Assembly: GCF_001418135.1 (NCBI RefSeq)
Contig: NZ_LIPQ01000096.1
Span: 1 to 42,853 of the forward strand
Direction: 5' to 3'
Origin: Streptomyces aureus
Lineage (GTDB): Bacteria; Actinomycetota; Actinomycetes; Streptomycetales; Streptomycetaceae
Length of the DNA stretch: 42,853 nucleotides
Below are positions 1-42,853 of this stretch, piece by piece. The stretch's first letter is position 1, and each line of letters opens with the position of its first letter. Both the position numbers and the translations under genes were made by a program. Below the pieces are notes generated by a model. It saw only the letters and a list, made by a program, of their open reading frames with translations, did no database searches and had not been told where the DNA came from.

Positions 1-68
1 CCACCAAGCCGACCGGTCCTAGCGGCCCCACCGACCCCACCACCCCCGCCGGAGGCGATCCCGCGTGA
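1..68 (+). CDS. 3' end of the gene upstream of nuoH (probable complex I subunit)
   Basis: The frame starting at base 3 encodes a Pro/Thr/Gly-rich tail and stops at TGA 66-68, which overlaps the GTG of nuoH by two bases (GTGA). The overlap is typical of translational coupling and puts this gene in the same operon. Only about 21 codons are visible and they are low complexity, so the subunit cannot be read from sequence. If this is the partial second nuo cluster of Streptomyces, a NuoD-type subunit would be expected. In a full operon it would be NuoG. Confidence 0.6.
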   Translation, partial: TKPTGPSGPTDPTTPAGGDPA

Positions 69-1033
69 ACGACGTACTCGACGTCGCCCTCCGGCTTCTC
101 GTCGTCTTCGCCGTCTTCCTCGTCCTGCCGCTCGTCGTCGGCCAGACCGAGCACAAGGTCATGGCCCACATGCAGGGCCGCCTCGGCCCCATGTACGCCG
201 GTGGTTTCCACGGCTGGGCACAGCTCGTCGCCGACGGCGTGAAGTTCGCGCAGAAAGAGGACGTCGTCCCCAAGGACGCCGACCGGCGGGTCTTCCAGCT
301 CGCGCCGGCCGTCGCCCTCCTCCCGTACCTCCTCGTTCTCGTCGCGATCCCGATCGGTCCGAGCGAAGGCGCCGTCGGGCAGGTCGTCGACGCCGGCATC
401 TTCTTCGTGCTGGCCGTGATGGGCGTCGGCGTTCTCGGCAGTCTGATGGCCGGCTGGGCGTCCGCGAACAAGTTCTCGCTGCTCGGCGGGCTCCGTACCG
501 CCGCCCAGCTCCTCGCGTACGAGCTCCCCATGCTCCTCGCCGCCGCATCCGTCGCGATGGCCGCCGGCACCGTCTCGCTCCCCGGCATCCTCAACGCCTT
601 CGAGTGGTGGTGGGTGCCCTGGCAGATCGTCGGCGCCCTCGTGTTCTTCGTGGCGGGTCTCGCCGAGCTCCAGCGCCCGCCGTTCGACATGCCCGTCGCC
701 GACTCGGAGATCATCTTCGGCGCGTACACCGAGTACACCGGTCTCCGTTTCGCGCTGTTCCTGCTCGCCGAGTACGCCGGCATCGTCGTCCTGTGCGGCC
801 TCACCACCGTCCTGTTCCTCGGCGGCTGGCACGGCCCCTTCGGGGGTGACGGTCTCGGCTGGGTGTGGACCCTGCTCAAGACCGCCGTCCTCGCGTTCGT
901 CGTGATCTGGCTGCGGGTCAGCTACCCGCGCCTCCGCGAGGACCAGCTCCAGAAGCTCGCCTGGACGACCCTCGTCCCGCTCGCGCTCGCGCAGATCGCG
1001 CTCACCGGCATCGTGAAGGTGGCGATCCAGTAA
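65..1033 (+). CDS. nuoH: NADH-quinone oxidoreductase subunit H (NuoH-like)
   Basis: Membrane subunit of respiratory complex I that forms much of the quinone chamber and links the peripheral arm to the proton pumps. The 322-residue protein is almost entirely hydrophobic with about eight membrane segments. It retains the family loop [12 protein letters not shown] followed by [17 protein letters not shown], and a Glu-containing first loop ([15 protein letters not shown]) where the classical family has ERKxxxxxQxRxGP. The usual AETNRPPFD is [10 protein letters not shown] here. The GTG start overlaps the upstream stop, and the TAATG junction couples it to nuoI. From memory, the main Streptomyces NuoH is well over 400 residues, so this short, divergent form suggests the paralogous second cluster. 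Confidence 0.9.
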
Positions 1034-1605
1034 TGCCTCCGATCCCCGGCTCGGGCCTCGCCAAGGGCCTCGCCGTCACTCTCCGCACGATGACGAGGAA
1101 GACCGTCACCGCGCAGTACCCGGACGTCCAGCCCGAGCTGCCGCCCCGCACCCGCGGGGTCATCGGGCTGTTCGAGGAGAACTGCACGGTCTGCATGCTG
1201 TGCGCCCGTGAGTGCCCCGACTGGTGCATCTACATCGACTCCCACAAGGAGACGGTGCCGGCGGCCGCCCCCGGTGGCCGCGAGCGCAGCCGGAACGTCC
1301 TCGACCGCTTCGCCATCGACTTCTCCCTCTGCATGTACTGCGGTATCTGCATCGAGGTGTGCCCCTTCGACGCGCTGTTCTGGTCGCCCGAGTTCGAGTA
1401 CGCGGAGACCGACATCCACGAGCTGACCCACGAGCGCGACAAGCTCCGCGAGTGGATGTGGACGGTTCCCGAACCGCCCGCCCTCGACCCCGGCGCGGAG
1501 GAGCCGAAGGAGATCGCGGCCGCCCGCAAGGCGGCGGAGAAGGCCGCGGCCGCGGCCGCAGCAGAGGCCGAGGCCGCAGCCCAGGCCCAGGGGGAGCAGT
1601 CGTGA
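1033..1605 (+). CDS. nuoI: NADH-quinone oxidoreductase subunit I (NuoI, 2x[4Fe-4S])
   Basis: Carries the two tetranuclear iron-sulfur clusters that pass electrons toward the quinone-proximal cluster of complex I. Two ferredoxin motifs are visible: Cys51, Cys54, Cys57 and Cys61 ([12 protein letters not shown]), and Cys100, Cys103, Cys106 and Cys110 ([12 protein letters not shown]). The C-terminal 30 or so residues are an Ala/Glu-rich tail that probably forms a helix and is not part of the catalytic fold. ATG is chosen because it overlaps the nuoH stop (TAATG); the longer frame upstream is nuoH shadow. 190 residues. The stop overlaps the nuoJ GTG (GTGA). Confidence 0.93.
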
Positions 1606-2198
1606 TCCTCGCCGCAGCTCGGCACGTCGCCCAGCAAGCCGCCCAGCAGCCCGTGCTCAACCAGGAGGCCCACGGCTTCCTCTCGCCCACCGGCGTCGAG
1701 ATCGCCTTCCTCCTCGTCGGTCTCGTCACCCTCGGCGCCGCCCTCGTCACCGTCACCACCCGCCAGCTCGTCCACGCCGCGCTCTGGCTGGTCGTGGCGC
1801 TCGGCGGCCTCGCCGTCGAGTACCTGATCCTGACGGCCGAGTTCATCGCCTGGGTCCAGGTCCTGATCTACGTCGGTTCCGTCGTCGTCCTCCTTCTCTT
1901 CGGGCTCATGCTCACCAAGGCCCCCATCGGCCACTCGCCGGACGCCGACTCCCGCAACAGACCGGTGGCCGCCGCCGTCGCGCTCGCCGCCGCGGGCGCG
2001 CTCGTCTGGGTGGTCGTCGACGCGTTCCGCACGACCTGGATCGACCTCGACGGAGCCGTGCAGGGCTCCACCGAGGTGTCCGGCGAGATCCTCTTCCGGC
2101 ACTGGGTGCTGCCGTTCGAGGCGCTGTCCGTGCTGCTGCTGGCCGCCCTGGTCGGCGCCATCGTGCTCTCCCGCAGGAAGAAGGAGGAGCAGCGCTGA
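1602..2198 (+). CDS. nuoJ: NADH-quinone oxidoreductase subunit J (NuoJ)
   Basis: Membrane subunit of complex I with about five transmembrane segments. It has the glycine-rich segment [19 protein letters not shown] characteristic of the family (around residues 85-104), the bent helix needed for coupling. The GTG start at 1602 overlaps the nuoI TGA and the stop overlaps the nuoK ATG (TGATG), so translation is coupled on both sides. At 198 residues it is short compared with the main-operon Streptomyces NuoJ as I remember it, because the C-terminal extension is missing (it ends RRKKEEQR). Open frame upstream of this GTG is out of phase with nuoI and is not coding. Confidence 0.92.
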
Positions 2199-2587
2199 TG
2201 CACCTCGCCTACCCGGCCGTCCTCGCCGCCCTCCTCTTCGCCATCGGCGTGTACGGCGTCCTCGCCCGCCGCAACGCGATCCTGGTCCTGATGTCCGTCG
2301 AGCTGATGCTCAACGCCGTCAACCTCAACCTCGTCGCCTTCGACGTCTGGCTCCGCGACACCCTGCACGCCGGTCAGGCCCTCACCCTCTTCACCATCGC
2401 CATCGCCGCCGCGGAGATCGGCATCGGTCTCGCGATCGTCCTGATGGTCCACCGCAACAGGGGCACCTCGGACATCGACCGGCTCCGGGACACGGCGGAG
2501 CCGCCGCAGCCCTGGGACACCGCGACCGAGGACGGCGCGACCACCGACGACACGCCCACCGGCGAGAAGGCCGAGGCCACCGCGTGA
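2198..2587 (+). CDS. nuoK: NADH-quinone oxidoreductase subunit K (NuoK)
   Basis: Small three-helix membrane subunit of complex I. The two buried glutamates required for proton translocation are present: Glu35 in [13 protein letters not shown] and Glu73 in [15 protein letters not shown]. The normal family length is about 100 residues. Here a polar, Thr/Asp-rich tail of about 30 residues is added for a total of 129. The ATG overlaps the nuoJ stop and the 3' end overlaps the nuoL GTG by four bases. Confidence 0.93.
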
Positions 2588-4575
2588 CCACCACGACCCT
2601 CGCCGTCCTCGTCCCCCTCCTCCCCTTCCTCGGCTCCGTCGCCGGCCTCCTGCTCGGCCGTACCGCTCCCGGCTACGTCCGCCCGCTGGCCGTGCTGCCC
2701 ACCGTCGCCGCCGCGGTCCTGGCCGTGGTCGTCGCCGTACGGCAGGGCGGCGGGAAGGCCATCGACGCCGCGACCCAGCTCACCCCCACCGGCTCGGTCC
2801 CCATCGACCTGTCCCTGTACATCGACGGCTTCGCGGCCCTTGTCGCCGTCCTCGTCGGCGTCGTCGCCACCTGTGTGCAGATCTACTCGACCGGCTACCT
2901 CCGCGAGGACCCGCGCTACGCCTCGTACGCCGCGCTCGTCTCCCTCTTCACCTCCGCGATGCTGCTCGTCGTCTACTCCGGCGACCTGATGGTGCTCCTG
3001 GTCGGCTGGGAGATCATGGGCATCTGCTCGTACTTCCTGGTCGGCCACTACTGGGAGACCCCCGAGGCGCGCGCCGCATCCCTGAAGGCCTTCCTCGTCA
3101 CCAAGCTCGGTGACGTCCCCTTCCTCATCGGCCTCTTCGCGCTCGCCACCGACGCGGGCACGTTCCAGATCACGGGCGTGCTCGGCGCCGTCGCGCGCGG
3201 CGAGATCGACCACCCCACCGTGATCGCGCTGCTGCTGCTCGCCGGTGTGGCGGGCAAGTCGGCCCAGTTCCCGCTGCACACCTGGCTCCCGGACGCCATG
3301 GCCGGCCCCACCCCCGTCTCCGCGCTCATCCACGCGGCGACGATGGTCGCCGCCGGTATCTACTTCACGGCCCGGCTGCTGCCCGTCTTCGCCGCCTCCG
3401 CCGCCGCGATGACGGTGCTCGCCGTGATGGCCGCGATCACGATGGTCGGCTCGGCGCTCGCCGCGCTCGCCCAGGACGACATCAAGCGGGTCCTCGCCTA
3501 CTCGACGATCGGTCAGCTCGGCTACATGGCCGGTGCCCTCGCCGTCGGCGACCGCGGGTCCGCCGTCTTCCACCTCCTCTCGCACGGCGCCTTCAAGGCC
3601 CTGCTCTTCCTCGCCGCCGGCACCGTCATCCACGCCGCCGGTACGAACTCACTGACCGCCATGTCCCGCATGAGCGGCCTCGCGAAGCGCATCCCCGACG
3701 CGTACTGGACGATGACCGTCGCCCTGCTCGCGCTCGCCGCGATCCCGCCCTTCGCCGGCTTCTTCTCCAAGGAGGCCGTCCTGGTGGCCGCCGAGCACAC
3801 CGCGCTCGGAGAGCGGACCGTCGCCCCCGCCGGGGCCGGCTGGACCGTCCTCGTCGCCGGGCTGCTGACCGCCTTCCTCACCGCCGCGTACGCGCTCCGT
3901 CTCTGGCTGCGGACCTTCCGCGGCCGGGGAGCGGAGGCCCCCGACCACGGTCGCCAGCCGATCGCCATGACGTCCGTGCTGTGGGTGCTCGCGGTGCCCT
4001 CCCTGGGCTTCGGTCTGGCGGTCACGTACCTCGACGACTGGTTCGACGGGAACGACCTCACCCCGACCGTCACCACGGCCGTCCTCGGCACCGGCCTCGC
4101 CGCGGCCGGCGCCGTGATCACGTACGCGCTGTGGCGCACCCTCGCCGCCAGGACCCGGGTGACGGCCGCCGCCCAGGCACCCGCCCCGCACGTGGCCCAC
4201 CCGGACGCCGACGCCGGTCTCGTCGAGGCCGAGGCGCTGCACCTGCCGCACCCCGCCGAGGACCCGGCCGACCCCGGCCGCGCCCTCCTCGGCCCGCTGC
4301 ACGGTCCCGCCTCCGACGGCTTCCACCTGGACGCCGTCTACCGGGCGGCGTTCGTCCGCCCCGTCCTCGCCGCCGCCTCCCTGGTCCGCTTCCTGGACCG
4401 CGAGGTCGTCGACACCTACGTCCGCGCCGCGGGCACCTCCGCCAAGGGGCTCGGCTGGCTCGTCCGCCGTGCCCAGACCGGCAACGTGCAGACCTACCTC
4501 AGCGCCCTGCTCGCCGGCTCCGTCGTCCTGGCGATCGTCGCCGTCGCCCTCGCCAACGCCGTCGCCGGAGCGTGA
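2584..4575 (+). CDS. nuoL: NADH-quinone oxidoreductase subunit L (NuoL)
   Basis: Distal antiporter-like proton pump of complex I, 663 residues with many transmembrane helices. Key ion-pathway residues are in place: Glu143 in [18 protein letters not shown] and Lys225 in [17 protein letters not shown], followed by the [14 protein letters not shown] helix. The C-terminal region contains the amphipathic lateral-helix portion and a final membrane anchor. A His/Asp/Pro-rich hydrophilic stretch near residues 520-575 is likely a surface loop. The GTG start is inside the end of nuoK. It is followed by nuoM after three bases. Confidence 0.94.
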
Positions 4576-4578
4576 GCC

Positions 4579-6156
4579 GTGATCGATATCAGCGAATCCG
4601 TGATGCAGTTCCTTCTGGCGTTGATCGTCGCCGGACCGCTCCTCGGCGCGGCCGCCGCCCTTCTCCCCGCCCCGCCGGGACTGAAGGGGAAGTCCCCGGA
4701 CCAGGCCGTGCTCCGCCACGGCGTCACCGTCACCGGTGTGATCCTGCTGGCCGCGATCGTCCTCGCGCTGGGCTTCGACCACGACCAGCCGTCGAGGATG
4801 CAGGCCACCACGGACATCAGCTGGATCCCCGCACTCGACGTGCGGATCCACCTCGGTGTCGACGGCATCTCCCTCCCCCTCCTGGTCCTGACCGCGCTCC
4901 TGAGCTTCCTCTGCGCGCTGTACAGCTACTTCAAGATGCCCTCCGGCCCTTCCCCCAAGGGCTTCGTCGCGCTGCTCCTCGTCCTGGAGTCCGGCACCCT
5001 CGCCACCTTCGCCGTCCTCGACCTGGTCCTGTTCTTCCTGGCCTTCGAGATGGTCCTCATCCCGATGTACTTCCTCATCGCCCGCTGGGGCGGCGAGGGC
5101 AAGCAGGCCGCGGCCTGGAAGTTCATCCTCTACACGCTGCTCGGCTCCGTCGTCATGCTGCTCGGCCTGCTCCTCATCGGTGTGAAGGCGGGCACCTTCG
5201 ACATGGTGGCACTCGCCGCTGACAACGGCCGTGGACTGACCACATCCGTGCAGGTCATCGCCGTTCTCGCGATCGGCGTCGGGCTCGCCGTGAAGACCCC
5301 GATGTGGCCGCTGCACAGCTGGCTCCCGGACGCCCACACCGCCGCCCCCACGGTCGGCTCGGTCCTCCTCGCCGGCGTCCTGCTCAAGATGGGCACGTAC
5401 GGCTTCGTCCGGATCGTCCTGCCGATCGCCCCCGACGGCATGCGGATCTTCGCCCCCTACCTCGCCGCCTTCGCCGTCGCCGGGATCATCTACGGATCGC
5501 TCGCCTGCCTCGCCCTCGCGCGGCCCGGCAACAAGGGCGACCTCAAGCGCCTCATCGCGTACTCCTCCGTCGGCCACATGGGCTTCGTGCTCCTCGGCAT
5601 CGCCACCATGACCCCCACCGGGGTCAACGGCGCCCTCTTCGCCAACGTCGCCCACGGTCTCGTCACCGGCCTGCTCTTCTTCCTGGTCGGCGCCGTCAAG
5701 GACCGGTACGGCACCGCCGACCTCGACACCCTCGCCGGAGCCACCGGCGCCGCCCTCTACGGCCGCGCCCCGCGCCTCGGCGCCCTCCTCGCCTTCGCCG
5801 CCGTCGCCTCCCTCGGCCTGCCCGGCCTGGCCGGCTTCTGGGGCGAGATGCTGGCCCTGTTCGGCGCCTTCGAGCCCGCCGAGGGCCTCAGCCGCCCCGC
5901 CTTCCTCACCTTCATGGCGATCGGCGCCTTCGGTACCCTCCTCACCGCCGCGTACCTCCTGCTCGTCGTCCGTCGCGTCTGCATGGGCGGCCCCCGCCCC
6001 GCCGGGGAGACGCCGATCGCCGACGTCCAGGGGTACGAGTTCGCCGCCTGGACCCCGCTCGTCGCCCTCACCGTCCTCGCCGGACTCTGGCCCGCGGTCC
6101 TCCTCGGCCTCACCGACCCGGCCGTCCAGAAGCTCCTCGCCGGAGGCATCCGATGA
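4579..6156 (+). CDS. nuoM: NADH-quinone oxidoreductase subunit M (NuoM)
   Basis: Second antiporter-like proton pump of complex I, 525 residues. The conserved Glu157 (AFEMVLIPMYFLIARWGG) and Lys239 (AVKTPMWPLHSWLPDAHTAAPT) of the proton path are visible, as is the loop helix segment VGSVLLAGVLLKMGTYGF. The start is GTG, three bases after the nuoL stop. The 3' end overlaps the nuoN ATG (ATGA). Nothing suggests frameshift or loss of function. Confidence 0.94.
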   Translation: MIDISESVMQFLLALIVAGPLLGAAAALLPAPPGLKGKSPDQAVLRHGVTVTGVILLAAIVLALGFDHDQPSRMQATTDISWIPALDVRIHLGVDGISLPLLVLTALLSFLCALYSYFKMPSGPSPKGFVALLLVLESGTLATFAVLDLVLFFLAFEMVLIPMYFLIARWGGEGKQAAAWKFILYTLLGSVVMLLGLLLIGVKAGTFDMVALAADNGRGLTTSVQVIAVLAIGVGLAVKTPMWPLHSWLPDAHTAAPTVGSVLLAGVLLKMGTYGFVRIVLPIAPDGMRIFAPYLAAFAVAGIIYGSLACLALARPGNKGDLKRLIAYSSVGHMGFVLLGIATMTPTGVNGALFANVAHGLVTGLLFFLVGAVKDRYGTADLDTLAGATGAALYGRAPRLGALLAFAAVASLGLPGLAGFWGEMLALFGAFEPAEGLSRPAFLTFMAIGAFGTLLTAAYLLLVVRRVCMGGPRPAGETPIADVQGYEFAAWTPLVALTVLAGLWPAVLLGLTDPAVQKLLAGGIR

Positions 6157-7691
6157 CCCCAGTGACGGCGTTCGCCGACGACTCGCTCGTCCAGTCCGTC
6201 GACTGGCTCACGATCGCGCCCCCCACCCTCACGGCCGTGGTCGCCCTCGTCGTGCTCGTCGCCGACCTGTTCGTCCCCGAGGAGCGCAAGCGGCTCCTCG
6301 GCTGGACGGCGATCGCCGGCCTCGTCGCCGCCCTCGCCCTCCTCGTCCCGCTACGGGCCGGCGACCGCTCCACCTTCTGCCTCACCGCGGACACCCGGGC
6401 CGGCGCGTGCAGCTACACGGCCGACCACTTCACCCTGGTCATCCAGCTGCTCGTGCTCGGCGGCGCGCTCCTGACGGCGCTGCTCTCCGTCACCGAGACC
6501 CGCGAGAGGCTCCCGGCCGGCGAGTACTGGTTCCTGCTGCTCTCCTCGGCCGCCGGGGCCGCGCTGCTGCCCGCCTCACGGGACCTCGCGACCCTGGTCG
6601 TCGCCCTGGAGGTGGCCTCGCTGCCCGCCTTCGCGCTCGTCGGCCTCAAGCGCGGCGACCGCATGTCCGGCGAGGCCGCGCTCAAGTTCTTCCTGTCCTC
6701 CGTGACCGCGACCGCCGTCACCCTGCTCGGCGTGAGTTTCGTGTACGCGGCGACCGGCACCCTCCACCTCACGGAGCTCGCCCAGTCCCTCGACGACGTC
6801 CCCGGCCAGCTCCAGACGCTCGCCGAGGCGGGCGTGGCCCTGACCCTCGTCGGCTTCGCCTTCAAGACGGCCGCCGTCCCCTTCCACTTCTGGGTGCCGG
6901 ACACCTACGTGGGTGCCCCGCTGCCCGTCGCCGCCTACCTGTCGGTGGTCGGCAAGGCCGTCGGCTTCACCGGGCTCATCCTGGTGACGGTCGTCGCCTT
7001 CCCCTCGTACGCCGACGTGTGGGGCCCGGCGCTGGCCGCCCTCGCCGCGCTGACCATGACCGTCGGCAACGTGGCGGCCCTCCGGCAGCTGTCCACGCGC
7101 GCGTGGAGCGCGGTCCGGCTGCTCGCCTGGTCCTCCGTCGCCCAGGCCGGCTACCTGCTCGTGCCGATCGCGGCCGCCGCGTACTCCAGCGACGACCAGA
7201 TCGGTGCCACCGTCGCGTACGCCCTGATGTACGCCGTGGTGAACCTCGGCGCGTTCGCCGTCGTCGCGCTCGTCGCCCGCCGGCACCCCGAGAACCGGAT
7301 CGCGGACTACCGGGGCCTGTACGCGACGAGCCCCGCCGCCGCCCTCGCGCTCGCCTTCTTCCTCCTGAATCTGGCCGGTTTGCCCCCGGGTATCATCGGC
7401 CTCTTCGCCAAGGTGACCGTCTTCTCGGCGGCCGTCGACGCGGGCCTCGGCTGGCTGGCCGTGATCATGGGCGTCAACGTCGTGATCGGGCTGTACTACT
7501 ACCTCCGCTGGACGGCACTGCTGTTCCGCACGCCGGAGGGCGCGGTACGGGAGACGCCTGCCGGGACCCCCGTACCCCACACGGTCCCCGCGCCGATCAC
7601 CCTGGCGATCGTGCTGACCGCCGCCGCCGGCGTCGTCCTGTCGGGCTACCCGCAGATCGCGCTCCGCTTCGCGACGGACAGCCTGTTCTGA
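6153..7691 (+). CDS. nuoN: NADH-quinone oxidoreductase subunit N (NuoN)
   Basis: Third antiporter-like proton pump of complex I, 512 residues. It contains Glu153 (VVALEVASLPAFALVG), Lys238 (FAFKTAAVPFHFWVPDTYVGAP) and the late segment LNLAGLPPGIIGLFAKVTVF typical of NuoN. ATG 6153 overlaps the nuoM stop; the longer open frame upstream is antiphase to nuoM. It closes the visible nuo run. No terminator hairpin is obvious in the 37 bases before mscL, so read-through into mscL is possible. Confidence 0.93.
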   Translation: MTPVTAFADDSLVQSVDWLTIAPPTLTAVVALVVLVADLFVPEERKRLLGWTAIAGLVAALALLVPLRAGDRSTFCLTADTRAGACSYTADHFTLVIQLLVLGGALLTALLSVTETRERLPAGEYWFLLLSSAAGAALLPASRDLATLVVALEVASLPAFALVGLKRGDRMSGEAALKFFLSSVTATAVTLLGVSFVYAATGTLHLTELAQSLDDVPGQLQTLAEAGVALTLVGFAFKTAAVPFHFWVPDTYVGAPLPVAAYLSVVGKAVGFTGLILVTVVAFPSYADVWGPALAALAALTMTVGNVAALRQLSTRAWSAVRLLAWSSVAQAGYLLVPIAAAAYSSDDQIGATVAYALMYAVVNLGAFAVVALVARRHPENRIADYRGLYATSPAAALALAFFLLNLAGLPPGIIGLFAKVTVFSAAVDAGLGWLAVIMGVNVVIGLYYYLRWTALLFRTPEGAVRETPAGTPVPHTVPAPITLAIVLTAAAGVVLSGYPQIALRFATDSLF

Positions 7692-7728
7692 CCCCCCACA
7701 CGACGAAACACCAGGAGCGGGAAACACC

Positions 7729-8178
7729 GTGCTGAACGGATTCAAGGACTTCATACTTCGCGGGAACGTCATCTCGATGGCCATCGGTCTGGCCGTCGGA
7801 ACGGCGTTCACGGCGGTCGTCACCGGCTTCAGCAAGGCCTTCATCACCCCGCTCATCGGTCTCGCCACCGGCACCGTCGGCAACTTCAACGACGCGCAGT
7901 TCCACGTCGGCAGGACCGTCTTCCCCTACGGCCTCGCCATCTCCGCCGCCATCGCCTTCGTCATCACCGCCGCGGTCCTGTACTTCCTGATCGTCGCCCC
8001 GCTGACGAAGGTCCAGGAGCGGTTCGCGAGGGAGAAGGCGGCCGACCCGAAGTCCGAGAAGCGCGACTGCCCCCGCTGCTTCACGGAGATCCCGGCCATC
8101 GCCTCCCGCTGCGCCCACTGCACCAGCGAGGTCGAGCCGACCATCATCTTCGAGGAGAAGATCCCGGCCGCCCGCTGA
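7729..8178 (+). CDS. mscL: Large-conductance mechanosensitive channel MscL with C-terminal zinc ribbon
   Basis: Pentameric membrane channel that opens on osmotic downshock. The N-terminus MLNGFKDFILRGNVISMAIGL is classical MscL (N-terminal amphipathic helix, then the pore-lining TM1), with TM2 at about residues 66-91. The usual charged helix is followed by an added CxxC...CxxC zinc ribbon (Cys114, Cys117, Cys128, Cys131). 149 residues. Its GTG start has AGGAGCGGG about 8 bases upstream. It lies 37 bases after nuoN on the same strand. The zinc ribbon is not part of the classical channel fold and its role is unknown. Confidence 0.9.
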   Translation: MLNGFKDFILRGNVISMAIGLAVGTAFTAVVTGFSKAFITPLIGLATGTVGNFNDAQFHVGRTVFPYGLAISAAIAFVITAAVLYFLIVAPLTKVQERFAREKAADPKSEKRDCPRCFTEIPAIASRCAHCTSEVEPTIIFEEKIPAAR

Positions 8179-8229
8179 TCACCCGAACGGCCCACACCCC
8201 GCCACCGGCGCCCCCGGTGCGGCCGGGGG

Positions 8230-8255
8230 AACCCGAACCTCCCGCCTGGCGTTGA
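8230..8255 (+). promoter_or_regulatory. Possible ECF-sigma-type promoter for htpX
   Basis: GGAAC at 8230-8234 is followed after 17 bases by CGTT at 8252-8255, resembling envelope-stress or ECF sigma promoters (GGAAC, 16-17 bp, CGTT-like). It lies about 80 bases before the htpX start. GC-rich DNA produces such matches by chance, so this is a weak inference. Confidence 0.22.
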
Positions 8256-8337
8256 CCAGTACGGAAGGGTCCACTGGACGAGTGGATATGACCACGCAGC
8301 AAAGGGTTCCCCTGCCGCACCACTTGGAGGGCGTACC

Positions 8338-9201
8338 GTGCACCGCCGGCACAACGGGCTGAGGACCGCCGTACTTCTCGGAGGGCTCTCCGCCCTCATC
8401 ATCGTCATCGGCAGCTTCTTCGGCCGTACGGGGCTGATCGTCGCGCTCTTCGTGGCGCTCGGCACCAACGCGTACGCGTACTGGAACAGCGACAAGCTGG
8501 CACTGCGGGCCATGCGCGCCCGTCCGGTCAGCGAGTTCGAGGCACCCGCGCTCTACCGGATGGTGCGGGAGCTCTCCACGCAGGCGCGCCAGCCCATGCC
8601 GCGGCTCTACATCTCGCCGACCCAGGCGCCCAACGCCTTCGCGACCGGCCGCAACCCGCGCAACGCCGCCGTGTGCTGCACCGAGGGCATCCTCGCGATC
8701 CTCGACGAGCGCGAGCTGCGCGGGGTCATCGGCCATGAGCTGAGCCATGTCTACAACCGGGACATCCTCATCTCCTCGGTCGCCGGAGCGCTCGCCTCCG
8801 TGATCATGTTCCTGGTCAACTTCGCGTGGCTGATCCCGGTCGGCCGCTCCAGCGACGACGACGGACCGGGCATCCTCGGATACCTCCTGATCCTCATCCT
8901 CGGCCCGATCGCCGCCTCGGTCATCCAGCTGGCCATCTCCCGCTCCCGCGAGTACGAGGCCGATACCTCCGGAGCCCAGCTCACCGGCGACCCGCTCGCC
9001 CTGGCCAGCGCCCTGCGGAAGCTGGACGCCGGTACCAAGCAGCTGCCGCTGCCCGCCGAGCCCCGGATCGAGACCGCGAGCCACATGATGATCGCGAACC
9101 CGTTCGGGCCCGGGAAGGGCCTGTCCAAGATGTTCTCCACCCACCCGCCGATGGCCGAGCGCATCGCCCGGCTCGAACAGATGGCAGGTCGACGCCCGTG
9201 A
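8338..9201 (+). CDS. htpX: HtpX-family membrane zinc metalloprotease (M48)
   Basis: Membrane-bound zinc endopeptidase that degrades misfolded membrane proteins. Two N-terminal membrane helices (about 10-28 and 31-48) are followed by the catalytic HEXXH motif, His133-Glu134-His137 ([12 protein letters not shown]). The third metal ligand is in [13 protein letters not shown] (about Glu207), with two further hydrophobic segments between. The length of 287 residues is normal. GTG start with GGAGG about 8 bases upstream. The stop overlaps the GTG of the YccF-like gene (GTGA), so the two are translationally coupled. Confidence 0.93.
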
Positions 9202-9596
9202 AGACGATCCTCAACATCATCTGGCTGATCCTCTGCGGATTCTGGATGTTCCTCGGCTACATGCTCGCGGGCGTCCTGCTCTGCATCACGATCATCGGCA
9301 TCCCCTTCGGACTCGCCGCGTTCCGCATCGGGCTGTACGCACTGTGGCCGTTCGGGCACACGGTCGTGGACCGCCGGGACGCGGGCGCGCCCTCCTGCGT
9401 GGGCAACGTCCTGTGGCTGATCCTCGCCGGCTGGTGGCTCGCCCTCGGCCACATCACCACCGGCATCGCCCTCTGCATCACGATCATCGGCATCCCGCTC
9501 GGCATCGCGAACTTCAAGATGATCCCGGTGTCGCTGCTGCCCCTCGGCAAGGAGATCATCCCCACCGACCAGGCCTACGGCTACGCGGGCCGCTGA
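9198..9596 (+). CDS. YccF domain membrane protein
   Basis: 132-residue inner-membrane protein made of two tandem YccF units. Each has a hydrophobic helix followed by the near-identical signature [13 protein letters not shown] / [13 protein letters not shown]. Topology is about four membrane segments. The GTG start is inside the htpX stop, and the next gene begins directly after its TGA. The molecular function of YccF proteins is not established. Coupling to a quality-control protease suggests a membrane role, but that is only inference. Confidence 0.85.
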
Positions 9597-10610
9597 GTGC
9601 AGAACCCCCGCTACGCGCTCCTCTCCGGCTCGTACGCCGTCGCCCTCTGCAAGGACGTCGACGGCCTGTACGGGGAGCCCGTGCCGGTGCCACCCGTGCG
9701 CTACGAGCTCCGCGGCTGCGAGCCGCGCGGGGAGCTCGCCAGGGCCGTCACCGAGGCGCTCGTGGAGGGCACGGCGCCGCTCGGCACGCTGGACGTGGAG
9801 GTTCCCGACGGCCTGTGGCGGCTCGAAGGGGTCCGCGTCCTCGGCGCGCGCGGAGACGCCGTGACCGTCGAGACCACGGGCGGCCCGCGCCGACGGCCCC
9901 ACGGCTCGCATCCGGCCCGCTGCGCGAACCTGATACGGATCTCGCCCGAACCGCCGCCGGAGGTCACGCACACCGAGGTCACCTTCCGCGGCTGCTCCCC
10001 GCGCGGGGCGCTGCGCGACGCGCTCGCCGCCGGGGCGGAGGAGTTCGGGACGGTCGACTACCGCGTCCTGGCCTGGGTGGGGGATCTGCACGACGGCGGC
10101 GAGGCGGGCCGCGTCACCGGCTGGGACACCTCGGCCGACCACCGCGGCCTGGTCGACCTGACCGTGGCCTTCCCCCGCGCGCGGCTCGTGCCGCCGCAGA
10201 CCCGCGAGGTCTGGGACCTGTTCTTCGGCGGCAGGCCCGCCGAGCCCGGTACCTGGCGGCGGTTCACCGGTGCGGCGCGCGGCGAGTGGCTGAGACAGGC
10301 CGTCCGTCGGCCGCACGGCGCCCCGGAGATCACCCCGGGGGCCACGTACGACCTCGACGGGACCGATGTCGTCGACGAGACGTCGTTCCTGTGCGCCCTC
10401 GGGGAGGCGGTGTACGGCCCCGGCCGCGGGCCCGGTGGTGAGGCCGGGGTGTTCGGGGAGGAGTGGGCGGGCATCACGCTCGTCTGGCACCGGGCCGACG
10501 TGGCCCGCGCCTGCCTGGGTGTCCAGCCGTGGCTCGGACACCGTCCCGCGACCTTCGAGGAGCTGACCGACGCCCTCAGGAAGGCGGGGACACGGCTCGT
10601 CCTCGACTGA
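9597..10610 (+). CDS. Barstar-domain protein with duplicated N-terminal module
   Basis: 337-residue soluble protein. The C-terminal 90 residues or so (from about 248) match the barstar RNase-inhibitor pattern: a Y-D-L-D-G strand, DETSFLCALGEAVYGPG helix, an LVWHRADVARACLG segment and a final helix and strand FEELTDALRKAGTRLVL. The N-terminal 200 residues contain an internal repeat centred on RGCEPRGEL (39-47) and RGCSPRGAL (131-139) that I cannot assign. It starts with GTG immediately after the YccF stop. No ribonuclease gene is adjacent, so its partner is unknown. The 3' end overlaps the convergent permease gene by 35 bases. Confidence 0.75.
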   Translation: MQNPRYALLSGSYAVALCKDVDGLYGEPVPVPPVRYELRGCEPRGELARAVTEALVEGTAPLGTLDVEVPDGLWRLEGVRVLGARGDAVTVETTGGPRRRPHGSHPARCANLIRISPEPPPEVTHTEVTFRGCSPRGALRDALAAGAEEFGTVDYRVLAWVGDLHDGGEAGRVTGWDTSADHRGLVDLTVAFPRARLVPPQTREVWDLFFGGRPAEPGTWRRFTGAARGEWLRQAVRRPHGAPEITPGATYDLDGTDVVDETSFLCALGEAVYGPGRGPGGEAGVFGEEWAGITLVWHRADVARACLGVQPWLGHRPATFEELTDALRKAGTRLVLD

Positions 10611-11814
10611 TCGCCCACGCCACCACGCCCGCGGCGACCACCCCGGACCCCGCGAGGACGGCGCCGAGCGGCAGCGCGAAGGCGAGGGCCGCGCACCCGG
10701 CGAGCCCGAGCGCGGCGAGCGGCCGGCGCGCGGGTCCCAGGGTCCAGGCGGAGGCGTTCGCGATGCCGTAGTAGACGAGCACCCCGAAGGACGAGAAACC
10801 GATCGCGCCCCGCACGTCCGCCGTCGCCGCGACGACGGCGACCACCGCGCCCACCGCGAGCTCGGCCCGGTGCGGTACCTGGAAACGGGGGTGGACGGCC
10901 GCGAGCGCGGTCGGCAGGTAGGCGTCCCTGGCCATCGCGAGGGTCGTACGGGACACCCCGAGGATCAGCGAGAGCAGCGAGCCGAGGGCGGCGACGGCCG
11001 CGCCCACCGCGACCACCGGCACCAGCCACGCGGCGCCCGCCGCCCGGGCGGTGTCCGTCAGCGGCGCGGGGGAGACGGCGAGGGCCTCGGGGCCGAGGAC
11101 GGTGAGCACGCTGACCGCGACGAGCGCGTAGACGGCGAGCGCGATGCCCAGCGCGAGGGGCACGGCCCGGGGGATCGTCCGGGCCGGGTCGCGGACCTCC
11201 TCGCCGAGGGTGGCGATGCGCGCGTACCCCGCGAATGCGAAGAAGAGCAAACCCGCGGCCTGCAGAACCCCGCTGGCGGTGAGCTCCGCGCCGAGGGGGA
11301 GCGGGTTCGTCCCGCCGGCCCCGAGGCCGACCGCGGCGACCGCGGCGAGGACCGCGAGGACGATCCCCACGATCACCCGGGTGAGCAGTGCCGACTTCTG
11401 AACTCCCCCGTAGTTGACGGCCGTCAGGGCCACCACGGCGGCCACCGCCACCGCGTGCGCGTGCTCCGGCCACACGTACGCGCCGACGGTCAGCGCCATC
11501 GCCGCGCAGGAGGCCGTCTTGCCGACCACGAACGCCCAGCCGGCGAGGTACCCCCAGAACGATCCGAGGCATTCGCGACCGTACACATAGGTGCCACCCG
11601 AACTCGGGTACCGGGCCGCGAGCCGAGCCGAGGCCATGGCGTTGCAGTACGCGACGACGGCGGCGATCCCGAGCGCGAGAAGCAGCCCGCCCCCGGACCC
11701 GACGGCCGCCGCGGCGGGCCCGAGGGCGACGAAGATCCCGGCCCCGACCATGGCACCGAGCCCGATCACGACCGCGTCGAAGACACCGAAGGACCGGCGC
11801 AGCTCAGCACTCAT
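10576..11814 (-). CDS. APC-superfamily amino acid permease
   Basis: 412-residue polytopic transporter with about 12 membrane segments. It starts with the family signature LRRSFGVFDAVVIGLGAMVGAGIFVALGP, the glycine-rich unwound first helix that binds the substrate backbone. YPSSGGTYVYGRE and the FFAFAGYARIATLGEEVRDPARTIPRA segment after TM6 are also typical of the APC family. ATG 11814 is chosen over an upstream extension because the family signature begins there. It lies 10 bases downstream of alkB on the same strand, so it may be the last gene of an ogt-alkB-permease transcript. Substrate unknown. Confidence 0.86.
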   Translation of the reverse strand: MSAELRRSFGVFDAVVIGLGAMVGAGIFVALGPAAAAVGSGGGLLLALGIAAVVAYCNAMASARLAARYPSSGGTYVYGRECLGSFWGYLAGWAFVVGKTASCAAMALTVGAYVWPEHAHAVAVAAVVALTAVNYGGVQKSALLTRVIVGIVLAVLAAVAAVGLGAGGTNPLPLGAELTASGVLQAAGLLFFAFAGYARIATLGEEVRDPARTIPRAVPLALGIALAVYALVAVSVLTVLGPEALAVSPAPLTDTARAAGAAWLVPVVAVGAAVAALGSLLSLILGVSRTTLAMARDAYLPTALAAVHPRFQVPHRAELAVGAVVAVVAATADVRGAIGFSSFGVLVYYGIANASAWTLGPARRPLAALGLAGCAALAFALPLGAVLAGSGVVAAGVVAWAISRGRAVSPPS

Positions 11815-11824
11815 GCGCCGCAGC

Positions 11825-12514
11825 CTAGGCCCTGTCGTCAAACTCCCGTCGTCGCCCCAAGGGGCGCGGAGGGGAGTGCGGCGACAGGGCCGGGAGCCCC
11901 GTCTCCCGCAGGGTGATGTTGAGTCGCCCGGCGAGCCCGAGTGCGGGATCGGCCGTACCCGGCCGGACCTTCGGCACCCCGTGATGGACCCACCGCGAGG
12001 CCCCGCCGAACACGAACAGATCACCGGAGGCCAGCTCGACGTCCTGGTACGGCCGTCCCCGGCTCTCCTCGTTGCCGAAGCGGAACACGCACCGGTCCCC
12101 GAGGCTCAGCGACACCACCGGCGCGCCCGAACGCTCCTCGCGGTCCTGGTGCATGCCCATCCGCGCCCCCGGCGCGTAGAAGTTCACGAGCGCGGTGTCG
12201 GGAGTGAACCCGCCGTCGTCCCCGTACGCCTCGACGAGCGCCTCCCGGCCCAGGCCCACGAGCCAGTCGGGAAACGGAACCCCGACGGAGTCGAGATAGC
12301 GGTACGGCACCCACTGCCGGCCCAGGCACAGCGACCGCACCGACATGACCCCGCCTCCGGGCAGCACGGTCTGCCGGTACGGCACCGGCCCCCGCCCCCA
12401 CTCCCGGCAGGCGTCCACCAACTCCCGCTGCCGTGCGAGCGGGAGCCACGCGGGCACGTGCACCGCGCCGGGCGCGACCGTCGTCCGCTCGCGGGGAAAC
12501 AGCCCCTCGGTCAC
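11825..12514 (-). CDS. alkB: AlkB-type 2-oxoglutarate/Fe(II) dioxygenase (alkylated DNA repair)
   Basis: Oxidatively demethylates 1-methyladenine and 3-methylcytosine in DNA using Fe(II) and 2-oxoglutarate. The 229-residue protein has the NFYAPGARMGMHQDREE strand with the iron ligands His122 and Asp124, the distal His178 (SRWVHHGVPKV), and the RLNITLR motif (197-203), matching RxNxTxR for 2-oxoglutarate and substrate binding. The GTG start overlaps the ogt stop by four bases (GTGA), so the two repair genes are coupled. The C-terminal 25 residues are Pro/Arg-rich and unlikely to be part of the fold. Confidence 0.93.
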   Translation of the reverse strand: MTEGLFPRERTTVAPGAVHVPAWLPLARQRELVDACREWGRGPVPYRQTVLPGGGVMSVRSLCLGRQWVPYRYLDSVGVPFPDWLVGLGREALVEAYGDDGGFTPDTALVNFYAPGARMGMHQDREERSGAPVVSLSLGDRCVFRFGNEESRGRPYQDVELASGDLFVFGGASRWVHHGVPKVRPGTADPALGLAGRLNITLRETGLPALSPHSPPRPLGRRREFDDRA

Positions 12515-13008
12515 ACCGGGGCTCCCTCCAGGCCGAGGAGCCGCTCCTTGCGGTCGACCCCCGCGGCGTACCCGCGCAGACCGCCGTCGGCTCCGATCAC
12601 CCGGTGGCAGGGCCGCACCACGAGCAGCGGATTGCGCCCGATCGCGGTCCCCACGGCCCGTACACCCGCGCCCGGGGAGCCGACCCGCCGGGCGATCTCG
12701 CCGTACGAGACGGTCGTGCCGTACGGGATCTCCTCCAGCGCCCGCCAGACGCGCCGCTGGAACTCGGTCCCGGCGCCGCCGTCGAGCGGCAGGTCGAACC
12801 GGTCGCGCCGCCCGGCGAAGTACTCACCGAGCTGCCCGGCGACCTCGGTGAAGGCCTCGGGCGCCAGGGTCCACCCGCCCTCGACCTCGACGGCGCCCTT
12901 CTGGCCCGGCAGGGACAGTGAGCGCAGCACGGCACGGCCCCCTTCGGCGAGCCGCCCGACAAGCAGCATCTCGCCCAGGGGGCCGTCGACGTACGCGTAC
13001 ACGGTCAT
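12511..13008 (-). CDS. ogt: Methylated-DNA--[protein]-cysteine S-methyltransferase
   Basis: Suicide repair protein that transfers methyl groups from O6-methylguanine to its own cysteine. The active-site motif RPCHRVIG places the acceptor at Cys134. The wing-helix region RRVWRALEEIPYGTTVSYGEIA and GVRAVGTAIGRNP, with the arginine finger, is intact. 165 residues from ATG 13008, which has GAGGAAC just upstream; an in-frame extension to 13098 lacks homology. It is coupled to alkB, giving a compact alkylation-repair unit. No Ada-type regulatory domain is present. Confidence 0.94.
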   Translation of the reverse strand: MTVYAYVDGPLGEMLLVGRLAEGGRAVLRSLSLPGQKGAVEVEGGWTLAPEAFTEVAGQLGEYFAGRRDRFDLPLDGGAGTEFQRRVWRALEEIPYGTTVSYGEIARRVGSPGAGVRAVGTAIGRNPLLVVRPCHRVIGADGGLRGYAAGVDRKERLLGLEGAPV

Positions 13009-13112
13009 GGCTGGTTCCTCTCCCCGCACGGGTCTTCCACGTCCAGTGTGCGGGGCCCGCCGAGCCTCGGGCCGGCGGTATTCGGACACGAGCCTCACGA
13101 CCCGATACGAGG

Positions 13113-13604
13113 TCAGCGGTAGTTCACGAACTGGATCGCGAAGTCGAAGTCCTTGCCCTTGAGCAGCGCCTGAACGGCCTGCAGGTCGTCCCGGCTCTTC
13201 GAGCTGACCCGCAGCTCGTCACCCTGGACCTGCGCCTTGACGCCCTTGGGGCCCTCGTCGCGGATGGCCTTCGCGACCTTCTTGGCGTTCTCCTGGGAGA
13301 TGCCCTCGGTGACCGACGCGAAGAGCTTGTACTCCTTGCCGGACAGCTGCGGCTCACCCTCGACGTCCAGCGACTTCAGCGAGATGCCCCGCTTGATCAG
13401 CTTGGTCTGGAAGATGTCGAGGATCGCCATGACGCGCTCCTCGCCGTTGGCCTGCATGAGGATCTTCTCGCCCGACCACGAGATCGAGGCGTTGGTTCCC
13501 TTGAAGTCGTAGCGCTGCGAGATCTCCTTCACGGCCTGGTTGAGGGCGTTGTCGACCTCCTGCCGCTCGACCTTGGACACGATGTCGAAACTGGAGTCGG
13601 CCAT
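13113..13604 (-). CDS. yajQ: YajQ family nucleotide-binding protein (UPF0234)
   Basis: 163-residue protein of the YajQ/DUF520 family, two ferredoxin-like domains. Some homologues bind cyclic di-GMP. The start [20 protein letters not shown], followed by QRYDFKG and ending [10 protein letters not shown], is diagnostic. ATG 13604 has AAGGAGCC upstream; a longer frame to 13664 is discarded. It stands alone, with the ogt start 104 bases downstream on the same strand. Confidence 0.92.
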
Positions 13605-13774
13605 GACTCGTGGCTCCTTGCTCGGATGCTTGGGGTACAGCCCAAAGCCTAGGGGGTGAGCCACGGCCCGAACCGCTGATCAACCGGGTGGCGAACCACC
13701 CCCCGGGATCAGGTATTGTTTACGTCGTTGCCACGGAACACCGCCGAAAAGCGGCTCCACGGCAGCGATCTCAT

Positions 13775-13856
13775 GGCGATGTGCCCGAGTGGCCAATGGG
13801 AGCGGACTGTAAATCCGTCGGCTTAGCCTACCCAGGTTCGAATCCTGGCGTCGCCA
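13775..13856 (+). tRNA. tRNA-Tyr (GTA)
   Basis: An 82-base class II tRNA. Acceptor GGCGATG pairs with CGTCGCC, the discriminator is A, the anticodon is GTA in CTGTAAA, there is a long variable arm, and the T-arm is CCAGG-TTCGAAT-CCTGG. CCA is not encoded. A possible -10 (TATTGT, 13714-13719) lies upstream beside a small GGGTGG/CCACCC hairpin (13686-13701), without a clear -35. The 3' part (from 13805) is repeated exactly at 18929-18985, so this gene is the integration target of the island. The left copy is the complete, functional one. Confidence 0.95.
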
Positions 13857-13861
13857 CGCGA
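13805..13861 (+). repeat. attL: left 57-bp direct repeat (tRNA-Tyr 3' end)
   Basis: 57 bases identical to 18929-18985, from the anticodon stem through the tRNA 3' end plus five bases. Integration of a tyrosine-recombinase element rebuilds the tRNA with the element's copy. Consistent with this, the tRNA is complete on this side and the integrase remnant lies about 200 bases inside. Confidence 0.9.
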
Positions 13862-13865
13862 TAAG

Positions 13866-13904
13866 AACGGCCCCTGATCTGCGGAAACGCGATCAGGGGC
13901 CGTT
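13866..13904 (+). terminator. Terminator hairpin after tRNA-Tyr (element-derived)
   Basis: A 14-bp perfect stem (AACGGCCCCTGATC with its complement at 13891-13904) around an 11-base loop, ending in TTT. It lies inside attL and differs from the hairpin at the right junction, so it was probably brought by the element. Confidence 0.8.
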
Positions 13905-14055
13905 TGCGTGTGTAAGTGAGACAAGGGGTCGACTGTCTCGCCCTGTACCGCCCGATCACCCTCTCTACCAGCGTGTCTGGACGGGCTGTGGACGGGAATC
14001 GAGCCCGCCGCGACCGGCTGAGACCGGGGCGCCGGTTAACGGCCGGCGGCGACGC

Positions 14056-14379
14056 TCACCGGTGCTGGTTCAGACGGGCGGAGATCTTGGCGTTCGCGGC
14101 CTCGTCGCCCCCCTTGAGGAACTTCGCGTACACGCGGAAGAGGACCCCCACGGAGTGCCCGGCTCGCGCGGCGACCAGCTGCGGCTCGACGCCGGAACTC
14201 AGCCACGTGGAGACGGCGGCGTGACGAAGGTCATACGGCCGCTTGGCGAGCCTCGTCTCCCGCTCGGCAGGGCTCAGGACGTCCTCACGGGCGCCCGCCC
14301 AGACCTCCCCGTAGCCGCTCTCCTGGACCATGCCGCCCCGGGCGGTCCGGAACAGCCGGCCGTCGGGCCACCAGGCCAT
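14056..14379 (-). pseudogene. Tyrosine recombinase (integrase), C-terminal fragment
   Basis: Only about 100 C-terminal residues of a site-specific integrase remain. Visible are the box II region RPYDLRHAAVSTWL, the AARAGHSVGVLFRVYAKFL region with the GH motif and a candidate nucleophilic Tyr, and the upstream PDGRLFRTARGG strand. The N-terminal DNA-binding domain and the first catalytic Arg (about 280 residues) are missing: upstream the frame loses similarity before residue 5 and meets a stop at 14464-14466. It reads toward attL, 195 bases away, as integrases of tRNA-borne elements usually do. Non-functional. Confidence 0.85.
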
Positions 14380-14477
14380 ACATGGGTCGCAGCACGGTTG
14401 CAGCAGGACGCGGAGGCCTCGGACCGGTTCCGGGGTCTTCTGCGTGTAGATAGCAGCGAGGCGTTACGGTTCGGCGC

Positions 14478-14771
14478 ATGGGGATTCCAAGGTGGGCCGG
14501 TCGCGCGACGGCCGCAGTGGTCGTGGCCGGGGCGTTGATCATTCGGCGTATGCTCCAGGATGCTGCGGCGCAGTCAGAGACCACCTCAGACTCCGGGTAC
14601 GACTGGTCCCAGAACGAGACCAATTGGCACTGGCGTTGCGAGTGCGGCGCCAAGTCTCGTGGCGGCGACATCAAGGCTGAGACGGAGTACAACGCCCAGC
14701 GGCACCAGTGGCGCAAGTGGAGCGCAGGTACGGGGCACCCGATGCCTGAGGTCTATCAGAAACCCTTGTAG
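14478..14771 (+). CDS. Small predicted membrane-anchored protein, unknown
   Basis: 97 residues. One N-terminal hydrophobic helix (about 9-24) after a basic start suggests a signal anchor. The remainder has WHWRCECGAKSRGGD followed by an acidic/aromatic helix with NAQRHQWRKW. The lone CxC pair is insufficient for a classical zinc ribbon. It starts with ATG without a strong Shine-Dalgarno; TACGGT seven bases upstream could be a -10 of a leaderless message. It lies divergent to the integrase remnant. Function not recognised. Confidence 0.5.
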   Translation: MGIPRWAGRATAAVVVAGALIIRRMLQDAAAQSETTSDSGYDWSQNETNWHWRCECGAKSRGGDIKAETEYNAQRHQWRKWSAGTGHPMPEVYQKPL

Positions 14772-14978
14772 ATCGTAGCCGCTAGGGGCTGTCGACGGGC
14801 AACGCTGGAGGCGCTGTTACCGAAGGGGACGAGGGCGGCGCGGTCTCGGTTGCGGTCTCGCTTGCCACCCGTTCCGGGGCTGTCCGCTCGTGTCCACCGG
14901 GGCTTGACAACCCTCGTGACGGTCCGCGGAGCCGACTCCGCAGACGCTCGCGGACGCCCCCGGACCAAGATCGGACAA

Positions 14979-15020
14979 TTCGTAATGCGTAGGTCTCGGG
15001 TTCGAATCCCGAAGGCGGCT
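14979..15020 (+). pseudogene. 3' fragment of tRNA-Thr (CGT)
   Basis: 42 bases corresponding to the anticodon loop (TTCGTAA, anticodon CGT), its 3' stem, the variable loop, T-arm (TCGGG-TTCGAAT-CCCGA) and 3' acceptor strand (AGGCGGC plus T). No matching 5' half lies upstream, so it cannot fold as a tRNA. A T-arm-to-3'-end fragment is what integrase-mediated elements leave as an attachment core, so this looks like the att scar of a different element. Confidence 0.75.
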
Positions 15021-15024
15021 AAGA

Positions 15025-15061
15025 AAAAGGCCGGGCCGGGCGATGTCCGACCTGGCCTTTT
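15025..15061 (+). terminator. Hairpin after the tRNA-Thr fragment
   Basis: AAAAGGCCGGG pairs with CCTGGCCTTTT (one G-T wobble), with additional internal pairing and a T run. It has the form and position of a tRNA terminator, five bases after the fragment, so it travelled with it. Confidence 0.65.
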
Positions 15062-15100
15062 CTGTTGCGCGGAGGGGTGAAGGCCCGAAGGCCTGGCTGC

Positions 15101-15150
15101 CCGAGCCCAGCTACCCGACCCGGGCGCCCGGGTCGGGTAGCTGGGCTCGG
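15101..15150. repeat. Perfect 50-bp palindrome
   Basis: The two 25-base halves are exact reverse complements with no spacer (left half begins CCGAGCCCAGCTACCC, centre CGGGCGCCCG). It sits between the tRNA-Thr fragment and the 3' end of a minus-strand gene. As RNA it would give a very stable hairpin; as DNA it could extrude a cruciform. There is no T run on either side, so a bidirectional Streptomyces-type terminator, a recombination/replication structure, or a protein site are all possible. Confidence 0.9.
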
Positions 15151-15215
15151 TGCCTGCGGTCGGGTGCCCCGGGCGGTCGGGGTCAGTGGGTGAGGCCCGG
15201 CAGACTGATGGAGGG

Positions 15216-15854
15216 TTAGCGGGATGGTGACGCCGACGAATCCCCAGAGACGCCGTCACGACTGCTGTCTGCAGAGTCTTCGGAGACCGCGACCGCCTCG
15301 CCTCGTCGCATCGTGCCATTGACCCGCTCTTCCCCCTCCCCCGTGATGAGTCGGCGCATCCACCATCGAGCGAACTCGCTTCGGGAAACGAGGCGCAGGC
15401 CGATGGTCATGTACGGGATCAGGAAGACCGGGGCGAAGGCACCGATCAGCAGCATGACGAAGCCGACACCAGCAATTTGAGTTACTTGCTTGGCCAGGTC
15501 CGGGGATGGGAGCCGTTCGGTGGTGGCCAGCCAACGAATCAAACTGACCTCTGCCCAAACGTGCAACACGGCCAAAACGCCCCATGCCAGACCGAAGCAC
15601 ACCTCAAGAAACCTTGCGAACGGAATTTGCCGAACCGGCCGCCTCCGGGGAGGATCTTCGTGATCCGGACTCTCGGTGCCATTATTGGTGATTCGAGCCA
15701 GCGCTGTTCTGACCTCGTGGTCGACTGTCGGCCCTTTGGTGGCAACGAAGACGTTCGAGAGCTTCGTCGCCTCAGCCCAACCAAGCAGCAAGATGATGGG
15801 GATGACTGTCACCATTGCTGAGGCGAACTCTTCGGTCATCTCATAAGTGTTCAT
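15216..15854 (-). CDS. Predicted membrane protein of the island, unknown
   Basis: 212 residues from ATG 15854 (MNTYEMTEEF); an in-frame ATG at 15866 is an alternative. Three hydrophobic segments are visible: near residues 10-27 (AMVTVIPIILLLGWAEA), 80-100 (FLEVCFGLAWGVLAVLHVW) and 122-150 (QVTQIAGVGFVMLLIGAFAPVFLIPYMTIGL). A charged linker follows the first, and the C-terminal tail is Ser/Asp/Glu-rich and cytoplasmic-looking. Codon use is relaxed relative to the chromosome, supporting transfer. No family recognised. The 3' end is followed by the 50-bp palindrome. Confidence 0.6.
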   Translation of the reverse strand: MNTYEMTEEFASAMVTVIPIILLLGWAEATKLSNVFVATKGPTVDHEVRTALARITNNGTESPDHEDPPRRRPVRQIPFARFLEVCFGLAWGVLAVLHVWAEVSLIRWLATTERLPSPDLAKQVTQIAGVGFVMLLIGAFAPVFLIPYMTIGLRLVSRSEFARWWMRRLITGEGEERVNGTMRRGEAVAVSEDSADSSRDGVSGDSSASPSR

Positions 15855-16058
15855 CACGCCCCCCATGAACTCGGCTGCCCCATCAGGAAGGTAGCGGATG
15901 CTCCGCAGCGACTCGCCGATGGGCGTGCTTGTTTCTTGAGATGCCCCAGAGTCTGTAGCCGGCCGCGCGGGACAGCACCCGCCGCCGAGCAACACTGAAC
16001 AGCCGAGTAAGTGCTGGTAGAGACCCCGGCCATCGCGGTGGTGGCCCCTGACGCCTGA

Positions 16059-16475
16059 TCACCACAGGAGGGATGGAACCTGTTGTGTCAGGTCTGCCTC
16101 GCCAAGACTGTCAGCCATCTCCTGGGCTTCGCGAAGTCGCTGCTCTACGGGGCCCCAGTCGTCCTCGTAGCGCCTGAAGATCAATGCAGACGAGGGCCTA
16201 CGCACATAACGATCGCCGCGTCGGGCGCCGAACCAAAATTCGATGGTGGCTGTCAGGCCGAGCGCGTCCGGGATGATGGCGAGACCCACCAGGCGTGTTA
16301 TTGGGTCATCGTCCGGCCCGGTGCTGTATGACCATTCAAGGGCCCCATGACGATCGCCTCCACGGTTGATCGTCCTGTAGCGGGACCGATCGGGTACCTT
16401 GCCGTACTGCATGTGCGGAGCGGCAAAATCAAACCAGTCCTCGAATATGTGTTCCCTGGCGGATCCATCGGTCAT
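16059..16475 (-). CDS. Unknown island protein, second gene of a coupled pair
   Basis: 138 residues from ATG 16475 (MTDGSAREHIFEDWFDFAAPHMQ). The start overlaps the stop of the upstream gene (ATGA), so the two are translationally coupled and probably act together. Soluble, rich in aromatic and charged residues (EFWFGARRGDRYVRR, FRRYEDDWGPVEQRLREAQEMAD), with a C-terminal amphipathic helix. No motif is recognised. Pair architecture and mobile context would fit a toxin-antitoxin, immunity or defence module, but nothing in the sequence demonstrates this. Confidence 0.6.
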   Translation of the reverse strand: MTDGSAREHIFEDWFDFAAPHMQYGKVPDRSRYRTINRGGDRHGALEWSYSTGPDDDPITRLVGLAIIPDALGLTATIEFWFGARRGDRYVRRPSSALIFRRYEDDWGPVEQRLREAQEMADSLGEADLTQQVPSLLW

Positions 16476-16900
16476 GCCAGCACGACCTCCCACTTGGACA
16501 GAATCGACTTGGGTTCGAACCCTGCCAGAAGAATGTATTCGATCCCCAGTCCCCACCAAATAAATCGCGGCCCAGCCACGGTCTCCAGCGAGCGAGGGTC
16601 CAAGACGAGGGCGAAGGGTCTCTCTAGGGCAACACCTGGCAGCTCCAGATTGCTGATGACCTGGTCAGGCGGATAGGGCGTCGGCGTGGTGTAGATCTCT
16701 CGCGTGGTCCCGAGCCGGAACGTCGACAGGTCGGTCAGACTGCAGTACCGAAGAAGCACCCGACCGCCCAGCTCCCGCCCGATCTCATCCCCATTGCGAA
16801 CTGGTAGGTCCTCGATTGGCGTATCGGGCGGCGCTATGTTGCGATGCCCGATCATCTGGGCGTCGATGTTGGTCGCCAGCAGGCTGACATGTATACCCAT
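16472..16900 (-). CDS. Unknown island protein, first gene of a coupled pair
   Basis: 142 residues from ATG 16900, which has a very strong GGAGGAGGG ribosome-binding site. MGIHVSLLATNIDAQMIGHR opens with a beta-strand-like segment. The rest is mixed alpha/beta with no membrane segment beyond a short hydrophobic patch (FIWWGLGIEYILLAGF). The downstream gene overlaps it by four bases. No family recognised. GC and third positions are lower than in the flanking chromosome. Confidence 0.62.
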   Translation of the reverse strand: MGIHVSLLATNIDAQMIGHRNIAPPDTPIEDLPVRNGDEIGRELGGRVLLRYCSLTDLSTFRLGTTREIYTTPTPYPPDQVISNLELPGVALERPFALVLDPRSLETVAGPRFIWWGLGIEYILLAGFEPKSILSKWEVVLA

Positions 16901-17176
16901 GCGATCACCCTCCTCCTCCAGCGTTGCAGTGGCTGCAGATGATCGCATTCTGGCTCAGAACTCCCTCCACAACGCGGTGTGCCGACTGGCGGCTTCATGG
17001 TCACGCCGTCCGGGGCGGCGGCCGGCCGTGGGCAGCGTCAGGCCCTCGCCAGCATCACTCGTTGTCCTGGTCTTTGTCCTGTGCGCTGGTGGACGCCAGG
17101 GTTCATCGCCGTCCGTGCACTCGGCTGAGCCGTTACGAGAACGGTGGTGAACGCCCGCGAACAGCCACGCGGACAG

Positions 17177-17232
17177 TTGGAAAGCGTGTTGGGAGCAACC
17201 CCTCACGAGTTCGAATCTCGTATCCTCCGCCA
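17177..17232 (+). pseudogene. 3' fragment of tRNA-Ser (GGA)
   Basis: 56 bases: anticodon loop TTGGAAA (anticodon GGA), 3' anticodon stem GCGTG, a class II variable arm (TTGGGAGCAACCCC), T-arm ACGAG-TTCGAAT-CTCGT, acceptor strand ATCCTCC and G-CCA. The bases upstream do not complete the anticodon stem (CACGC would be expected) and no D-arm or 5' acceptor is present. It is thus a 3' tRNA fragment of the type used as an integration core, from a tRNA other than tRNA-Tyr. Confidence 0.8.
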
Positions 17233-17235
17233 GCT

Positions 17236-17271
17236 CGAAGGGCCGGACCGCGAAGGCGGCCCGGCCCTTCG
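17236..17271 (+). terminator. Hairpin after the tRNA-Ser fragment
   Basis: CGAAGGGCCGG at 17236-17246 pairs perfectly with CCGGCCCTTCG at 17261-17271 across a 14-base loop. It is placed four bases after the fragment's CCA, as a tRNA terminator would be. Confidence 0.7.
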
Positions 17272-17573
17272 TCGCTTCCGGACCAAACACGCGTGCCCGC
17301 TTTCCGTAGAGAGGGACGTCGCCGCCGTGCTTGCACGCGGCCAGCGGCGGCGGCCCCTCACGCGGCAGCCCTCCCCACCCACTCGCGCGCTCTGAATTCA
17401 CGCACCCAAACCGATGACATCCCTCACGCTTCGGCCCCTCGCCGCCCCTCTGACCTGACCTTTCCCCTCCCTCCGCTTCCCGCCCAAGTAGCGGCAGCGG
17501 TACGAGTAGCCCGCTGCTTAATGTCCATGAAGCTCCTAGTCGGCGAAGGTTGGGGAACGTTCAGGAAGCAGGC

Positions 17574-18317
17574 CTAGGGAGACCCGGGTGAGCTGAAGAG
17601 TCGTTCCTTGTGGATCCAGTACGTGTTGCGCAGGCGGGTGTAGTCGAAGTCGCCGCCCTGTGGAGTCCGCCCTACGGTCAGTAGCTTGTGTCGTTCGAGT
17701 TCCTTCCTTCCCTGGGTCCAGGTGTTGTGGGAGACGCCGTACGCTTCGCGCCTCTCCTTCGGAACATACCGGGGCCGGTCGTACCCGCCCTGAGATTCGA
17801 GGAGGATGAGTAGTAGGGCAATTGCTGTGGGGCCAAGCTCCACAATCCACCCCCGGCTCCAGAACTCGGTCGGGACACTGATGTAGCGTGCCAGGGCGCT
17901 CGCTCGCGAGTAGGGGAGGGCCGGCATATCGAGTGAAAGCATCTGAATCATGGGCGTATTGCCCTGTCGAGGCTTCAACTCAATGAACTTGTTCGCGGCC
18001 AACCACTTGAGATTGCTGTTGATTCGCCGGGGGCCGGTCTCAGAGGGCAGGGCGAGCATTCGGGACCAGAGCTGCGGTGTGGGCGGCCTCCGAATGTCGT
18101 GCGGTTCCGCAGTGGCCATCATCGTGATGCACAGATAGAGCTTGAGCCGTACTTCACCCCCGCGACCGCCTTGGATGAGCCGAGCCAGCGGTGGGGCGCC
18201 TGCGCCCTCCCTCGCCCTTACGAAGGAGGGCCAGAAGGGCACCTGGGTGCGTCGTGCAGCGGTGGTTACTGCCTTGTCCAGGAGCGTGACGGCAGACGGG
18301 AACAGGGGGTTCGGCAA
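17574..18317 (-). CDS. Probable winged-helix DNA-binding protein of the element, unknown
   Basis: 247 residues from TTG 18317, with AAAGG about 10 bases upstream. Two segments look like winged-helix units: GPRRINSNLKWLAANKFIELKPRQGNTPMIQML, and RREAYGVSHNTWTQGRKELERHKLLTVGRTPQGGDFDYTRLRNTYW with turn and wing. A hydrophobic helix (ELGPTAIALLLILLES) lies between. This layout fits a plasmid-type replication or copy-control protein, or a transcription regulator, but no specific family is recognised. The start region overlaps an inverted repeat (18327-18339) that may be its own operator. Confidence 0.62.
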   Translation of the reverse strand: MPNPLFPSAVTLLDKAVTTAARRTQVPFWPSFVRAREGAGAPPLARLIQGGRGGEVRLKLYLCITMMATAEPHDIRRPPTPQLWSRMLALPSETGPRRINSNLKWLAANKFIELKPRQGNTPMIQMLSLDMPALPYSRASALARYISVPTEFWSRGWIVELGPTAIALLLILLESQGGYDRPRYVPKERREAYGVSHNTWTQGRKELERHKLLTVGRTPQGGDFDYTRLRNTYWIHKERLFSSPGSP

Positions 18318-18326
18318 AACTCGTCG

Positions 18327-18503
18327 ACCTTTGCGAAGGAGAGACAGGCGGTACCAGGGGTACCAGGGGTCACGGGGGTACTAGTAGTCCTCTTCTTCCT
18401 TTCCTGCGCGAAGGGTTGGTCCTTCAATCGCATCGGTCATAGAGCTACTTCACGGCAGTCGTGCGTGTCCAGCAGGAGCGCTTAGTGACACCTTCGCAAA
18501 GGT
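18327..18503. promoter_or_regulatory. Paired inverted 13-mers and tandem 9-mers, candidate operator region
   Basis: ACCTTTGCGAAGG at 18327-18339 recurs in exact reverse complement at 18491-18503. The second copy is embedded in a larger dyad, ACACCTT-CGCA-AAGGTGT (18489-18506). Between them are two tandem copies of GTACCAGGG (18351-18368). The first copy covers the Shine-Dalgarno of the minus-strand gene. The arrangement fits a regulator binding two sites in the divergent region between 17574-18317 and 18616-18834. Confidence 0.5.
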
Positions 18504-18615
18504 GTATCCATTGCTTTGACCTGCGGTTTTGTGTCTGGCACGGTCGTCGTTGTGATCCCGATGGTCGTCGGGAGACCGTGCGAGCCTGGCGCGCAAACGC
18601 CAGGGAGGAGGGCAA

Positions 18616-18834
18616 GTGAGCTCAACTACCGCTTCGCAGCATGGGGTTTGGCTGGCCGTCATCATGCTCAGCAGCGTGTGTGCGGCGGTTGCTGCGGGAG
18701 TGCTCTTCTACGCGCTCGGCGCCGAGCCGACAGGAGTCGTCGCAGGGGCGGGTGGAGCCTTCGTGGCCACAGCGACGTTGGGGATGGCGGCGTATCGCTT
18801 CATGAATGAGCGGCCTGACACTGAAAGTTCATGA
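18616..18834 (+). CDS. Small two-helix membrane protein, unknown
   Basis: 72 residues from GTG 18616 with a strong GGAGGAGGG about 4 bases upstream. Two hydrophobic segments (about 11-33, VWLAVIMLSSVCAAVAAGVLF, and 39-60, GVVAGAGGAFVATATLGMAA) are followed by a short charged tail. Small two-helix proteins of this kind are common in Streptomyces integrative elements, but no spread-protein or holin signature is evident. It is the last gene before attR. Confidence 0.6.
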   Translation: MSSTTASQHGVWLAVIMLSSVCAAVAAGVLFYALGAEPTGVVAGAGGAFVATATLGMAAYRFMNERPDTESS

Positions 18835-18928
18835 GCGCTGGACGAGGCGCGGACGACTGCTTCGCCTATGTGAGAACTGGCGCGCTTCGTCGCATGTCAG
18901 CGGCACTCCTGAGTGGCAGAAGCCAGAA

Positions 18929-18985
18929 GACTGTAAATCCGTCGGCTTAGCCTACCCAGGTTCGAATCCTGGCGTCGCCACGCGA
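18929..18985 (+). repeat. attR: right 57-bp direct repeat (tRNA-Tyr 3' end)
   Basis: Identical to 13805-13861. Upstream of the identity, GAGTGGC occurs at 18911-18917 with exactly the same 11-base spacing as in the intact tRNA D-arm (13787-13793), but the intervening bases have diverged. The 5' side is therefore an element-borne, degenerate tRNA-like attP sequence and not a second functional tRNA gene. Confidence 0.9.
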
Positions 18986-18988
18986 AAC

Positions 18989-19022
18989 GGAAGGTCCCCG
19001 GTGCTTGCACCGGGGACCTTCC
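18989..19022 (+). terminator. Terminator hairpin at the right junction (ancestral tRNA-Tyr terminator)
   Basis: A perfect 16-bp stem (GGAAGGTCCCCGGTGC) with a two-base TT spacer. It directly follows attR and would have followed tRNA-Tyr before integration. It can also serve the convergent reductase gene ending at 19049. Confidence 0.8.
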
Positions 19023-19048
19023 TTCGTTTCGGGAGTGGCGCCCGCCCG

Positions 19049-19705
19049 TCAGTTTCCGGCCACGTCCTTCACGGCGACCGCGAGCGGGGTCGAGCCCGAG
19101 ACCAGTTCCAGGGTCAGACCGGCCGTCGCCGGGGTGTCCAGGAGTTCGGCGATCGTCGCCGCCACGTCGTCGCGGGGGACCGGGCCGCGGCCCGTGCGGG
19201 CCTCCAGGCGGACCAGGCCGGTGCCCGCGTCGTCCGTGAGGCTGCCGGGGCGCAGGATCGTCCAGTCCAGGGCCGTACGGGACCGGACCTCGTCGTCGGC
19301 CGCGCCCTTGGCGCGCAGGTAGGCGTCGAAGACCCCGTCACCCGCGTGCGTGGCGTCCGCGCCCATCGACGAGACGACGATGTACCGGCGTACGCCCGCG
19401 CGTTCGGCCGCGTCGGCGAACAGGACCGCCGCCGCGCGGTCCACCGTGTCCTTGCGGTCCACGCCGCTGCCCGGGCCCGCGCCGGCCGCGAAGACGGCCG
19501 CGTCGGCGCCCTGGAGCACGGCGGCGACCATCTCGACCGACGCCGACTCCAGGTCCAGGACGACGGGCTCCGCCCCCGCGTCCCGCAGGTCCCCGGCCTG
19601 TTCCGGTTTGCGGATGATCCCCGCGACCTCGTGCCCGTGCGCCGAGAGCAGCCTCTCCAGGCGCCGGGCGATCTGTCCGTGTCCTCCAGCGATGACGATG
19701 CGCAT
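19049..19705 (-). CDS. NAD(P)-binding oxidoreductase (atypical SDR, NmrA/YwnB-like)
   Basis: 218 residues with an N-terminal Rossmann motif (MRIVIAGGHGQIARRL, Gly-rich turn), a VVSSMGADATHAG strand in the active-site region, and RPGSLTDDAGTGLV typical of atypical short-chain dehydrogenase-like proteins that lack the YxxxK pair. Substrate unknown. ATG 19705 begins two bases after the amidohydrolase stop, so the two are co-transcribed. It is the first chromosomal gene right of the tRNA-Tyr island. Confidence 0.85.
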   Translation of the reverse strand: MRIVIAGGHGQIARRLERLLSAHGHEVAGIIRKPEQAGDLRDAGAEPVVLDLESASVEMVAAVLQGADAAVFAAGAGPGSGVDRKDTVDRAAAVLFADAAERAGVRRYIVVSSMGADATHAGDGVFDAYLRAKGAADDEVRSRTALDWTILRPGSLTDDAGTGLVRLEARTGRGPVPRDDVAATIAELLDTPATAGLTLELVSGSTPLAVAVKDVAGN

Positions 19706-19707
19706 AC

Positions 19708-20988
19708 TCACGACCGTACGACGGGACCGGCCGGAGGGCTTCCCGGCTCGGGCGGGCGCTCCGGGCGTGCCTGGCGGGGCAGGTCGAGCGCCGCCGCCGA
19801 GTCGCAGTACTCGCGCACCGCGCTCGTCCGGGCCACCACCCGCCCCCGGTGCACCACGATCCGGCTGTACGCGAGGGACAGCACGCCCGACAGGCGCTCG
19901 CCGCGCACCGCGAGCAGCTCCGCCGGGAAGCCGGCCTCGACCCGCACCTCCGGCAGCCCCATCGATGCCCGTGCCTCCGTGCTCACCGCCGCGTACGCCT
20001 CCTCGGGCGGCAGTCCGCCGAGCGAGGCGAGGAGGTACGCCGCCTCCAGCGGATCGCCGCGTCCCACCGGGTTGGCCACGTCCCGCATCGCCCCGCTGCC
20101 CGCCGCGAGCCGCACCCCGGCCGCCCGCAGCAGCCGTACCGGCGCCGCGCCGCGCAGCTCGGTACCCCCGCAGCCGCCCTGCGGCAGGCACACCACGGTC
20201 ACACCGGCCGCGGCGAGCCCGTCCGCCGCGCGCCGTGCCGCGTCGGAGGGGAGCCGGCCGAGGCCCGCGCAGGGTCCGATCGTCACGCCGGGCCGTAGCC
20301 CGCCGGCCATCGCCGCGAGCCGGGCGAGCCGTGCCGGGTCGTCCCCGTCGGTGTGCAGGTCGACCGGTACGCCGTGCTCGGCCGCGACCTCCAGGACCGC
20401 CTCCACGTACCCCGCCGGGTCGGGGTCGAGGTCCGGGCAGCCGCCCACCACCCCGGCGCCCATCTTCACCGCGTCCCGCAGCATCGCGAGGCCGTCCGCC
20501 CCGGCCGCCCCGGTGAGCAGTCTCGGCACCGCGACCGCGGTGAGGTCCACGAGGCCGCGGAGCGAGCGCCTGGCCTGGAGGACGGCTTCGAGCGGCCCGA
20601 GCCCGTGGACGTCGCCGATCCGCACGTGGGCGCGCTGCGCGGTCGCGCCGTGGCCGAGCTGGAGCAGCGCCGCCTCGGTGGCCCGGCGCTGCACCTCCTC
20701 GGGGGCGTACGAGACGGGCCCGGGGGAGTCGGCGGAGAGTGCGGTGTCGGAGTGGGCGTGGGGTTCGGCGGCGGCGGGCAGCAGCAGATAGCCGGCGAGG
20801 TCCACGCGCGCGCCCACGGCGGTGAGGCTGCCGGCCGTGCCGACCGCCTCGATCCGGCCGCCGACGAGCCGTACGTCCACGGTCCGACCGTCGGTGAGGC
20901 GTGCGTGGGAGAGCAGGAGCGAGGTCGAGTCGGCCGTGGTGGCGGCCCCGTCCTCGGGCGGCTGGGGCTGCTTGCTTTCGGCTGACAT
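19708..20988 (-). CDS. Amidohydrolase (cytosine-deaminase-like) with altered metal ligands
   Basis: 426 residues of the metal-dependent hydrolase superfamily. The first metal motif is present (His77, His79 in EPHAHSDTAL), and His212 (VDLHTDGDD) matches the next ligand. The strand that should read SHC reads IGPC (position 239), and the segment usually GSDNxRD with the catalytic Asp is AAGSGAMRD (position 299), so one His and one Asp expected from the cytosine deaminase family appear to be missing. It may be inactive, mononuclear, or altered in substrate. ATG 20988 has GAGGAGCCCC upstream. Operon with the reductase. Confidence 0.8.
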   Translation of the reverse strand: MSAESKQPQPPEDGAATTADSTSLLLSHARLTDGRTVDVRLVGGRIEAVGTAGSLTAVGARVDLAGYLLLPAAAEPHAHSDTALSADSPGPVSYAPEEVQRRATEAALLQLGHGATAQRAHVRIGDVHGLGPLEAVLQARRSLRGLVDLTAVAVPRLLTGAAGADGLAMLRDAVKMGAGVVGGCPDLDPDPAGYVEAVLEVAAEHGVPVDLHTDGDDPARLARLAAMAGGLRPGVTIGPCAGLGRLPSDAARRAADGLAAAGVTVVCLPQGGCGGTELRGAAPVRLLRAAGVRLAAGSGAMRDVANPVGRGDPLEAAYLLASLGGLPPEEAYAAVSTEARASMGLPEVRVEAGFPAELLAVRGERLSGVLSLAYSRIVVHRGRVVARTSAVREYCDSAAALDLPRQARPERPPEPGSPPAGPVVRS

Positions 20989-21154
20989 CGGGGCTCCTCA
21001 AGGCTCCTCAAGATCAAGATCACGAAGCGTGGGGCAGAGCCTAGGGGCGCCCGGACCGAGCTTCGAGGAGGAGCGCAATAGTCGTACCGATGAGGCCACG
21101 AGTGGCGTACGGGACGCCTGGTGAGGAGCGTCGCGGGGGCGTCGCGAAACGGAT

Positions 21155-21184
21155 TTGGGTGATGGGCCGGAGACCGTGTAATGT
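21155..21184 (+). promoter_or_regulatory. Candidate promoter for tRNA-Thr/tRNA-Met
   Basis: TTGGGT (21155-21160), 18-base spacer, TAATGT (21179-21184), with the tRNA-Thr 5' end 12 bases after the -10. Housekeeping-sigma type. Confidence 0.5.
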
Positions 21185-21195
21185 CTTCCTCGCTC

Positions 21196-21268
21196 GCCCC
21201 AATAGCTCAGTCGGTAGAGCGTCTCCATGGTAAGGAGAAGGTCTACGGTTCGATTCCGTATTGGGGCT
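21196..21268 (+). tRNA. tRNA-Thr (GGT)
   Basis: Complete 73-base cloverleaf: acceptor GCCCCAA/TTGGGGC, anticodon stem TCTCC/GGAGA around loop ATGGTAA (anticodon GGT), T-arm TACGG-TTCGATT-CCGTA, discriminator T. No encoded CCA. Forms a pair with tRNA-Met 43 bases downstream. Confidence 0.95.
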
Positions 21269-21311
21269 CTGGTGAGAAGGACCCGCCTTCGGGCGGGATC
21301 CGGATCATCAA

Positions 21312-21384
21312 AGCGGTGTAGCTCAGTCGGTAGAGCAAGCGGCTCATAATCGCTGTGTCACCGGTTCAAGTCCGGTCACCGCTA
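21312..21384 (+). tRNA. tRNA-Met (CAT), elongator type
   Basis: 73-base cloverleaf: acceptor AGCGGTG/CACCGCT, anticodon CAT in the CTCATAA loop, T-arm ACCGG-TTCAAGT-CCGGT, discriminator A. The paired first acceptor base is unlike an initiator tRNA. It lies 86 bases before rpmG, an order common in Streptomyces. Confidence 0.93.
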
Positions 21385-21470
21385 CACACGGTAGCCGATT
21401 GTGGGGTCGGTCCTTCGATCGGCTACTCTTTTATGCGTTCATCCGTCCCATCCGTCCAAGGAGCACTCAC

Positions 21471-21635
21471 GTGGCTGCCACCGACGTCCGCCCGAAGATC
21501 ACGCTGGCCTGCGTGGAGTGCAAGGAGCGGAACTACATCACCAAGAAGAACCGGCGTAACAACCCGGACCGTCTTGAGATGAAGAAGCACTGCCCCCGCT
21601 GCAACTCGCACACTGCACACCGCGAGACGCGCTAA
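21471..21635 (+). CDS. rpmG: 50S ribosomal protein L33
   Basis: 54-residue ribosomal protein of the zinc-binding (C+) form, with Cys14, Cys17, Cys41 and Cys44 in CVEC and CPRC pairs. The central [17 protein letters not shown] region is typical of L33. The GTG start ([14 protein letters not shown]) is chosen because AAGGAGC lies about 7 bases upstream; the longer frame is non-homologous. It is followed by its own terminator and by the HadA/HadB-like pair, as in mycobacteria. Confidence 0.95.
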
Positions 21636-21646
21636 CCAGGCTCGTA

Positions 21647-21680
21647 CACGAGGCCGTCCCCACTCGGGGGCGGCCTCGTG
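21647..21680 (+). terminator. Terminator after rpmG
   Basis: Near-perfect 15-bp stem CACGAGGCCGTCCCC/GGGGGCGGCCTCGTG with a four-base loop, ending TGTCGTTTG. Confidence 0.8.
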
Positions 21681-21717
21681 TCGTTTGTCGGCAACAAATC
21701 CAGGAGGTATCGAGTCC

Positions 21718-22170
21718 ATGGCGCTCGACCAGTCCTTCGTGGGCCGGACTTATCCGCCCACCCCGGCCTACGAGGTCGGCCGCGAGAAGATCCGCGAGTT
21801 CGCCGAGGCGATCGGGGACGCGAATCCCGCGTATGTCGACCAGGAAGCGGCCAAGGAGCTCGGGCACCCCGATGTGATCGCTCCGCCGACCTTTGTGTTC
21901 GCCATCACGTTCAAGGCGGCCGGCGCGGTCATCGAGGACCCCCAGCTGGGTCTGGACTACAGCCGGGTCGTCCACGGCGACCAGAAGTTCGCCTACGCGC
22001 GGCCGGTGCGTGCCGGGGACCGGCTCTCGGTCACCTCCACCATCGAGGCGATCAAGTCCCTCGCGGGCAACGACATCCTGGACATCCGCGGCGAGGTCCA
22101 CGACGAGTCCGGCGAGCACGTCGTGACCGCCTGGACGAAGCTCGTCTCCCGCGCACCCGAGGGGGCCTGA
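21718..22170 (+). CDS. MaoC/FAS1-like dehydratase-family protein (HadA-like)
   Basis: 150 residues, hot-dog fold of the FAS1-like dehydratase/UPF0336 type. MALDQSFVGRTYPPTPAYEVGREKIREFAEAIGD is the family N-terminus, followed by APPTFVFAITF and RVVHGDQKFAYARPVRAGDRL. It lacks the hydratase Asp/His pair: GDANPAYVD sits where the partner protein has GDFNPIH, as expected of a structural or acyl-chain-binding subunit. ATG 21718 has a perfect AGGAGGT nine bases upstream. It lies two bases before the catalytic partner. Position next to rpmG matches mycobacterial hadA. Confidence 0.88.
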   Translation: MALDQSFVGRTYPPTPAYEVGREKIREFAEAIGDANPAYVDQEAAKELGHPDVIAPPTFVFAITFKAAGAVIEDPQLGLDYSRVVHGDQKFAYARPVRAGDRLSVTSTIEAIKSLAGNDILDIRGEVHDESGEHVVTAWTKLVSRAPEGA

Positions 22171-22172
22171 CC

Positions 22173-22601
22173 ATGACCGCGAAGATCGCCTACGACGAGG
22201 TCGAGGTCGGCACCGAGCTGCCCGCGCAGACCTTTCCCGTGACGCGCGCCACACTCGTCCGGTACGCCGGCGCCTCCGGGGACTTCAACCCCATCCACTG
22301 GAACGAGAAGTTCGCGGTGGAGGTCGGTCTCCCCGACGTCATCGCCCACGGCATGTTCACCATGGCCGAGGCGATCCGCGTCGTCACCGACTGGGCCGGC
22401 GACCCCGCCGCCGTCGTCGAGTACGGCGTCCGCTTCACCAAGCCCGTCGTCGTCCCCAACGACGAGGCCGGTGCGCTGATCGAGGTCAGTGCCAAGGTCG
22501 CCGCGAAGCTGGACGACCGGCAGGTGCGGGTCGACCTGACCGCGATGTGCGGGGGCCAGAAGGTCCTGGGCATGTCCCGGGCCGTGGTCCGGCTCGCGTA
22601 G
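22173..22601 (+). CDS. MaoC-family (R)-hydratase/dehydratase (HadB-like)
   Basis: 142-residue hot-dog dehydratase. The catalytic Asp37 and His42 are in the hydratase motif GDFNPIHWNEKFA, and DVIAHGMFTMAEAIRVVTDW follows. It would act as a heterodimer with the preceding protein on (3R)-hydroxyacyl thioesters. Start two bases after the upstream stop. In mycobacteria the equivalents dehydrate long acyl-ACPs for mycolate synthesis. Streptomyces has no mycolic acids, so the substrate here is unknown. Confidence 0.9.
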   Translation: MTAKIAYDEVEVGTELPAQTFPVTRATLVRYAGASGDFNPIHWNEKFAVEVGLPDVIAHGMFTMAEAIRVVTDWAGDPAAVVEYGVRFTKPVVVPNDEAGALIEVSAKVAAKLDDRQVRVDLTAMCGGQKVLGMSRAVVRLA

Positions 22602-22625
22602 TCGCACCGATCCATCCCGATCAGG

Positions 22626-22656
22626 GGCGGGCGGCCGCGGAGAGCGGCCGCCCGCC
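22626..22656 (+). terminator. Terminator after the HadA/HadB-like pair
   Basis: Perfect 13-bp GC stem (GGCGGGCGGCCGC and complement) with a five-base loop followed by TTT. Confidence 0.85.
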
Positions 22657-22666
22657 TTTCCCGTTG

Positions 22667-22694
22667 CCAAGTTAGTGATTGAGTACTAACTTGG
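22667..22694. promoter_or_regulatory. TetR-type operator in front of the regulator gene
   Basis: Perfect dyad CCAAGTTAGT, 8 bases, ACTAACTTGG, ending four bases before ATG 22699. The core GTTAGT-N8-ACTAAC recurs before the exporter at 23329-23348. It overlaps a possible -10 (TACTAA, 22684-22689), so bound protein would block transcription. Confidence 0.8.
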
Positions 22695-22698
22695 TCGC

Positions 22699-23268
22699 AT
22701 GGTCAGGATGAGTGCGGAGGAGCGGCGCGAGAGCGTCATCCGCGCGGCGATGAGCGAGTTCAGCCGCGGTGGGTACTACGGCACGTCCACCGAGGCGATC
22801 GCCAGGCGCGTCGGCGTCTCGCAGCCGTACCTCTTCCGGCTCTTCCCGGGCAAGAAGGCCATCTTCCTGGCCGCCTCCGAGCGCTGCATCAGCGACACGA
22901 TCCGGGTCTTCGAGGAGGCCTCGGAGGGGCTGACCGGCCAGGAGGCCCTGCATGCCATGGCCGCCGCGTACACCCGGATCATCACCGAGGACCCCGACCG
23001 GCTCCTCATGCAGATGCAGGTGTACGTGACCGTCGCCGCCGCCGAGGCGGCCGGTGACCACGAGTTCGGCGAGGCCGTACGGGCCGGCTGGACGGCGCTC
23101 TGGGAGACCGTCCACCTCGCGCTCGGCGCGGACGCCGACGAGACCACGACCTTCTTGGCGTACGGGATGCTCATCAACACCCTCGTCGCCATGGGCTTCC
23201 CGCCCGACCATCGGGTCTGGGAGGGGTTCTACCCCTCCGTCCGGCGCCCCGGCGATCCGGAGGAGTAG
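22699..23268 (+). CDS. TetR-family transcriptional regulator
   Basis: 189 residues. N-terminal helix-turn-helix: RESVIRAAMSEFSRGGYYGTSTEAIARRVGVSQPYLFRLFPGKKAIFL (about 10-58) is the canonical TetR domain. The C-terminal all-helical half would bind a ligand and dimerise. A shorter start at ATG 22708 is possible. With the ATG immediately after the operator/-10, and no Shine-Dalgarno, the mRNA may be leaderless. It very likely represses itself and the downstream exporter, whose promoter carries the same dyad. Confidence 0.93.
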   Translation: MVRMSAEERRESVIRAAMSEFSRGGYYGTSTEAIARRVGVSQPYLFRLFPGKKAIFLAASERCISDTIRVFEEASEGLTGQEALHAMAAAYTRIITEDPDRLLMQMQVYVTVAAAEAAGDHEFGEAVRAGWTALWETVHLALGADADETTTFLAYGMLINTLVAMGFPPDHRVWEGFYPSVRRPGDPEE

Positions 23269-23328
23269 CGCCGGCGCACGCCGCCGCGTGTCACGCCCGT
23301 ACGTCCCCGCTCTTTCATGGGCCCGAAA

Positions 23329-23348
23329 GTTAGTCAGCAATAACTAAC
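23329..23348. promoter_or_regulatory. TetR-type operator in front of the MFS exporter
   Basis: GTTAGT, 8 bases (CAGCAATA), ACTAAC, the same core as 22671-22690, 18 bases before the exporter start. It indicates joint control by the adjacent TetR protein. Confidence 0.8.
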
Positions 23349-23366
23349 CTAGTCTGAGGGGCAGTA

Positions 23367-24812
23367 ATGAACCAGCCAGCAGCCCGCCGCGGTTCCGCCG
23401 CCTGGGCACTCGTCATCACCAGCGCCGCCGGCTTCATGGCGGCCCTCGACAACCTCGTCGTCACCACCGCCCTCCCCTCGATCCGCGAGGACCTCGGCGG
23501 AGCACTGCACGACCTCGAATGGACGGTGAGCGCGTACACCCTCACATTCGCCGTCCTCCTCATGTTCGGCGCCGCCCTCGGCGACCGCTTCGGCCGCCGC
23601 CGCCTCTTCATCGTCGGACTCACCGTCTTCACCGGCGCCTCCGCCGCGGCCGCCCTCGCCCCCGGCATCGACGCGCTGATCGCCGCCCGCGCCGTCCAGG
23701 GCGTCGGCGCCGCGATCATGATGCCGCTCACGCTCACCCTGCTCACCGCGGCCGTCCCGGCCGCCAAGCGCGGGACCGCCTTCGGCATCTGGGGCGCCGT
23801 CCAGGGACTCGCCGTCGCCTCGGGCCCCCTCATCGGCGGCGTCCTCACCGAGCACCTCTCCTGGCAGTGGATCTTCTGGCTGAACGTCCCGCTCGGCCTC
23901 GCCCTGCTGCCGCTCGCCCGGCTGCGTCTCGCCGAGTCGCACGGCACCGGCGCCCCCCTCGACATCACCGGCACGCTCCTCGCCAGCGGTGGCCTCTTCG
24001 GCATCGTGTACGGGCTGATCCGCGGCCCGATCGACGGCTGGACGTCGCTCACCGTCCTCGCCGGACTGATCGCCGGCACCGCGCTCATCGGCGGCTTCGT
24101 CCACCACGGCATACGCGCCAAGGCCCCGATGCTGCCCATGCGGCTCTTCCGCAACCGCGCCTTCTCCGGGATCAACGCGGCCAGCCTGCTGATGTTCCTC
24201 GGCATGTTCGGCTCGATCTTCCTGCTCAGCCAGTACATGCAGGGCGTCCTCGGCTACTCGCCCACCGAGGCAGGGCTGCGGATGCTTCCCTGGACCGGCA
24301 TGCCGATGATCGTCGCGCCGCTCGCGGGCGCCCTCTCCGACCGCGTCGGCGGCCGCCCGGTCGTCGCCGCGGGCCTCGCCCTGCAGGCGATCGGCCTCGC
24401 CTGGTTCGCGCTCGTCCTGACTCCCGACGCCTCGTACGCCGCCCAGCTCCCCGCCCTCGTCGTGAGCGGCATCGGCATGGCGCTGTACTTCGCGCCGGCG
24501 GCCAACCTCGTGATGTCCAGCGTCCGCCCCTCCGAGCAGGGCATCGCGTCCGGCGCCAACAACGCGCTGCGCGAGGTCGGCGGCGCGCTCGGCGTCGCCG
24601 TGATGGCCTCGATCTTCGCCGCCCAGGGCGGCTACGAGTCCGGCGAGAGCTTCGTCGACGGCCTGCTGCCCGCGCTGTGGGTCGGCGCGGGAGCGGTGGC
24701 CCTCGGCGCGGTCGCGGTGCTGTTCGCGCCGTCGCGGCGCCAGGAGGCCCGGCGGAAGGCGGAGGCGGCGGCCGAGGCGGAGGCCGGGGAGAAGGACCTG
24801 ATCGCCGCGTGA
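23367..24812 (+). CDS. MFS drug exporter, DHA2 family (14 TM)
   Basis: 481-residue major facilitator with about 14 membrane helices. Signatures are LDNLVVTTALPSIREDLG in TM1, motif A GDRFGRRRLF after TM2, RAVQGVGAAIMMPLTLTLLT in TM4, and GPLIGGVLTEHLSWQWIFWLNVPLG (motif C and the TM5-6 region). These indicate a proton-coupled exporter of the EmrB/QacA type, substrate unknown. ATG with GAGGGG upstream. An Ala/Glu-rich cytoplasmic C-terminal tail ends the protein. Regulated with the TetR gene through a shared operator. Confidence 0.92.
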   Translation: MNQPAARRGSAAWALVITSAAGFMAALDNLVVTTALPSIREDLGGALHDLEWTVSAYTLTFAVLLMFGAALGDRFGRRRLFIVGLTVFTGASAAAALAPGIDALIAARAVQGVGAAIMMPLTLTLLTAAVPAAKRGTAFGIWGAVQGLAVASGPLIGGVLTEHLSWQWIFWLNVPLGLALLPLARLRLAESHGTGAPLDITGTLLASGGLFGIVYGLIRGPIDGWTSLTVLAGLIAGTALIGGFVHHGIRAKAPMLPMRLFRNRAFSGINAASLLMFLGMFGSIFLLSQYMQGVLGYSPTEAGLRMLPWTGMPMIVAPLAGALSDRVGGRPVVAAGLALQAIGLAWFALVLTPDASYAAQLPALVVSGIGMALYFAPAANLVMSSVRPSEQGIASGANNALREVGGALGVAVMASIFAAQGGYESGESFVDGLLPALWVGAGAVALGAVAVLFAPSRRQEARRKAEAAAEAEAGEKDLIAA

Positions 24813-24821
24813 TCGGGACCC

Positions 24822-24867
24822 GGGCCGTCCCGGCCGGAGACGAGACGTCTCCCGGCCGGGACGGCCC
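24822..24867 (+). terminator. Terminator after the exporter, abutting the murB promoter
   Basis: About 20-bp stem (GGGCCGTCCCGGCCGG-AGAC paired with GTCT-CCCGGCCGGGACGGCCC, one bulge) with a five-base loop. It ends three bases before the putative murB -10. Confidence 0.75.
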
Positions 24868-24869
24868 CG

Positions 24870-24875
24870 TACTCT
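24870..24875 (+). promoter_or_regulatory. Candidate -10 element of murB
   Basis: TACTCT seven bases before the murB GTG. With this spacing transcription would begin at or next to the start codon, giving a leaderless message. A -35 would lie inside the preceding terminator stem. Confidence 0.4.
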
Positions 24876-24882
24876 TGAGCCC

Positions 24883-25941
24883 GTGCAGCCTCTTCTCGAC
24901 GCCCCCCTCGCGCCCCTGACCACCTTCCGGCTCGGCGGTCCCGCGGCCCGGCTCGTCACCGCCACCACGGACGACGAGGTGGTCGCGGCCGTTCGCGAGG
25001 CCGACGCCACGGGGACGCCGCTGCTGATCATCGGCGGCGGGTCCAACCTCGTCATCGGGGACAAGGGCTTCGACGGCACCGCCCTGCGGATCGCGACCAA
25101 GGGCTTCGCCCTCGACGGGACGAGGCTGGAACTCGCCGCCGGTGAGGTCTGGACCGACGCCGTCGCCCGCACCGTCGAGGCCGGGCTCGCCGGGATCGAG
25201 TGCCTGGCCGGCATCCCCGGCTCGGCCGGCGCGACCCCGATCCAGAACGTCGGCGCGTACGGGCAGGACGTCTCCGCCACCGTGACCGAGGTCGTCGCCT
25301 ACGACCGGCGCGCCGACGAGACCGTCACCCTCACCAACGCCGAGTGCGCCTTCTCGTACCGCCACAGCCTCTTCAAGGACCACCCCGAGCGGTACGTGGT
25401 CCTGCGCGTCCGCTTCGAGCTGGAGGACGCGGAGGGGCTCTCCGCCCCGATCAAGTACGCGGAGACCGCCCGGGCCCTCGGCGTCGGGGCCGGCGACCGG
25501 GTGCCGCTCGCGAAGGCCCGTGAGACCGTCCTCGCGCTGCGCGCCGGCAAGGGCATGGTCCTGGACCCGGAGGACCACGACACCTGGTCCGCGGGCTCCT
25601 TCTTCACCAACCCGATCCTCACGGCGGGGGAGTACGAGACCTTCCTCACGCGCGTGGCCGGGCGCCTCGGCGCGGACGTCACCCCGCCGGCCTTCCCCGC
25701 GGGCGAGGACGGCGCCGTGAAGACCTCCGCCGCGTGGCTGATCGACAAGGCCGGGTTCACCAAGGGGTACGGCTCCGGGCCCGCGCGGATCTCCACCAAG
25801 CACACGCTCGCGCTGACCAACCGGGGCGAGGCGACCACCGAGGACCTGCTCGCGCTGGCCCGTGAGGTCGTCGCCGGGGTCCACGAGGCGTTCGGCATCA
25901 CGCTGGTCAACGAGCCCGTGACCGTCGGCGTCGCCCTGTAG
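24883..25941 (+). CDS. murB: UDP-N-acetylenolpyruvoylglucosamine reductase
   Basis: FAD-dependent cytoplasmic enzyme that makes UDP-N-acetylmuramate for peptidoglycan with NADPH. The 352-residue protein has the FAD-binding LIIGGGSNLVIGD, the type I signature GIECLAGIPGSAGATPIQNVGAYGQDV, SYRHSLFK, the catalytic-serine region WSAGSFFTNPIL, and the C-terminal Glu in NEPVTVGV. GTG 24883 begins seven bases after TACTCT and no Shine-Dalgarno is present, suggesting leaderless translation. Confidence 0.95.
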   Translation: MQPLLDAPLAPLTTFRLGGPAARLVTATTDDEVVAAVREADATGTPLLIIGGGSNLVIGDKGFDGTALRIATKGFALDGTRLELAAGEVWTDAVARTVEAGLAGIECLAGIPGSAGATPIQNVGAYGQDVSATVTEVVAYDRRADETVTLTNAECAFSYRHSLFKDHPERYVVLRVRFELEDAEGLSAPIKYAETARALGVGAGDRVPLAKARETVLALRAGKGMVLDPEDHDTWSAGSFFTNPILTAGEYETFLTRVAGRLGADVTPPAFPAGEDGAVKTSAAWLIDKAGFTKGYGSGPARISTKHTLALTNRGEATTEDLLALAREVVAGVHEAFGITLVNEPVTVGVAL

Positions 25942-25977
25942 GAGGTCCCGGGCGTCCCGGTCGCCCAGTACGCGGGT

Positions 25978-26610
25978 CTAGTACGCGACTCCCACGCCCT
26001 GCCGGACCGTGGCCGGGTCGTCGATCATCGCCAGCATCGCGTGCGCCACGTCCGCGCGGGCCAGCGAGCGACCCCGCGACGGGGTGCCGCCGACGACCGT
26101 GCGGTAGCGGCCGGTGCCCTGCCTGTCCGTCAGCCTGGGCGGGCGTACGGACGTCCAGTCCGCACGGCTCGCGGCGAGGTCCGACTCCATGAGCCGCAGA
26201 TCGGCGTAGACGTCCTTCAGGACGCTGTTGATCACCGCGAGGACGGCCTTGTCCAGGACGCCCTGACCGTCCGGTACCGGGCCGAGCGGGGCCGCGCTCA
26301 CCACGAGGAGACGGCGGACCTTCTCCGCCTCCATGGCCGTGAGCACCGAACGGGTCAGCCGGGCGGCCACGCCCGCGTCGGCGCGGGACCGGGCCCCGAG
26401 GCCCGACAGCACCGCGTCCCGGCCCCTGAGAGCCCCGCGCAGGCGCTCCGGGTCCGAGAGGTCGGAGCGGAGGACCGTGAGCCGCGCGCCGGAAGCCGTG
26501 AGCCGCGCCGGGTCCCGTACGACCGCCGTCACCTCGTGGCCGGAGGCCAGTGCCTGGGTCACGACCTCGCGGCCGATGCCGCCGGTCGCGCCGAAGACCG
26601 TGAGCTTCAT
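25978..26610 (-). CDS. NAD(P)-binding protein (atypical SDR, NmrA-like)
   Basis: 210 residues. Rossmann start MKLTVFGATGGIGREVVTQAL (GxxGGxG), a LLVVSAAPLG strand, and SVRPPRLTDRQGTGRYRTVVGG, which resembles flavin-reductase-like/NAD(P)H-binding atypical SDRs. No YxxxK pair. It lies 16 bases downstream of the adenosine-deaminase-like gene on the same strand and converges with murB. Substrate unknown. Confidence 0.85.
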   Translation of the reverse strand: MKLTVFGATGGIGREVVTQALASGHEVTAVVRDPARLTASGARLTVLRSDLSDPERLRGALRGRDAVLSGLGARSRADAGVAARLTRSVLTAMEAEKVRRLLVVSAAPLGPVPDGQGVLDKAVLAVINSVLKDVYADLRLMESDLAASRADWTSVRPPRLTDRQGTGRYRTVVGGTPSRGRSLARADVAHAMLAMIDDPATVRQGVGVAY

Positions 26611-26626
26611 GTCGCACCCTCCCCGA

Positions 26627-27649
26627 TCACGCGGCCAGCCAGTCGTCGATCCCGGACAGCAGCTTCTCCTTGATGTCCTCCGGCGCCGCCGAGCCCCGTA
26701 CCGACTGGCGGGCCAGTTCCGCCAGTTCCGGGTCCGTGAAGCCGTGGTGCCTGCGGGCGATCTCGTACTGCGCCGCCAGACGGGAGCCGAAGAGCAGCGG
26801 GTCGTCCGCGCCGAGGGCCATCGGCACCCCCGCGTCGAAGAGCGTCCGCAGCGGGACGTCCTCGTGCTTCTCGTACACCCCGAGAGCCACGTTGGACGCC
26901 GGGCAGACCTCGCACGTCACCCCCCGCTCCGCGAGCTTGCGCAGCAGTCGTGGGTCCTCGGCGGACCGGACTCCGTGGCCGACGCGGGACGCCCGCAGAT
27001 CGTCCAGGCAGTCCCGTACGGACGCGGGCCCCGTCAGCTCGCCGCCGTGCGGGGCCGCGAGCAGACCGCCGTCGCGCGCGATGGCGAAGGCCCGGTCGAA
27101 GTCCCGCGCCAGGCCGCGCCGCTCGTCGTTGGAGAGCCCGAAGCCGACCACGCCCCGGTCCGCGAACCGCACCGCGAGCCGGGCGAGCGTCCGTGCCTCA
27201 AGGGGGTGCTTCATCCGGTTCGCCGCGACGAGCACCCGCATCCCGAGCCCGGTCTCCCGCGAGGCCGCCTCGACCGCGTCCAGGATGATCTCCAGGGCGG
27301 GGATGAGTCCGCCGAGGTGCGGGGCGTACGAGGTGGGGTCGACCTGGATCTCCAGCCAGCCCGAGCCGTCCCGGACGTCCTCCTGGGCCGCCTCGCGGAC
27401 GAGCCGCTGGATGTCCTCGGGGGCGCGCAGGCAGGAGCGGGCGATGTCGTACAGCCGTTGGAAGCGGAACCAGCCGCGCTCGTCGGTCGCCCGCAGCTTC
27501 GGAGGCGTACCACTGCTCAGCGCCTCGGGAAGGTGCACGCCGTACTTGTCGGCCAGCTCGATCAGGGTGGTGGGCCGCATCGAACCGGTGAAGTGCAGGT
27601 GCAGATGGGCCTTGGGCAGCTGAGTGAGATCGCGGTAAACGTGCTCCAT
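26627..27649 (-). CDS. Adenosine deaminase family protein
   Basis: 340-residue zinc hydrolase of the adenosine/adenine deaminase family. Metal ligands and catalytic residues can be followed: His17 and His19 in KAHLHLHFTGS, HGGE (usual HAGE), VGHGV, CPASNVALG, and the GADDPLLFG Asp pair. The canonical ELHxHLEG reads HLHLHFTG, so substrate preference may differ from true adenosine deaminases. ATG 27649 is chosen over an extended start at 27685 because AGGATC lies just upstream and homology starts at its PKAH. Precedes the NAD(P)-binding gene by 16 bases. Confidence 0.88.
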   Translation of the reverse strand: MEHVYRDLTQLPKAHLHLHFTGSMRPTTLIELADKYGVHLPEALSSGTPPKLRATDERGWFRFQRLYDIARSCLRAPEDIQRLVREAAQEDVRDGSGWLEIQVDPTSYAPHLGGLIPALEIILDAVEAASRETGLGMRVLVAANRMKHPLEARTLARLAVRFADRGVVGFGLSNDERRGLARDFDRAFAIARDGGLLAAPHGGELTGPASVRDCLDDLRASRVGHGVRSAEDPRLLRKLAERGVTCEVCPASNVALGVYEKHEDVPLRTLFDAGVPMALGADDPLLFGSRLAAQYEIARRHHGFTDPELAELARQSVRGSAAPEDIKEKLLSGIDDWLAA

Positions 27650-27723
27650 CGGCTGATCCTGCCGCACCCGAACGGAGGAAGGCACCCCGTTTCCCCGATC
27701 GGGACCTTGCTAGAACGCAAAAA

Positions 27724-27755
27724 CGGGCCCCCGGCTCCGAAGAACCGGGGGCCCG
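27724..27755 (-). terminator. Terminator between the aminotransferase and deaminase genes
   Basis: Perfect 11-bp GC stem (CGGGCCCCCGG) with a 10-base loop. On the minus strand it is followed by TTTTT, so it terminates the aminotransferase message. Confidence 0.85.
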
Positions 27756-27767
27756 CGAGGAGTGCGA

Positions 27768-28994
27768 TCAGTTCTTCGCCTCGGCGAGGAGCTTCTGCAG
27801 GCGGGACACGCCCTCCACCAGGTCCTCGTCACCCAGCGCGTACGACAGGCGCAGGTAGCCCGGCGTGCCGAAGGCCTCGCCCGGCACGACCGCGACCTCG
27901 GCCTCGTCCAGGATCAGGGCGGCCAGCTCGACGGAGTTCTGCGGGCGCTTGCCGCGGATCTCCTTGCCGAGCAGGGCCTTCACCGAGGGGTACACGTAGA
28001 AGGCGCCCTCCGGGGTCGGGCACAGGACGCCCTCGATCTCGTTGAGCATCCGCACGATCGTCTGGCGGCGGCGGTCGAAGGCGCGCCCCATCTCCGCGAC
28101 GGCGTCCAGGTTGCCCGAGACGGCGGCGAGGGCGGCGATCTGCGCGACGTTGCTCACGTTGGACGTGGCGTGCGACTGCAGGTTCGTCGCTGCCTTCACG
28201 ACGTCCTTCGGGCCGATGATCCAGCCCACGCGCCAGCCGGTCATCGCGTACGTCTTCGCGACGCCGTTGACGACGATGCACTTGTCGCGCAGCTCGGGCA
28301 TGACCGACGGCAGGGAGACGGCGGACGCGCCGCCGTAGACCAGGTGCTCGTAGATCTCGTCCGTGAGGACCCACAGACCGTGCTCGACGGCCCAGCGGCC
28401 GATCGCCTCGGTCTCGGCCTCGCTGTACACCGCGCCGGTCGGGTTGGACGGCGAGACGAAGAGGACGACCTTGGTCCGCTCCGTACGGGCCGCCTCCAGC
28501 TGCTCCACCGAGACCCGGTAGCCGGTGGTCTCGTCGGCCACGACCTCCACCGGGACGCCGCCCGCGAGGCGGATCGACTCCGGGTACGTCGTCCAGTACG
28601 GCGCCGGGACGATGACCTCGTCGCCCGGGTCGAGGATCGCGGCGAACGCCTCGTAGATCGCCTGCTTGCCGCCGTTGGTCACCAGGACCTGGGAGGCGTC
28701 GACCTCGTAGCCGGAGTCGCGCAGCGTCTTGGCGGCGATGGCGGCCTTCAGCTCGGGCAGACCGCCGGCCGGCGTGTAGCGGTGGTACTTCGGGTTCTTG
28801 CAGGCCTCGACGGCCGCGTCGACGATGTAGTCCGGGGTCGGGAAGTCGGGCTCACCCGCGCCGAAACCGATCACCGGGCGCCCGGCGGCCTTGAGGGCCT
28901 TGGCCTTGGCGTCGACGGCGAGGGTGGCGGACTCGGAGATCGCACCGATCCGGGCGGAGACCCGACGCTCGGTGGGAGGGGTAGCAGCGCTCAT
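27768..28994 (-). CDS. aspC: PLP-dependent aspartate-type aminotransferase
   Basis: 408-residue class I/II aminotransferase. Seen are [13 protein letters not shown], the PLP-phosphate region [23 protein letters not shown] (181-191), the [11 protein letters not shown] Asp/Tyr, and the Schiff-base lysine Lys247 in [15 protein letters not shown], followed by the RLSYAL arginine near the C-terminus. It probably interconverts aspartate and oxaloacetate with glutamate/2-oxoglutarate. ATG 28994 is chosen because the conserved [11 protein letters not shown] begins 11 residues in; upstream frame is not homologous. Has its own terminator. In Streptomyces it commonly sits beside tRNA-Trp/secE. Confidence 0.92.
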
Positions 28995-29201
28995 ACGGCC
29001 CATCGTCCCAGACCTCATCAAGGCCCGGCACACAGGTTTCACGGACCGGACAGGACCGGTCATTCCCGGTCGTACGCGCGTCCGACGGCAGGCCGGTCGT
29101 GGTTTCTGTTCGACGCGGGGGCCTCTGACCACGTATGCTCACTCCTCGTTGGCCCGCACCGACCACATCTCACGATGCGGTACGTTGAGGGACACCAGCA
29201 A

Positions 29202-29274
29202 AGGGTCGTAGCTCAATTGGTAGAGCACCGGTCTCCAAAACCGGCGGTTGGGGGTTCAAGTCCCTCCGGCCCTG
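29202..29274 (+). tRNA. tRNA-Trp (CCA)
   Basis: 73-base cloverleaf: acceptor AGGGTCG/CGGCCCT with one wobble, anticodon stem CCGGT/ACCGG around CTCCAAA (anticodon CCA), T-arm GGGGG-TTCAAGT-CCCTC, discriminator G. The tRNA-Trp/secE/nusG order is conserved in actinobacteria. Confidence 0.96.
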
Positions 29275-29377
29275 CTACACACACCGCCAGGTGTTGTGCG
29301 CATGTACGTACTTCATTGCACCGCCGTGCGGCTCCACCCGGGCGCGGCACGGCCGACCCGGAATCAGGTGAGAGATC

Positions 29378-29659
29378 GTGACGGACGCCGTAGGCTCCAT
29401 CGACATGCCTGATGCCGATGACGAGGCCGAGAAGAAGAAGTCCCGCAAGGGCGGCAAGCGCGGAAAGAAGGGCCCCCTGGGCCGTCTCGCGCTCTTCTAC
29501 CGCCAGATCGTCGCCGAGCTCCGCAAGGTCGTCTGGCCCACGCGCAGCCAGCTGTCGACGTACACCACTGTGGTGATCATCTTCGTCGTCATCATGATCG
29601 GCCTTGTCACCGTGATTGACTATGGCTTCCAGGAAGCAGTCAAGTACGTCTTCGGCTGA
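29378..29659 (+). CDS. secE: Preprotein translocase subunit SecE
   Basis: 93-residue single-span subunit of the SecYEG channel. A Lys/Arg-rich N-terminal cytoplasmic region ([15 protein letters not shown]) precedes the conserved amphipathic helix [20 protein letters not shown] and one membrane span ([23 protein letters not shown]). GTG 29378 follows GGTGAGAG. An in-frame ATG at codon 10 (MPDADDE) is an alternative. It lies 44 bases before nusG. Confidence 0.95.
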
Positions 29660-29703
29660 CTTTTTGTTCCACCCCATCTGTATCGCAGGAAGAAGCAGCC
29701 ACC

Positions 29704-30606
29704 GTGTCTGACGCGAACCTGAACGACGCCTTCGAGTCCGAGTCCGTCGAGGACGAGCTGGACATCGTCGAGGCCGCCGACGAGGACCAGGCCGACGCTG
29801 CTGACGACGTTGCCGGCGAGGCCGCCGAGGAAGCCGCTCTCCAGGTCGAGGACGAGGACCAGGACGAGGCGGAGACCGACGAGGACGCCGAGGCCGAGGC
29901 CGAGGGTGACGAGGACGACGAGTCCGTCGCCGACGAGGTCGAGGACGCCGAGGAAGAGACCGAAGAGGAGGCCGAGCCGGCCGCCCCGGTCGACCCGGTC
30001 GCCGCGCTCCGCGAGGAGCTGCGCACCCTGCCCGGCGAGTGGTACGTCATCCACACCTACGCGGGCTACGAGAAGCGCGTGAAGGCCAACCTCGAGCAGC
30101 GTGCCGTCTCGCTCAACGTCGAGGACTTCATCTACCAGGCCGAGGTCCCCGAGGAAGAGATCGTCCAGATCAAGGGCGGCGAGCGGAAGAACGTCAAGCA
30201 GAACAAGCTTCCCGGCTACGTGCTCGTCCGCATGGACCTGACGAACGAGTCCTGGGGCGTCGTCCGCAACACGCCCGGTGTCACCGGCTTCGTGGGCAAC
30301 GCCTACGACCCGTACCCGCTGACCCTGGACGAGATCGTCAAGATGCTCGCCCCGGAGGCCGAGGAGAAGGCCGCCCGCGAGGCCGCCGAGGCCGAGGGCA
30401 AGCCGGCTCCGGCCCGCAAGCTGGAGGTCCAGGTGCTGGACTTCGAGGTCGGCGACTCGGTCACCGTCACCGACGGCCCCTTCGCCACCCTCCAGGCGAC
30501 CATCAACGAGATCAACCCCGACTCGAAGAAGGTCAAGGGCCTCGTCGAGATCTTCGGTCGCGAGACCCCGGTCGAGCTCAGCTTCGACCAGATCCAGAAG
30601 AACTGA
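29704..30606 (+). CDS. nusG: Transcription termination/antitermination factor NusG
   Basis: 300 residues. The first 100 or so are extremely acidic (runs of Asp/Glu), an actinobacterial extension absent from E. coli NusG. The NGN domain starts at [23 protein letters not shown] and includes FVGN; the C-terminal KOW domain is [22 protein letters not shown]...[23 protein letters not shown]. It binds RNA polymerase clamp and Rho or ribosomal S10. GTG start after an AGGAAGAAG site. A terminator follows immediately. Confidence 0.96.
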
Positions 30607-30623
30607 TCCCACAAGTTTCCGAC

Positions 30624-30668
30624 CAGGTCAGAGTGGCTCTTGCAGCCGCTCTGACCTGCTCGGTTTTT
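30624..30668 (+). terminator. Terminator after secE-nusG
   Basis: CAGGTCAGAG-T-GGC pairs with GCC-G-CTCTGACCTG around a seven-base loop, followed by GCTCGGTTTTT. Confidence 0.85.
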
Positions 30669-30694
30669 GGCCGCGCGTCTATACCCGTTATCGT
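30667..30694 (+). promoter_or_regulatory. Candidate promoter for rplK-rplA
   Basis: TTGGCC (30667-30672), 16-base spacer, TATCGT (30689-30694), immediately after the nusG terminator and about 70 bases before rplK. Confidence 0.35.
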
Positions 30695-30764
30695 TGTGCG
30701 GTATGCCTGCATCCGGATGACCGGATGGCGGGCTGAACACTCTCACTAGGACCCGGAGAGAGCA

Positions 30765-31199
30765 ATGCCTCCCAAGAAGAAGAAGGTCACGGGGCTTATC
30801 AAGCTCCAGATCAACGCTGGTGCGGCCAACCCGGCCCCGCCGGTCGGTCCCGCGCTGGGCCAGCACGGCGTCAACATCATGGAGTTCTGCAAGGCCTACA
30901 ACGCCGCGACCGAGTCGCAGCGTGGCATGGTCGTGCCGGTGGAGATCACGGTCTACGAAGACCGCTCCTTCACCTTCATCACCAAGACTCCGCCGGCCGC
31001 CAAGCTGATCCTCAAGGCCGCTGGTGTGGACAAGGGCTCCGGCGAGCCGCACAAGACCAAGGTCGCCAAGCTCACGGCTGCCCAGGTCCGCGAGATCGCC
31101 ACGGTCAAGCTCCCCGACCTGAACGCCAACGACCTGGACGCCGCGTCCAAGATCATCGCTGGCACCGCCCGTTCCATGGGCATCACGGTCGAGGGCTGA
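30765..31199 (+). CDS. rplK: 50S ribosomal protein L11
   Basis: 144 residues with the normal N-terminal [43 protein letters not shown], including the Pro-rich switch that contacts the GTPase centre RNA, and the C-terminal rRNA-binding domain ending [10 protein letters not shown]. Preceded by GGAGAGAG. Followed after 80 bases by rplA with a hairpin between them. Confidence 0.97.
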
Positions 31200-31220
31200 T
31201 CACCTCCCCCTCGTGACCTA

Positions 31221-31249
31221 GTGGTAGGGCCAGCGCTGGCCCGCACCAC
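31221..31249 (+). promoter_or_regulatory. Hairpin between rplK and rplA (possible L1 autoregulation site)
   Basis: GTGGT-A-GGGCCAGC pairs with GCTGGCCC-GC-ACCAC. An inner perfect 16-base palindrome is separated from an outer 5-bp helix by an asymmetric A/GC internal loop. L1 is known to bind its own mRNA at two helices flanking an asymmetric loop, so this is a candidate repressor site 31 bases before the rplA start. No T run, so not a simple terminator. Confidence 0.4.
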
Positions 31250-31279
31250 GACTCCACACCTGAACCAACAGGAGAAGCA

Positions 31280-32008
31280 GTGAAGCGCAGCAAGACCCTC
31301 CGCGCAGCGGACGCCAAGATCGACAGCGAGAAGCTCTACGCTCCTCTCGAGGCCGTCCGTCTCGCCAAGGACACCTCCAGCACGAAGTTCGACGGCACCG
31401 TCGAGGTCGCCTTCCGCCTGGGCGTCGACCCGCGCAAGGCCGACCAGATGGTCCGTGGCACCGTGAACCTTCCGCACGGCACCGGCAAGACCGCCCGGGT
31501 CCTGGTCTTCGCGACCGGTGACCGTGCCGAGGCCGCGATCGCCGCGGGCGCCGACATCGTCGGCTCCGACGAGCTCATCGACGAGATCTCCAAGGGCAAC
31601 CGCCTGAACGAGTTCGACGCCGTTGTGGCCACCCCGGACCTCATGGGCAAGGTCGGCCGCCTCGGCCGCGTCCTCGGCCCGCGTGGTCTCATGCCGAACC
31701 CCAAGGTCGGCACCGTCACCCCCGATGTCGCCAAGGCTGTCAACGACATCAAGGGCGGCAAGATCGAGTTCCGCGTCGACAAGCACTCGAACCTGCACTT
31801 CATCATCGGCAAGGTCTCCTTCGATGACACGAAGCTGGTCGAGAACTACGCCGCGGCCCTGGACGAGATCCTCCGTCTGAAGCCGTCCGCCGCGAAGGGT
31901 CGCTACATCAAGAAGGCGACCATCACGACGACGATGGGCCCCGGCATCCCGCTGGACTCGAACCGCACCCGCAACCTCCTCGTCGAGGAGGACCCGGCCG
32001 CGGTCTGA
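31280..32008 (+). CDS. rplA: 50S ribosomal protein L1
   Basis: 242 residues. [15 protein letters not shown]... leads into the L1 core with [32 protein letters not shown], the [27 protein letters not shown] linker region and the C-terminal RNA-binding part. GTG start with AGGAGAAG upstream. Binds 23S rRNA helix 76-78 at the E site and may repress its own operon. Followed by a strong terminator. Confidence 0.97.
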
Positions 32009-32032
32009 GCCCTTCCGGCTCGCTGAGTGGTC

Positions 32033-32075
32033 AGCCGGCCCCGCACCTCTTCGGAGGTGCGGGGCCGGCTTTTTG
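32033..32075 (+). terminator. Terminator after rplA
   Basis: Perfect 17-bp stem (AGCCGGCCCCGCACCTC and complement), TTCG tetraloop, then TTTTT: a textbook intrinsic terminator. Confidence 0.95.
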
Positions 32076-32123
32076 TTACGGTTCGAGGGACCGTACGAGG
32101 GTGCTCAAGGGGTGGGGGAACAG

Positions 32124-33044
32124 ATGAACGTGTCCGTGTGGAAGCGCGCGGGGGTCGCCCTGACGGCCGTGGCCGTCGTCACCGGTGTCGCGGGGTGTCA
32201 GGACGGCGACGGGAAGGCCGCGGGCGCCGACAAGGCGCAGACGCAGAGCCTCGGCGACATCACGAAGGTGATCCGGACCGCGTACGAGAAGACCTCGGCC
32301 GCCAAGTCCGCGAAGATCCGGATGACGATGGACCTGCCGGCCGGTCTCGAGGGCGGCGGAACCATGGAGATGACCGGCGTCCAGGGCTGGGACCCGGCCG
32401 TCATGGACATCACCGTCAAGGGCTCGATGCTGGGCGCGGCCAACGCCGGCGGCCCCGACACGATGCGCATGATCATGCTCGGAAACGTCATGTACATGGA
32501 CATGGGTGCCGAGCAGGCCGCCCAGATGGACGGCAAGCGCTGGATGAAGCTCGACGTGCGGGCCGCCGCGGAGGCCTCCGGCGACAAGGCCCTGTCGAAG
32601 TCGATGACCGGCGGCCTGGAGAACATGAACCAGGACCCGGCCAAGCAGCTCGCCCTGCTCCTCGACTCGCCCAACCTCAAGCACCTCGGTGCCGAGAAGG
32701 TCGACGGCGTCGAGGCCCAGCGCTACAAGGGCACGCTGACCCTGGAGCAGATGGTCGCCGCCAACAAGTCCCTGGAGGTGCTGTCCGAGAAGGACCGCGC
32801 GGACCTGGTCGAGAGCGTCAAGAAGGCCGGCATCACGGCGTACGACACCGAGGTCTGGGTCCGTGAGGACGGCTACCCGGCCCGGATGGACATCGGTACG
32901 AAGACGGCGCAGGGCACGGTGACGATGGGGATGCACTTCTCCGACTACGGCGCCAAGGCCACCGTCCAGGCTCCGCCCGCCAAGGACACCGTCGACCTCT
33001 TCGAGATGCTCAAGGGTCTCGGCGCGGGGGGCGGTCAGGCCTGA
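32124..33044 (+). CDS. Secreted lipoprotein (LppX/LprG-like candidate)
   Basis: 306 residues from ATG 32124. Signal peptide with basic MNVSVWKRAG, hydrophobic core and lipobox V-A-G-C (Cys25), so it is lipid-anchored outside the membrane. The mature part has repeated amphipathic strands (SAKIRMTMDLPAGLEGGGTMEMTG, MRMIMLGNVMYMDM, AQRYKGTLTLEQM, YPARMDIGT), as in LolA/LppX/LprG half-barrel lipid-carrier folds. That fold is inferred from pattern only. It separates rplKA from rplJL, which are contiguous in many bacteria. It has its own upstream terminator boundary. Confidence 0.8.
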   Translation: MNVSVWKRAGVALTAVAVVTGVAGCQDGDGKAAGADKAQTQSLGDITKVIRTAYEKTSAAKSAKIRMTMDLPAGLEGGGTMEMTGVQGWDPAVMDITVKGSMLGAANAGGPDTMRMIMLGNVMYMDMGAEQAAQMDGKRWMKLDVRAAAEASGDKALSKSMTGGLENMNQDPAKQLALLLDSPNLKHLGAEKVDGVEAQRYKGTLTLEQMVAANKSLEVLSEKDRADLVESVKKAGITAYDTEVWVREDGYPARMDIGTKTAQGTVTMGMHFSDYGAKATVQAPPAKDTVDLFEMLKGLGAGGGQA

Positions 33045-33079
33045 CGCGCGGCAGGCGTCCGGGGGCGGTCAGGCCGGAT

Positions 33080-33109
33080 TTGCCCCCGGGCGTGACGGTC
33101 GCGTACTCT
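33080..33109 (+). promoter_or_regulatory. Candidate promoter for rplJ-rplL
   Basis: TTGCCC (33080-33085), 18-base spacer, TACTCT (33104-33109), just upstream of a structured leader. Confidence 0.5.
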
Positions 33110-33243
33110 TCCGAGGAAGCCAAAGACCGCTGGTCGTCACTGTGCCGTCAAGGTGCGGTGGCCGAAGGATTCGCTGCGACGCGAACGACCCGCGCAGGTG
33201 ATTGTGGATGAGTTCCCGGATCTTCGTGATGCGGTTGAGCTGA
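33110..33243 (+). ncRNA. L10 leader (ribosomal protein autoregulatory 5' UTR)
   Basis: About 130 untranslated bases with several local hairpins (for example AGACCGCTGGTCG at about 33123-33135) followed by an intrinsic terminator-like hairpin. Position before rplJ and sequence flavour match the L10 leader family, where L10 bound with L7/L12 represses its own mRNA. Secondary structure was judged by eye only. Confidence 0.6.
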
Positions 33244-33273
33244 GCCCCGAGCGCCTGCGCCCGGGGCGTTTTT
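33244..33273 (+). terminator. Attenuator/terminator in the rplJ leader
   Basis: GCCCCG-A-GCG, short loop, CGC-C-CGGGGC followed by GTTTTT, 56 bases before the rplJ start. Its place inside the leader indicates transcription attenuation rather than an operon end. Confidence 0.75.
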
Positions 33274-33328
33274 GTTGTGGCAGTGCCTTCTGAGCGGTCC
33301 TCATCACCCGGAAGGAGGCCGACGCTCT

Positions 33329-33859
33329 ATGGCAAGGCCCGACAAGGCTGCCGCGGTAGCCGAGCTTGAGGACAAGTTCCGCAGCTCGAACGCCGTCGTG
33401 CTGACCTCGTACACGGGGCTCACCGTGGCGCAGCTGAAGACGCTGCGTCGTTCGCTCGGTGAGAACGCCCAGTACGCCGTGGTGAAGAACACGCTGACCA
33501 AGATTGCGGCCAACCAGGCCGGCATCTCCGCGCTGGACGACCAGCTTGCTGGTTCGACCGCGGCCGCCTTCGTCACCGGTGACCCGGTGGAGTCGGCGAA
33601 GGCTCTGCGTGACTTCGCCAAGGAGAACCCGAACCTCGTCATCAAGGGCGGTGTCCTTGACGGCAAGGCGCTGTCCGCCGACGAGTTCAAGAAGCTCGCG
33701 GACCTCGAGTCCCGCGAGGTTCTGCTCAGCAAGCTGGCCGGCGCGTTCAAGGGCAAGCAGTCCCAGACTGCCTCGCTCCTGCAGGCGCTGCCGTCGAAGT
33801 TCGTCCGCACCGCGGAGGCGCTTCGCGTCAAGCTCGCCGAGCAGGGCGGTGCCGAGTAA
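33329..33859 (+). CDS. rplJ: 50S ribosomal protein L10
   Basis: 176 residues starting [43 protein letters not shown], the L10 RNA-binding domain, with C-terminal helices that dock L7/L12 dimers ([15 protein letters not shown]). ATG 33329 has AAGGAGG about 10 bases upstream; the extended frame from 33272 runs into the attenuator and is rejected. Followed by rplL after 109 bases. Confidence 0.97.
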
Positions 33860-33968
33860 TTCGGCTCGCGTCATGATCTGCGCCGCCTAGGCACAGGTCG
33901 TAGCGGGCCGTAACGCCCGCCTCTCTATACATCCGGCACCTGCCGAATTAGTGGAAGGATCGCCCATC

Positions 33969-34352
33969 ATGGCGAAGCTCTCTCAGGACGACCTCCTCGC
34001 CCAGTTCGAGGAGATGACCCTCATCGAGCTCTCCGAGTTCGTGAAGGCCTTCGAGGAGAAGTTCGACGTCACCGCCGCCGCGGCCGTCGCCGTTGCCGGC
34101 CCCGCCGCGGGTGGCGCTGCCCCCGAGGCCGCCGAGGAGCAGGACGAGTTCGACGTCATCCTCGAGGGTGCCGGCGACAAGAAGATCCAGGTCATCAAGG
34201 TCGTGCGCGAGCTCACCTCCCTGGGCCTCAAGGAGGCCAAGGACCTCGTCGACGGCACCCCGAAGCCGGTCCTCGAGAAGGTCGCGAAGGAGGCCGCCGA
34301 GAAGGCTGCCGAGTCCCTCAAGGCCGCCGGCGCCTCCGTCACGGTCAAGTAA
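33969..34352 (+). CDS. rplL: 50S ribosomal protein L7/L12
   Basis: 127 residues. N-terminal dimerisation domain ([34 protein letters not shown]), Ala/Gly/Pro hinge ([17 protein letters not shown]) and C-terminal factor-binding domain with [33 protein letters not shown] 33969 preceded by GGAAGGA. Ends upstream of two tandem hairpins. Confidence 0.98.
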
Positions 34353-34382
34353 GACCGTTACGAGTCGCTGAAGCTGACTCCT

Positions 34383-34441
34383 GCCCCCGTGTAACGCGGG
34401 GGCATCGAAAGGCGATCACCCTTCTGGGTGGTCGCCTTTCG
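34383..34441 (+). terminator. Tandem hairpins after rplL
   Basis: First GCCCCCG/CGGGGGC (34383-34403), then a perfect 16-bp stem CGAAAGGCGATCACCC with TTCT loop (34406-34441). No long T run follows. In other bacteria the rplL-rpoB gap holds a partial attenuator and an RNase III site, and these hairpins could serve either role. Confidence 0.7.
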
Positions 34442-34691
34442 GCGTTCCCCGGGAAGGGCGTGGCGGGGGGCCCGAGGGCCGTCGGCGGCGGAGTATGGTG
34501 ATCTTCGCCGTGCGCCCCGCAGACCGGGGGGCCTTGACGAACCGCACGCAGCGCGCAATTCTCAGGACGCGTCGTCACAACGATCCGTTTCCGAGGCATG
34601 GATCGACGACTGAACGGGCAGTATCGAGGTGCGCCGCACGGCGCGAGGTACCGCGGAGTTGAGAGCAACGAGGGTCGCGAATTATTCGCCC

Positions 34692-34720
34692 TGGACATCA
34701 GTGAGCCAAGTGGCTACACT
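34692..34720 (+). promoter_or_regulatory. rpoBC promoter
   Basis: TGGACA (34692-34697), exactly 17 bases, TACACT (34715-34720): close to the housekeeping sigma consensus. It is 180 bases before the rpoB start, giving a long untranslated leader. The rest of the 549-base rplL-rpoB gap (34353-34901) holds only the tandem hairpins; no gene is seen. Confidence 0.65.
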
Positions 34721-34901
34721 GACCCTTTGCGCTGCCTGTTAGCTGCCCCCTGCCCGTCACCAGGGGCATACCTTCGCATCCGCTACTCGGACCGACCCCG
34801 TCTGACCTGGCTTTTTGGCCATATCAGGAAAAGTCTGCCGTGAAGCGATGCAGGGGACCGGTACGCGCGTAGTGAGTCCGAGCCCTCGGAAGGACCCCCT
34901 C

Positions 34902-37900
34902 TTGGCCGCCTCGCGCAACGCCTCGACCAATACGAACAACGGCGCAAGCACCGCCCCGCTGCGCATCTCCTTTGCAAAGATCAAGGAGCCCCTCGAGGTT
35001 CCGAACCTCCTCGCGCTGCAGACCGAGAGCTTTGACTGGCTGCTCGGTAACGCCGCCTGGAAGGCTCGCGTCGAGGCTGCCCTTGAGTCGGGACAGGACG
35101 TCCCCAGGAAGTCCGGTCTGGAAGAGATCTTCGAGGAGATCTCGCCGATCGAGGACTTCTCCGGGTCGATGTCGCTGACCTTCCGCGACCACCGCTTCGA
35201 GCCGCCGAAGAACTCGATCGACGAGTGCAAGGACCGTGACTTCACGTACGGTGCCCCGCTCTTCGTCACCGCCGAGTTCACCAACAACGAGACCGGCGAG
35301 ATCAAGTCCCAGACGGTCTTCATGGGCGACTTCCCGCTCATGACGAACAAGGGCACCTTCGTCATCAACGGCACCGAGCGTGTCGTGGTGTCGCAGCTGG
35401 TCCGTTCGCCGGGTGTCTACTTCGACTCCTCCATCGACAAGACGTCCGACAAGGACATCTTCTCCGCCAAGATCATCCCGTCCCGGGGTGCCTGGCTGGA
35501 GATGGAGATCGACAAGCGCGACCTGGTCGGTGTCCGCATCGACCGCAAGCGCAAGCAGTCCGTCACCGTCCTCCTCAAGGCTCTCGGCTGGACCACCGAG
35601 CAGATCCTGCAGGAGTTCGGCGAGTACGAGTCCATGCGCGCCACCCTGGAGAAGGACCACACCCAGGGCCAGGACGACGCGCTGCTCGACATCTACCGCA
35701 AGCTGCGTCCGGGCGAGCCGCCGACCCGTGAGGCCGCTCAGACGCTGCTCGAGAACCTCTACTTCAACCCGAAGCGCTACGACCTCGCCAAGGTCGGCCG
35801 CTACAAGGTGAACAAGAAGCTCGGCGCGGACGAGCCGCTGGACGCCGGCGTGCTCACCACCGACGACGTCATCGCCACGATCAAGTACCTGGTCAAGCTC
35901 CACGCGGGCGAGACCGAGACGATCGGCGAGAACGGCAACGAGATCGTCGTCGAGACCGACGACATCGACCACTTCGGCAACCGTCGTCTGCGCAACGTCG
36001 GCGAGCTCATCCAGAACCAGGTCCGCACGGGTCTGGCTCGTATGGAGCGCGTCGTGCGTGAGCGCATGACCACCCAGGACGTCGAGGCGATCACGCCGCA
36101 GACCCTGATCAACATCCGGCCGGTCGTCGCCTCCATCAAGGAGTTCTTCGGCACCAGCCAGCTGTCGCAGTTCATGGACCAGAACAACCCGCTGTCGGGT
36201 CTGACGCACAAGCGTCGTCTCTCGGCGCTGGGCCCTGGCGGTCTGTCCCGTGAGCGGGCCGGCTTCGAGGTCCGAGACGTGCACCCGTCCCACTACGGAC
36301 GCATGTGCCCGATCGAGACCCCCGAAGGCCCGAACATCGGTCTGATCGGTTCGCTCGCCTCGTACGGCCGCGTCAACGCGTTCGGCTTCATCGAGACGCC
36401 GTACCGCAAGGTCGTCGACGGTCAGGTCACCGACGAGGTCGACTACGGCACCGCCGACGAGGAGGACCGCTTCGTCATCGCGCAGGCCAACGCCGCGCTC
36501 AACGACGACCTGCAGTTCACCGAGCCCCGTGTCCTGGTGCGTAAGCGTGGCGGCGAGGTCGACTACGTCGAGCCGTCGGACGTGGACTACATGGACGTCT
36601 CGCCGCGCCAGATGGTGTCGGTCGCGACCGCCATGATCCCGTTCCTCGAGCACGACGACGCCAACCGTGCCCTCATGGGCGCGAACATGATGCGTCAGGC
36701 GGTGCCGCTGATTAAGTCGGAGGCCCCGCTCGTCGGCACCGGCATGGAGTACCGCTGTGCCACCGACGCCGGCGACGTGCTCAAGGCCGAGAAGGACGGT
36801 GTCGTCCAGGAGCTCTCCGCGGACTACGTCACCGTCGCCAACGACGACGGCACGTACATCACGTACCGCCTGCACAAGTTCTCGCGCTCGAACCAGGGCA
36901 CCTCGGTCAACCAGAAGGTCGTCGTCGACGAGGGCGACCGCGTGATCGAGGGCCAGGTCCTCGCCGACGGTCCCGCCACCGAAGACGGCGAGATGGCGCT
37001 CGGCAAGAACCTGCTCGTGGCGTTCATGCCGTGGGAGGGTCACAACTACGAGGACGCGATCATCCTGTCGCAGCGCCTCGTGCAGGACGACGTCCTCTCC
37101 TCGATCCACATCGAGGAGCACGAGGTCGACGCCCGTGACACCAAGCTCGGCCCGGAGGAGATCACCCGGGACATCCCGAACGTCTCCGAGGAGGTCCTCG
37201 CGGACCTCGACGAGCGCGGCATCATCCGTATCGGTGCCGAGGTCGTCGCCGGCGACATCCTGGTCGGCAAGGTCACGCCCAAGGGTGAGACCGAGCTGAC
37301 CCCGGAGGAGCGCCTGCTCCGCGCGATCTTCGGTGAGAAGGCCCGTGAGGTCCGTGACACCTCGCTGAAGGTGCCGCACGGCGAGATCGGCAAGATCATC
37401 GGCGTGCGCGTCTTCGACCGCGAGGAGGGCGACGAGCTTCCCCCGGGCGTGAACCAGCTGGTCCGCGTCTACGTCGCCCAGAAGCGCAAGATCACCGACG
37501 GTGACAAGCTCGCCGGCCGTCACGGCAACAAGGGCGTCATCTCGAAGATCCTGCCGATCGAGGACATGCCGTTCCTCGAGGACGGCACCCCGGTCGACAT
37601 CATCCTCAACCCGCTGGGTGTCCCGTCCCGAATGAACCCGGGACAGGTCCTGGAGATCCACCTCGGCTGGCTCGCCAGCCGCGGCTGGGACGTCTCCGGC
37701 CTCGCGGACGAGTGGGCGCAGCGCCTCCAGGTGATCGGCGCCGACAAGGTCGCCCCCGGCACCAACGTCGCGACCCCGGTCTTCGACGGTGCGCGTGAGG
37801 ACGAGCTCGCGGGTCTGCTGAACCACACCATCCCGAACCGCGACGGCGAGCGCATGGTGCTCCCGACCGGTAAGGCGAGGCTGTTCGACGGCCGCTCCGG

Positions 37901-38384
37901 CGAGCCGTTCCCGGACCCGATCTCCGTCGGGTACATGTACATCCTCAAGCTCCACCACCTGGTCGACGACAAGCTCCACGCCCGGTCGACCGGTCCGTAC
38001 TCGATGATCACCCAGCAGCCGCTGGGTGGTAAGGCCCAGTTCGGTGGCCAGCGCTTCGGTGAGATGGAGGTGTGGGCGCTGGAGGCGTACGGCGCCGCTT
38101 ACGCCCTCCAGGAGCTGCTGACGATCAAGTCCGACGACGTGACCGGCCGCGTGAAGGTCTACGAGGCCATCGTCAAGGGCGAGAACATCCCTGAGCCCGG
38201 CATCCCCGAGTCCTTCAAGGTGCTCATCAAGGAGATGCAGTCCCTGTGCCTCAACGTGGAGGTGCTGTCCTCGGACGGCATGTCCATCGAGATGCGCGAC
38301 ACCGACGAGGACGTCTTCCGCGCAGCGGAGGAGCTCGGCATCGACCTGTCCCGGCGCGAGCCGAGCAGCGTCGAAGAGGTCTGA
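34902..38384 (+). CDS. rpoB: DNA-directed RNA polymerase subunit beta
   Basis: Catalytic core subunit with 1160 residues from TTG 34902 ([14 protein letters not shown]), which has GGAAGGA about 8 bases upstream and matches the known Streptomyces N-terminus. The earlier in-frame TTG at 34815 is unlikely. The rifampicin-binding region reads [31 protein letters not shown], i.e. the wild-type residues at the usual resistance positions (Asp, His, Ser), so the strain is predicted rifampicin-sensitive. [13 protein letters not shown] and the C-terminal clamp segment are intact. Separated from rpoC by 107 bases. Confidence 0.98.
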
Positions 38385-38491
38385 CGGGAGTTCGGTCGGG
38401 GACCCGGCGTTTCACCGCTGAGTCCCCGGCCGGCCCCAGGACCCCCGTATCAGACCCCAAGCCTTACAACCCTGAGAGGGATTGACGCATA

Positions 38492-42391
<3,900 letters not shown>

Positions 42392-42402
42392 GTAGTGCGA
42401 AA

Positions 42403-42442
42403 CCGAAGGGCGGTCACCCCCGTGGGGGTGGCCGCCCTTCGG
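42403..42442 (+). terminator. Terminator after rpoC
   Basis: 19-bp stem (CCGAAGGGCGGTCACCCCC with its complement, one G-T pair) and two-base GT centre. No T run, as common in Streptomyces. It also lies at the 3' end of the convergent small gene. Confidence 0.8.
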
Positions 42443-42457
42443 CGTGTCCGGCCGCCC

Positions 42458-42721
42458 CTAGCGGGCGGCCAGCTCCCAGACGGCGACGAGCACTCCGGCG
42501 CTCGCGGCCAGCGCGGCGATGCTGGTCAGCGGCCAGCGGGCGCGTTCCAGGTCGTCGAGGCGGGCCTCGTGGTCGGCGAGCTGCCGGTCGGTCTGGTCGC
42601 TGCGCTGGACGAGCAGCGCGAGCGAGCCGTCGACGCGGGCGAAGCCGGCCTCCAGGGTGCCGCGGAGCCGTTCCAGTTCGAGGGCGACGGCGACGGGGTC
42701 GTTCGGGTCAGGATCGGTCAT
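42458..42721 (-). CDS. Small coiled-coil protein with C-terminal membrane anchor
   Basis: 87 residues from ATG 42721 (a GTG two codons earlier is possible). A charged heptad-like helix (VALELERLRGTLEAGFARVDGSLALLVQRSDQTDRQLADHEARLDDLERAR) precedes one membrane span (PLTSIAALAASAGVLVAVWEL). The design resembles small holin-associated or phage-derived membrane proteins, but this is not proof. It overlaps the end of the upstream partial gene by 14 bases, indicating co-transcription. Confidence 0.65.
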   Translation of the reverse strand: MTDPDPNDPVAVALELERLRGTLEAGFARVDGSLALLVQRSDQTDRQLADHEARLDDLERARWPLTSIAALAASAGVLVAVWELAAR

Positions 42722-42853
42722 CGGCACCGCCCTCGGCCGGGCCGCTGATCGGGCCGCGGGTGCCGCCGTCGGTGCGGAGCCAGGACGGGAGCAGGTTCTG
42801 CACCGGGTCCAGGGCCATCACCCGGGCCAGTCCGCCGGCGACGGCGAGGGCGC
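42708..42853 (-). CDS. 3' end of an unidentified gene (runs off the window)
   Basis: Open frame from the right edge to TGA 42708-42710, with strong G/C at third positions. It encodes a hydrophobic Gly/Ala segment, MALDPVQNLLPSWLRTDGG, and a Gly-rich tail. The 14-base overlap with the next gene and the codon bias support coding. About 47 residues are visible and no family is recognised. Confidence 0.55.
   Translation of the reverse strand, partial: ALAVAGGLARVMALDPVQNLLPSWLRTDGGTRGPISGPAEGGADDRS

Follow-up and report, generated by a model that had tools for sequence, protein, structure and literature searches.

The island occupying the tRNA-Tyr gene in the window (the whole stretch of 42,853 nucleotides of Streptomyces aureus DNA that was analyzed) is probably a decayed, integrase-less composite, built by module stacking from AICEs of three specificities. 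That it combines at least three element lineages is close to certain, and stacking is the route toward which the evidence leans. The island itself is dead and CIME-like, CIMEs being att-flanked remnants without a working recombination module. A sequence-only reading had proposed a fusion of what is left of three or more elements that target different tRNAs, and this is borne out, each core being fused to right-end DNA of an element of that specificity. The modules, whose identities and boundaries are established, are given in Table 1.

Table 1. Features of the tRNA-Tyr island, in window positions
Feature	Position	Strand	Evidence
tRNA-Tyr(GTA), intact, attL of the island	13775..13857	+	ARAGORN
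Terminator-like hairpin 3' of tRNA-Tyr, element side	13866..13906	+	sequence
C-terminal remnant of tRNA-Tyr-specific tyrosine integrase, residues ~391-490 of 491	14056..14366	-	tblastn, 78% to G227 integrase
Non-homologous junction, Tyr integrase gene to Thr AICE right end	14366..14368	.	flanks of both parents
Right end of Thr(CGT)-specific AICE, terminating in Thr core	14368..15020	+	96/93/92/90% to G134, G354, G132, G027
97-aa ORF common to Thr AICE right ends	14478..14771	+	90-97% protein identity in L040-L043
Thr(CGT) att core, 41/41	14980..15020	+	isoacceptor search, 100%, 41 nt, E 8e-18
Terminator-like hairpin 3' of Thr core	15021..15067	+	among four Thr AICEs, resembles flank in G027 only
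Near-perfect palindrome, ~23-bp arms	15104..15150	.	chance match to miRNA models marks hairpin; sequence
Cargo ORF, 259 aa, orphan	15216..15995	-	relatives in 2/381 other genomes, 34-35%; 3 plasmids, 32-41%
Cargo ORF, 166 aa, without family match	16059..16559	-	Pfam, PHROGs, NCBIfam, PADLOC
Cargo ORF, 158 aa, without family match or close relative	16472..16948	-	Pfam, PHROGs, NCBIfam, PADLOC, contig scan
P arm of Ser(GGA)-specific element	17058..17176	+	arm + core matches 80-83% in six loci, 79% in two
Ser(GGA) att core, one mismatch, 56/57	17177..17233	+	98% over 57 bases
Terminator-like hairpin, GGGCCGG type, 3' of Ser core	17234..17280	+	same type after intact tRNA-Ser in L054, L055
247-aa HTH-like protein of Tyr AICE right ends	17574..18317	-	62-64% to L048-L051; Pfam HTH weak, 0.24
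72-aa ORF of Tyr AICE right ends	18616..18834	+	60% in L048, 46% in L050
Tyr att core (attR), 57 bases identical to attL	18929..18985	+	sequence, isoacceptor search

The tRNA-Tyr duplication that had been said to bound the island is present as a repeat of 57 identical bases, 13805-13861 and 18929-18985, and the far copy lies 2.2 kb ahead of tRNA-Thr(GGT) and tRNA-Met, a layout shared by five other genomes (2.2-2.3 kb). When the 3' 46 nt of 42 isoacceptors were used as queries against the island, they matched Thr(CGT), Ser(GGA) and the Tyr repeat (at 18936-18981) alone, the Thr and Ser cores being present once each. The Thr(CGT) fragment, originally placed at 14979-15020, is real but starts at 14980, and the Ser(GGA) fragment, placed at 17177-17232, was given its correct start but runs to 17233; the isoacceptor match to the latter covers 17185-17230 (98%, E 2e-18), the true start being 17177, with one mismatch in a 44-nt pattern. 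The two lie on the same strand and, as described from the sequence, each starts within the anticodon loop and extends to the 3' end of the tRNA, with a hairpin behind it (from 15025 on for Thr and 17236 on for Ser). Similarity does not end at random points: homology with most relatives stops at the core 3' end. Outside the known cores, 13-mers of the tRNA library occur once in the island versus seven times in the 34,253 bases of the remaining window, and judged by such matches a chance origin of the Thr and Ser cores is excluded. Since a P arm is joined to each core, that of AICE right ends, the fragments are attachment sites, as had been supposed, and not random tRNA copies; random tRNA pseudogenes and chance matches were likewise discarded, since the cores show one mismatch at most and are linked to element arms. 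The idea that core and hairpin together serve a special function was also dropped, a hairpin being found at many att sites and at the attP of the free AICE pCM32 (no literature treating pCM32 as an AICE was found). Rfam detected the tRNA, its other matches falling under the families' gathering scores.

Intact tRNA-Thr(CGT) and tRNA-Ser(GGA) genes, which were sought in the same genome, lie on contigs C66 (23950-24024) and C102 (1880-1967). Because each contig carries a second 3' copy, at C66:10989-11049, 13 kb away, and at C102:5813-5869, 3.9 kb away, both genes are occupied.

On the left side of the island, the Tyr integrase is reduced to its last ~100 residues, the C-terminal fifth (PHROG integrase, 4.6e-09; Pfam Phage_integrase, 0.09, under the cut-off), and its DNA is 93-94% identical to that of genome G162, which has the entire gene. 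The island yielded no further integrase. The remnant meets the Thr module at a junction with homology of no more than a base or two, whose 24-mer had no exact match in a search of genome contigs from which the window's own genome was perhaps excluded. The Thr module is 90-96% identical to AICEs of 17-22 kb in four other Streptomyces genomes (G134, G354, G132 and G027), in which the other Thr core lies 16.9-22.2 kb upstream, beside a full-length integrase. Of the 60 bases 5' of the Thr core, 55 are identical to the Thr AICE of G134 and 43 to that on the genome's own contig C66. Arm and core of the Ser module match at 80-83% in L057, L211, L199, L198, L077 and L205 and at 79% in L056 and L072; the segment 17058-17233 is a widespread right end of Ser elements. 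Behind it stands the GGGCCGG-type hairpin. Neither in L054 nor in L055, where the same type follows an intact tRNA-Ser, does an integrase come after the gene, and in a count over 84 distinct Ser sites the type was seen behind none of 13 intact tRNA-Ser genes with an integrase downstream and two of 11 without. This count weakened a plainly chromosomal reading of the hairpin, whose type weakly suggests an integrated attR.

The cargo between the Thr and Ser cores gave nothing in PADLOC and weak matches or none against Pfam, PHROGs and NCBIfam, and a scan of genome contigs returned no relative of the ORF at 16472-16948. In 271 loci, nothing tied the cargo to chromosomal flanks: the cargo stretch had one 55-bp match there, at L064, the locus with the 35% relative, and a single 36-bp match to 15021-15215 fell inside the palindrome region. 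The island was unmatched in phage records. The two Tyr ends have different nearest relatives, G162 for the left end (93-94%) and G227, G286, G039 and G250 for the right end (65-68%); the HTH right end was not seen in G162's own Tyr element. The Tyr element of G227 carries integrase, Prim-Pol, DUF3987 and GntR-NUDIX genes, with an FtsK match slightly under the cut-off.

Read as a circle, the island would present three right-end modules in succession, all pointing the same way (97-aa ORF, P arm and Thr core; cargo, P arm and Ser core; HTH gene, P arm and Tyr core), followed by the broken Tyr integrase. We infer that AICEs of different specificity could have fused, either by a single crossover of their circular forms or by capture of a new module of int and attP, after which the new, rightmost integrase would have taken over, the old integrases and the shared backbone would have been lost by deletion, with 14366/14368 as one such non-homologous junction, and the old attachment sites would have remained as fossils. 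Later truncation of the Tyr integrase would have left the CIME-like island, which a related Tyr element could at most mobilize from outside. In line with such a series, the module boundaries coincide with the cores, and the window has foreign cores each with its own P arm and oriented as the host element. Embedded sites share the orientation of their host in five cases out of five (window Thr and Ser, G106 Ser, G315 Pro and the G315 Gly half) in three hosts, which would have a chance of 1/32 if orientations were random and independent, the count being post hoc; this shared orientation favors stacking, that is fusion or integrase swap and then deletion, over random nesting. Several points speak against it. 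No intermediate was found for the window island, the Ser hairpin with its weak hint of an integrated attR is unaccounted for by fusion of free circles, and relatives of the 97-aa ORF also occur away from Thr cores, in L044 (G301, 92%) and L058 (G224, 60%). In addition, a foreign core was seen in just one of 59 surveyed regions, which makes such sites rare, the other examples being loci chosen for odd cores, and C2 of G370 carries three cores in mixed orientation without a host tRNA.

Nested site-specific integration, in which Thr and Ser elements would have entered the Tyr element in turn before deletions removed their left halves and integrases, is an unlikely account. Crossover in the anticodon loop is usual for this class of integrase, and it would need the 41-base and 57-base 3' halves to be in the target already; the lack of a second Thr or Ser core in the island also argues against nesting, which leaves the shared orientation unexplained. 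The Ser hairpin, if derived from an attR, would fit it, as would the ectopic Ser array without a tRNA gene in G350, the ectopic Tyr core with integrase in G268, and the use of tRNA remnants as integration sites described in PMC3218068. Illegitimate end-joining of pieces of the occupied tRNA-Thr and tRNA-Ser loci to the Tyr element, which would amount to capture of chromosomal attR fragments, is decidedly improbable. It could draw on the GGGCCGG-type hairpin, on 56 bp farther downstream that weakly match the tRNA-Ser flank of L054 (E 4e-4) and on the near absence of homology at 14366/14368, but past the hairpins nothing in 271 loci was clearly a chromosomal flank of tRNA-Thr or tRNA-Ser, capture would have to happen twice with the same orientation, and the integrase-linked hairpin counts weaken the case for a chromosomal Ser hairpin.

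The genome is a draft of 707 contigs in which the Thr and Ser cores occur three times each, so that a misjoin at repeated tRNA cores has to be weighed; such an assembly chimera is nevertheless very improbable. No repeat lies at the 14366/14368 junction, the window copies have flanks unlike those on C66 and C102 (although downstream the two C66 copies have a flank in common), and similar composites exist elsewhere, among them that of G315, which sits on a contig of 600 kb. As its alternative, the sequence-only reading had offered a single element able to select its target gene through several attP-like tRNA mimics, which here would mean functional attP sites for tRNA-Tyr, -Thr and -Ser. Given the similarity to G134, the Thr site might still be recognized by a Thr integrase, and the same genome has one, but each core is accompanied by DNA of a different element. 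With the C-terminal fifth of the Tyr integrase left and no other integrase in the island, the window copy cannot choose among targets, and this alternative is scarcely credible. A softer form survives, in which one lineage changes target in succession and keeps the old sites, as in G315.

Among 392 genomes, end-to-end matches to the 5-kb island query came from the window's own genome alone, and the Thr(CGT) and Ser(GGA) cores are absent from the full-length Tyr elements of G162, G268, G227, G286, G039, G250 and G185 and from the nearly full-length ones of G383, G328 and G238. In G106, a Ser arm and core lie inside a 4.2-kb tRNA-Cys island, also with an integrase fragment. G315 holds a complete-looking pSAM2-type AICE in tRNA-Ser, with full integrase, RepSA, FtsK, GntR and NUDIX genes, in which a Pro(CGG) core and a Gly(CCC) arm plus half-core precede its own Ser attR by ~1.4 kb and ~0.7 kb; by gene content and position, it would match a stack in an otherwise complete element. 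A search of the 59 regions for 19-mer half-cores around the anticodon returned two words in 713,124 bases, neither read as an att context.

As in AICEs of the pSAM2 and SLP1 types (PMC3218068), att sites lie in a tRNA 3' end (here the 57-bp Tyr repeat), and the integrase gene adjoins attL. The island differs in having three specificities instead of one and no rep, tra or complete int gene; neither an excisionase family nor a RepSA, RepAM, Prim-Pol or FtsK-type TraB family was detected among its seven ORFs with Pfam, PHROGs and NCBIfam. Like CIMEs and the defective AICEs of PMC9513070, it retains attL and attR and has lost the recombination module, but some of its att sites belong to tRNAs other than its own. 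Tandem accretion at a single tRNA gene (PMC9513070, PMC3218068) likewise places several element ends in a row in the same orientation; accretion, however, involves a single specificity, whereas the internal cores here are Thr and Ser between Tyr ends. According to sections of PMC9513070, AICEs of the same family keep their backbone and swap integrase and site, but leftover fossil attP sites are not described in those sections. The composite CGI48/GI21 of Shewanella (PMC8978831) is also a tRNA-gene island carrying an element with another target, except that the inner element there can excise. No title or abstract opening among those retrieved describes stacked att sites of different tRNAs, a result that does not prove their absence from the literature.

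Integrase swapping is known, and the order of swaps is usually lost. Stacks may record past changes of docking site. The broader idea, that AICEs keep such a record, each integrase change leaving the old P arm and core in an ordered stack whose fossils, once embedded in new loci, serve as portable landing pads on which elements of the old specificity insert at a distance from their tRNA gene, or allow an element to switch back, is rather doubtful. If true, a stack of att modules would let the history of target switching be read from sequence and tested, the outermost core being expected to fit the present integrase and the inner cores to represent earlier targets, and it could explain how tRNA-derived integration sites reach plasmids and ectopic loci, on which new elements can land. 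In the genome studied here, the Thr element on C66 carries integrase, Prim-Pol and FtsK genes, and the flanks suggest accretion at that tRNA-Thr gene.

The island bounded by tRNA-Tyr sequences (13805-18985) is mostly explained as a dead composite remnant of AICEs, a class of integrative elements, and the initial observation that it gathers parts of three different tRNAs was confirmed. Searching it with a library of 42 isoacceptors from its own genome (G000) and other genomes, which lacks a few isoacceptors, revealed only two foreign cores (attachment-site 3′ parts of tRNAs other than the bounding one), Thr(CGT) and Ser(GGA). Both start in the anticodon loop and finish at the tRNA 3′ end, bearing out what had been read from the sequence alone. 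Long antisense ORFs run across the Thr core (14756-15319, minus strand) and the Ser core (16955-17401, minus strand) and could be mis-annotated as proteins; a palindrome with arms of ~23 bp (15104-15150) lies shortly past the Thr module.

Bounds, embedded cores and modules of the island
Feature	Position	Strand	Match or note
tRNA-Tyr	13775-13857		left bound
Left end of Tyr elements	13870-14366		93% to G162, integrase complete there
Right end of Thr AICEs	14368-15020		G134 96%, G354 93%, G132 92%, G027 90%
Thr(CGT) core	14980-15020	as tRNA-Tyr	41/41 bases
Common Ser right end	17058-17233		most matches end at Ser 3′ end
Ser(GGA) core	17177 on	as tRNA-Tyr	98% over 57 bases; 98% over 17185-17230
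Right end of Tyr AICEs	17597-18927		65-68% to G227, G286, G039, G250
Repeat of tRNA-Tyr 3′ part, 57 bases	18929-18985		right bound

At an E-value of 1e-30, 83 of 392 Streptomyces genomes (G000 counted) matched the island interior, and the matches divide it at sharp points. The second module is assigned to Thr AICEs because all four relatives carry another Thr core, with a full-length integrase adjoining, 16.9-22.2 kb upstream; in G134, G354 and G132 the match ends precisely at the tRNA-Thr 3′ end, and in G027 it continues through a similar hairpin. The 97-aa ORF of the module is not exclusive to such elements, since copies in G301 (92%) and G224 (60%) are distant from any Thr core. The G227 Tyr element encodes Prim-Pol, DUF3987 and a GntR-NUDIX protein, with an FtsK match slightly under the curated cut-off. 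An HTH right end was sought in the G162 Tyr element and not found, so the two Tyr ends of the island may derive from different Tyr elements. A second small tRNA-Tyr island (4 kb, Tyr integrase truncated) occurs at L166 (G185 C95:1-17000).

The Tyr integrase gene breaks off at 14366/14368, where it is fused to DNA that starts directly past a TGA in Thr AICEs. The parents have no common sequence there beyond a base or two, and the exact 24-base junction had no match in genome_contigs (84,980 species, the source genome possibly not included). Residues ~391-490 of 491 remain of the integrase, and a second integrase was sought in the island without success: none follows the Thr or Ser core, whereas complete-looking elements have one within ~500 bases of the core.

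The G000 assembly (7.9 Mb, 707 contigs) contains both intact genes that the sequence-only reading proposed to look for, tRNA-Thr(CGT) on C66 and tRNA-Ser(GGA) on C102, and each is occupied by another element, as a second 3′ copy nearby shows. That on C66 (9000-28000, L008) is an AICE with integrase, Prim-Pol and FtsK genes; the downstream flank of its second Thr copy is similar to that of the first, and past this second core the DNA resembles the left end of a further element (accretion). The window Thr site and this second copy have 20 more bases in common upstream of the core (61 bases, 97%), which are element arm (DNA adjoining the core) and not tRNA 5′ half. C102 holds a decayed 3.9-kb Ser(GGA) element (L009:1880-5869), in which an IS-type transposase piece replaces the integrase N-terminus and an erythromycin esterase-family gene adjoins the altered integrase.

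The window Ser site could correspond to an attP, the site of a free element, or to an integrated end, attR. In free AICE pCM32 the attP order is arm, core, hairpin, integrase. We classed 84 distinct Ser sites by hairpin type and integrase match within 2 kb downstream. Of the intact tRNA-Ser genes, none of the 13 with an integrase and 2 of the 11 lacking one are followed by the GGGCCGG hairpin, the window type. Of the core-only sites that bear it, one has an integrase, five (window counted) have none and one has too little sequence. This distribution weakly favours attR.

Composites were also found elsewhere. In a first set of cores away from their own tRNA gene, taken from selected loci, a 4.2-kb tRNA-Cys island of G106 with an integrase fragment contains a Ser arm and core, and in G325 a Ser(TGA) and a Ser(GGA) core share one orientation at a distance of 2.7 kb, the stretch examined containing no tRNA gene. 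In G193, a Pro half-core, a Gly half-core and a full Pro core share one orientation, and in G370 (C2, L263, 6830-10305) Ser(TGA), Arg(ACG) and Pro(CGG) cores of mixed orientation lie inside 3.5 kb, and the 20-kb stretch examined lacks a tRNA gene. Of 59 regions delimited by adjacent Thr or Ser cores and picked by spacing, one held a foreign core. This element, in G315, has tRNA-Ser(GGA) as host and encodes an integrase with both Pfam domains, RepSA, FtsK, GntR and NUDIX. A Pro(CGG) core lies 1.4 kb before its attR, and between the two is an arm that runs into a Gly(CCC) core in G189 and G222; in G315 this core is reduced to its anticodon-loop part.

In the att-bounded hosts (window, G106, G315), all five embedded sites are oriented like the host cores; those of G315, which alone looks complete, are near the right end. 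Embedded sites might have arisen by random nesting of integrations, but this does not predict a common orientation and is disfavoured by it, as far as a post hoc count of five sites in three hosts can be read. Uniform orientation and a place near the right end would be expected if circular AICEs fused, or a new int-attP module was captured, and the older integrase and duplicated backbone were then lost, as we infer from these few cases. No intermediate of the fusion or capture route was found, and the leaning of the window Ser flank toward an integrated attR is a caveat on it.

PMC9513070 reports accretion at one tRNA, AICE decay with repeats left behind, and AICE families with swapped integrase and site; PMC3218068 describes two AICEs with att sites resembling tRNA remnants. 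In the portions of the literature searched we met no description of stacked att sites of different tRNAs, although one may exist elsewhere. The wider pattern of embedded foreign cores, G315 foremost, merits a systematic survey.

Cores also occur in other settings. Thr or Ser cores are present on three large linear Streptomyces plasmids (L150, L151, L152), where the 24-kb stretches examined contain no tRNA gene. G350 has three consecutive Ser(GGA) cores (C1:7125434-7134570, L068), with no tRNA gene found in ~80 kb around and the intact tRNA-Ser 1.9 Mb away, and an ectopic Ser element (L067, C1:10863800-10883700), whose core and adjoining full integrase lie 3.4 kb from tRNA-Pro(TGG). In G268, a Tyr core with a complete Tyr integrase (L046, C1:7380300-7400200) is distant from tRNA-Tyr, and the tRNA-Tyr gene itself has a second copy of the L046 left end.
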